Of a stretch of 64,000 nt of DNA, positions 1 through 64,000 are shown piece after piece. A model generated the notes under the pieces. That model did no database searches. It saw only the letters and a list, made by a program, of their open reading frames with translations, and was not told the origin of the DNA. The translations under genes were made by a program, and so were the position numbers. Numbering within the stretch: the first letter of the stretch is position 1; each line of letters begins with the position of its first letter. The stretch covers positions 1 to 64,000 of the forward strand of contig JAHIXK010000013.1 in NCBI GenBank assembly GCA_018815245.1, in the 5' to 3' direction. Origin of the DNA: Gammaproteobacteria bacterium (GTDB lineage Bacteria; Pseudomonadota; Gammaproteobacteria; Burkholderiales; Burkholderiaceae_B).

Positions 1-359
1 CGAGTGGTTTCTGCGTGGTCTGCGACTCATGATTTCTCCTTTCCTGGCCAACATTGTTGACCCAAAAAGCAGAGCTGTCATCTTCTATCCATATGTCCGA
101 ATTTCCGGAGCCTGCTCTACCTACGACTTGCCCCTCGCTTTCGCAACGTATTGCGAACATGGCATTCAGAAACTCGTGATTTCCTCAAGCTGCTCTTGTA
201 CGCTACGCAAGAAATTAAAAATGGTGCCGCCGGTGGCGATGTCACAGATTCTTCATCGGTTCGTCACGCGCATGTAACACAGCCCCCCTACCATGGCCTG
301 GCAATTCGATTTTGTAATCGTCATCGCAGTTTGATTGAGAAACCAACAAAGGGCTCGCC
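1..359. other. Non-coding left edge upstream of the phosphite operon
   Basis: No convincing gene is visible here; the open frames are short, lack ribosome binding sites and resemble no family I know. A CTGTCAT half-site at 75-81 is followed 11 bases later by TATCCAT at 86-92, which is a weak resemblance to a PhoB box, about 270 bases before ptxA. The ribosome binding site of ptxA (AAAGGG) lies at the right end of this stretch. Confidence 0.4.
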
Positions 360-2026
<1,667 letters not shown>

Positions 2027-2057
2027 GCACACATCGCACAAGCAATCAGGAGTCTTT

Positions 2058-2855
2058 ATGCACGCTCAATTCGCACCGCTGCTGGACCGCCGGCAGCGCG
2101 CCTGGAACCGCTCGATGGTCTCCCTGGCCACCGTGCTGGCAATCGTCATCGCTTGCTGGTATTACGTTGGCCTGTTCGACGCCGAACGCCTGGGCGAAGG
2201 GATCCCCAGCCTGGCGTCACTGGTCGGCGAGATGTTTCCGCCGAACTTCAGCCAGGCCGGCTCCTGGGTCAAGCCACTGCTCGACACCCTGGCCATGAGC
2301 GTGGCCGGCACGGCGGTTGCGGTGCTGCTGTCGCTGCCACTGGCGGTGCTGGCAGCGCGCAATACCACGCCGCATCCGCTGGTCTACCAATGCGCCCGGG
2401 GCCTGCTGAACGGCTTGCGCTCGATCCCTGAACTCATCATGGGCATCGTGTTCGTCGCTGCAGTCGGCTTCGGCGCGCTGCCGGGCGTGCTGGCGCTTGG
2501 CCTGCATTCGGTGGGCATGGTCGGCAAGTTCTTTGCCGAAGCCATCGAACATGCCGACCGCGCGCCGGTGGAAGCCGCGCGCGCCGCCGGTTGCAGCCCG
2601 CTGCAGGTGATCTTCCACGGCATCCTGCCGCAAGTCTTGCCGCAGATGGCCGATACAGCGATCTACCGCTGGGAATACAACTTCCGCGCCTCGACGGTCA
2701 TGGGCATGGTCGGCGCCGGCGGCATCGGCTTCGAACTGATGGGATCGCTGCGCATCATGCAATACACGGATGTCTCGGCAATCCTGATCGTCATCCTCGT
2801 CATGGTGAGCCTGGTCGACGCCCTGAGCGCCTTCCTGCGCCGCACCTTCAAGTAA
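2058..2855 (+). CDS. ptxC: Phosphite/phosphonate ABC transporter permease
   Basis: A PhnE/PtxC-type inner-membrane permease of 265 residues with about six hydrophobic segments and the EAA-type loop (EAARAAGCSPLQVIFHGILP) that docks on the ATPase. The open frame extends upstream to 1974, but the ATG at 2058 is preferred because it follows a CAGGAG ribosome binding site and starts after the ptxB stop. It completes an ATPase, binding protein and permease set. The downstream dehydrogenase starts 21 bases later, consistent with one transcript. Confidence 0.9.
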   Translation: MHAQFAPLLDRRQRAWNRSMVSLATVLAIVIACWYYVGLFDAERLGEGIPSLASLVGEMFPPNFSQAGSWVKPLLDTLAMSVAGTAVAVLLSLPLAVLAARNTTPHPLVYQCARGLLNGLRSIPELIMGIVFVAAVGFGALPGVLALGLHSVGMVGKFFAEAIEHADRAPVEAARAAGCSPLQVIFHGILPQVLPQMADTAIYRWEYNFRASTVMGMVGAGGIGFELMGSLRIMQYTDVSAILIVILVMVSLVDALSAFLRRTFK

Positions 2856-2876
2856 ATCATTTACGGAAATCGTTAC

Positions 2877-3884
2877 ATGAAACCCAAAGTCGTGCTCACC
2901 CACTGGGTGCATCCGGAAATCATCGAACTGCTGCAAGGCGTTGCCGAAGTCATTCCCAATACTTCGCGCGACACCCTGCCGCGCGAAGAAGTGCTGGCGC
3001 GCGCGCGCGATGCGCAAGCCATCATGGTCTTCATGCCCGACAGTATCGACGACGCCTTCCTGCAAGCCTGCCCGCAACTGAAAATCGTCGGCGCGGCGCT
3101 CAAGGGTTATGACAACTTCGACGTCGCCGCCTGCACCCGCCGCGGCATCTGGTTTTCCATCGTGCCCGACCTGCTGACCATCCCGACCGCGGAACTGACC
3201 ATCGGCCTGCTGCTCGGGTTAACACGCCGCATGCTGGAAGGTGACCGCCAGATCCGCAGCAGCGGCTTTCAGGGGTGGCTCCCGCAGCTGTACGGCACGG
3301 GGCTCACCGGGCGTACGATCGGCATCATCGGCATGGGTGCGGTCGGCCGCGCCATCGCACAGCGGCTGGCTGGCTTCGACATGCAGATTCTGTATTGCGA
3401 CCACGTTGCCCTGCCGACCGAACAGTCTGCGCAATGGAATGCGCGCCAAGTCGAACTCGATGAATTGCTGGCCGCCAGCGATTTCATCGTGCCGATGCTG
3501 CCGATGACGCCGGAGACCCTGCACCTGATCAATGCTGACACGCTCGCCAGGATGCGTCCGGGAAGCTACCTGGTGAATGCCTGCCGCGGCTCGGTGGTCG
3601 ATGAAGCCGCAGTCGTTGCAGCGCTTGCCAGCGGCCGCCTTGCCGGCTATGCCGCCGACGTGTTCGAGCTGGAAGAATGGGCACGGCCAGACCGGCCGCG
3701 CGCCATTCCGCAAGCCTTGCTGGACAATCCTGCACAAACTTTTTTCACGCCGCACCTCGGTTCGGCCGTTGCCGAAGTGCGCCTGGAGATCGAACGTCAG
3801 GCCGCCTGCAACATTATCCAGGCGCTCAATGGCGAGGCGCCTGCCGGCGCCATCAACCGTCCCGGCAGGAAGACGGCGACATGA
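2877..3884 (+). CDS. ptxD: NAD-dependent phosphite dehydrogenase
   Basis: A 335-residue D-2-hydroxyacid dehydrogenase-type enzyme that oxidises phosphite to phosphate with reduction of NAD. It aligns by eye along its whole length with PtxD of Pseudomonas stutzeri. The catalytic residues known there are present: Lys76 (in ALKGYDNFD), Arg237 (in [13 protein letters not shown]), Glu266 and a His at 293 (in TPHLGSAV). The dinucleotide motif GMGAVG lies at 152-157. Position 175, which sets cofactor choice, is Asp, so NAD preference is expected. Together with ptxABC it lets the cell use phosphite as sole phosphorus source. Its TGA overlaps the LysR start. Confidence 0.95.
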
Positions 3885-4768
3885 TCAACCTGGAGTGCGT
3901 CGCCACATTCCTTGCGGTCGCAAATCAGGGGGGATTCCGCGAGGCGGCCAGGCAGACTGGCCAGTCGCAACCGGCCGTCACGCAACATATCAAGCGGCTC
4001 GAGCAATCGCTCAAGGTGGCGCTGATCCAGCGCAGCAATGCCGGCTGCACACTGACGCCGGAAGGCACTTCATTCCTGCCCTACGCTAAACATCTGGTAC
4101 GCGCCGGCGCCCGCGCGCAAGCCTTGTTCGACAAGACAGTCCTCAGCATCGGCGCCAGTTCCAATACCGGCATCTACTTGCTGCAGCCGCGTCTGCGCGC
4201 CTACCGCGACCGCGTTGCGCACAAGCTCCAGATAGCTATTGGCAGCAACAACCGCATCGCCGAGCAACTGCAGAATTTCGAGATCGACGTCGCCATCATG
4301 GAATGGTGGGATCCACGCCCCGGCTTTACCGCCACCGTCTGGCATCGCGAGGAATTGCAGGTCATCGTGCCGCCCGACCATCCCTGGGCCGGGCGCACCA
4401 GCATTCCACGCAACTGGCTGTGCGGGCAGGCGCTACTGGGCGGCGAAGCCGGCAGCGGCACAGGGCGGCTGCTGCAGTCCTATTTCGGCGACGATGCGCG
4501 CAACATCGGGATCGCCATGCAACTTGGCAGCACCGAAGCGGTCAAGCATGCGGTGCGGGCCGGACTCGGCATCTCGCTCGTGATGGCGGCCGCCGTGACC
4601 GATGAAAACCGCGATGGCAGTCTGCGGGCAATTCCCCTCGAAGGCGGCGCACTGCACAAGGACCTGTACGTGATCAGCCGCGAGGACCTCTTGCCGGACG
4701 CGCCGGCGCGTCATTTTTGCGAATTTTTGCTGCAGGGTGAAACCGCGCCGCTGGCGCCCGCACCCTAG
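3881..4768 (+). CDS. ptxE: LysR-family regulator of the phosphite operon
   Basis: A 295-residue LysR-type regulator with an N-terminal winged helix-turn-helix ([20 protein letters not shown] near residues 21-40) and a C-terminal effector-binding domain. The ATG at 3881 forms an ATGA overlap with the ptxD stop, so it is co-translated with the dehydrogenase; longer upstream starts would run inside ptxD. Position as the last gene after ptxABCD matches ptxE in characterised clusters. Whether it responds to phosphite is inferred. Its stop overlaps the stop of the convergent oxidoreductase remnant. Confidence 0.85.
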
Positions 4769-5249
4769 CTGATCCGGGCGTCGCGAAACAGCGCCTTGAG
4801 CTCGCGCGGCTGACAACGCCAGTACTGCGGCGGCGCATCCACTTGCGCGCCCAGTTCGGCGGCCGCATGCCAAGGCCAGCGCGGGTCGTACAGTATGCCG
4901 CGCGCCAGCGCCACCATGTCGGCCTGGCCGCTGGCGACGATGGACTCGGCATGCCGTGCTTCGGTAATCAGGCCGACGGCAATGGTCGGCATGCCGACGT
5001 CCCGCTTCAATCTTTCCGCGAACGGCACCTGGTAACCCGGGCTTAGGGAAATTTTTTGCTGTGGCGACAGCCCGCCGGTGGACACGTCCAGAAAATCGCA
5101 GCCGCGCACTTTCAGAGCGGCGGCAAATGCCAAAGTTTGCTCGATATCCCAGCCATCTTCGACCCAGTCGGTTGCCGAGACGCGGATGCCGGCCGGCCGG
5201 AAAGGCTGCACGCACCGCCTCGAATACTTCCAAGGGAAAACGCATGCGA
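4765..5249 (-). pseudogene. Truncated, frameshifted NADH:flavin oxidoreductase (OYE family)
   Basis: Only the C-terminal half of an old yellow enzyme (YqjM/NamA-like) remains. The minus-strand frame ending at 4765 carries RVSATDWVEDGWD, the FLDVSTGG stretch and the FMN phosphate-binding region GQADMVALARGILYDPRWP. The preceding family segment RMRFPLEVFEAVRAAFPA sits in another frame, so there is a frameshift near 5190-5200. The N-terminal half is missing, because homology stops at 5250 where an IS21-like terminal repeat begins. Probably not functional. The fragment is GC rich like ptxABCDE and may have travelled with it. Confidence 0.8.
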
Positions 5250-5278
5250 TGTTGATTTGCACCCAAATTTGACCCGGG

Positions 5279-5303
5279 GGGGATGCGGACAAAATCTTGG
5301 ACT
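5279..5303 (+). repeat. Left terminal inverted repeat of the IS3-family element
   Basis: Twenty-five bases identical to the reverse complement of 6860-6884. The exact outer boundary is blurred by a run of seven G (5276-5282). Confidence 0.85.
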
Positions 5304-5306
5304 TTT

Positions 5307-6842
5307 TTACGTTAAAAATCCCAGACTTTCACGGTATTCAATCGGGCTAAGGTAGCCCAGTGAGCTTTTGATTCTTTTTTCGTTATACCAGCGAATGTAG
5401 GCATCAAGCTTGGCGATGAATTCCTCAACTGAAGTTGAGCGCCAGTCTTTAGGGTAAAACATTTCTGTTTTTAACCTGCCAAAGAAGCCTTCACAAGCCG
5501 CATTATCTGGCGAGCAAGCTTTGCGTGACATCGACCTTGTCAGATTGGCTTTTGAGACCCTAGTAAGCCAACCTGGCCATCGATAGTGACCACCTCTATC
5601 TGAATGAATGATGGTGTTTTTTGCATCAGTCACAGTCTCAATTGCTGCGTCGAGCATGCCGTTTACTAGCTCTGCGTCAGGACTGGTACTGATGGACCAG
5701 CTAATCACCATTCCATCGAAACAATCAATCATCGGCGATAGATACACTTTTCCTGCTGGAATCTGAAATTCCGAAATATCCGTTAGCCACTTTTCGTTTG
5801 GAGCGGTCGCAGTAAAATCGCGGTTGATTAGGTTCTCTGGGGCTGGGCTAACCTCACCGACATAGGACGCATATCGACGTTTTTTGGGTCTGGCTGCCTT
5901 GAGTCCGCCTTGCTTCATGAGCCGACGTACAACTTTTTCAGAGAGAAACACTCGTTCTCTTCCAAGAGCTGCTTTTAGTCGACGATAACCATATGAATGA
6001 TGGTTGTCTTCAAACACCTCGGCCAGTGTGTTTCTAACCTCAGCATACTTGTCCCCTACACGGGAAGGTGACCGATGATAAAAATACGAACTGCGCGGCA
6101 TGTCTAATTTTTTGAGTAACTCAGTCAAGTCATATTCTTCTCTGAGGGCGTCAATCAACATTGTCTTCTCGCTATTGCACAGAATTTGCAGGTCGACGCC
6201 CAGGTCTTTATTTAGCAGTTCGTTGGCCTTCTTCAACAAATCGTGCTCTAGTTTCAAATCGCGAATATCGCGTTGCAGCTCCTGGATTTGCTTCTCTAGT
6301 TCGAGCCGATTTGAATCCGCATGGGAACCTTTGTCATGTTTCATGGATGCCGCGTCCTCCTTCCCCAACAACTGTTTTTTCCAGTTGTATAGAGTTACTC
6401 GGTCCACGTCCAGCTTTTCTGCCAACACCTGGGCACTTTCATTTCTTGTACAAAGTTCAAAGACAGCAGCCCGTTTGAAAGCCAGCGAAGCGGCCTCCCT
6501 GCGAACTTTGCCTACGACTCGTTGTTTCGCTTCGGGATACAGCTCGCAGACCCAGTCAGAAAGCTTCTGGCGTGAAGGGTAGCCCAAAGACCTAATCGTC
6601 GCAGCAATACATCGGCCGTTAGCCATGAAATGAGAAACAGCGGTCTTTTTCTGCTCCTCTGAATACTTTGGCTTGGTCCTTTGGTAACGCTTGAGCACAT
6701 CACCATTTTGCTCAAAATCAACACACCATGCTTTCAAGGCGTTCTTTGTTGGATAACCCAACTGGCGTATGGTCACCTTGCAGTTTTTTCCTGTTCTCAG
6801 AAAAAGTTGCACTGCCCTAAGACGTTCTTCGTATGAATACAT
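5307..6842 (-). CDS. IS3-family transposase, single reading frame
   Basis: A 511-residue transposase. The N-terminal third has two repeated helix-turn-helix-like units (YSYEERLRAVQLF, then YSEEQKKTAVSHF) and a third HTH around VLAEKLDVDRVTLYNWKKQL, followed by a coiled coil near residues 175-215. The C-terminal part is an rve-type DDE integrase core: first Asp in WLTDISEF, second Asp in IIHSDRGGHY, and the Glu in CEGFFGRLKTE. Most IS3 relatives make this protein by frameshifting between two ORFs; here it is one uninterrupted frame. It is likely active as far as sequence shows. The start ATG lies about 18 bases inside the right inverted repeat. Confidence 0.9.
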   Translation of the reverse strand: MYSYEERLRAVQLFLRTGKNCKVTIRQLGYPTKNALKAWCVDFEQNGDVLKRYQRTKPKYSEEQKKTAVSHFMANGRCIAATIRSLGYPSRQKLSDWVCELYPEAKQRVVGKVRREAASLAFKRAAVFELCTRNESAQVLAEKLDVDRVTLYNWKKQLLGKEDAASMKHDKGSHADSNRLELEKQIQELQRDIRDLKLEHDLLKKANELLNKDLGVDLQILCNSEKTMLIDALREEYDLTELLKKLDMPRSSYFYHRSPSRVGDKYAEVRNTLAEVFEDNHHSYGYRRLKAALGRERVFLSEKVVRRLMKQGGLKAARPKKRRYASYVGEVSPAPENLINRDFTATAPNEKWLTDISEFQIPAGKVYLSPMIDCFDGMVISWSISTSPDAELVNGMLDAAIETVTDAKNTIIHSDRGGHYRWPGWLTRVSKANLTRSMSRKACSPDNAACEGFFGRLKTEMFYPKDWRSTSVEEFIAKLDAYIRWYNEKRIKSSLGYLSPIEYRESLGFLT

Positions 6843-6859
6843 GGACTACCTCCTAAAGT

Positions 6860-6884
6860 AGTCCAAGATTTTGTCCGCATCCCC
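6860..6884 (-). repeat. Right terminal inverted repeat of the IS3-family element
   Basis: Twenty-five bases, perfect reverse complement of the left end at 5279-5303. They lie just upstream of the transposase start. Confidence 0.85.
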
Positions 6885-7049
6885 TCTTTACCCTTAGTGG
6901 GTCAATTTTGGATGCAACTCAACATTCTGTCTACAAAACCACTCTAGTGGAGCGGGTTGCTGTGCATGCAGCTCTAAGTTGTGCTTCAGCCACTCTTAGC
7001 GGTGGAGATTGCGGCAGTGGAGCACTTGCTGGGGGATTCACAAAGATCA

Positions 7050-7264
7050 CTTCCCCTTACATTGCAGAGTTTGCGGGAAGCGATACCAACGAAAGCTTCA
7101 AAGGTAAACTCAGGGATGAATGCCTGCCTATGGAGTTATTTCGAACCTGACTAGAAGCTCGAGTAATCATTGAAGACTAGAGACAGCATTATCATGCGGC
7201 AAGATCGCACCCCAGTTCGAACTATCTCACCCCGAACAAATTCGGGCGGAATTGTAAAATAATT
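7050..7264 (+). pseudogene. Decayed C-terminus of an IS3-family (IS407-like) transposase OrfB
   Basis: In one frame the sequence reads NESFKGKLRDECL, then LEARVIIED, then RQHYHAARSHPSSNYLTPN, the well-known C-terminal tail of IS3-family OrfB proteins. Two in-frame stops break it: TGA at 7148-7150 (where homologues have Arg) and TAG at 7178-7180 (where homologues have Trp). No start and no catalytic core remain. It is an old IS scar in the island, older than the intact IS3 element next to it. Confidence 0.75.
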
Positions 7265-7399
7265 TACCAACTGAAACCAGAAAGTTAAGTTTTCAGTGGT
7301 GGGAAATTCCCCAGCAGGTCATTCTCATTGTAAGCAATAGGTTGCGATACAAAATACTCATATTAAATGCATGCGTTGTCGCACGCGGGGGGTTATTCA

Positions 7400-9382
7400 G
7401 TGCGTATTGAATCTATAACGTTGTCGGGTTTCCGTTGTTTTGGCCCAGAATCAATAACAATTCCGATTGCATCAGAAATTACGGCCGTCGTTGGTCCAAA
7501 CGCAGCTGGCAAAACAGCACTACTGCACGCATTATCAAAAATGTTCGGCGTGTCGCGTTCGCAACGTACAGTCCTTCGTTCAGATTTCCACTCGGGAGTA
7601 GAGGACGACCCCGGTGATCGCAAAGCCAGAGATTTGTTTATCGATGTGCTGATAGGGTTGCACGAGCTAGCCGATGCCACTGCGACACCTGAGGTCATTG
7701 CTCCCTCTTTCCGGCATATGTTAATTGTGCGAGAAGGGGACTCGCCGGTTTGCCGCCTGCGCCTCGAAGCTAGGTGGGAAGATGACGGAACGATTGAAGG
7801 TGAGATTTCACAGGAGCTTTTCTGGGTTGATACGCTTGACGATGAGCCGGATAAGGATTCTTGTCACCCAGTTCTTGCGGCGGATCGTGGCTTAATCCAG
7901 CTCTACTACACACCTGCCAGCCGGGACGCAGCAGCTCAGGTTAAGGCAACCACCGGAGCACTCGCGGCCCGCCTACTTCGTGCTATTGAATGGTCATCCG
8001 AAACAGAAGAGGCCGTTCAAGATGCAACCGAAAACCTTGCTAGCGCATTCGAGGGTGAATCGGCGATTGCCGCGATCAGTAAGGCCTTGCAAGCAAGATG
8101 GTTGGGCCTCCACGATGACGTGGCTGATTCTAAACCTAGGCTCAGCCTAGTTAGTCGTCGGTTCGAGGAGGTCGTCAACAAGATTGCCGTCATCTTTGAG
8201 CAAGGACCAGGCGGTCGGGAGCGTGGCGTAGATGATTTAAGCGATGGACAACAATCGCTTTATTATTTCGCTTTGGCTGCGGCCGTTTTCGATCTAGAGC
8301 GTGAGGTGGTGGCCGGTAAGGTCGAAGGATTTCGTGAAGACACGCTACATATACCCGCACTGACGTTGTTCGCCCTGGAGGAGCCGGAGAACCATCTCTC
8401 GCCTTACTATCTCTCCCGAATCATTGGGCAGGTTCGCTCACTGACCGATGCGGGAGGGGCACAAGCTATTATTACCAGCCATTCACCGGCAGTGCTCAGC
8501 CGCGTAAATCCGCTTGAAGTTCGCTACTGCCGCTGCGATCCGGAAACACGTGTCTCGTCAGTGAAGAAGATATTGCTTCCGACAGGGACTGACGAGGCCA
8601 CCAAGTTCGTTCGTGGTGCCATGCTTGCTTACCCAGAACTATACTTCGCCCGCTTCGTTCTACTCGTGGAGGGCGATTCGGAGCGTATCGTACTCCCATT
8701 TCTGGCGAAGTCGCTTGATCTCCTGATTGATCCAGCCTTTGTCGCGATCGTCCCCTTGGGCGGACGGCATACTCAGCATTTTTGGCGCTTGTTGAAACAG
8801 CTAGGTATTCCACACGCAACCCTACTGGATCTTGATCTGGGACGTGAGGGTGGTGGCTTTGGAAGAGTGAAGACGGCAATCGAAAAACTCATCGAATTTG
8901 GCGTGCCAAAAGCTGATCTCTTGAAGATTGAAGATGGTGTATTGTCCGATGAGAATTTCGAAGCGATGCACACTTGGCAAGATCCAGAAGATCGCAAGAT
9001 CTTGAAGGGCTGGATAGACTGTCTCAAACCACACGGCGTCTATTTCTCAGCACCGCTCGACCTTGATCTAGCCATGCTGGAGGCGTTCACCGATGCATAC
9101 CAAGCTATCATCCCAAAGGGGGGCGGTCCAAAAATGGCGGTAGACAAGGCTGCAGAGGTGGTTCTCGGGACTGCCGGTCCAGGTCTCACGCTCTATACCG
9201 GACCGTTCAAGGACTATCCCGAACTGCTGCCAGCCTATCGCTATCACTTTCTGACCAACAGCAAACCGGCAACTCACCTTGCCGCCTTGACACATATCAA
9301 AAAAAGGGACTTACAGGAGAACATGCCGACTATACTGGCGGAGCTTCTTAGCCATATCTCAAAGTCTTTGCGGAGGGACTAA
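7400..9382 (+). CDS. Gabija GajA-like OLD-family ATPase/TOPRIM nuclease
   Basis: About 660 residues. The N-terminal ABC-type ATPase has Walker A GPNAAGKT (residues 32-39), signature LSDGQQS (about 280) and Walker B LFALEEPENHLSP (about 323), then an ITSHSP switch. The C-terminal half is a TOPRIM nuclease domain with the acidic residue in LLVEGDSER (about 424) and a DLD motif (about 477). An OLD protein paired with a downstream UvrD helicase is the class 2/Gabija arrangement, an anti-phage system in which GajA cleaves DNA. The GTG at 7400 is preferred over the ATG at 7367: it follows a GGGGGG tract and begins right at the conserved RIESITLSGF start. The protein is longer than the Bacillus GajA, so it may be a diverged relative. 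Confidence 0.8.
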   Translation: MRIESITLSGFRCFGPESITIPIASEITAVVGPNAAGKTALLHALSKMFGVSRSQRTVLRSDFHSGVEDDPGDRKARDLFIDVLIGLHELADATATPEVIAPSFRHMLIVREGDSPVCRLRLEARWEDDGTIEGEISQELFWVDTLDDEPDKDSCHPVLAADRGLIQLYYTPASRDAAAQVKATTGALAARLLRAIEWSSETEEAVQDATENLASAFEGESAIAAISKALQARWLGLHDDVADSKPRLSLVSRRFEEVVNKIAVIFEQGPGGRERGVDDLSDGQQSLYYFALAAAVFDLEREVVAGKVEGFREDTLHIPALTLFALEEPENHLSPYYLSRIIGQVRSLTDAGGAQAIITSHSPAVLSRVNPLEVRYCRCDPETRVSSVKKILLPTGTDEATKFVRGAMLAYPELYFARFVLLVEGDSERIVLPFLAKSLDLLIDPAFVAIVPLGGRHTQHFWRLLKQLGIPHATLLDLDLGREGGGFGRVKTAIEKLIEFGVPKADLLKIEDGVLSDENFEAMHTWQDPEDRKILKGWIDCLKPHGVYFSAPLDLDLAMLEAFTDAYQAIIPKGGGPKMAVDKAAEVVLGTAGPGLTLYTGPFKDYPELLPAYRYHFLTNSKPATHLAALTHIKKRDLQENMPTILAELLSHISKSLRRD

Positions 9383-9384
9383 GC

Positions 9385-11289
9385 ATGGCTATGTCGTCGC
9401 GACGGGTCCACCCGGAGGATTGGAAGCCAGTGGGCGTGAATGCGCTTGAAACGAATGCGTTAGAGGTTGTCCGTTCGACAGAGAATCGATCCGTCATTGC
9501 CGGCCCCGGCGCGGGTAAGACGGAACTCCTTGCGCAACGCGCAGCTTATCTTCTTCAAACAGGTGCTTCACCTGCGCCAAGGCGCATCCTCGCGATCAGT
9601 TTCAAGCGCGATGCTGCAACAAACCTTGCTACGCGGGTACGCCAACGCTGCCATCGTGACCATGCTGAACGCTTCGACTCGATGACGTTCGACGCCTTTG
9701 CGAAAGGGTTGATTGACCGCTTCGGTCAGGCATTACCTGAGCGTTGGCGGCCTCGGCCCGACTATGAAATCATTTTTCCCGGTGATCGAGATTACCGTGA
9801 GTTCCTGTCTCGACAGGTCGGGGTACCTCCAGCTTCGGTCGGCACTCACGCTGATATCCAAGCTATATCTGTGAAGGCTTTCGAGCGTCGGCACCTGGTG
9901 GGATCACCACTCCCGGTAGATGATTGGCAACATCCAACACCTGCCCAGTGGGCTGCGAGTCGTTTCTGGCAAATTTCGCTCCATGATGGCAAGAAAAGTG
10001 TCTTGTCATTTCCCATGATCGGGCGACTTGCCGAAATACTGTTGCGGGTCAATCCGATGGCGACTCATGCGCTACGACTCACGTACTCGCACCTCTTCAT
10101 GGACGAGTTTCAGGATACGACACACATCCAGTACGACTTGGTCCGCACCGTTTTCCTCGGCACAGACACTGTGATTACTGCTGTTGGAGATAATAAGCAG
10201 CAGATCATGCGCTGGGCAATGGCGATGGACGATCCGTTCACTGCCTTTGAGGGAGACTTCCGCGCAACACGAACGCCGCTCTACAACAACTATCGCTCGT
10301 CAAAGGAGCTTGTGCGTATCCAGCACGTCCTGGCGCAGGCTTTGGACGCCCGAGCCGTGGCGCCGGTGTCAATGACGGCAGGCAGCATCGCCGGAGATAG
10401 TTGCCTTATCTTGAATTTTTCGACACCGGAGATTGAAGCTAGGCGCTTGGCCGATTTTGTCGTAGGCGAGATGAAGACTCACGCACTTGGTCCCCGCGAT
10501 TTTGTCTTGCTAGTCCGACAGAAGGCGAGCAACTATGCCGGTGTTCTAGAGCCAGCGTTTTTGGCAGCAGGAATTTCTCTGCGCAACGAAGCTGGAATGA
10601 TTGGATCGATCATTCTCCAAGACTTACTTGTGGAAGACCTCTCCCAACTGATTGTGGCAGTCCTACGTCTTACAATAACCGCTCGGGCGGGGCGGCATTG
10701 GACAAGGTGCATGGAGGCACTCATCGCCCTACGTGGTGTCGCTCCAGATGATGAGGTCGCTCAGGCCAGGCTATCCCAGGAATTGGATGCGTACGTACGT
10801 AAACTTAGCGTCTCCCATCCGAATCCTCCAAGATCTAAGGCTGTATCACGCTCGATTGTGGACGATATCTTGAAGTTTATTGGTCGTGAGAAGCTGATCG
10901 TTGTTCATCCAGCTTACGGACAAGGAGATTGGCTAGAGAAAGTGCTCGATTCGGCAGCGGAGCATTTGCTAGCGTCGTCGGTCGATGATGTTCAGTGGCC
11001 ATCAGCTCTTGATGGCTATGAAGGCATTCATGCCATTCCTCTAATGACTATTCATAAAAGCAAGGGTCTCGAATACCACAGTGTGGTATTCATTGGGTTG
11101 GATGATGGTGCATGGTGGAGTTTCTCAAATGACCAAATAGAGGCCACCGCTGGGTTCTTTGTGGCATTCACACGCGCAAAACAACGCGTTGTTTTTACGT
11201 ACTGCGCGCAGCGCGGTACGCGAACAAAGATTGCAACCCTTTATCAACTGCTAAAGACTGCCGGAGTCAATAGTGTCAATGTTGCCTGA
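9385..11289 (+). CDS. Gabija GajB-like UvrD/PcrA superfamily 1 helicase
   Basis: A 634-residue SF1 helicase. Visible motifs in order: Walker A AGPGAGKTELL (39-49), motif Ia region ISFKRDAATNLATRV, motif II DEFQDT (240-245), motif III VGDNKQQIMRWAMA (267-280), motif IV region YNNYRSS, motif V TIHKSKGLEY and motif VI VAFTRAKQRVVF near the C-terminus. It starts two bases after the GajA-like stop, with GGAGGG seven bases upstream, so the two are co-translated. In Gabija, GajB forms a complex with GajA and senses or processes DNA ends. The paired layout, rather than any unique motif, supports a defence role. Confidence 0.82.
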   Translation: MAMSSRRVHPEDWKPVGVNALETNALEVVRSTENRSVIAGPGAGKTELLAQRAAYLLQTGASPAPRRILAISFKRDAATNLATRVRQRCHRDHAERFDSMTFDAFAKGLIDRFGQALPERWRPRPDYEIIFPGDRDYREFLSRQVGVPPASVGTHADIQAISVKAFERRHLVGSPLPVDDWQHPTPAQWAASRFWQISLHDGKKSVLSFPMIGRLAEILLRVNPMATHALRLTYSHLFMDEFQDTTHIQYDLVRTVFLGTDTVITAVGDNKQQIMRWAMAMDDPFTAFEGDFRATRTPLYNNYRSSKELVRIQHVLAQALDARAVAPVSMTAGSIAGDSCLILNFSTPEIEARRLADFVVGEMKTHALGPRDFVLLVRQKASNYAGVLEPAFLAAGISLRNEAGMIGSIILQDLLVEDLSQLIVAVLRLTITARAGRHWTRCMEALIALRGVAPDDEVAQARLSQELDAYVRKLSVSHPNPPRSKAVSRSIVDDILKFIGREKLIVVHPAYGQGDWLEKVLDSAAEHLLASSVDDVQWPSALDGYEGIHAIPLMTIHKSKGLEYHSVVFIGLDDGAWWSFSNDQIEATAGFFVAFTRAKQRVVFTYCAQRGTRTKIATLYQLLKTAGVNSVNVA

Positions 11290-11401
11290 CCGTCACAGCG
11301 ATATCAATCAATGGAATTCCTTCGGTAGAAGACACCCGGGTATGGAACTGTGCCTAAAGGGAAAGCCCTGAGGAGCCGGCGCTGGGCGCAGAAACCCAAG
11401 C

Positions 11402-11490
11402 GACAAGTACGATGCCAACGGCAATATTCGTACTGGTGGCGGAGGTACGGTGAGCTGTATGAGTTTTGACATGATCACTACGAGTCGCAG
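11402..11490 (+). pseudogene. Short fragment of an RHS/YD-repeat protein gene
   Basis: One frame reads DKYDANGNIRTGGGGTVS then MSFDM, which resembles the conserved YDxxGN...GGRTVxYxSFDM segment of RHS-repeat proteins. Nothing before or after continues the family, so if real it is a scrap left by the end of the transposon. The match is short and judged by eye. The rest of 11290-11470 shows no gene. Confidence 0.35.
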
Positions 11491-11543
11491 GGTAGTGGGT
11501 CGCATATTTAGATGTGTAGTCGCATCTTCAAATAGAAATAACA
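11466..11543 (-). repeat. Terminal region of a tni/Tn7-like transposon at the comM junction
   Basis: Read from the junction inward (minus strand) the end begins TGTTATTTCTATTTGAAGAT and then has GCGACTACAC, TATGCGACCCAC and CTGCGACTCG in series, i.e. three spaced copies of a TGCGAC-type word. This layout, with TG at the tip and repeated transposase-binding words, resembles tni-type ends (for example Tn402/Tn5053, TGTCATTTTCAGAAGACGAC). The tip abuts comM codon 289 exactly. The five comM bases beside it (11544-11548, GCCGC) are the predicted target duplication. Confidence 0.6.
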
Positions 11544-12410
11544 GCCGCCGCCTATCAAGGCGGCCATCGAGCTGCTGGGGTGGGGGTTTCGAAACGGACG
11601 CGCCTGGCTGAACTGGTCGCTTTCCCCCTTCAGGCTGCGGATGGCGGAAATATCAAGCGAGTCTTCAAAGGGCAGGGCGGGCAGCAAGCCTCCCACGCGC
11701 TGGGCCAACATGGATTTTCCGCTGCCGGGCGGCCCCACAAGGCGAATGTGGTGTTGCCCTGCTGCGGCTGCCAGCAAAGCATGCTTGGCTGTTTGGTGAC
11801 CAATTACCTCGGCCATGTCGAACAACTGTGGCGTGTGAGTATTTTGAATGTGGACAGCGGTTTGCTGTTCCAGCGGCTTGCCATGCCCAACTAGGTGGGC
11901 TGCGGCCTCAAACAGACTATTGGCACCAAACACGGCAATGTCGGGCACGGTGGCTGCCAGTGCGGCCTGGGTTTTTGGCATCATCAACTTCAATGGGCGT
12001 TTGCCTTGGCGTGCTTCTTTACGGGCAGCCACGGCAAGGGCAAACGGGCTTCTAACGCCGGTCAGGGCGCCAGAGAGTGAAAGCTCCCCGGCGAACACCC
12101 AGTTCTCCAGCTCGGCTTTGGGCAGTTGACCCGATGCTGCGGCAATGCCCAGGGCAACCGCCAGGTCAAATGCTGCACTGCCTTTGGGCAGGTCGGCGGG
12201 CGCCAGGTTAACGGTAATTCGTTGCGTTGGAAATTCAAAGCCGCTGTTGAGCAGGGCTGAACGCACGCGTTCTTTGGATTCCCGAATTTCAGTGTCGGGC
12301 AAGCCCACCAGTGCAAACGAGGGCAGGCCCGCTGACAAGTGCACTTCAATTTGAACAGGAACAGGGCGAACGCCCACGAATGTGAGGCTGTGCAGGGTTG
12401 CTAAAGGCAT
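11544..12410 (-). pseudogene. comM: comM (YifB), 5' part, cut by the island
   Basis: ComM is a ring-forming AAA+ helicase that promotes branch migration during natural transformation. Full-length proteins have about 500 residues; only 289 remain. The N-terminal Lon-like fold region (GLPSFALVGLPD...ESKERVRSAL) and Walker A GPPGSGKS (226-233) are present, and the frame breaks right after SSSMAALIGGG, before the Walker B and later AAA+ parts. The 11 codons that follow to a stop at 11508 come from the transposon end. ComM activity should be lost unless the island excises. The upstream neighbour ubiK supports this as the native locus. Confidence 0.92.
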
Positions 12411-12520
12411 GGGGAGTGCTTGGCGCTTAAACCCAACCGATTATCCCCAATCCTGCGGTTTCGGCAAACGGGTGCTTCGGTCTGCGTCACCCGAAGGGTG
12501 ATGCATAGCCTGTTGATTGA

Positions 12521-12751
12521 TCAGGTGCGTTTTTCAAGTTCCGCCACGCGCAATTCCAGTGCATGCACCTTTTCGCGCAATCGGTTCAGCACTTCGCGCT
12601 GAATCTCGAAATCTTCCAGGCTGACAAACTCCATGTCCTGCAAACCTTGCCGAATCAGCTGTGTGATTGGGTTTTCAAGATTCTGCAGTCCTTTTGCATT
12701 CAGCATTTCGCTGACTTTTGCCTGAATGGACTCAAATGGATTGTCTGCCAA
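12521..12751 (-). CDS. ubiK: Ubiquinone biosynthesis accessory factor UbiK (BMFP domain)
   Basis: A 76-residue protein of the BMFP/YqiC family. The N-terminal amphipathic helix (NPFESIQAKVSEML) is followed by a C-terminal coiled coil (EVLNRLREKVHALELRVAEL), the usual trimerisation module. In E. coli UbiK works with UbiJ to help aerobic coenzyme Q synthesis at the membrane. Length is typical. It lies on the same strand as comM, about 110 bases before the comM start. Confidence 0.88.
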   Translation of the reverse strand: MADNPFESIQAKVSEMLNAKGLQNLENPITQLIRQGLQDMEFVSLEDFEIQREVLNRLREKVHALELRVAELEKRT

Positions 12752-12778
12752 AGTTTCCCCCGGTGTAGTGGTTCAGTG

Positions 12779-12808
12779 TGCACCAAAGTAGTGCGCCAAA
12801 ATGGTGCG
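12779..12808 (+). promoter_or_regulatory. Two overlapping NtrC-like enhancer sites
   Basis: TGCACCAAAGTAGTGCG (12779-12795) and TGCGCCAAAATGGTGCG (12792-12808) are imperfect palindromes close to the known NtrC site form TGCACCA-N3-TGGTGCA. They lie about 85-110 bases before the sigma-54 promoter of torF-glnK-amtB, a normal enhancer distance. The inference is activation under nitrogen limitation. Confidence 0.65.
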
Positions 12809-12890
12809 GCCGTCGAAAATTCAAAAAACCGAATGGCTATTGTGCCCGAAAAAGGGGGATTTATCGCGAAATTACCGACGGGTACGCCGC

Positions 12891-12906
12891 TGGCACACTT
12901 CTCGCT
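12891..12906 (+). promoter_or_regulatory. Sigma-54 (RpoN) -24/-12 promoter of torF-glnK-amtB
   Basis: TGGCACACTTCTCGCT matches the consensus TGGCAC-N5-TTGCW with one mismatch and the correct spacing of the GG and GC elements. Transcription would begin near 12918, 44 bases before the torF ATG. Together with the NtrC-like sites upstream it fits nitrogen control. Confidence 0.7.
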
Positions 12907-12961
12907 AATAGACCTTTGCCAAAAAAACTTTACGGCATTCATCTATTTTCAGGAGAGTGAG

Positions 12962-13723
12962 ATGAAAAAACTAGTACTGGTAACTGCAATTGCTGCATGT
13001 ACCTTCGGGGCTGTTTCAACTGCACAGGCAGACGTAACAACTACAGCCAACGCAAACATCACTACCGATTACAAATTCCGTGGCATTTCCCAAACCAACG
13101 CTGGTCCGGCATTCCAGGGCGGCTTTGACGCAGCGTTCAGCAACGGTTTTTATGTGGGCAACTGGAACTCCAACATCAACAACCTGGGTGCGGGCAGCTC
13201 AGGTCTGGAAATGGACTTTTACGGCGGCTACGCTGGTGAGTTCAGCGGCATTGGTTACGATGTAGGCGCTTTGTACTACTTCTACGAAGGCTACAACCAA
13301 GGCACCGGCCCTGACGCTGATACGTTGGAAGTCTACGGCAAGTTGTCCTACGCTGGCGCTTACGCCAAGTTGTCAGTTGCCGCCTCCGATGACTACTTTG
13401 CATTTACAGCAGCCAACGGTTCGACTGATCAGGGTGGTTCTACTTACCTTGACCTGGGTTACTCCTTTGCTTTGTCCGAGCAGTTGTCTTTGGCCGCCCA
13501 TTACGGCTTGACCACGTTTGACAAAGACATGGCCAACCTGCGTGCAGGCACAGGCACCATTGATTCATACGCTGACTACAGCATTGGTGCGACTTATGCC
13601 ATCAGCCCCAAGTATTCAGTCACTGCTGCATACATTGAAACTGATGACGACGCGCAAGCCTTGATCAACAACGATGACCTGACAGACGGTTCTCTGGTTG
13701 TTACTTTCAGCGCCAAGTTCTAA
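12962..13723 (+). CDS. TorF-family putative outer-membrane porin
   Basis: A 253-residue protein of the Gcw_chp/TorF family often found beside glnK-amtB in betaproteobacteria. A signal peptide covers about residues 1-23 (cleavage near AQA-D). The mature part begins with the family-typical NITTDYKFRGISQT and then alternates aromatic and polar residues in predicted beta strands, ending in Phe (FSAKF), the usual outer-membrane barrel signature. It probably lets small nitrogen solutes cross the outer membrane, which is inferred from its place behind the sigma-54 promoter. The ATG at 12962 follows AGGAG; longer upstream frames lack the signal peptide at their start. Confidence 0.82.
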   Translation: MKKLVLVTAIAACTFGAVSTAQADVTTTANANITTDYKFRGISQTNAGPAFQGGFDAAFSNGFYVGNWNSNINNLGAGSSGLEMDFYGGYAGEFSGIGYDVGALYYFYEGYNQGTGPDADTLEVYGKLSYAGAYAKLSVAASDDYFAFTAANGSTDQGGSTYLDLGYSFALSEQLSLAAHYGLTTFDKDMANLRAGTGTIDSYADYSIGATYAISPKYSVTAAYIETDDDAQALINNDDLTDGSLVVTFSAKF

Positions 13724-13734
13724 ATTGAATCCAG

Positions 13735-14133
<399 letters not shown>

Positions 14134-14154
14134 CCAGAGAGAAGTGAGGAAATC

Positions 14155-15600
14155 ATGAGAAAACTTCTGACGATCTGGCTGGCGGCCGCTGCACTGGGTT
14201 TCAGTGTTGCAAGCCCTGGTGTGTATGCGCAAGAAACCCCGGCAGCGCCTGCCACTGAAGCCACCGAGACAATCGCAGCCCCAGCTTCTGACGCAACCCC
14301 TGCGGCCGAAGCCCCTGTGGCTGCTGAAGCAGCGCCTGCAGAGGTAGCTGCACCCGCTGTTGTGCAAACAGTGGACAAAGGCGACACCACCTGGATGATG
14401 GTTGCCACTATATTGGTCATTTTCATGACCATTCCCGGCCTGGCCCTGTTCTACGGCGGCCTGGTTCGTGCCAAGAACATGCTGTCCGTGTTGATGCAGG
14501 TCATGTCCGTGTTCTGCCTGATCGTGGTGTTGTGGGCTATTTACGGCTACAGCCTGACTTTCGGCGGTGGTGACAACGCATTCGTGGGTAACTTCAGCAA
14601 GCTATTCTTAAGCGGTGTAACGCCAGACTCCCTGTCGGCCACCTTCACTGAAGGCGTGATGATCCCTGAATTCATCTTTATCGCATTCCAGTCTACGTTT
14701 GCGGCCATTACTTGCGCCCTGATCGTGGGCGCATTCGCCGAGCGCATCAAGTTCTCCGCGGTGCTGCTGTTCTGCGCAATCTGGTTTACATTCAGCTACA
14801 TCCCGATTGCACACATGGTGTGGGACGCAGCTGGCTTCATCTTCGCAGATGGCGCAATCGACTTCGCGGGCGGTACCGTGGTTCACATCAACGCTGCGGT
14901 TGCAGGTTTGGTGGGTGCTTACATGATCGGCAAGCGGATTGGCTACGGCAAGGAAGCCATGACACCACACAGCCTCACACTGACCATGGTTGGTGCGTCC
15001 ATGCTGTGGGTGGGCTGGTTCGGCTTTAACGCAGGTTCAAACCTGGAAGCCAACGGTGGCACAACACTGGCCTTCATCAACACCTTGCTGGCCACTGCAG
15101 CTGCCACACTGAGTTGGGCCGGCGCGGAAGCCCTGGTCAAAGGCAAGGCCTCCATGTTGGGTGCTGCGTCTGGCGCAGTGGGTGGTTTGGTTGCCATTAC
15201 ACCTGCTTGCGGTACGATCGGCCCGATGGGTGCACTGATCCTTGGCTTGATGGCTGGCCCATTGTGCCTGTGGGGTGTAACCGGCCTGAAGAAAATGCTG
15301 GGTGCAGACGATGCGCTTGACGTATTCGGTGTGCACGGTGTGGGCGGTATTCTGGGTGCTTTGATGGTGGGTGTGTTGTCTGCACCATCCCTGGGCGGCA
15401 CCATGGGCGACGACTTCGTAATCGCTTCACAGTTGGCCGTACAGGCCAAGGGTGTGGTTATCACCATCGTGTGGTCCGGTATTGTTGCTGCAATTGCTTT
15501 CAAGCTGGTTGACCTGATCGTTGGTTTGCGCGTTCCAGAAGATGCGGAACGTGAGGGCCTGGACATCACTTCACACGGTGAAACCGCCTACAGCAAGTAA
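14155..15600 (+). CDS. amtB: Ammonium transporter AmtB with extended N-terminus
   Basis: A 481-residue inner-membrane ammonium channel with about 11 transmembrane segments. A signal peptide (about 1-25, cleavage near VYA-Q) is followed by roughly 45 residues very rich in Ala, Pro and Glu, a periplasmic linker not found in E. coli AmtB. The core begins at DTTWMMVATILVIFMTIPGLAL and holds the family motifs FAERIKFSA, FAGGTVVHINAAVAGLVGA with the pore His, and DALDVFGVHGVGGILG with the second pore His. GlnK immediately upstream is its regulator. Confidence 0.94.
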   Translation: MRKLLTIWLAAAALGFSVASPGVYAQETPAAPATEATETIAAPASDATPAAEAPVAAEAAPAEVAAPAVVQTVDKGDTTWMMVATILVIFMTIPGLALFYGGLVRAKNMLSVLMQVMSVFCLIVVLWAIYGYSLTFGGGDNAFVGNFSKLFLSGVTPDSLSATFTEGVMIPEFIFIAFQSTFAAITCALIVGAFAERIKFSAVLLFCAIWFTFSYIPIAHMVWDAAGFIFADGAIDFAGGTVVHINAAVAGLVGAYMIGKRIGYGKEAMTPHSLTLTMVGASMLWVGWFGFNAGSNLEANGGTTLAFINTLLATAAATLSWAGAEALVKGKASMLGAASGAVGGLVAITPACGTIGPMGALILGLMAGPLCLWGVTGLKKMLGADDALDVFGVHGVGGILGALMVGVLSAPSLGGTMGDDFVIASQLAVQAKGVVITIVWSGIVAAIAFKLVDLIVGLRVPEDAEREGLDITSHGETAYSK

Positions 15601-15656
15601 TGTGAACACTCTCCACTTCGGTGGATTCCTTCAGCCCGGGGTAAGGGGCTGATTCA

Positions 15657-15680
15657 AAGGCACCTTCGGGTGCCTTTTTT
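15657..15680 (+). terminator. Rho-independent terminator after amtB
   Basis: AAGGCACC-TTCGG-GTGCCTTTTTT is a GC stem with a stable loop followed by six T, 56 bases after the amtB stop. Confidence 0.85.
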
Positions 15681-15739
15681 GATGCCTTCAATCCGTTTCT
15701 TTGGGCTGATGTTTGCTGTGCGGCATGAATCTTTTTCCG

Positions 15740-15935
15740 AGCAAGGAGAAGTGCGTAGCCTTGTTGAGTCCGCTGAATGTCTGTTACTCCCTTCTTGAAT
15801 GTGTTTGGCATTCACCAAGCCCCTCCCAAAAACATGGTCGGGGCTTGGTGTCGCCTTGTGGCGAGCATGCCAAACAAATTCAAGCGGGCAGACATTCTTA
15901 AAGCGAACCCAACAGAGGCTACGCACTTCTCTTGC
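15740..15935. repeat. Long imperfect palindrome, copy 1 of a structured repeat family
   Basis: The core stem CACCAAGCCCC (15813-15823) pairs with GGGGCTTGGTG (15840-15850) around a loop containing AAAAACATGG. Outer arms GTTTGGCAT (15803-15811) and ATGCCAAAC (15867-15875) pair, and weaker pairing continues out to about 15740 and 15935. A side hairpin TCGCC-TTGT-GGCGA lies in the right arm. The right arm, TTCAAGCGGGCAGACATTCT and beyond, recurs in the copies near 26460-26520 and, inverted, 27585-27640. No plausible gene lies in 15601-16138; its short open frames are by-products of the palindrome. Confidence 0.75.
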
Positions 15936-16144
15936 TGTGTTCAAGTCACCGCCGCCTGCGAATCTCCACTCTCCGCAAGAACGGCGTGAAGGCAGCAGTG
16001 GTTGAGAGAATTCACGCGCGGTGATGGGCAGGGGCGACTCTTGACCTTCCCCAGCCCCGCCTTCACGCCCGATTTCCCTTCCCCAATGTGGCGGTGCAGC
16101 GTTTTGGATTACACTTGGCGGAATGTCTTACCCAGAGAATGTTG

Positions 16145-17434
16145 ATGGTTCCACATCTTGTAACAGCTTTAACCGGTCCGCTGCTGGACCTCGAAAAACG
16201 AATGCTCGACAAAACCACCGAAATTGAGAGGTGGTTTCGAATGGCCTGGAACGAGAATACTCCACCGTTCTACAGTTCTGTCGATGTGCGCAACGCCGGT
16301 TTCAAACTGGCACCCGTTGATACCAATCTGTTTCCGGGTGGGTTCAACAACCTTGCGCCCGACATGATGCCGCTGGCCATTCAGGCCGCCATGAGTGCAA
16401 TTGAAAAAATTTGCCCCGAAGCGCGCAGCATGGTGCTGGTGCCCGAGAACCACACCCGCAACACTTTTTACTTAAGCAACGTGGCCCGCCTGGCGGCAAT
16501 TCTGAAACAGACAGGTCTGGACATTCGTTTGGGTTCCGTGTCGCCAGAAATATCCGAACCCACCCGCTTTGACTTGCCCGATGGTCAATTCATCGTACTG
16601 GAGCCCTTGAAACGCTACGGCAACCGTGTGGGTGTTGATGGCCTGGAGCCCTGCGCGGTGTTGTTGAACAACGATCTGTCCGCTGGCGTGCCGCCCATCC
16701 TTCAAGGCATCAAAGATCAAATTCTGTTGCCACCGCTGCATGCTGGCTGGGCTACCCGCCGCAAAAGCACGCATTTCAAAGCCTACGATTCTGTAGTGGA
16801 GTCTTTTTCTGACATGTTGGAAATTGATCCCTGGTTGATCAACCCTTATTTCACGCACCGCAACCAGCTTAATTTTCAGGAACGCGTGGGTGAAGAGGCT
16901 TTGGCCCAGGCTGTGGACGAGGTGTTGGCCAAAACCCGTGTCAAATATGCCGAATATGGCATTGACGAGCAGCCCTACGTGGTGGTGAAAGCAGACGCAG
17001 GCACCTACGGCATGGGCATCATGACCGTGAAAGACGCTTCCGAAGTGGTGGGCTTGAACCGCAAGCAGCGCAACAAAATGTCGGTGGTCAAAGAAGGTTT
17101 GCAGGTGTCTGATGTGATTATTCAAGAGGGTGTACACACCTTCGAGAGCATCGAAGACGCGGTGGCTGAGCCTGTGGTTTACATGATTGACCGCTACGTG
17201 GTTGGCGGTTTTTATCGCGTGCACACCGGCCGTGGCCGCGATGAAAACCTGAACGCACCCGGCATGCACTTTGTGCCCTTGGCCTTCGAGACGCCGTGCA
17301 ACACCCCCGATTGTAGCGACCGCCCCGATGCAGCCATGAACCGTTTCTACGCCTACGGCGTGATTGGCCGCCTGGCTGCCTTGGCAGCGTCGCAGGAACT
17401 GGAGGCCACAGCGAGTGTGGAGTTGGCCGCATGA
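16145..17434 (+). CDS. gshA: Glutamate-cysteine ligase, proteobacterial gshB-linked type
   Basis: A 429-residue enzyme that joins glutamate and cysteine, the first step of glutathione synthesis. It belongs to the type found in betaproteobacteria rather than the E. coli type. Visible conserved parts are VDVRNAGFKLAPVDTNLFPG near residue 45, ENHTRNTFY, FTHRNQLNFQERVG and VVVKADAGTYGMGIM. The ATG at 16145 (MVPHLVTALTGPLL) is chosen because it matches the usual N-terminus; ATG 16139 and GTG 16088 are in frame upstream. The end overlaps the gshB start by four bases (ATGA). Confidence 0.9.
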   Translation: MVPHLVTALTGPLLDLEKRMLDKTTEIERWFRMAWNENTPPFYSSVDVRNAGFKLAPVDTNLFPGGFNNLAPDMMPLAIQAAMSAIEKICPEARSMVLVPENHTRNTFYLSNVARLAAILKQTGLDIRLGSVSPEISEPTRFDLPDGQFIVLEPLKRYGNRVGVDGLEPCAVLLNNDLSAGVPPILQGIKDQILLPPLHAGWATRRKSTHFKAYDSVVESFSDMLEIDPWLINPYFTHRNQLNFQERVGEEALAQAVDEVLAKTRVKYAEYGIDEQPYVVVKADAGTYGMGIMTVKDASEVVGLNRKQRNKMSVVKEGLQVSDVIIQEGVHTFESIEDAVAEPVVYMIDRYVVGGFYRVHTGRGRDENLNAPGMHFVPLAFETPCNTPDCSDRPDAAMNRFYAYGVIGRLAALAASQELEATASVELAA

Positions 17435-18393
17435 GCAGTCAAAGTTTCGTGTGCGTGATTGATCCACTCACCAGCTTGAACCCCAAAAAAGACTCGACCA
17501 TTGCGATGATGGAGTCTGCGCAATCCCGCGGCTGGAAAGTTGGCGTGATTGAAGACGGCGGCATGCACTGGGCCACGGGATCGGGCGTACGGGCCCAAGT
17601 GGTGTGGATCCTGATTGACCGCGCGAACAAGCCTTGGTACTCAGAGGTGGGTCGCGAGGAAGTGGCGTTGAAAGACATGAACGCGATTGTGATGCGCAAA
17701 GACCCGCCTTTTGATGCCGAATTTGTAACTGCAACCTGGTTGCTGGAGCAGGCAGAACGCGAGGGCGCAAGCGTATTCAATAGCCCGCGTGCCATTCGTG
17801 ACCACAATGAGAAATTCGCGATTGCGCAATTTGAGCAATTTGTGGTGCCCACGTTGGTGTCGCGCAACGCCGCGCAGCTGCGTGGTTTTCTGGAAGAATA
17901 CCCGGACGCCATCGCCAAGCCGCTGGACGGCATGGGAGGCACCTCCATTTTTCGCCTGAAAAAAGGTGATCAGAACACCGGCGTAATTCTGGAAACACTG
18001 ACCGATTACGGTCGAAAAACCGCCATGATTCAGCGTTACATTCCGGAAATTTCGGAAGGCGACAAGCGCGTGTTGCTGATCAATGGCGAGCCAGTGCCTT
18101 TTTGCCTGGCGCGCTTGCCCAAGGAGGGCGAACACCGCGGCAACCTGGCGGCGGGTGGCACCGGGCGGGCGCAACCCTTGAGTGAAAGCGATTGGCACAT
18201 TGCGCGCACGTTGGGCCCTGAGCTGAAAAAACGTGGATTGTTGCTGGTGGGTTTGGACATTATTGGCCAGAACCTGACCGAAGTGAACGTTACCAGCCCA
18301 ACCTGTTTCCGTGAGATCATGGATCAAACGGGGTTCCCTGTTGCAGACACGTTTGTGCAGGCGGTGGAAACCGCGTTGCAGGAGGTGCGCTGA
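17431..18393 (+). CDS. gshB: Glutathione synthetase
   Basis: A 320-residue ATP-grasp enzyme that adds glycine to gamma-glutamylcysteine. Typical family segments are present: FVCVIDPLTSLNPKKDST at the start, MRKDPPFDAEF near residue 90, KPLDGMGGTSIFR (ATP-binding loop), IPEISEGDKRVLLINGEP and GLDIIGQNLTEVNVTSPTC near the end. Length is normal. It is translationally coupled to gshA upstream and shares one base (TGATG) with the PTS IIA gene downstream, a five-gene run. Confidence 0.95.
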   Translation: MSSQSFVCVIDPLTSLNPKKDSTIAMMESAQSRGWKVGVIEDGGMHWATGSGVRAQVVWILIDRANKPWYSEVGREEVALKDMNAIVMRKDPPFDAEFVTATWLLEQAEREGASVFNSPRAIRDHNEKFAIAQFEQFVVPTLVSRNAAQLRGFLEEYPDAIAKPLDGMGGTSIFRLKKGDQNTGVILETLTDYGRKTAMIQRYIPEISEGDKRVLLINGEPVPFCLARLPKEGEHRGNLAAGGTGRAQPLSESDWHIARTLGPELKKRGLLLVGLDIIGQNLTEVNVTSPTCFREIMDQTGFPVADTFVQAVETALQEVR

Positions 18394-18857
18394 TGTTGGG
18401 TTTGGTTTTGGTTACCCACGCACCACTGGGCGATTCGATCGCTCAATGTGTGCAACACGTCATGGGCAGTGTGCCGGATGGTTTTGAGGTTGTCGATGTG
18501 CCGGCTTCCGAGGACATCGACACCACCGTCAAGCGCATTCAAGACGCTGCACGCGCAGTGCAAGCGGGCGCAGGCGTTGTGTTTCTGACCGACCTGTTTG
18601 GCGCAACCCCCTCGAATGCGGCAGTGCGTGCGGGGGCAGAATCGCTTAACCTGCCCACGGTTCTTGTTTCGGGTTGCAACTTGCCCATGGTGCTTCGTGC
18701 CTTGGGTTTTCGCGATCTACCCCTCAATGAAGTAGCCGAGCGCCTGGTCATGGGTGGTCGAAATGGCATTGTCAGCACTGGCGCTACTGCGCCGCAACGT
18801 CAAACTTTTAATCCGGCAAAAAACGATGATTCAGCAAGAGATCACCATCAGCAATAA
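18393..18857 (+). CDS. PTS EIIA of the mannose family, regulatory
   Basis: A 154-residue EIIA-Man fold protein; the phosphorylatable His is residue 9 in LVLVTHAPLG. Further family features are FLTDLFGATPSNAA near residue 65 and VLVSGCNLPMVL. No IIB, IIC or IID partner is in the cluster, so it cannot import sugar alone and probably acts as a regulator phosphorylated by HPr, as in other betaproteobacterial regulatory PTS. The last 32 bases overlap the ptsH start, so the C-terminal tail beyond residue 140 is low in conservation. Confidence 0.88.
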   Translation: MLGLVLVTHAPLGDSIAQCVQHVMGSVPDGFEVVDVPASEDIDTTVKRIQDAARAVQAGAGVVFLTDLFGATPSNAAVRAGAESLNLPTVLVSGCNLPMVLRALGFRDLPLNEVAERLVMGGRNGIVSTGATAPQRQTFNPAKNDDSARDHHQQ

Positions 18858-19095
18858 ATTGGGTTTGCATGCCCGTGCCTCGGTCAAACTGACGCAAATC
18901 GCCAGCCGATTTCAATCGGAAGTGTGGATTGCCAAGGCGGGTCGCAGGGTGAATGCAAAAAGTATCATGGGTGTCATGATGTTGGCTGCAGGCAAAGGGC
19001 ATGATGTGGTGCTGGAAGCCGAAGGCAGTGACGAAGCCGAGGCCATTGCCGCCCTTGTGGCCCTGATTGATGACAAATTTGGCGAAGGCGAGTAA
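18826..19095 (+). CDS. ptsH: Phosphocarrier protein HPr
   Basis: An 89-residue HPr. The phosphorylated His15 lies in KLGLHARASV and Ser46 in RVNAKSIMGVMML, so both the PEP-dependent site and the HPr-kinase site are kept. The open frame extends back to 18754, but ATG 18826 gives the standard N-terminus MIQQEITI and length. It overlaps the IIA gene by 32 bases and ends three bases before ptsI. It passes phosphate from enzyme I to EIIA-type proteins. Confidence 0.93.
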   Translation: MIQQEITISNKLGLHARASVKLTQIASRFQSEVWIAKAGRRVNAKSIMGVMMLAAGKGHDVVLEAEGSDEAEAIAALVALIDDKFGEGE

Positions 19096-19098
19096 CCC

Positions 19099-20850
19099 AT
19101 GACCCTGGCTTTGCATGGTATCGCTGTATCCAGAGGCATTGCGGTTAGCCGGGCTCTGGTATGGGACACGGCCATGCGGGACATTCCCCGCAACCGAATT
19201 GAAAAAAAGTCGGTGCGTTTCGAGAAAAAGCGGTTCGACAACGCGGTTAAGCGCGTTACAGAAGAACTTGTTGAAATTCGAGCCCAGATCAGCGCAGACT
19301 CGCCTGCGGAATTTGACGCCTTCCTGAACCTTCACACCTTGATTCTGCAAGATCCCATTCTTTCAGAAGAGCCCAAAAACCTGATTCAAAACAAGCTGAT
19401 CAATGCTGAATGGGCCTTGATTGAGCAAATGGAAGTGTTGCTGGAGCAGTTCTCCGCGATTGAAGACGATTACTTCCGCGAACGCAACAGCGATGTACGC
19501 CAGGTGGTGGAACGGGTGTTGAAGTCCCTTCGGGGCCATGCAACTGCCATGCCTTTGCCGCCCGAGGGTGAAAATGAGGATCCCTGGCTGATTGTGGCGC
19601 ACGACATTTCACCAGCCGACATGGTGCAGCTTAAAGGTCGCCGCGTTGGTGCTTTTGTGACCGAGATGGGTGGCGCCACATCGCACACAGCCATCGTGGC
19701 GCGTAGCCTGGGCATTCCCGCTGTGGTGGGCGTGCCGCGTGCTCTGGAGTTTGTGCACAACGGCGATTTGGTGGTGGTCGATGGAAAAATTGGCGCCGTG
19801 TTTCTTGACCCCGCCACCATGGTGGTCGATGAGTACCAGCGCAAGCAGGCCATCCTGGCCCTTTCCCGCCAGCGATTAAAACGCCTGATCACCACGGAAT
19901 CGCGCACACAATGTGGTCGGCGAATTGAATTGCTGGCCAACATTGAATTGCCCGAGGACATCAAAGGCGTGGTGGACGCCGGAGCCGATGGTGTTGGCTT
20001 GTTCCGTTCCGAATTTCTGTTCATGAACCGAAAAGAATGGCCCTCGGAGGACGAGCAGTTTGAAGCTTACCGCAAGGTGATCAAGGCCATGAAGGGCAAG
20101 CCCGTGACTGTGCGCACGCTTGATCTTGGGGCGGACAAAACCCTGCAGTTTGATGGGGCCAACAGCAGCGCGCCCCCCATTTCAAGCACCTCTGCGCTGG
20201 GATTGCGCTCCATACGGTTCAGCCTGGCCGAGCCCGCGATCTTTCTCACCCAGATTCGTGCCTTGTTGCGCGCCGCGAAGCACGGGCCTGTGAAAATTTT
20301 GCTGCCCATGTTGACCAATATTCGTGAAACACGGCAGGCGTTGGCTTACATCGACATGGCCCGTGAACAATTGCTGGAACGTCGTTTTCAGGCCAATCAA
20401 GACGTGTCAATTGGCGGCATGATCGAAGTGCCCGCAGCTGCACTCAGCCTGCCGCACTTTCTGAATTATCTGGATTATGTGTCAATTGGCACCAACGATC
20501 TGATTCAGTACACGCTGGCTGTGGATCGGGTAGACCACCAGGTGGCGCACCTTTATGATCCTTTGCATCCGGCAGTTCTTCGCTTGGTCTACGAAGTGAT
20601 ATCAAGCGCCGGGAAAGCCGGTGTGCCTGTAAGCGTGTGCGGGGAAATGGCAGGCGATGTTCGCCTGACCCGCTTGCTGCTGGGCATGGGTTTGACCCAG
20701 TATTCCATGCACCCTTCGCAGTTGCTGGATGTGAAAGAACTCTTGTTGAAAACAGACTTTGCGACCACGCAAAAGCTGGTCAAAAAAGTGGTTCGAACTT
20801 TCGACATCGATAAAATTGATGCGTTGATGCGTCAACTGCACAACGACTAA
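19099..20850 (+). CDS. ptsI: PTS enzyme I (PEP-protein phosphotransferase)
   Basis: A 583-residue cytoplasmic enzyme that takes phosphate from PEP. The active-site His (about 196) lies in GGATSHTAIVARSLGIPAVVG, the metal/PEP-binding region ANIELPEDI...GADGVGLFRSEFLFM follows, and the C-terminal barrel carries GTNDLIQYTLAVDR and the catalytic Cys in VSVCGEMAGD. Length is usual. It is the last gene of the gsh-pts run; a 108-base gap separates it from metX. Confidence 0.95.
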   Translation: MTLALHGIAVSRGIAVSRALVWDTAMRDIPRNRIEKKSVRFEKKRFDNAVKRVTEELVEIRAQISADSPAEFDAFLNLHTLILQDPILSEEPKNLIQNKLINAEWALIEQMEVLLEQFSAIEDDYFRERNSDVRQVVERVLKSLRGHATAMPLPPEGENEDPWLIVAHDISPADMVQLKGRRVGAFVTEMGGATSHTAIVARSLGIPAVVGVPRALEFVHNGDLVVVDGKIGAVFLDPATMVVDEYQRKQAILALSRQRLKRLITTESRTQCGRRIELLANIELPEDIKGVVDAGADGVGLFRSEFLFMNRKEWPSEDEQFEAYRKVIKAMKGKPVTVRTLDLGADKTLQFDGANSSAPPISSTSALGLRSIRFSLAEPAIFLTQIRALLRAAKHGPVKILLPMLTNIRETRQALAYIDMAREQLLERRFQANQDVSIGGMIEVPAAALSLPHFLNYLDYVSIGTNDLIQYTLAVDRVDHQVAHLYDPLHPAVLRLVYEVISSAGKAGVPVSVCGEMAGDVRLTRLLLGMGLTQYSMHPSQLLDVKELLLKTDFATTQKLVKKVVRTFDIDKIDALMRQLHND

Positions 20851-20958
20851 GTAAGCACTTTGCACCACGACCCGCATTTGCACTGCTTTGGCGGGCAGTT
20901 TGCGATTTATACTCAAAGGCTTGCAAGAACAACAATCCAACTTTAGAAACGCCGTATT

Positions 20959-22095
20959 GTGTCTGCCAACCAGTCTGTGGGCTTCGTAGAGCCCGAACTT
21001 ATTGAATTCACCGCACCGCTTTTGCTTGAGTGCGGCAAGACCCTGCCCAGCTATTCCTTGATGGTGGAAACCTACGGCACGCTGAATGCGGACAAAAACA
21101 ATGCTGTGTTGGTGTGCCACGCCCTGAATGCCTCGCACCATGTGGCGGGGCTGTACGAGGGGCAAGAAAAAAGCGAAGGCTGGTGGGACAACATGGTGGG
21201 TCCAGGCAAACCCCTGGACACCAACCGGTTTTTTGTCATTGGCGTGAACAATCTTGGTTCGTGTTTTGGATCCACTGGCCCCAGCAGCATCAACCCTGAA
21301 ACCGGCAAACCTTATGGGGCGGGGTTTCCGTTTGTTACAGTTCAAGACTGGGTGAATGCCCAGGTGCGCCTGGCGGATCATTTCGGCATTCAGAAGTTTG
21401 CAGCCGTCATGGGTGGAAGCCTTGGCGGCATGCAGGCCCTGCAATGGAGCCTCAGTTACCCGGATCGGGTGGGCCATTGCATGGTGGTTGCTTCAACGCC
21501 CAAGCTGAGTGCGCAAAACATTGCCTTCAATGAAGTGGCTCGCCAGGCCATCGTGACAGACCCCGATTTTCATGGCGGTAACTATTACGAGCACGGCGTG
21601 GTACCCAAGCGCGGTTTGCGCCTGGCCAGAATGATCGGCCACATTACCTACCTGAGCGGCGACGACATGGCCGAAAAGTTTGGCCGCACCTTGCGCAATG
21701 GCGACTACAACTATGGGCTGGATGTCGACTTTCAGGTGGAAAGCTACTTGCGTTACCAGGGCGACAAGTTTGCAGACTATTTCGATGCCAATACGTATTT
21801 GTTGATCACCAAGGCGCTTGATTATTTTGACCCGGCACGCCACACGGGCGGTGATCTGGTCAAGGCACTGGAAGTGTCCAAGGCGAAATTCTTGCTGGTC
21901 AGTTTCACCACCGATTGGCGTTTCGCCCCCGAGCGAACCCGCGAAATTGTGGAAGCCTTGATGGCCAACCAGCGCGACGTAACCTACGCTGAAATTGATG
22001 CCCCGCATGGTCACGACGCCTTTTTGTTGACGGATTCGCGCTACCACAACGTGGTTCGGGGTTATTTTGAGCGTATTGCCAGGGAGCTCGCATGA
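20959..22095 (+). CDS. metX: Homoserine O-acyltransferase
   Basis: A 378-residue alpha/beta hydrolase-fold enzyme that acylates homoserine in methionine synthesis. The nucleophile Ser is in [14 protein letters not shown], the Asp in [15 protein letters not shown] and the His in [11 protein letters not shown]. Other family marks are [17 protein letters not shown] and [16 protein letters not shown]. Proteobacterial MetX of this kind often uses succinyl-CoA; the acyl donor cannot be told here. The start is GTG at 20959 without a strong ribosome binding site. It overlaps metW by four bases. Confidence 0.93.
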
Positions 22096-22733
22096 AAAAC
22101 CTGCATGCTGTGCCGCAAGACGTACAACCCTTGCCCATCGTGGTGCCCCGGGCTGATCTCGATTTGATTGAAAGTTGGGTGCCCATGGGAGCACGCGTGC
22201 TCGATTTGGGCTGTGGCGATGGTTCATTCCTGGCCCGCCTGATGAAAACCCGCAAGGCCAAGGGCTACGGTGTTGAAATAGACGACACCAATGTGCAGCG
22301 CAGTGTGGCCAGTGGCATCAACGTGATTCAGCAAGACCTTGAAAAGGGCCTGGCCATGTTTGAGGACCACGCGTTTGACGTCGTTATTCTGTCGCAAACC
22401 CTGCAGGCCATGCACAACACCGAGCGCATCCTCAAGGAGATTGCACGCGTGGGCAAGGAAGGCATTGTGAGCTTCCCCAACTTTGGCCATTGGTACCATG
22501 TGTGGTCAATCGCTTTGGGCCGCATGCCAGTGTCCAAGCAAATGCCCTATCAGTGGTACAACACCCCCAATATTCACCTGTGCACGCCCAAAGACTTCGA
22601 GGCACTGGTGGCCCAAATCGGGCACAAAGTGCTGGGCAAGCAGCTTTTCCTCAATGGAGAACCTGTCGAGTTTCTGGGCAACCTGCGCAGCACCCTGGCG
22701 GTGTATCGCTTCAAGCCCCAGTTTGCAGCCTAG
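22092..22733 (+). CDS. metW: Methionine biosynthesis protein MetW (SAM-dependent methyltransferase fold)
   Basis: A 213-residue protein with the SAM-binding motif [15 protein letters not shown] near residue 37 and the MetW-typical [34 protein letters not shown] region. MetW pairs with MetX and is needed for full acyltransferase activity in some proteobacteria. The start overlaps the metX stop as ATGA. Confidence 0.93.
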
Positions 22734-22742
22734 GCGCTGTTC

Positions 22743-23072
22743 ATGAAAAACCTGCCTCCCACCCCACTGGAAAACGAGTACTGGCGGCAGGTTAAGCGAA
22801 TTACCTGGCGCCTGCTTGGGGTCTGGGTTGCATTAATACTCAGTGTTGTTTTGTTCATTCCCCTGCTTGGCATCACGGTTTACGGGGTGCCATTGTCCTA
22901 TTGGGTAATCTCCAGTGTTCTTCTTTTAAGCTTTTTAGGTCTGGTTGCATGCTACGCATGGTTCATGGATAGGTTAGAATTAAAATTCAAACGAGCGGTG
23001 GAAAACAACCGCAACCCATCAGGAGACAGACATGAAAAGCAGCACCGGCGAGGTGGGAAAACCCCTCCCTGA
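22743..23072 (+). CDS. DUF4212-like small membrane protein
   Basis: A 109-residue protein with two transmembrane segments (about 27-47 and 55-77), preceded by EYWRQVKRITWRLLGVW and followed by WFMDRLELKF. This resembles DUF4212, the small subunit that usually accompanies a sodium:solute symporter. No symporter gene is next to it. The last 41 bases overlap the start of the isobutyryl-CoA mutase gene, so the tail after about residue 92 is probably unconserved and the two genes may be coupled. Confidence 0.7.
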   Translation: MKNLPPTPLENEYWRQVKRITWRLLGVWVALILSVVLFIPLLGITVYGVPLSYWVISSVLLLSFLGLVACYAWFMDRLELKFKRAVENNRNPSGDRHEKQHRRGGKTPP

Positions 23073-26000
23073 CACCCAACGCACGCCCCTGCGCTTTGTC
23101 ACAGGTTCATCTTTGTTCGACGGCCACGATGCTGCCATCAACATGATTCGTCGTTTGCTGCAAAGCCAGGGCGCGGAAGTAATCCACTTGGGCCACAACC
23201 GCTCGGTGCAGGAACTGGTTGATGCTGCCATTCAGGAAGATGCGGACGGCCTGGCCGTCAGTTCTTACCAAGGCGGGCACAACGAATTTTTCAAATACAT
23301 GGTTGATGAGCTGAAGGCTCAGAATGCTGGGCACATTCAAGTGTTTGGTGGCGGTGGGGGCGTTATCCTGCCTTCTGAAATTGAAGCCCTTCAAGCCTAC
23401 GGCGTGAACCGAATTTACAGCCCGCAAGATGGCCAGAAAATGGGCCTTGAAGGCATGATTGGCGACATGATCACCCGTGCAGCACTTGTGCGCGATGCCC
23501 GCAAAAAAGCGGAAGTGGCGTGTACCCCCGAAGGGATTCAAGCCTTGGCCTTCAACTGGCCCCTGCTGACCCAACTGATCACCCGCCTTGAGCGCGACGA
23601 AGTGTCCGCTGCCGATCTGGAAGCTGTTCGGCTTCAGGCAAAAACCAGCAAAACCCCGGTGTTGGGCATTACTGGCACCGGTGGTGCAGGCAAATCAAGC
23701 CTGACCGACGAGTTGATTCGCCGCCTGCGCATGGACCATGGCGATGACTTGACCATTGGTGTGGTGTGCGTAGACCCATCACGCCGAAAAACAGGTGGTG
23801 CATTGCTGGGTGACCGCATTCGAATGAATGCGATTGGTCCTTGGGCCGGCAACGGCCCGAAGGTGTTCATGCGTTCACTGGCCACGCGCGATTCTGCGCA
23901 GGAAGTACCCGCAACCCTGCCCGACATTATTGCGCTGTGCCGTGCCACTGGTTTTGATGTGGTGCTGATTGAAACCCCTGGCATTGGCCAGGGCGATGCC
24001 GCCATTGTGCCGCATGTGGATTTCAGCCTGTATGTGATGACACCTGAATATGGTGCCGCCAGCCAGCTTGAAAAAATCGACATGCTGGACTTTGCCGATT
24101 TCGTGGCCGTGAACAAATTTGATCGCAAAGGCGCGCTCGATGCCCTGCGCGATGTGTGCAAGCAGGTGCAGCGCAACCGCATGGCGTTCACCAGCATGCC
24201 CGACACCATGCCCGTGTACGGCACGCTGGCCAGCCGTTTTAACGATGATGGAGTAAGCGCACTTTACAAAGCCTTGCGCGTAGCCTTGCCCATTGCCAAG
24301 CCTTCCAAAGGCCTTTTCAATACCATTGACACCAAACACTCCACCACCCTGAAGGCGGTGGTGCCTTCCGAGCGAGTGCGCTACCTGGCTGAAATTGCAC
24401 AGGCCGTGCGCAGCTACAAAGCACAGGTTCAAAAAGACGTGGCGGCTGTGTACGACCTTGAATGCATGGAACACGCACAAGCCCTGCTGCTGCAACACAA
24501 GCCCGACAAAACCAAGGCGGTGGATGCACTGGCCGACATTGTGGCCTTAACCAATACCCGCATCAGCATGGCGGCCCAACAAGCCATGAAAGATTATTCC
24601 AGGCTGGCCCAGGGCTACCAAGGCGACACACTAACCTATGAAGTGCGCGGCAAGGCCCTGCAAGCACCGCTGACAGTAACCACCCTGTGCGGTTTGAAAA
24701 TTAACCGCGTCAGCTTGCCCAAGTATACAAGCCGTGCTGATTTGCTGAAATTTGTGATGTTGGAAAACCTGCCCGGCTACTTCCCCTTCACAGCGGGTGT
24801 GTTTCCTGTGAAGCGTGAAAATGAAGATCCCACCCGCATGTTTGCCGGTGAAGGCGATGCAGCCCGCACCAACCGCCGTTTTAAAATGTTGAGCAGTGGC
24901 AGCGACGCCAAGCGATTGTCCACCGCATTTGATTCAGTTACCTTGTACGGCTTCGACCCCGACTTGCGCCCCGACATTTACGGCAAGGTTGGCACCAGCG
25001 GCGTGAGCGTGGCCACACTCGACGACATGAAAGTGTTGTACAGCGGTTTTGATTTGTGCGCACCCAGCACCAGTGTGTCCATGACCATCAACGGCCCGGC
25101 ACCCAGCATTTTGGCCATGTTCCTGAACACCGCAATTGATCAGCAAGTGGACAAATTCACGGCGGAAAACAAGCGCGCACCGAACGCGCAGGAATACGCG
25201 AACATCAAAGCCGCCACGCTGAAGGCCGTGCGCGGCACGGTACAAGCCGACATTTTGAAGGAAGACCAGGGCCAGAACACCTGCATTTTCTCGACCGAAT
25301 TCAGCCTGCGTGTGATGGGCGACATTCAGCAATACTTCATCAACCATGAAGTGCGCAATTTCTACAGCGTGTCGATCAGCGGTTACCACATCGCCGAAGC
25401 CGGGGCCAACCCGATTTCGCAACTGGCTTTCACGCTCAGCAATGGCTTTACTTTTGTAGAGGCCTATCTGGCGCGCGGCATGAAGATCGACGACTTTGCG
25501 CCCAACTTAAGCTTCTTCTTTTCCAACGGCATGGACCCGGAATACACCGTGCTGGGCCGTGTTGCGCGCCGCATATGGGCCATCGCCATGCGCGACCGTT
25601 ACGGCGCCAGCGACCGCAGCCAAAAGTTGAAGTACCACATTCAAACCAGTGGCCGCAGCCTGCACGCACAGGAAATTGCCTTCAACGACATACGCACCAC
25701 CTTGCAAGCCTTGATTGCCGTGTACGACCACTGCAACAGCCTGCACACCAATGCGTATGACGAAGCAGTAACCACGCCGACCGAAGAAAGCGTGCGCCGC
25801 GCCATGGCCATTCAGTTGATCATCAACAAGGAATGGGGTTTGGCGAAAAACGAAAACCCGAATCAAGGTGCCTACGTGATTGAGGAATTGACCGAGTTGG
25901 TAGAGAACGCGGTACTGGATGAACTGGACCGCATCAGCGAACGCGGCGGTGTGTTGGGCGCCATGGAAACCGGCTACCAGCGCAGCAAGATTCAGGAAGA

Positions 26001-26334
26001 ATCGATGCACTATGAAATTCAGAAGCACGATGGCACGCTGCCCATTGTCGGGGTCAACACTTTCACTAATGCGGATGAAAACGCAGATTCACTGAATTCG
26101 CTTGAACTGGCCCGTGCCACAGAAGAAGAAAAGCTGAGTCAGCTGAAACGCCTGGCAGAGTTCCAGCAACGGCATGCTTCGGAGGCCGGTCCCATGCTGG
26201 AGCGCTTGAAGCAAACCGCGATGGATGGTGGCAATGTGTTCGAGGTGCTGGTGGATGCCGTGCGGGTGTGTTCGCTGGGGCAGATTACGCAGGCGCTGTT
26301 TGAAGTAGGGGGGAAGTACCGCAGGTCGATGTAA
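23032..26334 (+). CDS. icmF: Fused isobutyryl-CoA mutase
   Basis: An 1100-residue adenosylcobalamin enzyme that interconverts isobutyryl-CoA and n-butyryl-CoA. Three parts are visible in order: a B12-binding domain (residues 20-150, His32 in LFDGHDAAIN as lower ligand, FGGGGG near 105), a MeaI-type G-protein chaperone (Walker A GTGGAGKS at 215-222, ETPGIGQGDAA, VNKFDRKGA), and the catalytic mutase barrel from about 540. The substrate-site segment GVFPVKRENEDPTRMFAGEG matches isobutyryl- rather than methylmalonyl-CoA mutase. Length matches family members. This is unrelated to the T6SS protein also called IcmF. Confidence 0.95.
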   Translation: MKSSTGEVGKPLPDTQRTPLRFVTGSSLFDGHDAAINMIRRLLQSQGAEVIHLGHNRSVQELVDAAIQEDADGLAVSSYQGGHNEFFKYMVDELKAQNAGHIQVFGGGGGVILPSEIEALQAYGVNRIYSPQDGQKMGLEGMIGDMITRAALVRDARKKAEVACTPEGIQALAFNWPLLTQLITRLERDEVSAADLEAVRLQAKTSKTPVLGITGTGGAGKSSLTDELIRRLRMDHGDDLTIGVVCVDPSRRKTGGALLGDRIRMNAIGPWAGNGPKVFMRSLATRDSAQEVPATLPDIIALCRATGFDVVLIETPGIGQGDAAIVPHVDFSLYVMTPEYGAASQLEKIDMLDFADFVAVNKFDRKGALDALRDVCKQVQRNRMAFTSMPDTMPVYGTLASRFNDDGVSALYKALRVALPIAKPSKGLFNTIDTKHSTTLKAVVPSERVRYLAEIAQAVRSYKAQVQKDVAAVYDLECMEHAQALLLQHKPDKTKAVDALADIVALTNTRISMAAQQAMKDYSRLAQGYQGDTLTYEVRGKALQAPLTVTTLCGLKINRVSLPKYTSRADLLKFVMLENLPGYFPFTAGVFPVKRENEDPTRMFAGEGDAARTNRRFKMLSSGSDAKRLSTAFDSVTLYGFDPDLRPDIYGKVGTSGVSVATLDDMKVLYSGFDLCAPSTSVSMTINGPAPSILAMFLNTAIDQQVDKFTAENKRAPNAQEYANIKAATLKAVRGTVQADILKEDQGQNTCIFSTEFSLRVMGDIQQYFINHEVRNFYSVSISGYHIAEAGANPISQLAFTLSNGFTFVEAYLARGMKIDDFAPNLSFFFSNGMDPEYTVLGRVARRIWAIAMRDRYGASDRSQKLKYHIQTSGRSLHAQEIAFNDIRTTLQALIAVYDHCNSLHTNAYDEAVTTPTEESVRRAMAIQLIINKEWGLAKNENPNQGAYVIEELTELVENAVLDELDRISERGGVLGAMETGYQRSKIQEESMHYEIQKHDGTLPIVGVNTFTNADENADSLNSLELARATEEEKLSQLKRLAEFQQRHASEAGPMLERLKQTAMDGGNVFEVLVDAVRVCSLGQITQALFEVGGKYRRSM

Positions 26335-26390
26335 TGTGCTGCGGTTTATTGCCAATTTGGCGTGGGTTACTTGTTCCGCACAGAAAACCG

Positions 26391-26520
26391 CTTGATCCCT
26401 TTTTGAACGAAGGCGTTCAATTCACCTCGGCCCGACAAAACTGATGGTCGGGCCGAGGTGTCGTCAAGCGAACATTGAAGCCTTGTTCAAACGGGGCGAT
26501 TTTCTTCAAGTGCGTCCCAA
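26391..26520. repeat. Long imperfect palindrome, copy 2 of a structured repeat family
   Basis: A perfect 14-base stem, CACCTCGGCCCGAC (26423-26436) with GTCGGGCCGAGGTG (26447-26460), encloses the loop AAAACTGATG. Flanking arms pair less well (TTGAACGAAGGCGTTCAA to the left, GAACATTGAAGCCTTGTTCA to the right). The outer right part, TTCAAACGGGGCGATTTTCT, matches copy 1 and copy 3. It lies in a gene-poor stretch after icmF. Confidence 0.75.
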
Positions 26521-26594
26521 GCAATCCCACTGCCGAGTTGGCTTAAACCGGCCTGACATGTGCGATTCAATCAATAGCGCCAATTCGGTGTATT

Positions 26595-26945
26595 TCAGTT
26601 CGCGCTGATCGATTTGAAATTCAGGAAACTCGCACCTTCAAAGTACACTTTCATTTCCTCATTGTTCAGCGATACAACCCAAAAAGTCGAGGAAGATTTT
26701 CCGTTCTCATGGCAAATTGCTTGGGCTGTGTTTAAAGTCGACTCTGCTAAGCCAGTATTTTTTTCTGAGAATAGTTGGTTGGGCGGCACAGTTTGATTCA
26801 GTTGTTCAAACAATTCTTCGCGGCTCAACTTGGTTGGTTTCAAGGAAAGCGTTCTATCGCATTCGCTGAACAAATCAAATCCATTTTGAGGCGATTTGAA
26901 ATCGAGTACGTCGCCAATTCGCGGTTTTAGAACTTCATCAAGCAT
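26595..26945 (-). CDS. Small hypothetical protein
   Basis: A 116-residue open frame with no recognisable family, no signal peptide and no membrane segment. It is acidic overall, with VVSLNNEEMKVYFEGASFLNF at the C-terminus. No clear ribosome binding site precedes the ATG. It lies downstream, on the same strand, of a broken NlpC/P60 gene, so it might once have been its partner or immunity gene; this is a guess from order only. It could also be spurious. Confidence 0.4.
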   Translation of the reverse strand: MLDEVLKPRIGDVLDFKSPQNGFDLFSECDRTLSLKPTKLSREELFEQLNQTVPPNQLFSEKNTGLAESTLNTAQAICHENGKSSSTFWVVSLNNEEMKVYFEGASFLNFKSISAN

Positions 26946-27079
26946 GGGGTCACATGCGAAAGCGCATGAATAAGAATCGAAACGCCATTGCCGTCTGTGT
27001 TGAATCCATGGGTTCTTCTTTGGACACGTTGCAGGCTAACAGAATTGCAGATACAGGAACGCTCAATAAGATCTTGAGT

Positions 27080-27400
27080 TTAAGCATGAAGAAAACCCGC
27101 GTTCTTGATGTAGCTTGATATCGATTGTGTTGAGTAGTTTTTCAACCGGCGAAAGTAATGCTTTCGCTTTCCCCAGAAACCGTTGCTGAATTTTACATAT
27201 TCAACGCCGGTCGAAGACTGGGACCCTATCCAGCGCTCTTGGTCGATAACGATTCCAATGTGGTTCACAAAACCGCCAGTGGAGGGAAATATGATGATGT
27301 CACCGGGCATTGCAGTATCAACAGTTTCGAATAATTTACTATTGATGAACTCATTTTGCTTCAGAGACTATTCCCATGCCGCTGTTTTGTAAAAGTTGAT
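27080..27400 (-). pseudogene. Broken NlpC/P60- or CHAP-like hydrolase gene
   Basis: The minus-strand frame reads AMPGDIIIFPSTGGFVNHIG followed by IVIDQERWIGS, the C-terminal half of a papain-like peptidoglycan amidase with its catalytic His in VNHIGIV. Upstream in the same frame the protein-like text INFYKTAAWE is cut from SLKQNEFINSKL by a TAG stop, another stop lies just before, and the N-terminal Cys motif is absent. It is therefore a remnant. Such domains occur in secreted cell-wall toxins, but nothing here proves that use. Confidence 0.6.
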
Positions 27401-27584
27401 TGCTCATGGGCATTTCTCAAAAAACATAATTGCTTGGAATTTAGGCTGGGTATCGCGAGGGGTCAAGTTTGGGGTCAAATGTGTAACCCGAATTGATTGT
27501 ACTCACAAAGCGACTTTGCTCGGCGCCCAGCTAGTGAGTAGTCCACGATAGGCGGAGTAGTCCAACCCAATCGGCGGCGGTGTT

Positions 27585-27715
27585 TCGATCGCCTCGCCTT
27601 CAAGAAAACCTGCCCGTTTGAATTCACCCGCCACGGTCGGCGAATAGCCGACACCAATGCTTGGCCGTCTGTTTTGCCAAGCTTGGTGAGTCAGGGTGAA
27701 TCTCAAAAAGGGAAA
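27585..27715. repeat. Long imperfect palindrome, copy 3 (inverted) of a structured repeat family
   Basis: CACCAATGCTTGGC (27652-27665) pairs with GCCAAGCTTGGTG (27676-27688) around CGTCTGTTTT, which reads AAAACAGACG on the other strand, like the AAAACTGATG loop of copy 2. A side hairpin GTCGGC-GAATA-GCCGAC lies in the left arm, where copy 1 has one in its right arm. Read on the minus strand, GGTGTCGG, then TTCAAACGGGCAGGTTTTCT match the other copies. Around it, 27401-27584 and 27716-27867 show no gene. Confidence 0.7.
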
Positions 27716-27867
27716 ACCAGGTTTTCAGGTGAGAGATTGAAACTCGCGTTGAGTGGGCCTTTAACGAGCGGTTGAATTATCGGAACCCAAGCTGATTGGG
27801 CATACGATAACCAGCAGGCGAGCTTTGCGTTAAAATCAAACCATCGCAGTACACAACAAGCAGCACC

Positions 27868-28524
27868 ATGAAACTCAATGCCGACCTTTCCCAACGCGCA
27901 GTTGTCAACAGCAACAACGTCGAGTGGATCCCATCCCCAGCACCGGGCGTTTGGCGCAAGCCGCTAGAGCGCGATGGCGATGAAGTGGCCCGCCTCACCT
28001 CGATTGTTCGCTACGACCCGGGCTGTGCGTTTCCTGAACACGAGCACGGTGGCGGCGAAGAATTCTTTGTACTCGAAGGCACTTTTGAAGATGAATTCGG
28101 TGCTTATCCCGCTGGTACTTTTGTTAAAAACCCTGTGGGTACCAAGCATTCCCCCAAGTCCACGGAAGGCTGCACCATTCTGGTCAAGTTACGGCACATG
28201 CGCGCGGAAGATCAAACACCTGTGGTCATCAACACCAACACTGCTGAATGGCGGCAAGGTTTGGTACCCGGCTTGAAGGTGATGCCGCTGGACAGTTTCG
28301 AGACCCGCCATACTGCACTGGTTCGTTGGGCACCTGGCACTTATTTCAACATGCACCGCCACATGGGCGGCGAAGAAATTTTTGTACTCGACGGCGTGTT
28401 TTCCGATGAGCTTGGCGACTACCCCGCTGGCACCTGGATTCGCAGCCCGCATGCCAGCATGCACACACCTTTCAGCAGGGAAGGTTGCACCATTCTTGTT
28501 CGCACGGGTCACTTGCTTGACTAG
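27868..28524 (+). CDS. Double-cupin ChrR-like protein
   Basis: A 218-residue protein made of two homologous cupin domains (about 10-110 and 118-215). The metal-binding motif appears in each: PEHEHGGGEEFFVLEGTFEDE with a later His in GTKHSP, and NMHRHMGGEEIFVLDGVFSDE with ASMHTP. Similar domains form the sensor half of anti-sigma factor ChrR, but here there is no zinc-binding anti-sigma domain, so the function is not anti-sigma activity by itself. Possibly a small metal-dependent stress or detoxification protein. It stands alone. Confidence 0.85.
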   Translation: MKLNADLSQRAVVNSNNVEWIPSPAPGVWRKPLERDGDEVARLTSIVRYDPGCAFPEHEHGGGEEFFVLEGTFEDEFGAYPAGTFVKNPVGTKHSPKSTEGCTILVKLRHMRAEDQTPVVINTNTAEWRQGLVPGLKVMPLDSFETRHTALVRWAPGTYFNMHRHMGGEEIFVLDGVFSDELGDYPAGTWIRSPHASMHTPFSREGCTILVRTGHLLD

Positions 28525-28630
28525 GCTCGGTGCGATTGTTTCAAATCGGTGACTTGTCTCTTAGTAGCTTTCACCTCATCTTAAGCGCGCATAACTTGGT
28601 AACAGTTCCAAACCCAATCGGACCGTCATC

Positions 28631-30973
28631 ATGCTGTACAACGCTCGCCCTGCACATATTTTTGCCACCTTGTTTGTTCTTGCTGCCTGCACTGGCAATG
28701 GCGGTGACAATCCCGACGCGGCCAGCCGTATTGAAGGGCAAGAGAAAAGCCCCACGGTCAATGCCGGTGAAAACCTGCAAGCACCTGAAAGAAGCACTGT
28801 GACATTGACCGCGCAGGTTCAGGCCAGCGGCAACAATACCGTGCTGGGGTACGCATGGTTTCCGTCGAATGAAGACACCGTGTTCTTTGGCGAGTCCGGT
28901 CGTTCTGATGAAGCAGTTCTTGATCTTGTCTTGCCGCAAGTGGAGAAAAACACACCGGTATTGTTTACCTTGCAGGTGCAATTTTCTGACGGCTCAGTGC
29001 TGGAAGACCAGGTTCAAATAAACATCCAGAACACCTTCGACAACGCCTTGCCCCTGGTCAATGCTGGCGCGTCGCCTGTTGGGTCAGACAATCGACTCAC
29101 GGCTACTTCCTGCGAGTCGGTCGATCCGGATGGAGCCTTGCAAACCTATCAATGGCGCAATGAAACGCTCAACATTCAGTATGAAGAAACCAGCTGCAAT
29201 CTGAGCGTGCAGCTTCCGAACTCCCCAGAATCACAAACGTATACATTGCGCGCTATTGCAATCGACAACGACATGGGCCTTGGTTTCAAACTGTTTGACG
29301 TCACCACGCCCGCCCGCGCGTCAAACACCGCACCCGTGATTCAAAATGCCACGGCCTTGCCCGAACCCGTGCGCCCCGGTGAAACGCTGAACCTGACCGT
29401 AGAGGCCACAGACGCTGATGGTGACCCCTTGTTTTACCGCTGGACGCAAACAGGTGGCGCAAACGTGCCATTGAGCAACTCCAACCAAGCCGAAGCGCAG
29501 GCACAAATTCCAGCAGACCTTGCCGATCAAACCCTGACCTTCAGCATTGAAGTGTCTGACCGCCAGAACTTTCAAGCCGGTGTTGCCCAGCGTGCTGTCA
29601 ATGCCAGTGTGCGGTCCACGTCAAATGACACGTCTGAATTGTTCGCTGCACAGCAACCTTCTGCCGGGCAATGCACGCCTTTTTACGGCGCTGGGTTGAA
29701 GGGGCAAGGCTACGCGCACCTGCTGGGTGCCATGCATGAACACACCGCTTATTCCGATGGGCAGGCCAACACCGACCCATTGCAGGTGTACCAGCAAACC
29801 CGCGAACGCGGTATGAACTTCGTGATGTCCTCGGACCATTCCGACAACTTGTCCATCCCGCTGGCCTTGCCCGACCCCGACAATTGCTTGGGCACGCCCT
29901 TGTCCTGTCTGATCTCTGACCCTGATAACTTGCCCAACAGCCTGACCAAGTGGCAAACCACGCTGGCGCAGGCCGACCAGGTTACGGCGGAATCCGGCGG
30001 GAAGTTCACTGCCATGCGTGGCTTTGAATGGACATCTGACCGGTTTGGTCACGCCAATGTGTACCTAAGCACGAACAACATCAATGCGAAAACCGGGCCG
30101 GGTTATGCCGTTTCCATGGACTTGTTTTGGCAATGGTTTGTGTCGTCGTCGCAGCTTGGTGGCGGCGATGACGGCATTCTCGTGTTTAACCACCCAGGGC
30201 GTGAAGATGCCCTGCACAGTGTGTTTCTGCAAATTGGCGAGGGCGTAGGTCAAGCCACCCGCATGGCAGGCGCACTGAATGCGCTGAACGTGTTTCAGCA
30301 AGGCGATTCAGCCTATGCCTTCAACGACTTCAAATACGTTCCTGCAGCCGACTACCGGGTGGTGGGCGTGGAAGTGTTTGGCAAGGGCAGTGAATATGAC
30401 ACGGATGGCAAATCGGGTTCCTGGTATGGTCACGCGCTCGACAAAGGCTGGTACCTTGGCCCGGTCGGTTCGGAAGACCACCATTCAACCGATTGGGGTG
30501 GCAGCAGTTTGCCAAAAACCGTGTTGATTGCTCGCTCCAACAATCAAGCCGACATTCGCGAAGCATTTCTGGCGCGTCGCTTTTACACGGTTGCCCAGAA
30601 TGAAAACGCATTGCGCATGAACTTCGAGGCGGCACAGGCCAACCAGCGCATGCCGATGGGCTCGCGTATTGGCACCCGGAACAACAGGGTTCAGTTTGAA
30701 TTCAATGTTGACAGCGCCAACCCCATGGACCCACTTCAAGGCATGGTATTTGAACTGTTCAGTTCGCAGTCCGGGCCGGCAAGCAATGCAGAAGGGCGCT
30801 ACGTGCAACTTCAAACGCGAAGCGGCAAGGCAGGGCGATTCACGGTAACACCCGCTGAGGGCAAAAACTGGTATTTCCTGCGTGTAAAGCGTGGCGACCG
30901 GATTGTCGCCGTGAGCGCGCCGATCTGGGTATTCAAGGGCAGCGATCCGTTGCCCGAGTGCACGGCCGGTTAA
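28631..30973 (+). CDS. DUF3604 lipoprotein with Ig/PKD-like repeats
   Basis: A 780-residue predicted lipoprotein; the lipobox LAAC ends at Cys20. Residues about 40-330 hold two or three PKD/Ig-like beta-sandwich units (for example PVNAG-type starts and DADGDPLFYRWTQTG). The C-terminal part from about 355 is DUF3604, related to PHP-type metal phosphoesterases, with HLLGAMHEHTAYSDGQAN, FVMSSDHSDN, GFEWTS and GSEDHHSTDWGG holding likely metal ligands. The substrate is unknown. It ends four bases into the convergent acetyltransferase gene. The start ATG at 28631 gives the signal peptide directly. Confidence 0.82.
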   Translation: MLYNARPAHIFATLFVLAACTGNGGDNPDAASRIEGQEKSPTVNAGENLQAPERSTVTLTAQVQASGNNTVLGYAWFPSNEDTVFFGESGRSDEAVLDLVLPQVEKNTPVLFTLQVQFSDGSVLEDQVQINIQNTFDNALPLVNAGASPVGSDNRLTATSCESVDPDGALQTYQWRNETLNIQYEETSCNLSVQLPNSPESQTYTLRAIAIDNDMGLGFKLFDVTTPARASNTAPVIQNATALPEPVRPGETLNLTVEATDADGDPLFYRWTQTGGANVPLSNSNQAEAQAQIPADLADQTLTFSIEVSDRQNFQAGVAQRAVNASVRSTSNDTSELFAAQQPSAGQCTPFYGAGLKGQGYAHLLGAMHEHTAYSDGQANTDPLQVYQQTRERGMNFVMSSDHSDNLSIPLALPDPDNCLGTPLSCLISDPDNLPNSLTKWQTTLAQADQVTAESGGKFTAMRGFEWTSDRFGHANVYLSTNNINAKTGPGYAVSMDLFWQWFVSSSQLGGGDDGILVFNHPGREDALHSVFLQIGEGVGQATRMAGALNALNVFQQGDSAYAFNDFKYVPAADYRVVGVEVFGKGSEYDTDGKSGSWYGHALDKGWYLGPVGSEDHHSTDWGGSSLPKTVLIARSNNQADIREAFLARRFYTVAQNENALRMNFEAAQANQRMPMGSRIGTRNNRVQFEFNVDSANPMDPLQGMVFELFSSQSGPASNAEGRYVQLQTRSGKAGRFTVTPAEGKNWYFLRVKRGDRIVAVSAPIWVFKGSDPLPECTAG

Positions 30974-31629
30974 AGTTCCTCGGCCCACCTTTTGAACTGG
31001 TTTAGAGAACCCTTGAACAAGTGATCCAGATCGGCCAGCTGCTCATCCACAAATTCGCGAACCATTGAACCCGTGCTTGCCGGTTCCACTCGCAAGTGGG
31101 CCTCGCACTGACCATTGGCCGTGCTTACACGCATGTTCAGTTTGTGGGCAATTCGAAGCATCGCCTCGTTGTCCATCAGGGTGTAGATGAACAGCATTTC
31201 AATACCCTCGTTGCGGGCGCGGCGCAACGCGCGCTGAAACAGCAAGGTGCCCAGGCCGTGCCCGCGCATGTTTGCATCCAGCGACAAGCCCAACTCGGCT
31301 CCCTTTGGCGTATTGCCGTCTGCGGCCTCGTTCAGGGCCGCCAGGTGCACCACACCCAGCAACACATCGTCGCGCCCGAAAATGCCAAATACCGAATCAC
31401 GTTCAAAGTCCAGGCTTGCCACATACTTTGCGATGGCGGCATCGCCCAGTGCATAACTGAAGCGCAACCTGCGATCGGTCTCATTCAGGGCCAACAAGTG
31501 TGCAAGAATCAGGGGGCGGTGCGAATCGTCCAGTTCCACAATGGGAACTTTCGACAACCCCAGAATGGACGCTGCCCTGCGCCCCAGCACGCTGGGGATA
31601 TCAAACCATTCAATGGGCTCAGAAGACAT
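30970..31629 (-). CDS. GNAT-family N-acetyltransferase
   Basis: A 219-residue protein with the GNAT core: VFGIFGRDDVLLGVVHLAAL (strands), then LSLDANMRGHGLGTLLFQRA, the acetyl-CoA-binding R/Q-x-x-G-x-G/A turn, and IEMLFIYTLMDNEAMLRIAHK. The substrate cannot be predicted. It is convergent with the DUF3604 gene (stops overlap) and divergent from lipB with a 44-base gap. Confidence 0.82.
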   Translation of the reverse strand: MSSEPIEWFDIPSVLGRRAASILGLSKVPIVELDDSHRPLILAHLLALNETDRRLRFSYALGDAAIAKYVASLDFERDSVFGIFGRDDVLLGVVHLAALNEAADGNTPKGAELGLSLDANMRGHGLGTLLFQRALRRARNEGIEMLFIYTLMDNEAMLRIAHKLNMRVSTANGQCEAHLRVEPASTGSMVREFVDEQLADLDHLFKGSLNQFKRWAEEL

Positions 31630-31673
31630 AATCGACTCAACTGCAAAATTGTAAACATCGGAAATTTGCTTAC

Positions 31674-32381
31674 ATGATCCATCAAGATGAAAGCCCCCTG
31701 CAACCCAAAGGCTTACAAGTTGGAGGCTCTATTCAAATTCGCGAATTGGGCCTGGTCGATTATTTGCCGACCTGGGAAGCCATGCGAAATTTCACAGATG
31801 CCCGTGGGGGGCAGGTCAGCGGGCCAGTGGGCGACCAAATCTGGATTTGTGAACACCCACCGGTTTTCACCTTGGGGCTTGCTGGTGACCCCAGTCATAT
31901 GTTGCAGCGCAACAACATCCCTTTGGTCAATACCGATCGAGGTGGGCAAATCACCTACCACGGGCCGGGGCAAATCGTTGTTTACCCGCTTCTGGACCTT
32001 CGCCATTATGGTTTGAAGGTGCGCGAATACGTGCAGCTGCTGGAACAAAGCATCATCGATGCCCTTGTGCAGGTGGGTGTGGCGGATGCCCAACGCAAAC
32101 CCAATGCCCCTGGCGTGTACACTTTTCACAACGGCGGTTTGGCCAAAATAGCGGCCTTGGGCATCAAGATCCGCAAGGGCTGTGCTTATCACGGTTTGTC
32201 ACTGAACGTGGAGATGGACCTGAAACCCTTCCTGCAAATAAACCCCTGTGGTTATAAGGACTTGGAAACAGTGGACTTGGCCACGATTGGTGTTAAAATT
32301 TCACTTCCTGAGATGCAAGTGCATCTGATGAAAAATCTGGTTCAACACCTTGAAGCTGCGCGATCCGCAGTCAGGGCTTAA
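31674..32381 (+). CDS. lipB: Octanoyl-[acyl-carrier-protein]:protein octanoyltransferase
   Basis: A 235-residue LipB. It moves octanoyl groups from acyl carrier protein to lipoyl domains. Family motifs: [20 protein letters not shown] near residue 85, the catalytic Lys in [19 protein letters not shown] and catalytic Cys in NPCGYKDLE. The first 20 residues are not conserved, so the true start could be a little later. It is followed after 11 bases by lipA. Confidence 0.94.
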
Positions 32382-32392
32382 GGAGCAACAGC

Positions 32393-33376
32393 GTGTCCGA
32401 GATCAATGAAAAATCAGCCGTCGCCAAAGAATTGAGCGCGGTCAGCGATCCGACCGTGAAACAGAAAGCGGCCGCAAAAACAGCCCGAATTCCCATCAAG
32501 ATTGTGCCCATCGAACAGTTGAAAAAGCCCAGCTGGATCCGCGTGAAGGCGGGCTCACCGTCCACCCGGTTCTACGAAATCAAGGAAATTCTGCGCGAGC
32601 ACAAGCTGCACACCGTGTGCGAAGAAGCATCGTGCCCCAACATCGGTGAATGCTTTGGCAAAGGCACAGCCACCTTCATGATCATGGGCGACAAATGCAC
32701 CCGCCGCTGCCCCTTCTGCGATGTGGGCCATGGCCGCCCGGACCCACTGGATGAAAACGAGCCGCTGAACCTGGCCAAAACAATTGCGGCCTTGCGCCTG
32801 AATTATGTAGTAATTACATCGGTGGATCGCGACGATCTGCGTGACGGCGGCGCCGGACATTTTGTGGCCTGCATTGAAAAAACCCGCGAATTGTCGCCCA
32901 ACACGAAAATTGAAATTCTGGTGCCCGACTTCCGGGGGCGCCTTGACCGTGCACTGGATATTTTGAACGCAGCACCGCCCGATGTGATGAACCACAACCT
33001 GGAAACCACAGCACGTTTGTACAAAGAGGCCCGCCCGGGTTCTGACTACAAACATTCATTGAAGCTGTTGCAGGAATTCAAAAAGACACACCCCGACACG
33101 CCGACCAAAAGCGGCATCATGGTGGGCCTTGGTGAAACCGATGAAGAAATTTTGCAAGTGATGCGCGACATGCGCGAACACCAGGTCGACATGATCACGA
33201 TTGGCCAATACCTTGCGCCATCAGGCCACCACCTGCCAGTGCGCCGCTATGTGCACCCAGATGTGTTCAAAATGTTTGAGGAAAAAGCCTATGAAATGGG
33301 CTTCACTCACGCGGCGGTGGGCGCCATGGTACGCAGTTCATACCATGCCGATGAACAGGCGCATGGGTTGGTTTAG
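32393..33376 (+). CDS. lipA: Lipoyl synthase
   Basis: A 327-residue radical SAM enzyme that inserts two sulfurs into the octanoyl chain. It has the auxiliary cluster cysteines [12 protein letters not shown] and the radical SAM motif CTRRCPFC, followed by [19 protein letters not shown] and the late family segment [15 protein letters not shown]. It starts with GTG, eight bases after AAGGAG. It forms an operon with lipB. Confidence 0.96.
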
Positions 33377-33391
33377 GACGGGGTGCTCTGC

Positions 33392-34396
33392 TTAAAGCTC
33401 CCGTTTGTCTGCACATTCACCCAGGCTGCCATCCAGCCTGCACCGGATTCGCTTGAGAATTTTCATCATTTCCGGGTCGTAGAAACCATCGGCAGTCATT
33501 TGAATTCTTGATTCCCGCATCAGCACATCGTACTTGGCACGGTCAGCATTGGGAATGTCCAGCCAGGCTGCGGTGGGTACGCCTTTCTCCGAGGTGTCCA
33601 CCAGCGCAATGGCACGGTCAAACTGCTTCTGCGTCCACTCGCGCGACTTCTGCCCAAATCCTTCAGGAAACCTGTCTTTCCGAATCAAAATATTGGCAGT
33701 CAGTTGCACCAGGGGGAAACGGTAAATGCCGCCCTTGGTGCCAATCCCCTTGTACAGCTCCAGTGGCTGGTAGGCAATGGCAGGGGCCGCGATAATGTCC
33801 ACCTGCCCATTGTTGAATTTGGTGCCGAAGTTGATCACTTCGCTTGATACAGGTTGGGCGCCAAGTTGCTGCACCATCTTGGCTTGTGATTTGTCGTAGT
33901 CCAGCACAGCAATTTTTTTGCCAGCGGCTTTTTCTACTGAATTGATGGCACGGTCATTCACCATCACATAGGCCGCACCAATTGGCAAAATGCCAGCCAC
34001 CTCAAACAAACCCGATGTCATTTTCCCCGCCAGTTTGGCATTGCTCATCAAATCGATAACAGTGCGCAAATGTTGGTAGGTGGGTACCGCACCAATTGAA
34101 TCAATGCTGCCCACAAACTTGTTGAACTGGCGACCACGCAAGGTGGAAATGGCGGCAGCATCGCACTTGCCTGTTTTGAAGTCTTCGGCAGCTAGCCGTT
34201 CGTCCACATAGGCTTCCAGTTCAATATTGCTTCCCCACGCTTTTGCGGCCACGGCATAATCCCGCGCTTGCGCAAAGGCGGGGCCGCTGCGCCCTGCGAT
34301 GTCGAAAATACACATTTTTGTGGTGTTTGCATGGGCTTGAACAGGCAATGCCAAAGCCGCGGTCAGCAAAACGAATGCTGCGGTGGTGGTTTTCAT
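33392..34396 (-). CDS. Periplasmic solute-binding-like protein, orphan
   Basis: A 334-residue exported protein; signal peptide about 1-24 (cleavage near AHA-N). The fold suggested by residues 25-310 is a two-lobed TRAP/DctP-like or related binding protein (FDIAGRSGPAFAQARDYA, LPIGAAYVMVNDRAINS, INFGTKFNNGQVDIIAAPA, QLTANILIRKDRFPEGF). I cannot name the ligand. There are no permease genes beside it, unlike a working TRAP or ABC system, so it may be a sensor or a lone binding protein. It ends convergent with lipA. The T6SS kinase gene lies 70 bases upstream on the same strand. Confidence 0.6.
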   Translation of the reverse strand: MKTTTAAFVLLTAALALPVQAHANTTKMCIFDIAGRSGPAFAQARDYAVAAKAWGSNIELEAYVDERLAAEDFKTGKCDAAAISTLRGRQFNKFVGSIDSIGAVPTYQHLRTVIDLMSNAKLAGKMTSGLFEVAGILPIGAAYVMVNDRAINSVEKAAGKKIAVLDYDKSQAKMVQQLGAQPVSSEVINFGTKFNNGQVDIIAAPAIAYQPLELYKGIGTKGGIYRFPLVQLTANILIRKDRFPEGFGQKSREWTQKQFDRAIALVDTSEKGVPTAAWLDIPNADRAKYDVLMRESRIQMTADGFYDPEMMKILKRIRCRLDGSLGECADKREL

Positions 34397-34466
34397 GATG
34401 TCTCCGGTAGGTTCGGGCTTTTAATAAAATGAATAGCCCGGATTATTTTTTTATTCTACAGAAGAA

Positions 34467-36128
34467 TCAATCGACCTCCTCAACAGAAAACCAGGCCGCT
34501 GCCAGGGCGTCCAGGCATGGCGGGTTTGCGCAGTCGCTGCTTCCTTCCAGCCCGGCTTGTGTGTCCGGGTCAAGCAATGTGCTGTCGCCAATCAGACCAA
34601 AGCCGTAGTGGTCTTGCAGCTTCAAGTGGGCATAGCTGCGAGGCCTGTCGGTCACCACCACCAAAAACTGGTTTTGCCCGGCTGGTCCTGCTGCCTGAAT
34701 GGGTTCATTGGCGGGTGGCAGTTGCAAGGCTTGCCCCGCAACAATCGACAAGGCCGGAATGCGTGCATTGGGCAGTAGTTGCAACAGGGTGTTGTCGGAA
34801 GAGCGCACATACACCGCCACATACCCGTTGATTGGTGAACGCACACTGAACTGCAGCAGATCTTGGCCAATTCGAAGTACGGTTTTTTCCATCTCGATCC
34901 CCAGCGTGTCGCTGGCCTGATTCAACACCGCCTGAAAGGCAGGCTCCACTGCGTTGTCCAAAACCGGAACAGGAATTTCTTCAGCCGATGTGTGTTCAGG
35001 TGGGTTGGTGGCAAGAACTTCAATGGCCTGAGGAACAGGTTCAACCGTGGGCAACATGGCCCAATACACCATCGCGCCAATCAAGGCGATTGAAACCAAT
35101 GCGGACACAGGAAGAAGCACGGTTTTCTTCAATGCCTTGTTGGCGTTTCCATGGGAGGGTGCCTGCGTTTCCCGGGGGACATCAAACAAGTCAAGCACAT
35201 CAATTGCAGGCTTTAACAGCGTGTGGCGAAACTGCGCCATGCTGGCTGTGCGGTCTTGGGGTTGCACCGCCAGTGCTTGGTCAATGGCCAGGCGGATTTG
35301 CATGTTGAAGGGCAAGTCGTTGCGGCTGCTCAGTGGTCTGTAAGTGTCATTGACCAAGCGCGCCACCGAAGAAGGCGGGGTCTTTCCCGTGATCAGGAAA
35401 TGCGCCACTGCAGCCAGGGCATACACGTCTGTCCAGGGGCCTTGTGTCATCGAGGGTACTTCGGCGTACTGTTCAATGGGGGCGTAGCTGGCTTTCAGAA
35501 TGACGGTGAAGGGTTGTGACACAGTGCCGATTGCACGGCGTGCTGCGCCGAAATCCAGCAATATCGGCAAGCCCGTGCCTTCTTGAATAATGATGTTTTC
35601 CGGTGAAATGTCGCGGTGGTAACACTGCTGCTGGTGCATCACTTCCAGCGCCTGTGTCAATGCTTCAAGCCAATGCAGCAAGCGGTCTTCCTGCAAAGGT
35701 TCTGTGCTTTGCTCCAAGTAAGCCTTCAAGGTAATGCCCTGATAAAGCGGCATCACCATGTAGGCAGTGCCCGCCATTTCCCAAAACCGGTACACCTTCA
35801 CCAAGGCGGCGTGGTCGAACTGGGCCAGCAAGCGGGCTTCGTTGATGAAGCTTTTCATGCCTGCATCAAAGGTGCCATTGTGGCGTTTGTCGCGAACCTG
35901 AACCTGCCCGTTTGGTGTGCGCACCGCCAGCGAGGCAGGCAAGTATTCTTTCAAGGCCACAAGGCGTTCCAGCATGGAATCCCAGGCTTTGTACACAATG
36001 CCAAAACCACCCACGCCAATCACACCGCGAATCTCGAAACCTTCAATCACCGTACCAGCTGGCAAAGGTTGCTGGTTGGCATCGGTATCCGTGGCAGGCA
36101 CGGATTGAATCACTGTGTTGTCGTTCAT
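34467..36128 (-). CDS. T6SS-associated serine/threonine protein kinase (PpkA-like)
   Basis: A 553-residue membrane kinase. The N-terminal kinase domain (about 27-290) has the Gly loop GVIGVGGFGIVY, the Lys in VALKEYLP, catalytic HRDISPENI and DFGAA (a variant of DFG). One transmembrane segment lies near 330-350, and the periplasmic part (about 400-530) contains a DUF4384-like segment (VRSPINGYVAVYVRSSDNT). PpkA-type kinases phosphorylate an FHA protein to start T6SS assembly; the FHA gene and the opposing phosphatase are in the divergent operon. It is the last gene of tssK-tssL-tssM-tagF and overlaps tagF by four bases. Confidence 0.85.
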   Translation of the reverse strand: MNDNTVIQSVPATDTDANQQPLPAGTVIEGFEIRGVIGVGGFGIVYKAWDSMLERLVALKEYLPASLAVRTPNGQVQVRDKRHNGTFDAGMKSFINEARLLAQFDHAALVKVYRFWEMAGTAYMVMPLYQGITLKAYLEQSTEPLQEDRLLHWLEALTQALEVMHQQQCYHRDISPENIIIQEGTGLPILLDFGAARRAIGTVSQPFTVILKASYAPIEQYAEVPSMTQGPWTDVYALAAVAHFLITGKTPPSSVARLVNDTYRPLSSRNDLPFNMQIRLAIDQALAVQPQDRTASMAQFRHTLLKPAIDVLDLFDVPRETQAPSHGNANKALKKTVLLPVSALVSIALIGAMVYWAMLPTVEPVPQAIEVLATNPPEHTSAEEIPVPVLDNAVEPAFQAVLNQASDTLGIEMEKTVLRIGQDLLQFSVRSPINGYVAVYVRSSDNTLLQLLPNARIPALSIVAGQALQLPPANEPIQAAGPAGQNQFLVVVTDRPRSYAHLKLQDHYGFGLIGDSTLLDPDTQAGLEGSSDCANPPCLDALAAAWFSVEEVD

Positions 36129-36745
36129 GATTGGGTTTGCGGTTGCAGGCCCAGCAACGCCTCAAATGCTTGGGCCTGGGGCAAGCCGGCGCATTCCAGC
36201 GCTTTGTGGATGTGCCCGGCAAACTCGATTCTGAACCACTGGCTGTGTCCGGGTTTTGTTGCCGTGGTGTTGGTGCTGTCGCGTGCCCACCGCAACACTG
36301 GCAAATCTGCAAGGGCATGGTTCAACCTGTCAAGGCTCCATTCCTCGTTCAACGCATCTGCACACAGGCAATGGGCGCGCAAGAACCAGTTGTTCAGGCT
36401 TTGCGTGCACAGTTGCTGCGTGGGGTGCGCGGGTATTTGTTCCATTAAAATGAATGGAAATTCACGCCCTGCCTTGTCAACAGAAGGCATGATGACGCCA
36501 GCCACCACATCTCCGGCTAAGGTGTGAAGGGTATTTTTACCCCACACAAAACCGTGCATGGGGGTTTGAAAGTAGGCCTGTGTCCATGCTTTACCGTGTT
36601 TTTCCTGGCCTTCCAGCAGGGCTTTGCTCAGCCACCCGTCGAGTGTGCCCAGCAGGTAGGCAGACATGTTCTGACTACAGAAGTCGCCCACACAGGGCAA
36701 CTTGCCAAACCATGAAATATTGCGTGTTATGCCGGTGGTGTTCAT
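36125..36745 (-). CDS. tagF: T6SS-associated protein TagF
   Basis: A 206-residue TagF (ImpM) protein. The N-terminus ISWFGKLPCVGDFCSQN is the family hallmark, followed by LDGWLSKALLEGQE and GVIMPSVDKAGREFPFIL. TagF represses T6SS after translation in characterised systems by binding the FHA protein. Its four-base overlaps with both neighbours show tight coupling. Confidence 0.88.
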   Translation of the reverse strand: MNTTGITRNISWFGKLPCVGDFCSQNMSAYLLGTLDGWLSKALLEGQEKHGKAWTQAYFQTPMHGFVWGKNTLHTLAGDVVAGVIMPSVDKAGREFPFILMEQIPAHPTQQLCTQSLNNWFLRAHCLCADALNEEWSLDRLNHALADLPVLRWARDSTNTTATKPGHSQWFRIEFAGHIHKALECAGLPQAQAFEALLGLQPQTQS

Positions 36746-39700
36746 AGTTGGCCCGGGCAGCGAAACTGTCGAAGTTCGTTCAGGCGAAGCGGGTTAAATG
36801 CCGAATTGGCCAGCACTTCGAAGTCAAACTGTTTGCCATCCAGCGTGAATCGCGCCTTGAACTTTTCTGGCCGTTCGGTGTTTTGAATTGTGCTTGCATC
36901 AAACAAACGGAACAGTGCCCACGGGCCGTTGTAAGTTTTGTATGCGCCTTCCGATGCACGGATGCGCAGGGTTGCCGAAGGCGATTGACCCCCCCATTGA
37001 ATTCTGTGGGTGGGTTGAAATTGCCTGGAAAACATTTTCATGTCGCCATTGTTTTCAAGGTAGAACACATCGCCTGGGTTGCTGGAATTGACCAGTCGCA
37101 TTTCGACTTCAAAACCCGGTGCCGGTTTTCCGCCATAGAAAAAAACATCACGAACTCTGGCGGCGCGCTGAAACTGGATCAGAGATGGATTGGCCCGTGC
37201 TTGCGACCCATCGCTGAGTGGCTTCAATTTCCAGCTTGAACCACCTGTGTCCACCATGTTGGCCAGTCGGCTTGAAAAAAACTGGTCCATTAAACCAGCG
37301 GGCCCGAAAAACCGCGCAAAGTCGTCTGTCAGCACGTCCAGCCCTGAACCCGAATGAATGGGGTAGCGATTGGCCACCGTGCGTTGGCATACCTCTTGAA
37401 GTGGCCGAAGGTCCGCACTTAAATTTGCGCGTTCAGCCACACGGCCTTGTGCACTGCCTTGCCCTGCCAGTTGCCCCACAATTGCGCGCACGGGTTCGGG
37501 CAGTACGCCAGCGTTCACTTGCAGTGAATCCATGGCGGTGGGCGGAGGCGGGGCTGTTTTGCTTTTCTTTGCGCCGGCAATTGCAGCAAGTTGCGCGTAC
37601 AGGTCGTTCAGCAGGGCAGACACTTGCGTGTATGCAGGCGGGCTACCTTCAAACAAACCATTGATGTCACTGAAGTGTTCATCCACCTGTTGTTCAAGTG
37701 GGGCTTCCATGTCAACAGGCTTGAAGTTGGAACCCGCCAGCAAAGCCACATTGGGCGACAATGCCTGGTTTACTTTTTGATTCGCAATGGCTTCGGCCTT
37801 GTCGGTGGACTGGCTCATTTGACCCGCCAAACGCGTGTTCTTTGACACACCTTCAAGGAATTTTTTCAAAGGCGATTGTGGCGAAGCCAGAACGCGGGCT
37901 AAATCAACAGCCTGATCAAACTGAACCGGACGTTGAATTTGAACGTCTTTCAAATAACTGTCCCAGGTTTGAATGTAGTCCCGAATGTACAACTGGCGTG
38001 CCTTGCGCAGCAGGTCCTGTGTACTCAAGCCATTCATGGTTTTTGAATCACCCATTACCCAGCTTGCTTCGTCGCTTAAACGTTTGGCCTCCAAAGGCAG
38101 TTGCGCAAGAAAATAACTTACATAGGTGTTTCGTGTGTACAGGGCTTCAACACCCTGATTCAGTGACTGCCCACTGGGCCTTGTAAAAATGCCCGCAGCA
38201 CTGACACCCACGGTTTGAATCAGGTTGAAATCGCTGGCAGGTTCTGGTTTGAAAAACCGCACCATGCGCTTGTACAAGCGTTCGTCCAGCGCTTGCGCAC
38301 CAATGATTTGCCGCGCGGTGTTAATCAGTTCCTGATCTTTCGCAGGCAGGTTGCCGGGTGCACCCAAGGCGATGGCCGCTTGCAAATGCTGGGTAGCCGA
38401 TTCCCGAATGGCCGGTTCGTAACGGGCAAACACATGCTGTTGCCAGTCAAACACCACCCAGATTGACAAAGCCTGCGCATCAAAATGCTGTGGCGTGTGA
38501 ATCATGATGTAGGCTTTCAGTGATTCATATGCCAATTCCATGTCTTGGTTCAATGCAGCGCGCAGTCGGTCTTCAAGCCGTTTGGCCACATGTGGCATCA
38601 GCGCATTGGTCAGCGCATTGCGGTAGGCCAGTTCTTCAGCCTGTTGCAGCTTGTCGTCCTGGTTCAAACCCAAGTGATGAACCCAGTCATCGGGGGTGGG
38701 TTGGGCCACATTTTGCAGTGTGTTCAGTGTTTGAAACAGGGGTTGCAGCGGGGCCTGTGCTTCAGTGGGCAAGGCGGCTGCCTGCGTTGTTGCTGTCTTG
38801 CTTCGTGCAAGCGTTTGTGCCATCGCATTGCTGTTGTTGTTGTGGCTTAGCCACCAGCCCAGCGACAAGCCACTGAACAGCACCAGTGCTGCAGCAAGCC
38901 CGCCAAAATACAAACCTTTTTCCAGCAGCGCTTTCTTTTTTACATACGATGCCAAATGCTGTTCTGGAAAAATAACCTGCGACAACACGTCCCGAATAAA
39001 GTAGCTTTTTCCTTGTCCTTTGTGGGTGGGGTACGCCGCGTTGCCGGGCGCCATGCCAGACAAAATTCGATCGAATACCGTGCCATCTTGTGTGCCACTG
39101 CTTAAGTAAACACCACGCAACGTGACAGGCCTTTCAAACGGGCTTTCAGACTGAAAAGCATCTTGCAGCAAGCCTTGAATGGCGGGCTTTAACTGCGCAA
39201 ATGCCAACGGAAAATCAAACAGTTTGATTCGCCTGTTTTCCTGTTCCTCCCGGGTCATGCGCGTGTTCAACTGCTCGCTCAGTCGATCTACCATGTCGGC
39301 CAATGCTTGTGGCAAGGTGTCCTTCAATGTCGTATTCAGCGTGTTCGGATGTTGAAAATTAACGCCCCATGCTTGCGCGCGCTCTGCTTCATCAAGTCGT
39401 CCAAATGTTTCGTTGAAGCCGCTTAACAAATCGAGTTTGGTGATCAACACATACACGGGTGGGCACATTCCCAAAGCCCGTATCATTTCTTGAAGTCGCA
39501 AAGCAATTTTCGTCGCAGTTTCCTTGCGCCTGGCTTCGGTATCAAGCAAATCTTGAACACTCAAGGTTAGCAGTACACCGTTGACTGGCTGTTTCGGGCG
39601 GTGTTTTTTCAACAAGCCAAGAAATGAATTCCAGGCAACTGCGTCTGTGTTCTGGTCAGAATCCTGTGTTGTGAATCGCCCGGCCGTGTCGATCAATACA

Positions 39701-40206
39701 GCCTGATCGGTAAACCACCAATCGCAATTGCGGGTACCGCCCACGCCTTTGATTGCATCTTTTCCCAAAGGGTCTTGCAGCGGAAAACGCAAACCCGCAT
39801 TTTTCAATGCCGTGGTTTTTCCACTGCCAGGTGGGCCAATGAACACATACCATGGCAATTCATACAGGCCGGGTTTGTTTTTGTACCAGGCCTGGCGTGA
39901 TTGATGCTGCTTCAAAGTATTCACAGCCTGGGTGAAAATATCTTGCAGCTTGGCTGATTGAACACGTGACTGTTCATCTTGACGAGTTAGCCCGACTTTC
40001 AGAGCACGCTCTGCCTTGCGGACAGTCCACCAGCGAAACGCGAGTGGTGAAAACACCAGCAAAAAGAGAACGATGGTCAAGCTGACCCGTGCCCAGGTGC
40101 CAGAAAAAGGTTGGAACTCGCCAATCGACACAATTGGCCCTACAAGCCAAACCAGCGCAGCCAAACCCAGAAACGCCAAAAAACAAAATAAAAATCGCAA
40201 AAGCAT
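36742..40206 (-). CDS. tssM: T6SS inner-membrane protein TssM
   Basis: An 1154-residue TssM (IcmF/VasK family). Two N-terminal transmembrane helices (about 1-23 and 42-60) precede a cytoplasmic NTPase-like domain with Walker A GPPGSGKTT (124-132) and TAGRFTTQDS. A third membrane helix lies near 430-455 (LYFGGLAAALVLFSGLSLGW), and the long periplasmic region ends in the TssM C-terminal beta domain (WGGQSPSATLRI). With TssL and TssJ it forms the membrane complex; no TssJ gene is in the window. Walker A is intact, which is not the case in all TssM proteins. Confidence 0.93.
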   Translation of the reverse strand: MLLRFLFCFLAFLGLAALVWLVGPIVSIGEFQPFSGTWARVSLTIVLFLLVFSPLAFRWWTVRKAERALKVGLTRQDEQSRVQSAKLQDIFTQAVNTLKQHQSRQAWYKNKPGLYELPWYVFIGPPGSGKTTALKNAGLRFPLQDPLGKDAIKGVGGTRNCDWWFTDQAVLIDTAGRFTTQDSDQNTDAVAWNSFLGLLKKHRPKQPVNGVLLTLSVQDLLDTEARRKETATKIALRLQEMIRALGMCPPVYVLITKLDLLSGFNETFGRLDEAERAQAWGVNFQHPNTLNTTLKDTLPQALADMVDRLSEQLNTRMTREEQENRRIKLFDFPLAFAQLKPAIQGLLQDAFQSESPFERPVTLRGVYLSSGTQDGTVFDRILSGMAPGNAAYPTHKGQGKSYFIRDVLSQVIFPEQHLASYVKKKALLEKGLYFGGLAAALVLFSGLSLGWWLSHNNNSNAMAQTLARSKTATTQAAALPTEAQAPLQPLFQTLNTLQNVAQPTPDDWVHHLGLNQDDKLQQAEELAYRNALTNALMPHVAKRLEDRLRAALNQDMELAYESLKAYIMIHTPQHFDAQALSIWVVFDWQQHVFARYEPAIRESATQHLQAAIALGAPGNLPAKDQELINTARQIIGAQALDERLYKRMVRFFKPEPASDFNLIQTVGVSAAGIFTRPSGQSLNQGVEALYTRNTYVSYFLAQLPLEAKRLSDEASWVMGDSKTMNGLSTQDLLRKARQLYIRDYIQTWDSYLKDVQIQRPVQFDQAVDLARVLASPQSPLKKFLEGVSKNTRLAGQMSQSTDKAEAIANQKVNQALSPNVALLAGSNFKPVDMEAPLEQQVDEHFSDINGLFEGSPPAYTQVSALLNDLYAQLAAIAGAKKSKTAPPPPTAMDSLQVNAGVLPEPVRAIVGQLAGQGSAQGRVAERANLSADLRPLQEVCQRTVANRYPIHSGSGLDVLTDDFARFFGPAGLMDQFFSSRLANMVDTGGSSWKLKPLSDGSQARANPSLIQFQRAARVRDVFFYGGKPAPGFEVEMRLVNSSNPGDVFYLENNGDMKMFSRQFQPTHRIQWGGQSPSATLRIRASEGAYKTYNGPWALFRLFDASTIQNTERPEKFKARFTLDGKQFDFEVLANSAFNPLRLNELRQFRCPGQL

Positions 40207-40235
40207 GGTGAACTCGGTGGGTGTCTTAGTGGGTT

Positions 40236-41600
40236 TTATTGGGCGTGCATCAAGGTAATTTCAACCCGCCGATTCAGGGCACGGCCTTCGGCGGTGTTGT
40301 TGGGCGCAATCGGATTGGCGGCGCCCGCGCCCTCGGTGGCAATTGCTGTGTTGGGCAAAAAGCGCGCAATACGCTGACCGACATGTTCAGCGCGTTCCGC
40401 TGACAACTGCCAATTGGATGGAAAGCGGATGGAGCGAATGGGCTGGTTGTCGGTGTAGCCCGTTACTGTGACCTGCCCTGGGTGAAGCGCAAGTTCACGG
40501 GCCACTTTTTCAACCAGCGGAATTGCCGTGTTGTTCAGTTCTGCGCTGCCGGAACTGAACAAACCATCGCCCACCAAAATAACAGTCGACCTGTTTCCCG
40601 CCTGTTTCAGGGTCAGCAAACCTGCAACAATTTCCTCGCGCAATTGAGTGGGAAGTTCCAGCCCCAATTCCGGTGCAGCGGGTGCAGCTTGAGCTTGTGT
40701 AAAGTTTGGTGCGGGCAATGAAATAGAGGTAATTTCAGAAAATACCTGATCGGATTGCGTATTCATGTTGAAGTAAAGTCCAAGGAAAATGGCAGTGCCC
40801 AGCGCACTAAAAACGCTGACTGGTAACCACAGGGGAATTTGCAAAAACCGCTTTCCCGATGCAGGTGCTTTTGATTGCCAGAATGTGGGGTGTAGTGGGC
40901 TTAGCGGGTCAAGCGGACTCGATTTGATTAGCTGAAAAAGTTGGGATCGAAGCTGGCTTAATGCCAGTTCACCACCCGTTTCCACCTGGTATTTGCCTTT
41001 AAAACCGAGGCTAAGAACGATCGCCATGAATTCCAGCAGGTCACGATTCTCTGCAGGGCTGCGCATCATTTTTTGAATCAGCGCAAACACTTTTTCACCG
41101 CCCCATGTTTCGCTGAAAAACTGCAGCAACAAGCTGTGGGAAGCCCAAAGACCTGAACCACCCCAGGGCGTATTGGCTGCGCGTTCATCCATGAAGGTAC
41201 ACAGCACATAGCGCACTGAAAGGCGTTCCGCTTGCGGGCGCCCGAGTTTCTCCAGGGTGTGTTCCAGTTCACTCAAGCCTTTTGACCATGTGTTAGCCAA
41301 AGCTTTCGGTGAAGGTATTTCTGCCGTGCCGCCCATGGCACACACCAGGCGCAACAGTGGGCTGGCATGAACAAGCAGCATGTTTTTGCTTGCCGCCGGG
41401 CTTTCCTTGAGTTGTTGCAATGCGTTGTCAAACCGTGACTGCGAAAGTGAAATTGACGCTTCACTGTTGGTGTCGGCCTTAACGCCTGGGCCCAGAATGT
41501 TGTCCAGTGATTGAATGGCCTGCGAGGCTGGTTTTCCCAGCCGGGGCTTGATGATGGTGCGTTCGCCACCCAGTGCGGAAAACGGATCGTTGGGATTCAC
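40236..41600 (-). CDS. tssL: T6SS protein TssL with fused OmpA-like domain
   Basis: A 454-residue protein. The cytoplasmic DotU/TssL domain spans about 60-240 (FMDERAANTPWGGSGLW, VFALIQKMMRSPAENRDLLEFM), one transmembrane helix lies near 255-277, and the periplasmic C-terminus (about 340-454) is an OmpA-type peptidoglycan-binding domain (LFSSGSAELNN, VTGYTDNQPI, LSAERAEHVGQRI, NRRVEITL). This extended form anchors the membrane complex to the cell wall directly. The ATG overlaps the tssK stop by four bases. Confidence 0.92.
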   Translation of the reverse strand: MNPNDPFSALGGERTIIKPRLGKPASQAIQSLDNILGPGVKADTNSEASISLSQSRFDNALQQLKESPAASKNMLLVHASPLLRLVCAMGGTAEIPSPKALANTWSKGLSELEHTLEKLGRPQAERLSVRYVLCTFMDERAANTPWGGSGLWASHSLLLQFFSETWGGEKVFALIQKMMRSPAENRDLLEFMAIVLSLGFKGKYQVETGGELALSQLRSQLFQLIKSSPLDPLSPLHPTFWQSKAPASGKRFLQIPLWLPVSVFSALGTAIFLGLYFNMNTQSDQVFSEITSISLPAPNFTQAQAAPAAPELGLELPTQLREEIVAGLLTLKQAGNRSTVILVGDGLFSSGSAELNNTAIPLVEKVARELALHPGQVTVTGYTDNQPIRSIRFPSNWQLSAERAEHVGQRIARFLPNTAIATEGAGAANPIAPNNTAEGRALNRRVEITLMHAQ

Positions 41601-42964
41601 AGCAATTGCTCCTGTTCACGGCGAACGGCCCACAGTTCAATTCGCAGTTCAGGCAGGTCGCCAGCGTAATGAATGGCCACATGCCCGGTTTGCTCCAGCA
41701 TTTTCCAAAGTGGTTCTGCACGTGTTTCAAGTTGAAAGTAAAAGTGATCTGCGTAATACGGCAGGGCGGCGGGGCTTTGGTGAACAGCTTTCAAACGGAC
41801 GCCAGGCAAATTCAGGTTCACCAGGTCGCGCAGTTTTTCTACCGGGCCGATTTTTACCGCACTCGGAAACAGTCGCTGCACTGTTTCTTCTGGTGCCAGC
41901 GCATGCACGGTGAGGTAGAAATGCGCATCGGCCAACAGTGTGCGGTCAGCAATTTGCCCGATGTGAATGCCACCTTGTTTCTGAACCAGCGGAATTTGAA
42001 CGGCATGTTGGTCGTGTAACCCGGCCAATGCATTCCGAATGGCTGTCAGCACCGCTTCAAAAGCCAGTCGAAGGTTGTCGTGGTTGTAGTTGGGTGAAAA
42101 GTCGGCCGCGGTGTCGTCGCCGTAAAGGGTTACCGCGCCCAGGCAGGCGAGCAAGCGCAGATAGGCCGCTTCGGGGTGCACCTGTTTGCTGTTGAGCAGG
42201 TGGGCAAACACCAAACGATGTTGAATGCAACTTTGAAGCAGTAGAAAGTCGCCAATCTCGGAACTGTTGTGGCTACCCTTTCGAATGCGCCGTTGCCGAA
42301 GCTGGTCAATTTTGCTTTCCAGTAAACCAAGCACCGCTTCAAGCACGCGGCGAATGTTTGCGTTGTTCAAACTGCACAGGCAGGGCTCAATAAAAGCAGG
42401 GTTGATTTGTACCTCAGTGTTTTTCGATTGAAGCAACTCGCACACTGCCAATTGCACATGCCCTTCCTGGTGGTCTGCATCTGCACTCAAAAAGGTGTTG
42501 AGGCGCGCAACGTCCACAGTTTGTGGTTCCAGTTCAGGGTCGTACACGTTTTGTGCATCCACTGTTTCTGCCTGAAATTTCATGCGCGCGGCCGTATTGC
42601 TGCTGGCGTTGTTTCCTGTTGGCCATTGCAATTGCGGCCCGGCCCAGTGCGGTTTTGCAAGGCTTAGATAGACCTTGCGTGCTTGCGCGTGCTTGCCCAG
42701 ATCCAGACAAGGGGGTGGCGGATCTTTGTCAGGAATGGAAAAGTAGGTGCCATCCTGAAAATAGCCCGATGCTTTCAACACGCCAACTTTTCCCGCCAGA
42801 AGCAGGTCAGGGTCCAGCTGCAGCATGTTGAATCCATGGCAGTGCCCATTGAAGTGCGCGGTACGAACATGAATTTCATGGTCGAAGTAGCGTTCTTGTT
42901 GCTGGAAATGTTGGGGCTGAAGGAAGAGGCCTTCGCTCCAGATCACTCGGCTGTTTTTAGTCAT
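41597..42964 (-). CDS. tssK: T6SS baseplate protein TssK
   Basis: A 455-residue TssK (ImpJ/VasE). The N-terminal hallmark VIWSEGLFLQPQHFQQQERY is clear, as are LNNANIRRVLEAVLGLLE-type central helices and the C-terminal LPYYADHFYFQLETRAEPLW segment. It links the baseplate to the membrane complex. It is the first gene of the leftward T6SS operon; its start faces the ompA-vgrG operon across 158 bases. Confidence 0.93.
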   Translation of the reverse strand: MTKNSRVIWSEGLFLQPQHFQQQERYFDHEIHVRTAHFNGHCHGFNMLQLDPDLLLAGKVGVLKASGYFQDGTYFSIPDKDPPPPCLDLGKHAQARKVYLSLAKPHWAGPQLQWPTGNNASSNTAARMKFQAETVDAQNVYDPELEPQTVDVARLNTFLSADADHQEGHVQLAVCELLQSKNTEVQINPAFIEPCLCSLNNANIRRVLEAVLGLLESKIDQLRQRRIRKGSHNSSEIGDFLLLQSCIQHRLVFAHLLNSKQVHPEAAYLRLLACLGAVTLYGDDTAADFSPNYNHDNLRLAFEAVLTAIRNALAGLHDQHAVQIPLVQKQGGIHIGQIADRTLLADAHFYLTVHALAPEETVQRLFPSAVKIGPVEKLRDLVNLNLPGVRLKAVHQSPAALPYYADHFYFQLETRAEPLWKMLEQTGHVAIHYAGDLPELRIELWAVRREQEQLL

Positions 42965-43122
42965 ATCGGGGGATGAGGTTCACTCTCTGTTTGCTGGGAT
43001 GTATCACTCTTTGAACGGTTTTTCTCAAAAGGAATAGACTCGACGCCCGAGTCGCAAAAATCGTAACACGAGATTTTTTAAGGTGATTTTTTTACCTGTG
43101 CCCTACCTATATCGGAGTAGCT
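42965..43122. promoter_or_regulatory. Divergent control region of the T6SS operons
   Basis: This 158-base gap must carry the promoters of both T6SS operons. It holds an inverted repeat GACTCG-ACGCC-CGAGTC (43037-43053), a possible operator, and an AAAAATC...GATTTTT repeat just to its right. No certain -35/-10 or sigma-54 element could be fixed by eye. Confidence 0.4.
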
Positions 43123-43662
43123 ATGTTTGAGAAACGCATTCTGAAGTTCGCTTTTGTTGCACCGCTTTTGTTGGTGTTGTTTTCACCTGCCAACGCGGAA
43201 TCTTTAGTGGTTGATTTGGGCAATACAGTTCCCGCTGCCGAGCAGGTGAAGGAAGGTCTGTTCCCCGAAGAGGCCTGTGAAGAGCTGCGCAAAAACGGAT
43301 TCAAATGCATGGGTTTCAAGCCAGCAGTGCGCTTCTCCATTCCCAATGCACACTTTCAACTGGGCTCTGCTGAATTGCCCGTTGACCTGAAAAAGCAATT
43401 GGACGTGTTTGCACAGGTGCTGGGCAACCGGCCCGCCAACACGCCCCCAATTCTGGTAACAGGGCATGCAGATGCAAGTGGCAACGTTGAATTGAATCAG
43501 GCCTTGTCAGCTGAACGAGCCAAGGCCGTGAAGTCTTATTTGATCACCAAAGGTGTGTCGCCCTCGCTGTTGCGAATTGAAGGCAAGGGTGCAGAAAAGC
43601 TGGTGGATGCCAACAATCCATTTGCCCCTGCCAATCGTCGCGTTGAAATCAGTCGCCAATGA
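43123..43662 (+). CDS. OmpA-family peptidoglycan-binding protein
   Basis: A 179-residue exported protein with a signal peptide (about 1-25, cleavage near ANA-E) and a C-terminal OmpA-like domain (FQLGSAELPVDLKKQL, VTGHADASGNVELNQALSAERAKAV, NRRVEIS). It probably tethers the T6SS or the envelope to peptidoglycan. A GGAG ribosome binding site precedes the ATG. The vgrG start overlaps its stop by four bases. Confidence 0.85.
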   Translation: MFEKRILKFAFVAPLLLVLFSPANAESLVVDLGNTVPAAEQVKEGLFPEEACEELRKNGFKCMGFKPAVRFSIPNAHFQLGSAELPVDLKKQLDVFAQVLGNRPANTPPILVTGHADASGNVELNQALSAERAKAVKSYLITKGVSPSLLRIEGKGAEKLVDANNPFAPANRRVEISRQ

Positions 43663-45716
43663 ATAGATTGATCGCATTGAGCGGGTCGGTGCCCCTGGAT
43701 GACGTTCATTTCAGGTCTGCACGTCTGCAAGAATCCCTGTCGGAAAACAGCACGGGCACCATTTTCCTCGAATCCGATTCTGCCAGTTTGCAGGCAGACG
43801 ATTTTCTGGGCCAAAGCCTTTGCCTTGCCTTTGAAACGCGAGAGAAAAACCAGCGTTATTTCGATGGCGTTGTGGTGGAGATGGAGCAGGTTTCACAAGC
43901 TGCGGGCGGGCGCTGTGCCTATCGGCTTGAGGTAAAGTCATGGACCTGGCTGCTCAGTAAAAATCAGGAATTCCGGGTTTACCAAAACAAAACCGTGCCC
44001 GCGATTGTGGCCGAGGTCATTGCACGCCACGCCCATCCATCGGTGCGCTTTTTTGATCGCACCCTGGGTGCCAAGCGCGTGTGGGAATACGTGGTTCAGT
44101 TTGGTGAAAGCGATCTCAATTTCATTCGCCGGATTCTGGAACAGGAAGGCGTTTATTTCTACTTTGAACACGCAGAAGGAAAGCACACGCTGGTGTTGGT
44201 GGATTCATCCACATCCCATGCCGCTTTCCCGGGTTACGACACGCTGGCCTACGATCCTTCCATTCAGGGCGGGCGCCTTACACCCGAGGAAATGATTTCA
44301 GGCATGACCCTGAAAAAGTCGATTGAACCCCCCCGGCATGCGCACAGCGACTACAATTTTAAAACACCTTCCGCATCCTTGCTGGTGAAGTCGCAGGGCA
44401 ATGCCGAAGCATACAATGCTGCTTTCGAGGTGTTTGAATACCCGGGCGAATATGAAAATGAAGGCGAAGGTGCGCATTACAGCCAACTTCGTCATGAGGC
44501 GGCACAAAGCCGGCAGCTTGTATTTAGCGGAAGCACTGCTGCGCGTGGCGTGTCAGTGGGGTACCTGCTCAACACCGTTTGCAAAGACAACCCCGCTTTT
44601 TCCAAAAACCTTTTGCTGGTCAGCACGGTTGTCAGCATCTTCGAGGCAGAACCCGAGGCCCACAGCGGTGCTCAGTCAGACTTCAGTTGTGAATTTGAAG
44701 CGATCGAATCCAGTCAGCCGTTTCGCCCGGAGCGCAAGTCCAGAAAGCCCCATGCCAAAGGCCCATTGCCTGCCTTGGTGGTTGGCCCGGAAGGTCGGGA
44801 AATTCACACCGACGAATTTGGCCGCATCAAGGTTCAGTTTTACTGGGACCGATATGGCAAACGCAATCAAGACAGTTCATGCTGGGTGCGTGTTGCTTCG
44901 CCAGCGGCTGGCAAGGGTTGGGGCTTCATTGCCATTCCACGCATTGGTCAAGAAGTGGTTGTGTCGTTTGAAGACGGCGACCCGGATCGTCCACTGGTCA
45001 CGGGTGTGGCTTACAACGCCGAACAGAATGTGCCTTATCCCCTGCCCGATCACAAAACAGTGTCAGGCTGGCGCTCCCAGTCTTCCGAAAAGGGTGCGCC
45101 ATCGAATTTCAATGAACTGCGTTTTGAAGACAAAATTGGCAGTGAATATGTTTGGTTTCAGGCCGAGAAAGACTACCTAAGCCTGATCAAAAACAACAGC
45201 AACACCGAAATTGGCGGAAATTCCAATAGCCTGATTCACGGCAACCTGATTGAAGAAATCAAGGCCGATGTATCCCGCACTGTTCTTGGAAAAGTCAGTC
45301 AGCAAATTGAACAGGCTTTGCACCTGACAGTGAATGATGACCTGCTGGTCAAGGTGCAGGGCTTGCTGGGCTTGATCAACAACGGGCAAATTGCAGTCAG
45401 CACCTCCGGGCAATGTTCATTGAAGTCTGGTGGCAGCACCGACCTGGATGCCAGCGGTAACATGAATTTAAACACCGCAGCACAAGGCAATTTCAAGGCG
45501 GGTTCAAGTTTGAAGTTGACTGCAGGTGCAAGCCTGTCGCTCAATGTCGGCGGCTCGTCAATCGTCATTTCGCCAGCGGGCATCACCTTCAGTGGACCGT
45601 CCATTTCAGTCAATGGCGCAGGCGGTGGGGCCAGTGCTGCCAGTGCTTCGCCTACCCCGCCAGAAAGCGCGCTGGCTCCCGAGGTGGTTGAGCCACCGGT
45701 TGATCCAATTCCTTGA
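43659..45716 (+). CDS. vgrG: T6SS spike protein VgrG
   Basis: A 685-residue VgrG (TssI). The gp27-like part covers about 1-370 (LVQFGESDLNFIRRILEQEGVYFYFEH is typical, here about residues 145-171). The gp5-like OB fold follows with PLPALVVGPEGREIHTDEFG, RIKVQFYWDRYGK and SSCWVRVASPAAGKGWG, and a C-terminal beta-helix runs to about 655. The tail is a short Ala/Pro-rich stretch with no toxin domain, so effectors probably load through adaptors. It is followed by a DUF4123 adaptor gene. No PAAR gene was seen. Confidence 0.93.
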   Translation: MNRLIALSGSVPLDDVHFRSARLQESLSENSTGTIFLESDSASLQADDFLGQSLCLAFETREKNQRYFDGVVVEMEQVSQAAGGRCAYRLEVKSWTWLLSKNQEFRVYQNKTVPAIVAEVIARHAHPSVRFFDRTLGAKRVWEYVVQFGESDLNFIRRILEQEGVYFYFEHAEGKHTLVLVDSSTSHAAFPGYDTLAYDPSIQGGRLTPEEMISGMTLKKSIEPPRHAHSDYNFKTPSASLLVKSQGNAEAYNAAFEVFEYPGEYENEGEGAHYSQLRHEAAQSRQLVFSGSTAARGVSVGYLLNTVCKDNPAFSKNLLLVSTVVSIFEAEPEAHSGAQSDFSCEFEAIESSQPFRPERKSRKPHAKGPLPALVVGPEGREIHTDEFGRIKVQFYWDRYGKRNQDSSCWVRVASPAAGKGWGFIAIPRIGQEVVVSFEDGDPDRPLVTGVAYNAEQNVPYPLPDHKTVSGWRSQSSEKGAPSNFNELRFEDKIGSEYVWFQAEKDYLSLIKNNSNTEIGGNSNSLIHGNLIEEIKADVSRTVLGKVSQQIEQALHLTVNDDLLVKVQGLLGLINNGQIAVSTSGQCSLKSGGSTDLDASGNMNLNTAAQGNFKAGSSLKLTAGASLSLNVGGSSIVISPAGITFSGPSISVNGAGGGASAASASPTPPESALAPEVVEPPVDPIP

Positions 45717-45730
45717 TGGGTGCTTAGTAC

Positions 45731-46192
45731 ATGTTGTCTGTGTATGGCGTGGCCAGAAGCGAACTGATGTCACAGGGCAATGTGCTGGCCGAATTCCCGC
45801 CGTTTCTGGGGCGCCGCATAGGGGGTGCTATACCGCTTGATTGCAAGGTCAGCGTCGTTGGACTTGCCGGGCTGGCTGCAAGTTCTGCCAGCTTGTGGAC
45901 GTGGAAACCTGCCGATCAAGGCTATGTGCTGGTGGTGGAGGAAGGCCCTTTCAGTCTGCTTAAAAACCACTTGCGGCGCATGCGTCACATGCAAGACGAT
46001 TTGGGCCGAAATCGCGTTTGGCCCTGGTTTGACCCACGTTATTTAAAATTGGCATTGGGCACACTGCAAGGCCCGGACCTTGCCAACCTGTTTGGCCCTG
46101 TCAAATCATTCTGTTTTTCGACACCTGAAGGGCTGGAAATTTATCAGTTGCAATCGTGCAAACTGCGCATCAAGCAGGTGCCATCATGCTGA
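45731..46192 (+). CDS. DUF4123 T6SS effector-adaptor protein
   Basis: A 153-residue DUF4123-type protein. LKNHLRRMRHMQDDLGRNRVW, FDPRYLKLAL and LFGPVKSFCF match the usual order of the family. DUF4123 proteins hold effectors on VgrG. It lies 14 bases after vgrG and overlaps the next gene by seven bases, so the following gene is the natural candidate client. Confidence 0.72.
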   Translation: MLSVYGVARSELMSQGNVLAEFPPFLGRRIGGAIPLDCKVSVVGLAGLAASSASLWTWKPADQGYVLVVEEGPFSLLKNHLRRMRHMQDDLGRNRVWPWFDPRYLKLALGTLQGPDLANLFGPVKSFCFSTPEGLEIYQLQSCKLRIKQVPSC

Positions 46193-47556
46193 GCCTTGAT
46201 TTAAAAGACCGCTTTGATTCGCTGGCATACAGTGACCATGTGCAGCGTATTCAGGCCTTGCTGGCCGAGCTGGATGTGAAGAAAATCTACAGTGTGAACC
46301 CGGATTATCCGGTCACAGTGGAGCAAACAATTCATGGTCTTCAAACGCAGGGCATTGAAAATGCTTACCACCAAGCCTGCCTGTTGTTCAGTGTATTTCA
46401 GGGTGGGGTCAGGCTTGAACAGATACCTGCAAGTCTATCCATTTTAGACCGCGTTTTGCACTGCGTTCAAAAAGCAATTCTTCAAGGCGTACCCAGGGGT
46501 GCGTATGAACACATTTACACCGTGTTGGCAGGCACCGGTTCATGTCGGCAAGCCTGGTTGAATATTGAGCCTGAAACAAATTGCCTGGACCTGCTTTCGC
46601 ACGGTTTGCTTGAAAAGCCGTTCATTCAGTTGATGTGCCTTCATCAAGGTGTGTCCGATCCCACAGCGGTGCATCAGTGTCACCACGACGCAAACTGCTT
46701 TCGCACACAATCCGGTTTTCAGCACAAGATTTTTGGTGAGTATTCTCCCCAAAGCCTGATTGCGCAGGTATGCCGCAACACATTGGCCGAAGACCCCCGG
46801 GTGGTCAGTCCAACGGCCTTGGTTGAGCACTGCGAACTGGGCATGCTGACGCCCGCTGGTTTTGTTTCAACACAGCAGTTGCAGTTGTACGATGCAAGGC
46901 AGGCGCAACTGAATTTCATGCAGCGAACATTTGAACTGGATGCGGCAATGCAGGCCAAGGTGGAGTCGAATTGGCAAAGCACTGCGCAACCCAATTTGCT
47001 CGATGAAAGCAGTGTCCGCATTGCAACCCCCTGCCTGAATGCTGACCTGCAATTTTGTGCGGGCTGGCAAAAAGGAACTGCCGGTTTTGAGTTCCGTCTT
47101 GATGCTGACATGCACGTGCGCATGTCAGCAAATGCACTGGTATGGGAAGCGAATCTTCAGCATCAGGGTGTGTTGGTCAATTTGAGCGTCCAGTTGCCGC
47201 AGGACTTGGCAATACACTGGTCAATCAAGGACGCAATGCAGGTGGGTCAGCTTCCCTTTGGCGCGCCCTTGCTTGTGCGTCAGTATGATGCGCCCTTGCA
47301 CGTCCTTGTCAATTCAGTGGTGTGTGTGGGCAAGCCCGTGGTGAATACAACGGAAATTGTTGCTGGTTATCTCAAGCTGAAACTACATGCCCAAATCAAT
47401 CCTGAAACCCGCACATTGGGTGTGTTCCTGACCCTGTCTCATTCTGACCTGGTGGTGCACGGGCAATCGATCGACCCGTTGGTGGGTTGGCGCTCCTGTG
47501 TCTGGGAACTGGGCACTGAATTGACCATGGCGCAATGGGATTTAAGCCATGGATAA
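46186..47556 (+). CDS. Uncharacterised T6SS-linked protein, possible VgrG cargo
   Basis: A 456-residue soluble protein that I do not recognise. It has no signal peptide or membrane segment. The N-terminal part is helical (DLKDRFDSLAYSDHVQRIQA), the middle holds a His/Cys-rich patch (about 160-185, including QCHHDANCF), and the C-terminal third is beta-rich. ATG 46186 is chosen over the longer frame because it overlaps the DUF4123 stop in the usual coupled way. Its position right behind the adaptor makes it a candidate effector, but a structural or accessory role is just as open. Confidence 0.6.
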   Translation: MLSLDLKDRFDSLAYSDHVQRIQALLAELDVKKIYSVNPDYPVTVEQTIHGLQTQGIENAYHQACLLFSVFQGGVRLEQIPASLSILDRVLHCVQKAILQGVPRGAYEHIYTVLAGTGSCRQAWLNIEPETNCLDLLSHGLLEKPFIQLMCLHQGVSDPTAVHQCHHDANCFRTQSGFQHKIFGEYSPQSLIAQVCRNTLAEDPRVVSPTALVEHCELGMLTPAGFVSTQQLQLYDARQAQLNFMQRTFELDAAMQAKVESNWQSTAQPNLLDESSVRIATPCLNADLQFCAGWQKGTAGFEFRLDADMHVRMSANALVWEANLQHQGVLVNLSVQLPQDLAIHWSIKDAMQVGQLPFGAPLLVRQYDAPLHVLVNSVVCVGKPVVNTTEIVAGYLKLKLHAQINPETRTLGVFLTLSHSDLVVHGQSIDPLVGWRSCVWELGTELTMAQWDLSHG

Positions 47557-48334
47557 AAGCCTGTTGTTGCGCGCCTGTGTTCAGGGTCAGGATGCACTGC
47601 TGATACTCAATGGCATGGTGCTGGCCAAGTTGACCGCAGGTCAGGAGCTGCATCTGCCTGTGCATGAATACATTCAGTCCGGCGAGAACCGCATTCAGGT
47701 TGAGGCAATTTCCACCACCGTACAAAGTAGTGGCAAGCCTATAAGTGCCTGTAACACCGAGGCCCAGGTTCTGGTTGAAATCCAAAAGGACAGGGGGCCG
47801 GCCAGTTTCATAAACGCCAACGTACTGTTCAAGCTGCAAGGCAGTGTGCTGCGCGGGCAACGATTCAACAAAAACCGGGTTCTCGATACGCGAGTGGATT
47901 TGCCGGTTTCATTTCCCCGCTGGCGTTATCTGGATGTAATGCAATCTCCCGCTGATGCGGATGATCAAGAACGGATTCAGGATTTTCTTCTGAACTTGCT
48001 GACCCTGTTTCAGGGCCAGAAAGTATCTGCGTTGTTGCCCTATTTTTCGGTTCGCAATCGTGAGGTGGCAGCTGCCTACGGCCTTGACCTGCAACAGGTG
48101 CACGGTAATTTTGCCAGTCACCTGGAACAAATGTGTACGCACTACACACTGAATGATGCGGCACTGGATCCCACGCAATGGCTTGTGCGCCCTGTTCGGC
48201 AGTCGTCAATTTATGCACTGCTCAATCCGGAACATCAACCCTTGCTTCAATTCAATGCAAATCAGGGCGGCGCACTGCACCAATGGCCCATGCACGTGGG
48301 CGTGTTGGGTTCTGAAGTGTTTGTGTTGCGTTAA
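47549..48334 (+). CDS. Uncharacterised T6SS-linked protein
   Basis: A 261-residue soluble protein of no family known to me. The N-terminal half looks beta-rich (LLILNGMVLAKLTAGQELHL, ENRIQVEAIS), and the C-terminal half is helical with LNLLTLFQGQKVSALLPYF. It overlaps the 456-residue gene by eight bases and abuts the FHA gene, so it is made in step with both. It may be an accessory partner or immunity protein; no evidence decides this. Confidence 0.6.
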   Translation: MDKSLLLRACVQGQDALLILNGMVLAKLTAGQELHLPVHEYIQSGENRIQVEAISTTVQSSGKPISACNTEAQVLVEIQKDRGPASFINANVLFKLQGSVLRGQRFNKNRVLDTRVDLPVSFPRWRYLDVMQSPADADDQERIQDFLLNLLTLFQGQKVSALLPYFSVRNREVAAAYGLDLQQVHGNFASHLEQMCTHYTLNDAALDPTQWLVRPVRQSSIYALLNPEHQPLLQFNANQGGALHQWPMHVGVLGSEVFVLR

Positions 48335-49348
48335 ATGGGGCATGACATGAATTCAGGTTTCATCTTCAAGGCTCAGTTCACAGCATCGGGTGTTCAATCC
48401 CCGGTCTCCTGGAATGTTCCACTGCACGGTGGAACAGTTGGGCGCTCCCCTGATTGTGCATGGGTGCTTGATGACCCGAACCGCATCGTATCGCGCCAAC
48501 ATGCCCGCGTAGAAATTGAAGGTGGACAGTGTCACTGGACAGACCTTGGAACCAACACCACGCAGGTGAATGGCAAGCCCATGCCACAAGGCCAAAGGGT
48601 GTGCCTGAAGGCGGGTGATGCGCTAAAAATTGGCGAGCACCTTGTTGTTCTTGAAACAAGCGCAGGCGATTGGGCGGGGCTCGATGAGTTCATGCCTCCA
48701 ACTCAGGTTGATCCACTTGAATCATTGATGCCCGGTGCGGTGCCGTCTTTAAACATTGATGATTTGCTGGCTGAGCTGAATGTGCCCGAACAGGTCAACG
48801 ATGTGCCGCGTGAATCGGTTCTGGCACAGCGAATGTATGTGGGAAAGCAGGGGGCTGTTGAATCCAAAGTGGAGCCCTCGCCGCAGGGCGTTTTGATTGA
48901 CCAGTCTGCTGAGCTTGCACACCTGAAGCATTTGCTTGAAATCAGCGTGCAAGGTTGCATGCGTTTGCTGCAGGCGCGGCGGGTTTTTCAACAGGAAATG
49001 GGCGGCAGCTTGACCACCATTTCCAGCAAAGGGAACAACCCGCTGAAATTCTCAAATTCCGCAGGCGAGGCCTTGCAACGCTTGTTGGCCGAACCCACAC
49101 CGGCTTACCTGACTGCCGAGCAGGCCTTGGAACAGGCTTACAACGATTTGACAACGCACATGCAGCTCAGTGTTTCGCGCATTCAATCCTTGATCGATCA
49201 AGTCAATGCCGAACTGGATCCCCAAACAATAATCGATGAAGCGAACCGCACAGGCGGTTTTACGCTGGGTTTAAGTGCAACGCGCAAGGCAAGGCTTTGG
49301 GATTTGTACTGCGAGCGCTTCAAAAAACTGGGCAGCACATGGAATTGA
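48335..49348 (+). CDS. T6SS FHA-domain protein (TagH/Fha-like)
   Basis: A 337-residue protein with an N-terminal forkhead-associated domain (about 15-105): VGRSPDCAWVLDDPNRIVSR, QHARVEIEGGQ, DLGTNTTQVNGKPM. The C-terminal part (about 195-335) matches T6SS FHA proteins, with LLQARRVFQQEMGG and NPLKFSNSAGEALQRLL. It binds phosphothreonine and is the expected target of the PpkA-like kinase and of TagF. ATG 48347 is an alternative start with GGGG before it. The stop overlaps the phosphatase start. Confidence 0.88.
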   Translation: MGHDMNSGFIFKAQFTASGVQSPVSWNVPLHGGTVGRSPDCAWVLDDPNRIVSRQHARVEIEGGQCHWTDLGTNTTQVNGKPMPQGQRVCLKAGDALKIGEHLVVLETSAGDWAGLDEFMPPTQVDPLESLMPGAVPSLNIDDLLAELNVPEQVNDVPRESVLAQRMYVGKQGAVESKVEPSPQGVLIDQSAELAHLKHLLEISVQGCMRLLQARRVFQQEMGGSLTTISSKGNNPLKFSNSAGEALQRLLAEPTPAYLTAEQALEQAYNDLTTHMQLSVSRIQSLIDQVNAELDPQTIIDEANRTGGFTLGLSATRKARLWDLYCERFKKLGSTWN

Positions 49349-50103
49349 CCATTCAGTTAAGTGGATCCGGATCGATCAGCCCCTTGCGGTACCGCGTAGT
49401 CCAGCGCAGTGACACAGGCGATCGACAGGAAAATCAGGATTCCTTGGGGCATCGCCGTGTGGGCGACTGGCTGGTCTGCGTACTGGCCGACGGCGCAGGG
49501 GGGCACCAGGGTGGAGAAGTTGCATCGCAACACGCTGTAAATACCATGCTGGATGCCTTCACGCACGCCCCCACTGCCAATGCATCGCAACTGCTTGCGA
49601 TGGTGCACAAGGTGAACCACGGTATTTTGGAAGCTCAACAAGCAAATGCCGAGCTGACCGACATGCACACCACCGTGTGTGTCTTGGTGTTGAACCAGCG
49701 AAGCAGCGAAGCTGTGTGTGTGCATGTGGGTGACTCCCGTATTTATCACTTCCAGAACAACCAGCTGAAATCCAGAACCAAAGACCACAGCATTTTGCAG
49801 TGGATGGCCGATAACCGGCAGGGGCAACCAGAGACCAACCGAAATGCCCTGTACACAGCACTTGGCGAGCCGCCACAGCAGCTTCAGGTGGAGGTTTCTC
49901 CGCCCTTTGTGGTGTTGTCGGGCGACTGGTTCTTGCTGTGTTCTGACGGGCTTTGGGAGCATTTCAGTGACGACGAACTTGTTTTGCTAGGCAGCAACCT
50001 TCGCAACGATTCTGCTTGCGCAGGGCACATCCATGAGCTTGCCCAGTCCCGAGCGGGTGGAAGGGCCGACAACCTCAGCAGCATTCTGGTGTTTATTGAT
50101 TAG
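49339..50103 (+). CDS. PP2C-family protein phosphatase (PppA-like)
   Basis: A 254-residue phosphatase. Motifs in order: DTGDRQENQDS, LADGAGGHQGGEVAS, VCVHVGDSRIYHF, LLCSDGLWEHFSDDEL and GRADNLSSILV, with the Asp residues that hold two metal ions. It should dephosphorylate the FHA protein and switch the T6SS off, opposing the kinase at the far end of the left operon. The ATG at 49339, inside the end of the FHA gene, is preferred to longer frames. Confidence 0.9.
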   Translation: MELTIQLSGSGSISPLRYRVVQRSDTGDRQENQDSLGHRRVGDWLVCVLADGAGGHQGGEVASQHAVNTMLDAFTHAPTANASQLLAMVHKVNHGILEAQQANAELTDMHTTVCVLVLNQRSSEAVCVHVGDSRIYHFQNNQLKSRTKDHSILQWMADNRQGQPETNRNALYTALGEPPQQLQVEVSPPFVVLSGDWFLLCSDGLWEHFSDDELVLLGSNLRNDSACAGHIHELAQSRAGGRADNLSSILVFID

Positions 50104-50205
50104 GCAGGGTAGTTCGAATGGATGATGCCATGCCGATGACCCTATTTTCCGTTTTCAAATTTTGATGTTCCAATCCGGTTCGCCCTCATTTTAAGTGTTG
50201 ATGTC

Positions 50206-51906
50206 ATGTGTCTTTCCCGAATATCCGTTGTGTTGCTGCTGGCTGTGTTGTCTTCTCAGGCCAGTGCGCAAGTGTCGACCCCTGCCCCATTTCTGAACCC
50301 CGAGCCCGCAAAGGAAACCCGCAACACAGAGCCGGAACCCGACATTGACAATCAAACCGGCAAGCAGCCTGCGCCCGAACTGGGCAAGCCGATGAATGAC
50401 GTGTCGATCGATGTCGCCCGGTACCGGATTGACGGTGTTGATGACAGACATCTGGATAACATTGAAGCCCGCTTGAAACCCTATGTTGGCGCCAATCGAT
50501 CATTCGAAGACCTCAGCAGTGCTGCACAAGTTGTGACTGCGTATTTGCAACGTGAACTGGGCTTGTACCTGGCTTACGCCTACCTGCCCGCGCAGGACAT
50601 CAAGAACGGCGTGGTCACCATTGCCGTGTTGCCCGGTGTACTGGAGTCGGTGGAAGTGGTTTGGCCTGAAGAGGAGCTACGGGTCAACAAGGAAATTGTT
50701 CAGGCGCACTTGAACCAGCTTAAACCCGGCTCCGTGATTCGTGTGGATGAAGTTGAGCGGGTCGTTTTTCTGCTCAACGACTTGCGCGGTATTCGCATGT
50801 CATTTGCGATCAAGCCCGGCACCCAGCCCGGCAAAGCAATTCTGGTGGCAACACCCAGCAACGACAGGGCGCTGACCGGCAGTGTGGGGCTGGACGCAAA
50901 CGGTTCCCGCTACGCGGGTATTTACCGTGGCATTGCATCCATGTCCTGGGAAAGCCCACTTGGTTTGGGCGACTCCTTGTCGGTTAGTTATTTGCAATCT
51001 GAAACGGGTGGGCTTGATTTCACCTTGCTCGGTTACACCTTGCCGGTGGGGTCGAACGGTTTGAAGTTGGGTGTGAATGCATCCACTGTGAACTACAAAC
51101 TGAACGACAACGATTTTCCTCTCGGTTTGAACGGTGACGCGGAATCAATTGGCGCATTCGCCCTGTACCCGGTTATTCGTTCACGCAACCTGAACCTGTT
51201 TGCATTGGCTGGCTACGACAAAAAAGAATTCACGGACAGGCAATCCCTTGCCGGGCTGGAAACAGTCAAAGAAGTGGATTCATTCCGGTTGGGCTTCAGT
51301 GGCGATTCCCGCGACAGTGTTGCAGGTGGTGGCCTGAACTTTTTCAACCTGACACTGGAAGAAAGCAAAGTGAATTATCCAGCTGGTGTGCCCTTTGGTC
51401 TGGACGATGAACTGAAAGCCATGCGCGTGAATTACTCCCTGGGGCGTTTGCAATCGATTGTGCCGGGCAAGTTGATGCTGTGGGGCTTGATTCGTGGGCA
51501 GCATGCAATGGAGAACCTTGACAGCAGCGAGCAATGTTCACTGGGTGGTGCCACCGCAGTGCGCGCATTTGCCCAAGGCGAAACATCAGGCGACAGTTGC
51601 GACCTGTTCACACTTGAGGCGCGCTACCTGCCGTCCGCCAACTGGTTTGGAAGCTACGCCCGGGAACTGTCATTCAATGTGTTCTATGACCAAGGGCGCG
51701 TGCGTTTGCGCGAAGACACAAGTGAACGCCCAAGTGGTTTTGACAACCACGCCGAACTGGCTGGTTATGGCATTGGTGTGGCATGGGACAGGGCAGACGT
51801 GTTCACGTTCAACCTGAGCCTGGCCTGGGAGCTTGCCGGTGTTCGCCGCTCCGACCCCAAGCGCCAAAGCCCCCGAATTTTTGCATCTTATGTTTACTAC
51901 TTCTAA
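50206..51906 (+). CDS. Two-partner secretion outer-membrane transporter (TpsB)
   Basis: A 566-residue FhaC/ShlB/HMW1B-family protein. It has a signal peptide (about 1-22, SQASA-Q), a Pro/Glu-rich linker, two POTRA domains (about 65-215; VARYRIDGVDDRHL, GVVTIAVLPGVLESVEV) and a 16-strand barrel from about 220. The barrel holds AVRAFAQGETSGDSCDLFTLEARYL, a variant of the VRGY/F motif, and ends in Tyr-Phe (ASYVYYF). It exports the large protein coded 14 bases downstream. Confidence 0.9.
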   Translation: MCLSRISVVLLLAVLSSQASAQVSTPAPFLNPEPAKETRNTEPEPDIDNQTGKQPAPELGKPMNDVSIDVARYRIDGVDDRHLDNIEARLKPYVGANRSFEDLSSAAQVVTAYLQRELGLYLAYAYLPAQDIKNGVVTIAVLPGVLESVEVVWPEEELRVNKEIVQAHLNQLKPGSVIRVDEVERVVFLLNDLRGIRMSFAIKPGTQPGKAILVATPSNDRALTGSVGLDANGSRYAGIYRGIASMSWESPLGLGDSLSVSYLQSETGGLDFTLLGYTLPVGSNGLKLGVNASTVNYKLNDNDFPLGLNGDAESIGAFALYPVIRSRNLNLFALAGYDKKEFTDRQSLAGLETVKEVDSFRLGFSGDSRDSVAGGGLNFFNLTLEESKVNYPAGVPFGLDDELKAMRVNYSLGRLQSIVPGKLMLWGLIRGQHAMENLDSSEQCSLGGATAVRAFAQGETSGDSCDLFTLEARYLPSANWFGSYARELSFNVFYDQGRVRLREDTSERPSGFDNHAELAGYGIGVAWDRADVFTFNLSLAWELAGVRRSDPKRQSPRIFASYVYYF

Positions 51907-51919
51907 GAAGGTACGCACC

Positions 51920-54900
51920 ATGTACACCCCCAATTGCACCCCCAATCGCCCCTTTCCCTTGAAGCCCCTTGTAGCTGCCGTGCTGCTGGTGTGTGCATCG
52001 GGAATTCACTCGGCTCCCATTCTTCATCACTCTACAGGCAAGGAAGTGACGGTTGCCCCGCCTGTTGACCTGTCTGTTGGAAAAGTAACCACGGTCACCC
52101 AGCACGTCGATCGCACCGTGGTCGACTGGAAAGAATTTTCAATTGCTGAAGGTGAATTGGTCAAATTTATGCAGCCTGACGCAAATTCGGTGATTTTGAA
52201 CCGAGTGGTGGGCGGCGATCTGTCTCAAATTCTTGGCGAATTGCAAGCCAATGGCCGCGTATTCCTGATCAATCCGAACGGCATTGTGTTCGGCGCAAAA
52301 TCTCAGGTGAATGTGGGTAGTTTGGTTGCTTCTACCCTGAATGTGGATGACAAATTCAAGTTCAAGAATGACAAACAGGAAATTGAACAGTTAATTGAAT
52401 TCAAGGCCGAAACCAGTTCAGGGAAAATTGAAAGCCTGGGTTCCATCCATGCCAAAGACATTGTATTTCTGGCGCCGGTGATCAAACAAAACGGTTCCTT
52501 GAATGCATCGGCGGCAGTGAATTTAATTGCAGCCAGCGAAGTGACTGCCAATCTTGGTGGAGCCGACATGGTGTTCACTGTCAAGGCTGGGCATGAAAAT
52601 GCTTTGATTGACCAGCTTGGTTCGGTACTGGCAGCGGGCGGAAAAATCGTTTTGCTTGCAACGGCCTCCATCAACGGATCTGGCAGTGTCATTAACACGG
52701 CCGGTATTAACCAGGCTTCCCAGATTTCGATTCAAGGCGACACGGTTCAGCTCACCGGCACATTCAACGCATCAAATCCCGAGAATGCCTTGCAGGTCAA
52801 CGCCAAGAGAATTTATCAGAATGCGGCACTGACTGTGGCGGGTTCCAGCCAACTGATTGCCGATGAAGTGACGCTATACAACGCAGGCAACGACTTCACC
52901 GGCCAGCTCAAGCTGAACGTGAAGGGCGCTGCAGAACTGCAAGATTTGAACAGCCTGAATGTTTCCGGCAAAGCCGATAGGCTTGTGTTGACTGCAGAAG
53001 AAATTACTCAAACGGGTACGCTGGAGGTTGGAAAAACCACAACCCTGACGGCCAACACAGTAACACTGAACAACGCAGGCAACGACTTCAAAGGCCAGGT
53101 GAATGTGGCCGCATCAGTTGATGCGCACTTGCGTGACATCAATAACCTGGCTGTAACAGGCGATGTCAACAATGCCACGCTTGAAGGCGACAAGCTGTTA
53201 ATCAATGGTTTGCGTGCAGCAGGCGACCTCACCCTGAAAGCAAACGCAGTAGACCAGAATCCGGATCTGGCCAACGCGCTGACGGTACAAGGTAAAACAC
53301 GCATTGAAGCACGCGTGAAGAATACTGGCACGGTCAACTTGAATAACAAAGACAACGATTTTGTGCGCAAAGTTGATCTTGTTGATGTGGGCACCACAAC
53401 ATTGTTTGACAAGAACAGTCTGTTCATTGAAGGGCATGCGGGTGTGTTGACATTGACGGCCAACAGCGTGGATCAGGAACAAGGAGGCAGGCTGGCAGTC
53501 GACAACACCACCCGCATCAATGCCGCCTCTGTGTTGTTGAATAACCCAGAAAACGATTTCAAGGGTCTGGTGGACCTGAATGTGAGCGGGCTGGCCACCC
53601 TTCATGACGCAAATACACTGCGCGTGGCAGGCAAAGCAAACGAGGCGGTACTAAATGCTGGCCGTATTGAAATCGCCAATATTCTGAAGGTGACTGAAAA
53701 CCTGACATTGACTGCCAGTGAAATTAAACAAGATGCCGCATTAACTGTGGATGGCGATACAAGCATAGATGGCACCGCATCCGCCATGCTGGAAAATGCA
53801 GGCAACGACTTTGTTGGCGCAGTCAATTTGAAAAACAAAGCAAATGCAGCGTTGCGCGACAAGAACAAAATTACGGTTGCAGGCAGTGCCGGTTCCCTGA
53901 CAGTGAACGCGCCTTTGGTTACACCGGGTGAAGTCACTTTGGGCGATCTGACTGCGAACAGCTTGACAGTGAACGCTGCGGCAGTGAATCAAGTGAATTC
54001 CGCACAGGCAGAAAAAGTCATTGTCGAGAATGCCAGCACTTTCAACGCGGGCAAGGTGGAGTTGCTTAACGATGGGAACGACTTCAAAGGCCAGGTTAAC
54101 TTCGCGGTGACCGATCAGGTTAAGCTGCACGACGCCAACAATCTTATTGTTGCGGGCAAGGTAAGAAGCGCCGAAATTGATGCGCAAACACTGGCCTTGA
54201 ATGGTTTGTCTGCGGCGGGCAACCTTGTCTTGAAAGCCAACGATATCAGTGACGGTCAAAATGGTGCTGTGGTTGTTACAGGAACAAGCACACTGCAAGG
54301 TGGTACAGCCAACCTGGACAATTCAGGCAATCGCTTTGAAGGCGTGGTGAATTTGGACTTAAGCGGTGCGGCCAGGGTGCATTCTTCAGAAGATCTGGAA
54401 GTGGCTGGCAAGGCAGCATCGGTATCCGCCTCCGCTGGTCAAACGTTGACTGTGTCGAGCCTCACTTCTGAAATGATTGTGCTGGATGGCAAGCAGGTTC
54501 AACTGAATGGCTTTTCGACCGCAGGCAATTTGACCTTGAAGGGTGGTGATGTAAAGCAGCGGGGGGCCTTGGCAGTTGACGGTGTAACTACCTTAAGCGC
54601 AGCCAAGGTTACTTTGGACGACGCGGGTAACGACTTCAAAAAAACCGTGGTGCTGAATGCTGCGGGTGATGTAAAAATTCACGACGCCAACAGCATTTCC
54701 CTGGAAGGCACGGCCAACAAACTGACCGCAAAAGCCATAGCCGATGTGAACCAGACCGCTGCGCTGACTGTAACGAAAACCAGCGATATTACGGCAGCCA
54801 ACATCCACTTGAACGACAAAAAGAATGTATTCGGTGAGGTGGTTACGGTGAATGCCGCACAGCTTGCCACTGTGCATTCGGATCAAAATCTTGAAGTGGG

Positions 54901-57900
54901 TGGTAACGCCAACACGTTGAATGCGGTGGCCGGCGAGAACCTTCGCCTGTCTTCCGCAACGGTGGGCACCTTGAATGCCGCAGGCAACAATATCAGGCAC
55001 GCCGCATCAACAGATAATGTGCAGGTGAATGGCAAGGCCACCCTGACAGCCCAAAACGTTGACTTGCAAAACGCATCAAACGATTTCAAAGGCACGCTTG
55101 ACTTGGCGGTGACCGGGCAGGCAGACATTGTCGATGGCAATGATTTGTTCATGACTGGCCGCTCGCAAGTTTTGAATGCGACTGTTGGCGGTACCTTGAC
55201 TGCAGGCGAGCTGGAAATGGGCAGTGGAACCTTGACGGCATCCACCATTCAAATGAACAAACTGAATGTGTTGGACAAGGCGCGCTTGCAGGCAACTACG
55301 GTGACCCAAACCGAGGCCAACCAGTCTGGTGGAGAAATAACGATTGCTGCAGACACAGTAAACCTGGCTCTGGAAAATGATTTCAAGGGCCAGGTAGTTC
55401 TGGACAATGTAGGTATGGCGACCATTCACGACAGCAATCAACTTGCCTTGAGTGGTAGCACTAAAACCTTGAACCTGAGGGCAAAAAAGATTGAACAATC
55501 TGACGCGCTGAAGGTTCAGGGGCGCACCGATCTGGATGCAGAAAGCGTTGAATTGATAAATGCCAACAACGATTTCGAGGGTGTCGTTGCCCTTCAGGTG
55601 ACAGGCAAATCATTGCTGCGCGACACAAACAGTGTGGCTGTGCAGGGCAATGTGGGCGAGTTGATTGTGCAGGCGGCGAACACTGTAACACTGGGTAGCG
55701 TTCAAGCGGGTAGCTTGAGTGTTACTTCGAATGTGCTTGAGCAATCCGCAGCAGTAGATGTGCTTCGCGGTGTGGTGCTGAACACCAAAACCGCGAATCT
55801 GATCGAAGAGGGCAATGCTTTCCGGGGCAGCGTGGTACTCAATGGCGGCAACAACACCCTTCACGCTGCGGGCGATTTGAAAGTGGAGGGCAATTCTGCT
55901 CAGCTGAATGTCAAAGCAAAAAATGTTGAGCAATCGAACACGCTCACAGTGACCGGGCTTGCTACGTTGACAGCCGATACGGTTACGCTGGCTGATGAAA
56001 AAAATGATTTTCAGAGCGCTGTAAACGTCAAGGCAAAAGACAGCGTCGCCATTCAAGATAAAAACGATCTGTCCATTTCAGGCAGCATGCAGCAGTTGGA
56101 TGTTACAGCGGGCAAAGCGCTTGAACTGAAAAACCTGACAGCTGAAATTGTGAATGCACAAGCTGATCAAATTAAGTTGGATAATCTTGCGAGCAGCAAA
56201 TCCACTCATTTAAATGCGGGTTCAGTTACCCAGGGTGAATCTTTGTCTCTCAATGGTGAAACAACCGTTCAGGCCACTTCCGTAAAGTTGGAAAACAAAA
56301 ACAACGATTTTGGTGGTGTCTTGAATTTGAACACGACTGAGTTCGCGGAAATTGTGGATGCCAACACCTTAACGCTTGGTGATGTGCGCGGCGGCGGCGT
56401 GTTGAAATTGACCGCCCAGTCGGTCGCTCAGGACGAGGTGATCAATTCAGGTGCTTCCATCAATCACAGTGGCGCTGTTGAGGTCAATGCTGCCACTGTT
56501 CAGTTGAACCGGATCAGCAATGATTTCTCAGGTCACCTGACTGTGAATTCAGACAACGCTACCGTGGTCGACTCGAACGCTTTGAACATCAATTTTGTGG
56601 GTCGCGATTTGTCCGCGACTGCGAAAAACCTGGTGATGGAAAGCATTCAAGCCAGTGGCAATGTTGTGCTGTCCGCAGAAACTGCAGATGTATCTTCCAA
56701 ACATGATCTGTCGATTCAGGGCAACGTTGGTGATCTAACTGTGCGGGCAAATCGTTTGACGCAAGCACAGGCATTGACTGTTCGCAATCGCGCCGATTTG
56801 CAGGCCGCTGCTGTGGAGTTGTTGAATGATGCCAATGACTTTCAAGGCGAGGTGGTGCTGAATGTTTCAGGCAGCACAAAGCTGAATGACGAAAATACAT
56901 TGGTGGTGTCTGGCAATGCCAATGGTCCTGCCCAGATTAAAGCCCAGTCGATTCAACAGACCAAGGCATTGAACGCAAAATCCAGCCTGACACTTCAGGC
57001 CAATCAAATCGTGTTGGACAACAATGCCAACACATTGAATGGTGTTGTGCGAATTGAAGGCGAAGGCTTGGCGAGTCAGGCCACTTTGCACAGCCAGGGC
57101 GAATTGGCCGTGGAAGGGGCAAATATTGCAGACTTGACGTTGGTGTCGAAAGAAGCAGTGTTGGGCGACCTGGGTAAACTTCAGCAATTGGCAGTGACTG
57201 CAGAAAAGACAACGCAAGGTGCGGCTTTGCATGTTCAGCAGAAAACCTTGCTGAATGCCGACAACGTCAATCTGAGCAATTCCAAGAATGATTTTGTGGG
57301 TGAGGTAACCCTTGCAGGAAAAGATTCCTCCCTTCCTGTGGTGTCAATTGCGGATCAAAATTCGCTAAACATTCAGGCAACCGATGTAAAACTGGCTGCA
57401 CAGGTGCAAGGCGACTTAGGTTTGAAAGCGCAGAACGTGGTGTTAAACGCCACCACTGTAGAGGGTGGCAGCAATATCAACCTGACGGGTGCCTTGACCC
57501 AGAACGAGCTGGTGAACTTGAGCAATGCGGTGTTGAAGGCAGACAGCATTGCATTGAAAGACATGGGGAATCGCTTCAATGGAACCACTCAACTGGATTC
57601 CAGCAAAACAATCCAAATGTCGACTTCCGGCGATTTGAATGCAGACAAAGGGACGTCCACGGGCGCCTTGAGTTTGAGCGTTGGGGGCAATTCCACAGTG
57701 AAAGGCACGCAGGTGGTGTTTGCGCAATCGCGGTTTGATGGAAACCTGGAGGTAAATGCCAATGGCATTTCACAAACAGATTCCTTGCAGGTGGGTGGCG
57801 CTGCAAAACTGAATGCAGTTGGCGGCACGATTTCGTTGCAGCATGCAAACAACCAGTTCCAAACCACTGTTAGCGCAACCGCAGAAAAAACCGATATTGC

Positions 57901-59029
57901 GGCGCGTGGTGATCTGCAAGTGATGAACTTGATGAGCCGTGGTGGCCAGATCACGGCGGATGGTCGATTGTTGTTGGTGGGCAATGTCGAGCAAACGGGT
58001 GGCACGTTGACCTTCACCGCCAAGGGCGCACCACGTCCATTGTCATCGGCTGATATTGCGATGCTGCTGCCGCCGGCACTTGATGTGTTTTCCGCCAAAG
58101 ATGCAGTGGATCCCATCACCGGTTTGGGGCGCATCACCTTGGCAAGTACCTCCATCCATCAAAAGTCTGGGCAAATCCTGACTGCTGCCGGGTCGATGAC
58201 GCAGTTCAATTCCACGGCAAACGGGTCGGTTGTGTTGACCAAAAACAACCAGATCAACGGCCAGTTCGCCGCTTTGTCTGGAAAGAAATACGGGCAAGCA
58301 TATGGCTACAATCCTGAGCAAGGGGCCAGCCTTTTTGCAGTGAACAATGACGTGCAGTTGCGAGTTGCCGGAATGGGAATTGAGGCCGATGTGGTGGCGA
58401 TTCGCGCACGGGGGCTTTCAACCACAGGCGATGTGTCACAAATTCGCGCACGCATCCCGTACAACGACATTGCTGCAGGAACATCCCGTTCGTTCGCGGG
58501 CTTGACGCTTTCCATTCCCATCGGCAATGCCAGCGGATCGCAAGGCGGCGTTGCACCATTTGGTGAGTCCTCGGGCGTGGGACAAGCTGCTGCTGTTGGT
58601 GCAATTCGTGTGGAAGTGGGCGAAGTGAACCGGGCCGGTTTTGGTGGTTTTGTGACCGTGTTGCCTTTTGAGGGAAATAATTTGTTGCCCGGGCAGGTGG
58701 TGTATTTGGCTGGCCCCGAACGCAAAGGAACGTATGCATTTTTCTACGATGGTGCACGCAGTTTGAACCGGGTTCCGGTGGTGTACAACGGTTCGCTGCT
58801 GGTTTCTCCCCAAGAGTCGGCTGCGTTGACCACAGCGCAAGGTGCGGTGGTACTGGCGCGCCAAGAGCAAACCCGCTCCGTGGTTCGCACTGAAAACGTG
58901 GCTGGTAAAATCATCAACGGTGTTGTACTGGAAGTAGGGCCAGGCCGCCCTGCTACCGAGGGCACCGGCGGCGCAGGCAAACCGGCTTCATGTGACGCAG
59001 CAGAGGAAGGTTTGAGCTGCAACCCTTAA
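51920..59029 (+). CDS. Large repetitive two-partner secretion exoprotein (TpsA)
   Basis: A 2369-residue filamentous-haemagglutinin-type protein. The ATG at 51920 follows AAGAAGG; it gives a signal peptide of about 31 residues. The TPS domain (about 32-270) has NSVILNRVVGGDLSQILG and FLINPNGIVFGAKSQVNVGS. From about 320 to 2080 some 20 copies of a unit of about 64 residues repeat, each with an N-x-x-N-D-F-x-G core and a later LHDxNxLxVxG. The C-terminal region (about 2120-2369) is not repetitive. The mature chain has only two Cys, in SCDAAEEGLSC at its very end, as in HMW1-type anchoring. Likely a surface adhesin; no toxin domain is seen. Confidence 0.9.
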   Translation: MYTPNCTPNRPFPLKPLVAAVLLVCASGIHSAPILHHSTGKEVTVAPPVDLSVGKVTTVTQHVDRTVVDWKEFSIAEGELVKFMQPDANSVILNRVVGGDLSQILGELQANGRVFLINPNGIVFGAKSQVNVGSLVASTLNVDDKFKFKNDKQEIEQLIEFKAETSSGKIESLGSIHAKDIVFLAPVIKQNGSLNASAAVNLIAASEVTANLGGADMVFTVKAGHENALIDQLGSVLAAGGKIVLLATASINGSGSVINTAGINQASQISIQGDTVQLTGTFNASNPENALQVNAKRIYQNAALTVAGSSQLIADEVTLYNAGNDFTGQLKLNVKGAAELQDLNSLNVSGKADRLVLTAEEITQTGTLEVGKTTTLTANTVTLNNAGNDFKGQVNVAASVDAHLRDINNLAVTGDVNNATLEGDKLLINGLRAAGDLTLKANAVDQNPDLANALTVQGKTRIEARVKNTGTVNLNNKDNDFVRKVDLVDVGTTTLFDKNSLFIEGHAGVLTLTANSVDQEQGGRLAVDNTTRINAASVLLNNPENDFKGLVDLNVSGLATLHDANTLRVAGKANEAVLNAGRIEIANILKVTENLTLTASEIKQDAALTVDGDTSIDGTASAMLENAGNDFVGAVNLKNKANAALRDKNKITVAGSAGSLTVNAPLVTPGEVTLGDLTANSLTVNAAAVNQVNSAQAEKVIVENASTFNAGKVELLNDGNDFKGQVNFAVTDQVKLHDANNLIVAGKVRSAEIDAQTLALNGLSAAGNLVLKANDISDGQNGAVVVTGTSTLQGGTANLDNSGNRFEGVVNLDLSGAARVHSSEDLEVAGKAASVSASAGQTLTVSSLTSEMIVLDGKQVQLNGFSTAGNLTLKGGDVKQRGALAVDGVTTLSAAKVTLDDAGNDFKKTVVLNAAGDVKIHDANSISLEGTANKLTAKAIADVNQTAALTVTKTSDITAANIHLNDKKNVFGEVVTVNAAQLATVHSDQNLEVGGNANTLNAVAGENLRLSSATVGTLNAAGNNIRHAASTDNVQVNGKATLTAQNVDLQNASNDFKGTLDLAVTGQADIVDGNDLFMTGRSQVLNATVGGTLTAGELEMGSGTLTASTIQMNKLNVLDKARLQATTVTQTEANQSGGEITIAADTVNLALENDFKGQVVLDNVGMATIHDSNQLALSGSTKTLNLRAKKIEQSDALKVQGRTDLDAESVELINANNDFEGVVALQVTGKSLLRDTNSVAVQGNVGELIVQAANTVTLGSVQAGSLSVTSNVLEQSAAVDVLRGVVLNTKTANLIEEGNAFRGSVVLNGGNNTLHAAGDLKVEGNSAQLNVKAKNVEQSNTLTVTGLATLTADTVTLADEKNDFQSAVNVKAKDSVAIQDKNDLSISGSMQQLDVTAGKALELKNLTAEIVNAQADQIKLDNLASSKSTHLNAGSVTQGESLSLNGETTVQATSVKLENKNNDFGGVLNLNTTEFAEIVDANTLTLGDVRGGGVLKLTAQSVAQDEVINSGASINHSGAVEVNAATVQLNRISNDFSGHLTVNSDNATVVDSNALNINFVGRDLSATAKNLVMESIQASGNVVLSAETADVSSKHDLSIQGNVGDLTVRANRLTQAQALTVRNRADLQAAAVELLNDANDFQGEVVLNVSGSTKLNDENTLVVSGNANGPAQIKAQSIQQTKALNAKSSLTLQANQIVLDNNANTLNGVVRIEGEGLASQATLHSQGELAVEGANIADLTLVSKEAVLGDLGKLQQLAVTAEKTTQGAALHVQQKTLLNADNVNLSNSKNDFVGEVTLAGKDSSLPVVSIADQNSLNIQATDVKLAAQVQGDLGLKAQNVVLNATTVEGGSNINLTGALTQNELVNLSNAVLKADSIALKDMGNRFNGTTQLDSSKTIQMSTSGDLNADKGTSTGALSLSVGGNSTVKGTQVVFAQSRFDGNLEVNANGISQTDSLQVGGAAKLNAVGGTISLQHANNQFQTTVSATAEKTDIAARGDLQVMNLMSRGGQITADGRLLLVGNVEQTGGTLTFTAKGAPRPLSSADIAMLLPPALDVFSAKDAVDPITGLGRITLASTSIHQKSGQILTAAGSMTQFNSTANGSVVLTKNNQINGQFAALSGKKYGQAYGYNPEQGASLFAVNNDVQLRVAGMGIEADVVAIRARGLSTTGDVSQIRARIPYNDIAAGTSRSFAGLTLSIPIGNASGSQGGVAPFGESSGVGQAAAVGAIRVEVGEVNRAGFGGFVTVLPFEGNNLLPGQVVYLAGPERKGTYAFFYDGARSLNRVPVVYNGSLLVSPQESAALTTAQGAVVLARQEQTRSVVRTENVAGKIINGVVLEVGPGRPATEGTGGAGKPASCDAAEEGLSCNP

Positions 59030-59046
59030 GCTTTCTGCTTGAATTA

Positions 59047-59081
59047 GGGACTTCCTGTGTAGCCATCGCGGGAAGTCTCCC
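59047..59081 (+). terminator. Hairpin after the TpsA gene, possible terminator
   Basis: GGGACTTCC and GGAAGTCTCCC can pair around a 15-base loop 18 bases after the stop. There is no T tract, so factor-independent termination is uncertain. Confidence 0.35.
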
Positions 59082-59125
59082 TCATACTTCGGGTTGACTT
59101 TTTAAAACCGAATTGGAGTGAGTTC

Positions 59126-59533
59126 ATGAAAACCAAAGCCGTGTTGTCTGCTGACGATGTTCAAGCCATTTTGTCTGCTGCCCGTGCAGAAGCCGACAAG
59201 AATAACTGGGGTGTCACCATCGCAGTTGCAGACGATGGTGGTCACCTGTTGGGTTTGCTTCGTCTGGATGGCGCACCACCCATGAGCGCGCACATTGGCC
59301 CGTCCAAAGCCAAGACCGCTGCCATGGCGAGAAAAGAAACCAAAATTCTGGAAGACGTGATCAACAATGGTCGCACCGCTTTTGTGACTGCACCCTATGT
59401 TGATGGTTTGCTTGAAGGCGGCGTGCCTATCGTGGTAGATGGTCAGTGTGTGGGTGCAGTGGGTGTATCCGGTGTTAAATCAGACCAGGATGCACAAATT
59501 GCCCTTGCTGGTATTGCTGCATTGAAGGTGTAA
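59126..59533 (+). CDS. GlcG/HbpS-family protein
   Basis: A 135-residue DUF336/GlcG-HbpS protein of normal length. LSADDVQAILSAARAEADKN starts the fold, followed by VTIAVADDGGHLLGLLRLDGA, SKAKTAAMARKETK and GVPIVVDGQCVGAVGVSGV. Relatives bind haem or small ligands or occur in glycolate operons; the role here is unknown. No signal peptide is present. The ribosome binding site is TGGAGTG. Confidence 0.88.
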   Translation: MKTKAVLSADDVQAILSAARAEADKNNWGVTIAVADDGGHLLGLLRLDGAPPMSAHIGPSKAKTAAMARKETKILEDVINNGRTAFVTAPYVDGLLEGGVPIVVDGQCVGAVGVSGVKSDQDAQIALAGIAALKV

Positions 59534-59552
59534 TCATTTACGGGGGATCACG

Positions 59553-59903
59553 ATGAGCTATCAACCCAACCCGGTTCCAAACCAGGAAGAATCCAACCGC
59601 ACTATTGTGTTGATTGCCTATATTCTTGGCGCTGTGGGTATATTCACGGCCTTCATCCCCATCTTGATTGCCTTGATCATTTGTTACGTCAAGCGCGGCG
59701 AGGCCACAGGCACCATTTACTACAGTCACTACGACTGGCTTATTTCCACGTTCTGGATCGGCATGTTCTGGTTTGTGGTGTCCGTGATCACCATGTTTGC
59801 TTTTGGTTTGGGCATGCTGGTGTACATCGCTTTGAGCATTTGGTTGTTGTACCGTTTCGTGAAGGGCCTGCTGCGTTTCAGCGAAAGAAAGGCGGTCGTT
59901 TGA
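59553..59903 (+). CDS. DUF4870-like small membrane protein
   Basis: A 116-residue protein with three hydrophobic segments (about 18-45, 62-82 and 86-106) and the family-like SHYDWLISTFWIGMFW stretch. Function unknown. It starts 19 bases after the GlcG-like gene with GGGGGA upstream and ends just before the NlpC/P60 gene, so the three may be cotranscribed. Confidence 0.75.
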   Translation: MSYQPNPVPNQEESNRTIVLIAYILGAVGIFTAFIPILIALIICYVKRGEATGTIYYSHYDWLISTFWIGMFWFVVSVITMFAFGLGMLVYIALSIWLLYRFVKGLLRFSERKAVV

Positions 59904-59904
59904 C

Positions 59905-60417
59905 ATGTTGATGCGCATGCCCTGGACAGCACTGCTTGTTTGCGCTTTGGCATTGCTGATTCACGGATGTGCCAGTGTGCAGGAAGTGCCAGGTGATGCC
60001 TTGGTGCTGGAAGATGGCACGGTGTTTGTTGGCGATGCTGCTGATCGGGGCATGGTGCAGCAAGCCTTGCTGGCGCAGTTCCGTGAATGGCGTGGAACAC
60101 CTTACAAGCTGGGGGGCAATTCAAAAGCTGGCATTGACTGCTCGGCGTTTGTACAACAAACACTTTCCAGCCATTTCAATGTAGATGCGCCGCGCACTAC
60201 CACCCAGCAAGTGCAAATGGGCGAGGCTGTTGATCGGGAAAATTTGAAGGTGGGTGATTTGCTGTTTTTCCGCACTGGATACACCACCAAGCATGTTGGT
60301 TTTTACCTGGGCGGTGGGCAGTTTTTGCATGCTTCGACCAAGGTTGGGGTTACCATTAGCAAGCTCGATGATTTGTACTGGCGTAAAACTTTCTGGAAGG
60401 TGCGCCGGGTTCTGTAG
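59905..60417 (+). CDS. NlpC/P60-family cell-wall hydrolase lipoprotein
   Basis: A 170-residue Spr/MepS-like lipoprotein. The lipobox ends at Cys22 (LLIHGC). The NlpC/P60 domain covers about 55-170: WRGTPYKLGGNSKAGIDCSA with catalytic Cys79, His130 in KHVGFYLGGG and a third polar residue at His142. It probably cuts peptide cross-links in peptidoglycan at the outer-membrane side. Its gene is the intact counterpart in domain type to the broken hydrolase at 27080-27400, but the two do not look like close copies. Confidence 0.88.
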   Translation: MLMRMPWTALLVCALALLIHGCASVQEVPGDALVLEDGTVFVGDAADRGMVQQALLAQFREWRGTPYKLGGNSKAGIDCSAFVQQTLSSHFNVDAPRTTTQQVQMGEAVDRENLKVGDLLFFRTGYTTKHVGFYLGGGQFLHASTKVGVTISKLDDLYWRKTFWKVRRVL

Positions 60418-60422
60418 CACCC

Positions 60423-60454
60423 AAAAAAGCCCACCAACGTTGGTGGGCTTTTTT
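60423..60454. terminator. Bidirectional terminator between the NlpC/P60 gene and htpX
   Basis: A perfect palindrome, AAAAAAGCCCACCAAC joined to its reverse complement, ends in T on both strands. It serves the two convergent genes. Confidence 0.92.
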
Positions 60455-60463
60455 AATTGGCCA

Positions 60464-61342
60464 TTATCGTTGTTGCGACAAAACTTCAATGCGCTGCTCG
60501 ATCGGTGGGTGGCTGCTGAACAATGCCATGATGCCCCTTTTGCCCGAAATGCCGGATGCGGCCATGTTCGATGGCAGTTCACCGGCCTGCATACCGCCCA
60601 ATCGCTTGAGGGCGGAGATCATGGGTTGGCGGGAACCCATGAGGTGTGCTGCGCCAGAATCGGCGCGGAATTCACGCTGGCGCGAGAAATACATCACGAT
60701 AATCGACGCCAGGATACCCAGCGTAATTTCCATCACGATCACGGTGATGAAGTAACCCATGCCCTGGCCGCTTGATTCCTCATTGTCTTTGCGCAGAAAT
60801 TGATCCACCGCAAATCCCACCACACGGGCCAGGAAAAACACAAATGTATTTACCACGCCTTGAATCAGGGTCAATGTGACCATGTCGCCGTTGGCCACGT
60901 GCGCCACCTCGTGGGCCAGCACGGCTTCGGCTTCTTCGCGGCTCATGCTTTGCAGCAAGCCAGTGCTTACAGCAACCAGCGAGTTGTTTTTGCTGGGGCC
61001 GGTGGCAAACGCGTTGGGCGCGCCTTCGTAAATGGCCACTTCCGGCATGGCGATGTTGGCTTTGCGGGCAAAACGCTCCACGGTTTGAACCAGCCACTGT
61101 TCGGTGGGGTTGCGCGGGGTTTCAATGACCTGTGCGCCCGTGCTCCACTTGGCCACTTTCTTGCTGATCAACAAGCTGATGAAGGAGCCACCAAAGCCCA
61201 GCACTGCACTGAATGCCAGCAACATGCTCAGGTTCAACTGCCCACCCGCCATGAACTGGTTCAGACCCAGTACATGCACGGTAATGCCCAGCACCACCAT
61301 GATGGCGACGTTGGTGGCTAAAAATAAAACAATGCGTTTCAT
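60464..61342 (-). CDS. htpX: Membrane zinc metalloprotease HtpX
   Basis: A 292-residue inner-membrane protease of standard length. Four hydrophobic segments are visible (about 4-24, 37-60, 155-175, 190-212). The zinc motif HEVAH lies at 144-148 with a later Glu in [11 protein letters not shown]. HtpX degrades damaged membrane proteins with FtsH. It is convergent with the NlpC/P60 gene and divergent from the LysR gene. Confidence 0.95.
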
Positions 61343-61450
61343 GATGCGTGTTCCTAGTTCGGGAAAATAGACAGTTGAAGTGTACGTGGATTTAATGTAA
61401 GAATAAATGGAACAATTGCTTATTAAATGTTCGAATTAATCGAAGTATAA

Positions 61451-62350
61451 ATGAAGCTTACCAATCTGAATTTTCATCACTTGCGCTATTTCTGGATGGT
61501 GGCCAACACGGGCAGCCTGACCGCTGCTGCCGAGCGGCTTGGTCTTCGGGCGCAAACTTTGTCCAGCCAGATCGCGCATCTTGAACAAACGCTGGGGCGT
61601 GCACTGTTCCAGCCCGTGGGTCGGGGTTTGGGGCTGACCGAGGCCGGGCGCATTGCCTTGCGTTATGCCGACCAAATATTTCAGTTGGGTGAGCAAATGG
61701 CTGAAAGCCTGGGCGATGAGCAGCTGGATTACACCCTTCGCCTGTCAGTGGGCATTGCCGATGCCTTGCCAAAAACAGTGTCGTTTCACATGATCGAGCC
61801 GATTTTGGGCATGCAGCGCCCGGTGCGGCTGGTGTGCCAGGAAGGGCGATTCGAGGCGCTGTGTTCAGAGCTGGTGCAACACAGTGTGGACGTGGTGCTG
61901 GCCGAGCGCCCTGGTGGGCAGGGCACGGCGCACCTGCAGGTGGCGAAGTTGCTGACTTATCCGGTGCGCATTTTCGCGAGCCCCACGCTGAAGGCGAAAT
62001 ACCAGGCAAATTTTCCGCACAGCCTGCAACACGCACCATTTCTTATGCCGTCTCGCAACAATGTGTTGCGCCTGAAGCTGGAGCACTGGCTTGAAAGCGC
62101 GGGGGTGGAAGTCAAGGTTGTTGGGGAGTTTGATGACCTGGCCTTGCTGGAAACCTTTGGCAGGGCCGGCTTGGGTTTGTTTGCCGTGCCTGCGTTGTTG
62201 ATTGAAGATGTGGTGCGCGACCACACGGTGGTGCACATGGGCGATGCTGGCGATGTGGTTGAAGATTTTTTCGCATTTACCCACCCTCGCAACCTGAACC
62301 ACCCCGCTTTGAAGCTGCTGTTCAATACAAACCCGAATCGCCCTGCCTAG
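61451..62350 (+). CDS. LysR-family regulator, NhaR-like
   Basis: A 299-residue LysR regulator. The helix-turn-helix lies in SLTAAAERLGLRAQTLSSQI (about 22-41). The N-terminus MKLTNLNFHHLRYFWMVANT and the effector domain with FDDLALLETFGRAGLGLFAVP resemble NhaR, which controls sodium/proton antiport. No nhaA is next to it. It is divergent from htpX across 108 AT-rich bases. Confidence 0.8.
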   Translation: MKLTNLNFHHLRYFWMVANTGSLTAAAERLGLRAQTLSSQIAHLEQTLGRALFQPVGRGLGLTEAGRIALRYADQIFQLGEQMAESLGDEQLDYTLRLSVGIADALPKTVSFHMIEPILGMQRPVRLVCQEGRFEALCSELVQHSVDVVLAERPGGQGTAHLQVAKLLTYPVRIFASPTLKAKYQANFPHSLQHAPFLMPSRNNVLRLKLEHWLESAGVEVKVVGEFDDLALLETFGRAGLGLFAVPALLIEDVVRDHTVVHMGDAGDVVEDFFAFTHPRNLNHPALKLLFNTNPNRPA

Positions 62351-62401
62351 GTGCTTGCAGTAAACTGCGCCTTCCCTGTCTTTTCTTTGAACGGCCTGCC
62401 C

Positions 62402-63274
62402 ATGTTATTGCGCATTGTTGCGGTTATTTTTCCGGTGTTTGCGGTGGTGGCCTTGGGCTATTGGTACGGGCGAGTCAAGAAGCCAGACATGCGGTTTGCC
62501 AACCAGCTGAACATGGAAATTTTTGTACCGGCGCTGGTGTTTTCAGCCTTGGCCAGCAAATCGTTCGACATTGAAGCCTATTGGTTGCTGGCCGTGGGCG
62601 GGGCCATAGTAATTTTGGGTTCGGGTTTGCTGGCTTGGCCCGTTGGCCGTTTGTTGGGGATCGACAGCCGTGTTTTTGTGCCGCCGATGATGTTCAGCAA
62701 CTGCGGCAACATGGGTTTGCCTCTGGCCATTCTGGCCTTTGGCGAGCAGGCGCTGCCCGCGGCGGTGATGTTGTTTGTTGTAGGCAACACCCTGCATTAT
62801 TCGCTGGGCACGTGGATGATGAGCCCAAACGCCCGGGTGTGGAATTTGTGGAAAGAACCCGTGATTGCCGCATCGCTGGTGGGTTTGTTGATCAGCGTGC
62901 TGGGGATCGAGGTGTGGGAGCCCCTGTATTTCGCGATTGACATGACGGGTGACGTGTCTATTCCATTGCTGCTTTTCGCTTTGGGGGTGCGTTTGACCCA
63001 AGCCGATTTCTCGGATGTGAAGTTGGGTGTTATTGGTGGCGTGTTGTGCCCGGTGACGGGTCTTGTTCTCGCGTTTGTTTGTGTGTGGTTGTTGCCACTA
63101 AGCCCCGAGCACGCAGCCATGTTGATCGTATTTGGTGCCTTGCCCCCCGCGGTGCTTGGTTTTGTATTTGCTGAGAAATACGGCCTGCAGCCCCACCGTG
63201 TGGCCTCGCTGGTGATGATGGGGAACCTGATGAGCCTGATATTCGTGCCGTTGGCCCTGTACTGGGTGTTGTAA
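62402..63274 (+). CDS. AEC-family (auxin efflux carrier) transporter
   Basis: A 290-residue inner-membrane protein with about ten transmembrane segments in the two-bundle AEC layout. Family marks are NMEIFVPALVFSALASKSF near residue 38 and MMFSNCGNMGLPLAILAFGE near 98. ATG 62402 is used because AEC proteins start directly with a membrane helix; the frame extends to GTG 62351. Substrate unknown; relatives move malonate or other organic acids. Confidence 0.85.
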   Translation: MLLRIVAVIFPVFAVVALGYWYGRVKKPDMRFANQLNMEIFVPALVFSALASKSFDIEAYWLLAVGGAIVILGSGLLAWPVGRLLGIDSRVFVPPMMFSNCGNMGLPLAILAFGEQALPAAVMLFVVGNTLHYSLGTWMMSPNARVWNLWKEPVIAASLVGLLISVLGIEVWEPLYFAIDMTGDVSIPLLLFALGVRLTQADFSDVKLGVIGGVLCPVTGLVLAFVCVWLLPLSPEHAAMLIVFGALPPAVLGFVFAEKYGLQPHRVASLVMMGNLMSLIFVPLALYWVL

Positions 63275-63362
63275 ACCCGGCGTGGGAATCACGGTTTTGC
63301 TTTCAATCAGGCCGGCTTTTTGAAATAATGGGCACCCTTTGTTTGAAATTGCCAGTGAAATC

Positions 63363-64000
63363 ATGAGTTTGTTGCCACACGAGTTGGAATTGCTTGCCCC
63401 TGCACGCGACGTTGAAATTGGTCGCCAGGCGATTCTGCACGGTGCAGACGCGGTTTACCTGGGTGGCCCGGTGTTTGGCGCGCGCGCCAATGCAGCCAAC
63501 TCGGTGGCAGACATTGCGAAGCTGGTGGAGTTTGCCCACCGCTACCACGCCCGAATTTTCACAACCATCAACACCATTCTTCACGATGCGGAGCTGGAAG
63601 AGGCCCGCAAACTGGTGTGGCAACTCTATGACGCGGGTGTTGATGCGCTGATTATTCAAGACATGGGTTTGCTGGAAATGGACCTGCCGCCCATTCAGCT
63701 GCACGCCAGCACACAATGCGATATTCGAAAGGTCGAGAAAGCAAAATTTTTGGCTGACAGTGGTTTTTCTCAACTGGTGTTGGCGCGTGAATTGACTGTT
63801 CAGGAAATAGCAGCGGTTCATGACGCTGTGGGCAATTCGGCCACCATTGAATACTTTATTCATGGCGCGTTGTGCGTGGCTTTCTCCGGTCAGTGTTACA
63901 TCAGCCAGGCTGAAACTGGCCGTAGCGCCAACCGTGGCGATTGTTCACAAGCCTGCCGGCTGCCCTACACGCTGACCGATCAAAGTGGTGCTGTGGTGGC
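63363..64000 (+). CDS. rlhA: 23S rRNA C2501 hydroxylase RlhA (peptidase U32 family), partial
   Basis: The first 212 residues of a U32-family protein; the window ends before the stop. It aligns by eye closely with E. coli RlhA (YdcP): LELLAPARDVEIGRQAILHG, ADAVYLGGPVFGARANAAN, INTILHDAELEEA, QLHASTQCDIRKVEKAKFL and ANRGDCSQACRLPY. The conserved cysteines in GALCVAFSGQC and GDCSQAC are present; they bind an iron-sulfur cluster in relatives. RlhA adds a hydroxyl to a cytidine of the ribosomal peptidyl-transferase centre. The TrhP paralogue is less similar. Confidence 0.88.
   Translation, partial: MSLLPHELELLAPARDVEIGRQAILHGADAVYLGGPVFGARANAANSVADIAKLVEFAHRYHARIFTTINTILHDAELEEARKLVWQLYDAGVDALIIQDMGLLEMDLPPIQLHASTQCDIRKVEKAKFLADSGFSQLVLARELTVQEIAAVHDAVGNSATIEYFIHGALCVAFSGQCYISQAETGRSANRGDCSQACRLPYTLTDQSGAVV

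What the first reader, a model, noticed from the sequence alone, without database searches (positions are those of the whole stretch)
11466..11548. Tn7/tni-like island end sitting exactly in comM
The comM frame stops at codon 289 and the foreign DNA begins with a TG tip followed by three spaced TGCGAC-type words. That is how tni/Tn7-like ends look. comM is the documented target of AbaR/Tn6022-type islands; as far as I recall, those enter the same Gly-Gly-Gly region. Here such an element would carry phosphite oxidation and phage defence instead of antibiotic resistance, in a betaproteobacterium.
Basis: partly seen in the sequence, partly recalled or inferred. Interest (0 to 1): 0.85.

Follow-up and report, generated by a model that had tools for sequence, protein, structure and literature searches.

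The report
Tn7-like defence island splitting comM
A Limnobacter bacterium carries a Tn7-like jumping element that has cut the DNA-uptake gene comM in two and brought in genes that look like phosphite use and phage defence; it is a new member of a known kind of element, sitting at the same spot in comM as the resistance islands of Acinetobacter.

Summary
The window starts at base 1 of a contig. The missing half of comM lies on another contig of the same genome. Directly inside it are an inverted partner end (TGTTAATT...TGCGACT), the predicted 5-bp duplication (GCCGC on both sides) and tnsA-tnsB-tnsC-tniQ. The flanks minus one duplicate give an unbroken 512-residue ComM. A second Limnobacter (CACIAM 66H1) holds an 18.4-kb sister element on one contig, at the same nucleotide, with the comM selector tnsF; fourfold-site divergence is 0.06-0.14 in tnsABC but 0.61 in comM, so the two are not one old inherited insertion. 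This is a TnsA-bearing Tn7-like transposon of the published Tn6022/TnsF kind, not a Tn402-type tni element and not a deletion. New: the host, the ptx phosphite cargo (99.6% identical to an Azonexus plasmid) beside Gabija, and a copy that looks stranded (tniQ broken by a repeat, tnsF absent from the assembly). By-product: six TnsF-type elements all sit 59 nt before the Walker-B Asp codon of comM, while a clade without TnsF sits at 57-65 nt. Not shown: continuity across the assembly gap, and activity.

The parts
11544..12410 (-). comM, 5' part (codons 1-289); its 3' part is at G000:C3:45266-45886, minus strand
11544..11548 (.). 5-bp target-site duplication GCCGC (GCGGC in comM sense); second copy beside the other end on C3
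11446..11543 (-). transposon end on the comM 5' side: TGTTATTT tip and three TGCGAC words; similarity to the sister element's end stops at about 11446
9385..11289 (+). gajB-like UvrD helicase of Gabija (cargo)
   Evidence: 762 bits
7367..9382 (+). gajA-like ATPase/TOPRIM nuclease of Gabija (cargo)
   Evidence: 805 bits
5279..6884 (.). IS3-family insertion sequence nested in the island, 31-bp inverted ends; transposase 5307-6842 on the minus strand
4765..5250 (-). truncated NADH:flavin oxidoreductase gene; similarity to the Azonexus plasmid ends at 5250, just before the IS3-family element
3881..4768 (+). LysR-family regulator (ptxE-like); start taken from the Azonexus annotation
2877..3884 (+). 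ptxD, phosphite (phosphonate) dehydrogenase
   Evidence: 574 bits to 6ih2; no NCBIfam model passed its cut-off
1974..2855 (+). ptxC/phnE-like permease (the Azonexus start would be at about 2058)
1166..2026 (+). ptxB/phnD-like binding protein
360..1169 (+). ptxA/phnC-like ABC ATPase
1..119 (.). repeat at the contig start, shared with the end of contig C10; beyond it the assembly is broken

Best explanation
The comM break is one end of a TnsA-bearing Tn7-like transposon of the Tn6022/TnsF kind. It entered comM in the Gly-Gly-Gly codons, 59 nt before the Walker-B Asp codon, by transposition with TnsA+TnsB, licensed by TnsC and TniQ, and made a 5-bp duplication. Shown here: both ends, the duplication, the rejoinable gene, tnsA-tnsB-tnsC and the start of tniQ, and a sister element at the same nucleotide in another Limnobacter with full-length tniQ and a tnsF homologue. 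Inferred: that TnsF, binding comM near Walker B and bridging to TniQ as published for Tn6022, chose the site; that ComM is inactive, which should lower exchange of divergent DNA by transformation; that the ptx genes let phosphite serve as a phosphorus source and gajAB block phages; that this copy is now stranded, because tniQ is cut by a repeated sequence and tnsF is absent from the assembly.
For: Inverted ends and GCCGC duplication on both sides, and a 512-residue frame when the flanks are joined. tnsA, tnsB, tnsC, tniQ by Pfam; TnsB matches solved TnsB proteins. Sister element in Limnobacter sp. CACIAM 66H1, 18,438 bp, duplication TCCGC, with tnsF. tnsA/B/C 96.5-97.4% identical in DNA against 73-76% for comM; fourfold sites differing 8/103, 16/273, 19/140 against 50/82. 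All six TnsF-type elements measured, this one included, lie 59 nt from the Walker-B Asp codon. AbaR25 duplication accgc. Published need for TnsA, B, C, TniQ and TnsF and for the Walker-B segment in Tn6022.
Against: The two sides lie on different contigs, both ending in repeats, so the continuity of the island is inferred. No TnsF gene was found in this genome, and only about 254 codons of tniQ are left before the repeat. The exact left-end motif has no second copy. No TnsE homologue was found in the assembled part with the Derxia and CACIAM 66H1 sequences, although comM elements usually carry one (PMC11406308, passage). Activity is untested.
Confidence: 0.92

Rival explanations
1. A deletion or chromosomal rearrangement happens to end in comM.
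For: The two comM halves are on different contigs.
Against: Both junctions carry matching inverted ends and the same 5-bp duplication, the flanks rejoin in frame, and the sister genome has the same junctions on one contig.
Confidence: 0.01
2. The comM island is real, but the ptx block at 216-5250 reached contig C4 by another rearrangement at the repeat (window 1-119) and the island proper is smaller or differently ordered.
For: C4 starts in a repeat shared with the end of C10; the ptx block is 99.6% identical to a plasmid.
Against: ptx, the IS3-family element, gajAB and the transposon end are continuous on C4 from 119 to 11543, and comM is single-copy in the assembly, so this stretch must lie inside the broken gene unless there was a further inversion.
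Confidence: 0.06
3. The copy is intact and mobile; the broken tniQ and the missing tnsF are assembly gaps only.
For: C3 stops within 120 bp of the start of the repeat, and the genome is 96% complete in 17 contigs.
Against: The repeat replaces tniQ sequence from about codon 254 on the contig itself, and the same 118-119 bases sit at the ends of C2, C7 and C11, as insertion-sequence copies would. tnsF was not found.
Confidence: 0.15
4. A Tsy-type element (tyrosine recombinase plus TnsF) or an RNA-guided (CAST) element made the insertion in comM.
For: Both kinds are reported in comM (PMC10293859, PMC11406308; passages).
Against: tnsA-tnsB-tnsC-tniQ, inverted ends and a 5-bp duplication are present; the eight cargo or IS proteins and four tns proteins examined by Pfam show no tyrosine recombinase and no Cas protein.
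Confidence: 0.02

Closest known systems
Tn6022 / AbaR backbone of Acinetobacter (TnsABC-TniQ-TnsF, comM-targeting)
   Same: Same target gene and same site (accgc for AbaR25; GCCGC and TCCGC in Limnobacter), same gene order with a TnsF homologue in the sister element, 5-bp duplication.
   Different: TnsB about 42-43% identical to Acinetobacter plasmid copies and in another TnsB clade; cargo is phosphite oxidation and Gabija, with no resistance gene recognised in the assembled part; tniQ cut and tnsF not assembled in this copy.
Sister element in Limnobacter sp. CACIAM 66H1 (NZ_LUJK01000033.1)
   Same: Same nucleotide of comM, nearly the same ends, tnsABC 96.5-97.4% identical in DNA.
   Different: Cargo there is a patatin-like phospholipase of the CBASS-effector kind, a type II methyltransferase and a GHKL-ATPase protein; tniQ and tnsF whole; a TnsE-like gene in two pieces.
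Tn7-like elements of Xanthomonas campestris plasmids and of Derxia gummosa
   Same: Nearest TnsB relatives outside Limnobacter in these searches (64%; 52%), same clade (98/99), TnsF homologues.
   Different: The Xanthomonas copies listed are on plasmids; Derxia is in comM with other cargo.
ptx cluster of Azonexus hydrophilus NCP973 plasmid (NZ_CP151407.1)
   Same: Bases 216-5250 of the window, 99.6% identical over 5,043 columns.
   Different: On the plasmid it continues into a whole NADH:flavin oxidoreductase gene and is not beside tns genes in the 33 kb opened.
Tsy transposons and type I-B1 CASTs in comM
   Same: Same target gene (PMC10293859, PMC11406308; passages).
   Different: They use an active tyrosine recombinase or a crRNA; none seen here.

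Membership tests
Tn7-like transposon | TnsA endonuclease beside a TnsB DDE transposase | tested here: met
   Pfam TnsA N and C domains and Mu-type C domain over cut-off; TnsB like solved TnsB
Tn7-like transposon | TnsC (TniB-type ATPase) and a TniQ/TnsD protein | tested here: met
   PF05621 and PF06527 over cut-off; tniQ truncated at about codon 254 in this copy
Tn7-like transposon | inverted TG...CA ends with several TnsB-type sites, and a 5-bp duplication | tested here: met
   binding by TnsB itself not tested
Tn6022 / TnsF-type comM element | insertion in comM just before Walker B | tested here: met
   59 nt before the Walker-B Asp codon, as in 5 other TnsF-type elements; duplication NCCGC as in AbaR25
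Tn6022 / TnsF-type comM element | tnsF after tniQ | tested here: inconclusive
   not found in this genome, but the tniQ side runs into an assembly gap; present in the sister with 97-99.7% identical TnsA/B/C proteins
Tn6022 / TnsF-type comM element | TnsF has zinc fingers and an inactivated tyrosine-recombinase domain | tested here: inconclusive
Tn6022 / TnsF-type comM element | TnsE near the other end | tested here: inconclusive
   none in the assembled part; two-piece remnant in the sister. The TnsE label rests on position and the published description, not on a family match
AbaR resistance island | antibiotic or metal resistance cargo | tested here: not met
   none among the 8 cargo or IS proteins examined; the gap is unread
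Tn402/Tn5053 tni transposon | no TnsA; TniA-TniB-TniQ-TniR (recalled) | tested here: not met
   TnsA present
Gabija | GajA ATPase/TOPRIM next to GajB UvrD helicase | tested here: met
phosphite oxidation (ptx) cluster | PtxD dehydrogenase with phosphonate-type ABC transporter and LysR regulator | tested here: met
   activity not tested

The most novel reading that the evidence does not exclude
comM is read by at least one protein selector besides TnsF. One clade of Tn7-like elements (6 rows in the TnsB tree, 100/97) sits in comM; in the five of them read from end to end there is no TnsF homologue and no guide-like copy of comM. The distance to Walker B is a ruler that separates the two kinds: 59 nt in 6 of 6 TnsF-type elements (the present one included), but 60, 60, 60, 57 and 65 nt in the five without TnsF. 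On this reading TniQ itself (350-550 aa) learned comM in that clade, and the Gly-Gly-Gly/Walker-B segment is a convergent homing site.
Probability: 0.4. Interest if true: 0.55.

Novelty: new member of a known kind. Interest (0 to 1): 0.4.

Why it matters
It shows that the comM-homing Tn7-like lineage, best known from resistance islands of Acinetobacter, also moves between environmental betaproteobacteria with other goods: a whole phosphite-oxidation cluster and phage defence. Two Limnobacter with the element at one nucleotide, and host genes far more diverged than the transposase genes, are a clean case of repeated homing or exchange. Loss of ComM should lower exchange of divergent DNA, a route by which the island could be removed (argued for A. 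baumannii in PMC11472951, passages read). The side result, comM elements without TnsF at a different distance from Walker B, makes the question of how many selectors have converged on comM directly testable.

Tried and rejected
Extending the contig leftwards is not possible: the window starts at base 1 of contig C4. The missing side was found by searching the genome for the comM C-terminal domain.

Dropped: that the C-terminal parts of the long TniQ proteins of the TnsF-less clade are tyrosine-recombinase-like (by eye). Pfam showed no such family, and a profile comparison with TnsF gave probability 0.1. Dropped: a guide RNA for comM in those elements. The best matches of the comM flanks (450 nt on each side) in the fetched loci of 9 genomes are 12-16 nt, and the only exact 16-nt one lies outside the element (three best per genome printed); no closely spaced direct repeats of 24 nt or more in the 3 stretches examined. 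Rfam found nothing in 1-12600 at gathering scores. The repeat at the end of C3 has no match among plasmids; its family is unknown.

Not resolved: the duplication in 3 of 14 element pairs (G296 masked with N, G265, G327). G211 was read by eye, because its tips are TCT. G265, whose element was not read in full, lies at 59 nt by its 3' junction although no TnsF was seen in the locus read; it is left out of the five and weakens the ruler somewhat. In a first script G077 came out at 57 nt because the second of two overlapping GGCGG was taken, measured from the element tip, gives 60. The TnsC tree leaves the TnsF-less clade unresolved. The TnsF HMM was built from four of the five elements that it then found; only G165 is an independent hit. 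The Acinetobacter TnsF did not enter that HMM, as no start codon lay in the range I gave. G058 is cut in comM, but its TnsB-like gene is on another contig and no link was shown.

Full report
What was checked. The window is bases 1-64000 of contig C4 (147,083 bp) of a 3.2-Mb genome in 17 contigs, so nothing lies to its left on that contig. comM runs on the minus strand from 12410 and keeps its frame for 289 codons to 11544; beyond that the frame reads 11 foreign residues to a stop. The foreign DNA starts with TGTTATTTCTATTTGAAGATGCGAC and carries TGCGAC at 11524-11519, 11504-11499 and 11489-11484. Such a cluster occurs once in the window; 200 simulated windows gave 2 in all.

The other half. 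A search of the same genome with the comM C-terminal domain found one place, C3:45287-45559; the whole 3' part lies at C3:45266-45886. The comM 5' part plus the 3' part minus one GCCGC translate to an unbroken 512-residue ComM. Of 60 genomes searched (own included), 56 had a comM match, and 51 of these 56 have an open frame of 498 aa or more. The five others are this genome, G004, G058 (cut at the same codons by another TG-tipped end), G010 (two pieces) and G038 (a 40-residue weak match).

The machine. Directly inside the C3 end lie tnsA (221 aa), tnsB (644), tnsC (296) and tniQ. At about codon 254 of tniQ a repeat begins; the same 118-119 bases sit at the ends of contigs C2, C7 and C11, and a 75% relative at the start of C2. 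C3 ends there. A search of the genome with the TnsF of a close relative found nothing (the query matches its own source locus). The C4 side also starts in a repeat, 119 bp shared with the end of C10. The assembled island is therefore 4,496 bp on C3 plus 11,543 bp on C4, and the gap between them is unseen.

A sister with everything in one piece. G004, which is Limnobacter sp. CACIAM 66H1 (NZ_LUJK01000033.1; Burkholderiales by NCBI), has both comM halves on one 34.6-kb contig around an 18,438-bp element with duplication TCCGC and tnsA-tnsB-tnsC-tniQ (364 aa)-tnsF (508 aa). TnsA, B and C are 97.7, 97.4 and 99.7% identical to those of the window's genome. tniQ is 93.5% identical in DNA over the 756 columns before the repeat; tnsA, tnsB and tnsC are 97.0, 97.4 and 96.5%; the flanking comM is 73% (3' part) and 76% (5' part). 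At fourfold degenerate sites 8 of 103, 16 of 273 and 19 of 140 differ in tnsA, tnsB and tnsC, against 50 of 82 in the first 150 codons of comM. The two strains therefore did not inherit one ancient insertion with its flanks: related elements homed to the same nucleotide, or were exchanged later.

What kind. TnsA makes it Tn7-like; TnsB matches solved TnsB proteins. Faure et al. 2023 (PMC10293859; abstract, passages and the sections on Tn6022 transposition, the comM target, the ends and the discussion read) showed that Tn6022 of Acinetobacter uses TnsA, B, C, TniQ and TnsF to enter comM, that all five matter, that TnsF binds comM, and that the Walker-B segment is required. The TnsF homologue of the sister matches 78 plasmid records, 50 of them Acinetobacter, at 22-39% identity in the 40 rows listed; in the Acinetobacter record opened it follows tnsA, tnsB, tniB and tniQ. 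AbaR25 in comM is flanked by accgc (PMC3691203, passage read), against GCCGC and TCCGC here. A TnsB tree of 25 rows (ultrafast bootstrap/SH-aLRT) places the two Limnobacter elements with a Xanthomonas plasmid element and Derxia (98/99), apart from the clade with the Acinetobacter element (97/94).

Cargo. ptxA-ptxB-ptxC, ptxD and a LysR regulator fill 360-4768. Bases 216-5250 are 99.6% identical (11 mismatches, 11 gap columns in 5,043) to a plasmid of Azonexus hydrophilus NCP973 from groundwater (NZ_CP151407.1, Rhodocyclales), so this block moved recently between two betaproteobacterial orders; the direction is not known. A truncated NADH:flavin oxidoreductase gene and an IS3-family element (5279-6884) follow, then gajA and gajB (PADLOC 805 and 762 bits). 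Benler et al. 2021 (PMC8649781, passages read) report OLD/UvrD (Gabija) pairs as the next most frequent defence cargo after restriction-modification, IS3-family elements in about 30% of Tn7-like transposons, and few complete pathways; the island is typical except for the complete phosphite cluster. Searches of the paper library for Tn7-like with phosphite listed no paper, and for phosphite, ptxD, transposon and genomic island three (listing and starts of abstracts seen).

A by-product. Of the 20 best TnsB matches outside this genome among 399 genomes of the order, 12 have the 3' part of comM on the tnsA side. An HMM finds TnsF in five of the elements examined (G004, G091, G377, G211 and, cut by a contig end, G165) and in none of the five read from end to end, G077, G238, G187, G156 and G251 (best E 0.094). 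These five and G265 form one clade in the TnsB tree (100/97); the TnsC tree leaves it unresolved. Duplications were read for 11 of 14 pairs: GCGGC, GCGGA or GAGGC in G000, G004, G091, G165 and G211 (G211 by eye), ACAGC in G377; GGCGG in G156, G187 and G077, GGCAG in G238, TTGGC in G251. Measured from the tnsA-side junction to the Walker-B Asp codon, the six TnsF-type elements all lie at 59 nt, even G377 whose duplication differs; the five without TnsF lie at 60, 60, 60, 57 and 65; G265, not fully read, at 59. A fixed distance fits a selector that binds at Walker B, as published for TnsF. No guide-like match to comM was found in these elements. A review (PMC11406308, passages read) names comM as target of Tn6022 and of crRNA-guided type I-B1 elements; a TnsF-less, guide-less protein route is not in the passages I read, and my searches for comM with Tn7-like (7 papers) and with TniQ and TnsD (20 of 39 listed) show no title about it.

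How it probably works. By analogy with Tn6022, TnsF bound comM near Walker B, TniQ joined it to TnsC, and TnsA+TnsB pasted the element in, with a 5-bp repair. ComM is cut before Walker B and should be inactive; published work links such cuts in A. baumannii to lower transformation (PMC11472951, passages read). Shown here: the structure of the insertion and the presence of the genes. Inferred: the role of TnsF, loss of ComM function, function of the cargo, and immobility of this copy.

Noticed in passing
window 216-5250: The ptx block is 99.6% identical to a plasmid of Azonexus hydrophilus NCP973 (Rhodocyclales, groundwater), a recent exchange between orders.
   Followed up: partly
L074, L083, L076, L075, L084 (G077, G238, G187, G156, G251): A clade of Tn7-like elements inserted in comM with no TnsF and no guide-like comM match, at 57-65 nt from Walker B instead of 59.
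   Followed up: partly
L129/L066, L128, L126, L121, L122, L075, L125, near the comM 5' side end in 6 of these 7 elements; more internal in G156 (L075): Proteins of 541-639 aa, weakly alike across elements, probably the TnsE described for comM elements; label by position only.
   Followed up: partly
L086:10225-12116: The sister Limnobacter element has a TnsE-like gene in two pieces, and a CBASS-type patatin and a type II methyltransferase as cargo.
   Followed up: no
L033:12318-12436: A repeated sequence cuts tniQ; identical copies end contigs C2, C7 and C11, and a 75% relative starts C2. Family not identified.
   Followed up: partly
L020 (G058:C13): comM of a genome of another family is cut at the same codons by a different TG-tipped end at a contig end.
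   Followed up: no
L078 (G062:C7): comM of G062 lies in several pieces, one (residues 76-225) beside a tnsA: an insertion elsewhere in comM or a second event.
   Followed up: no
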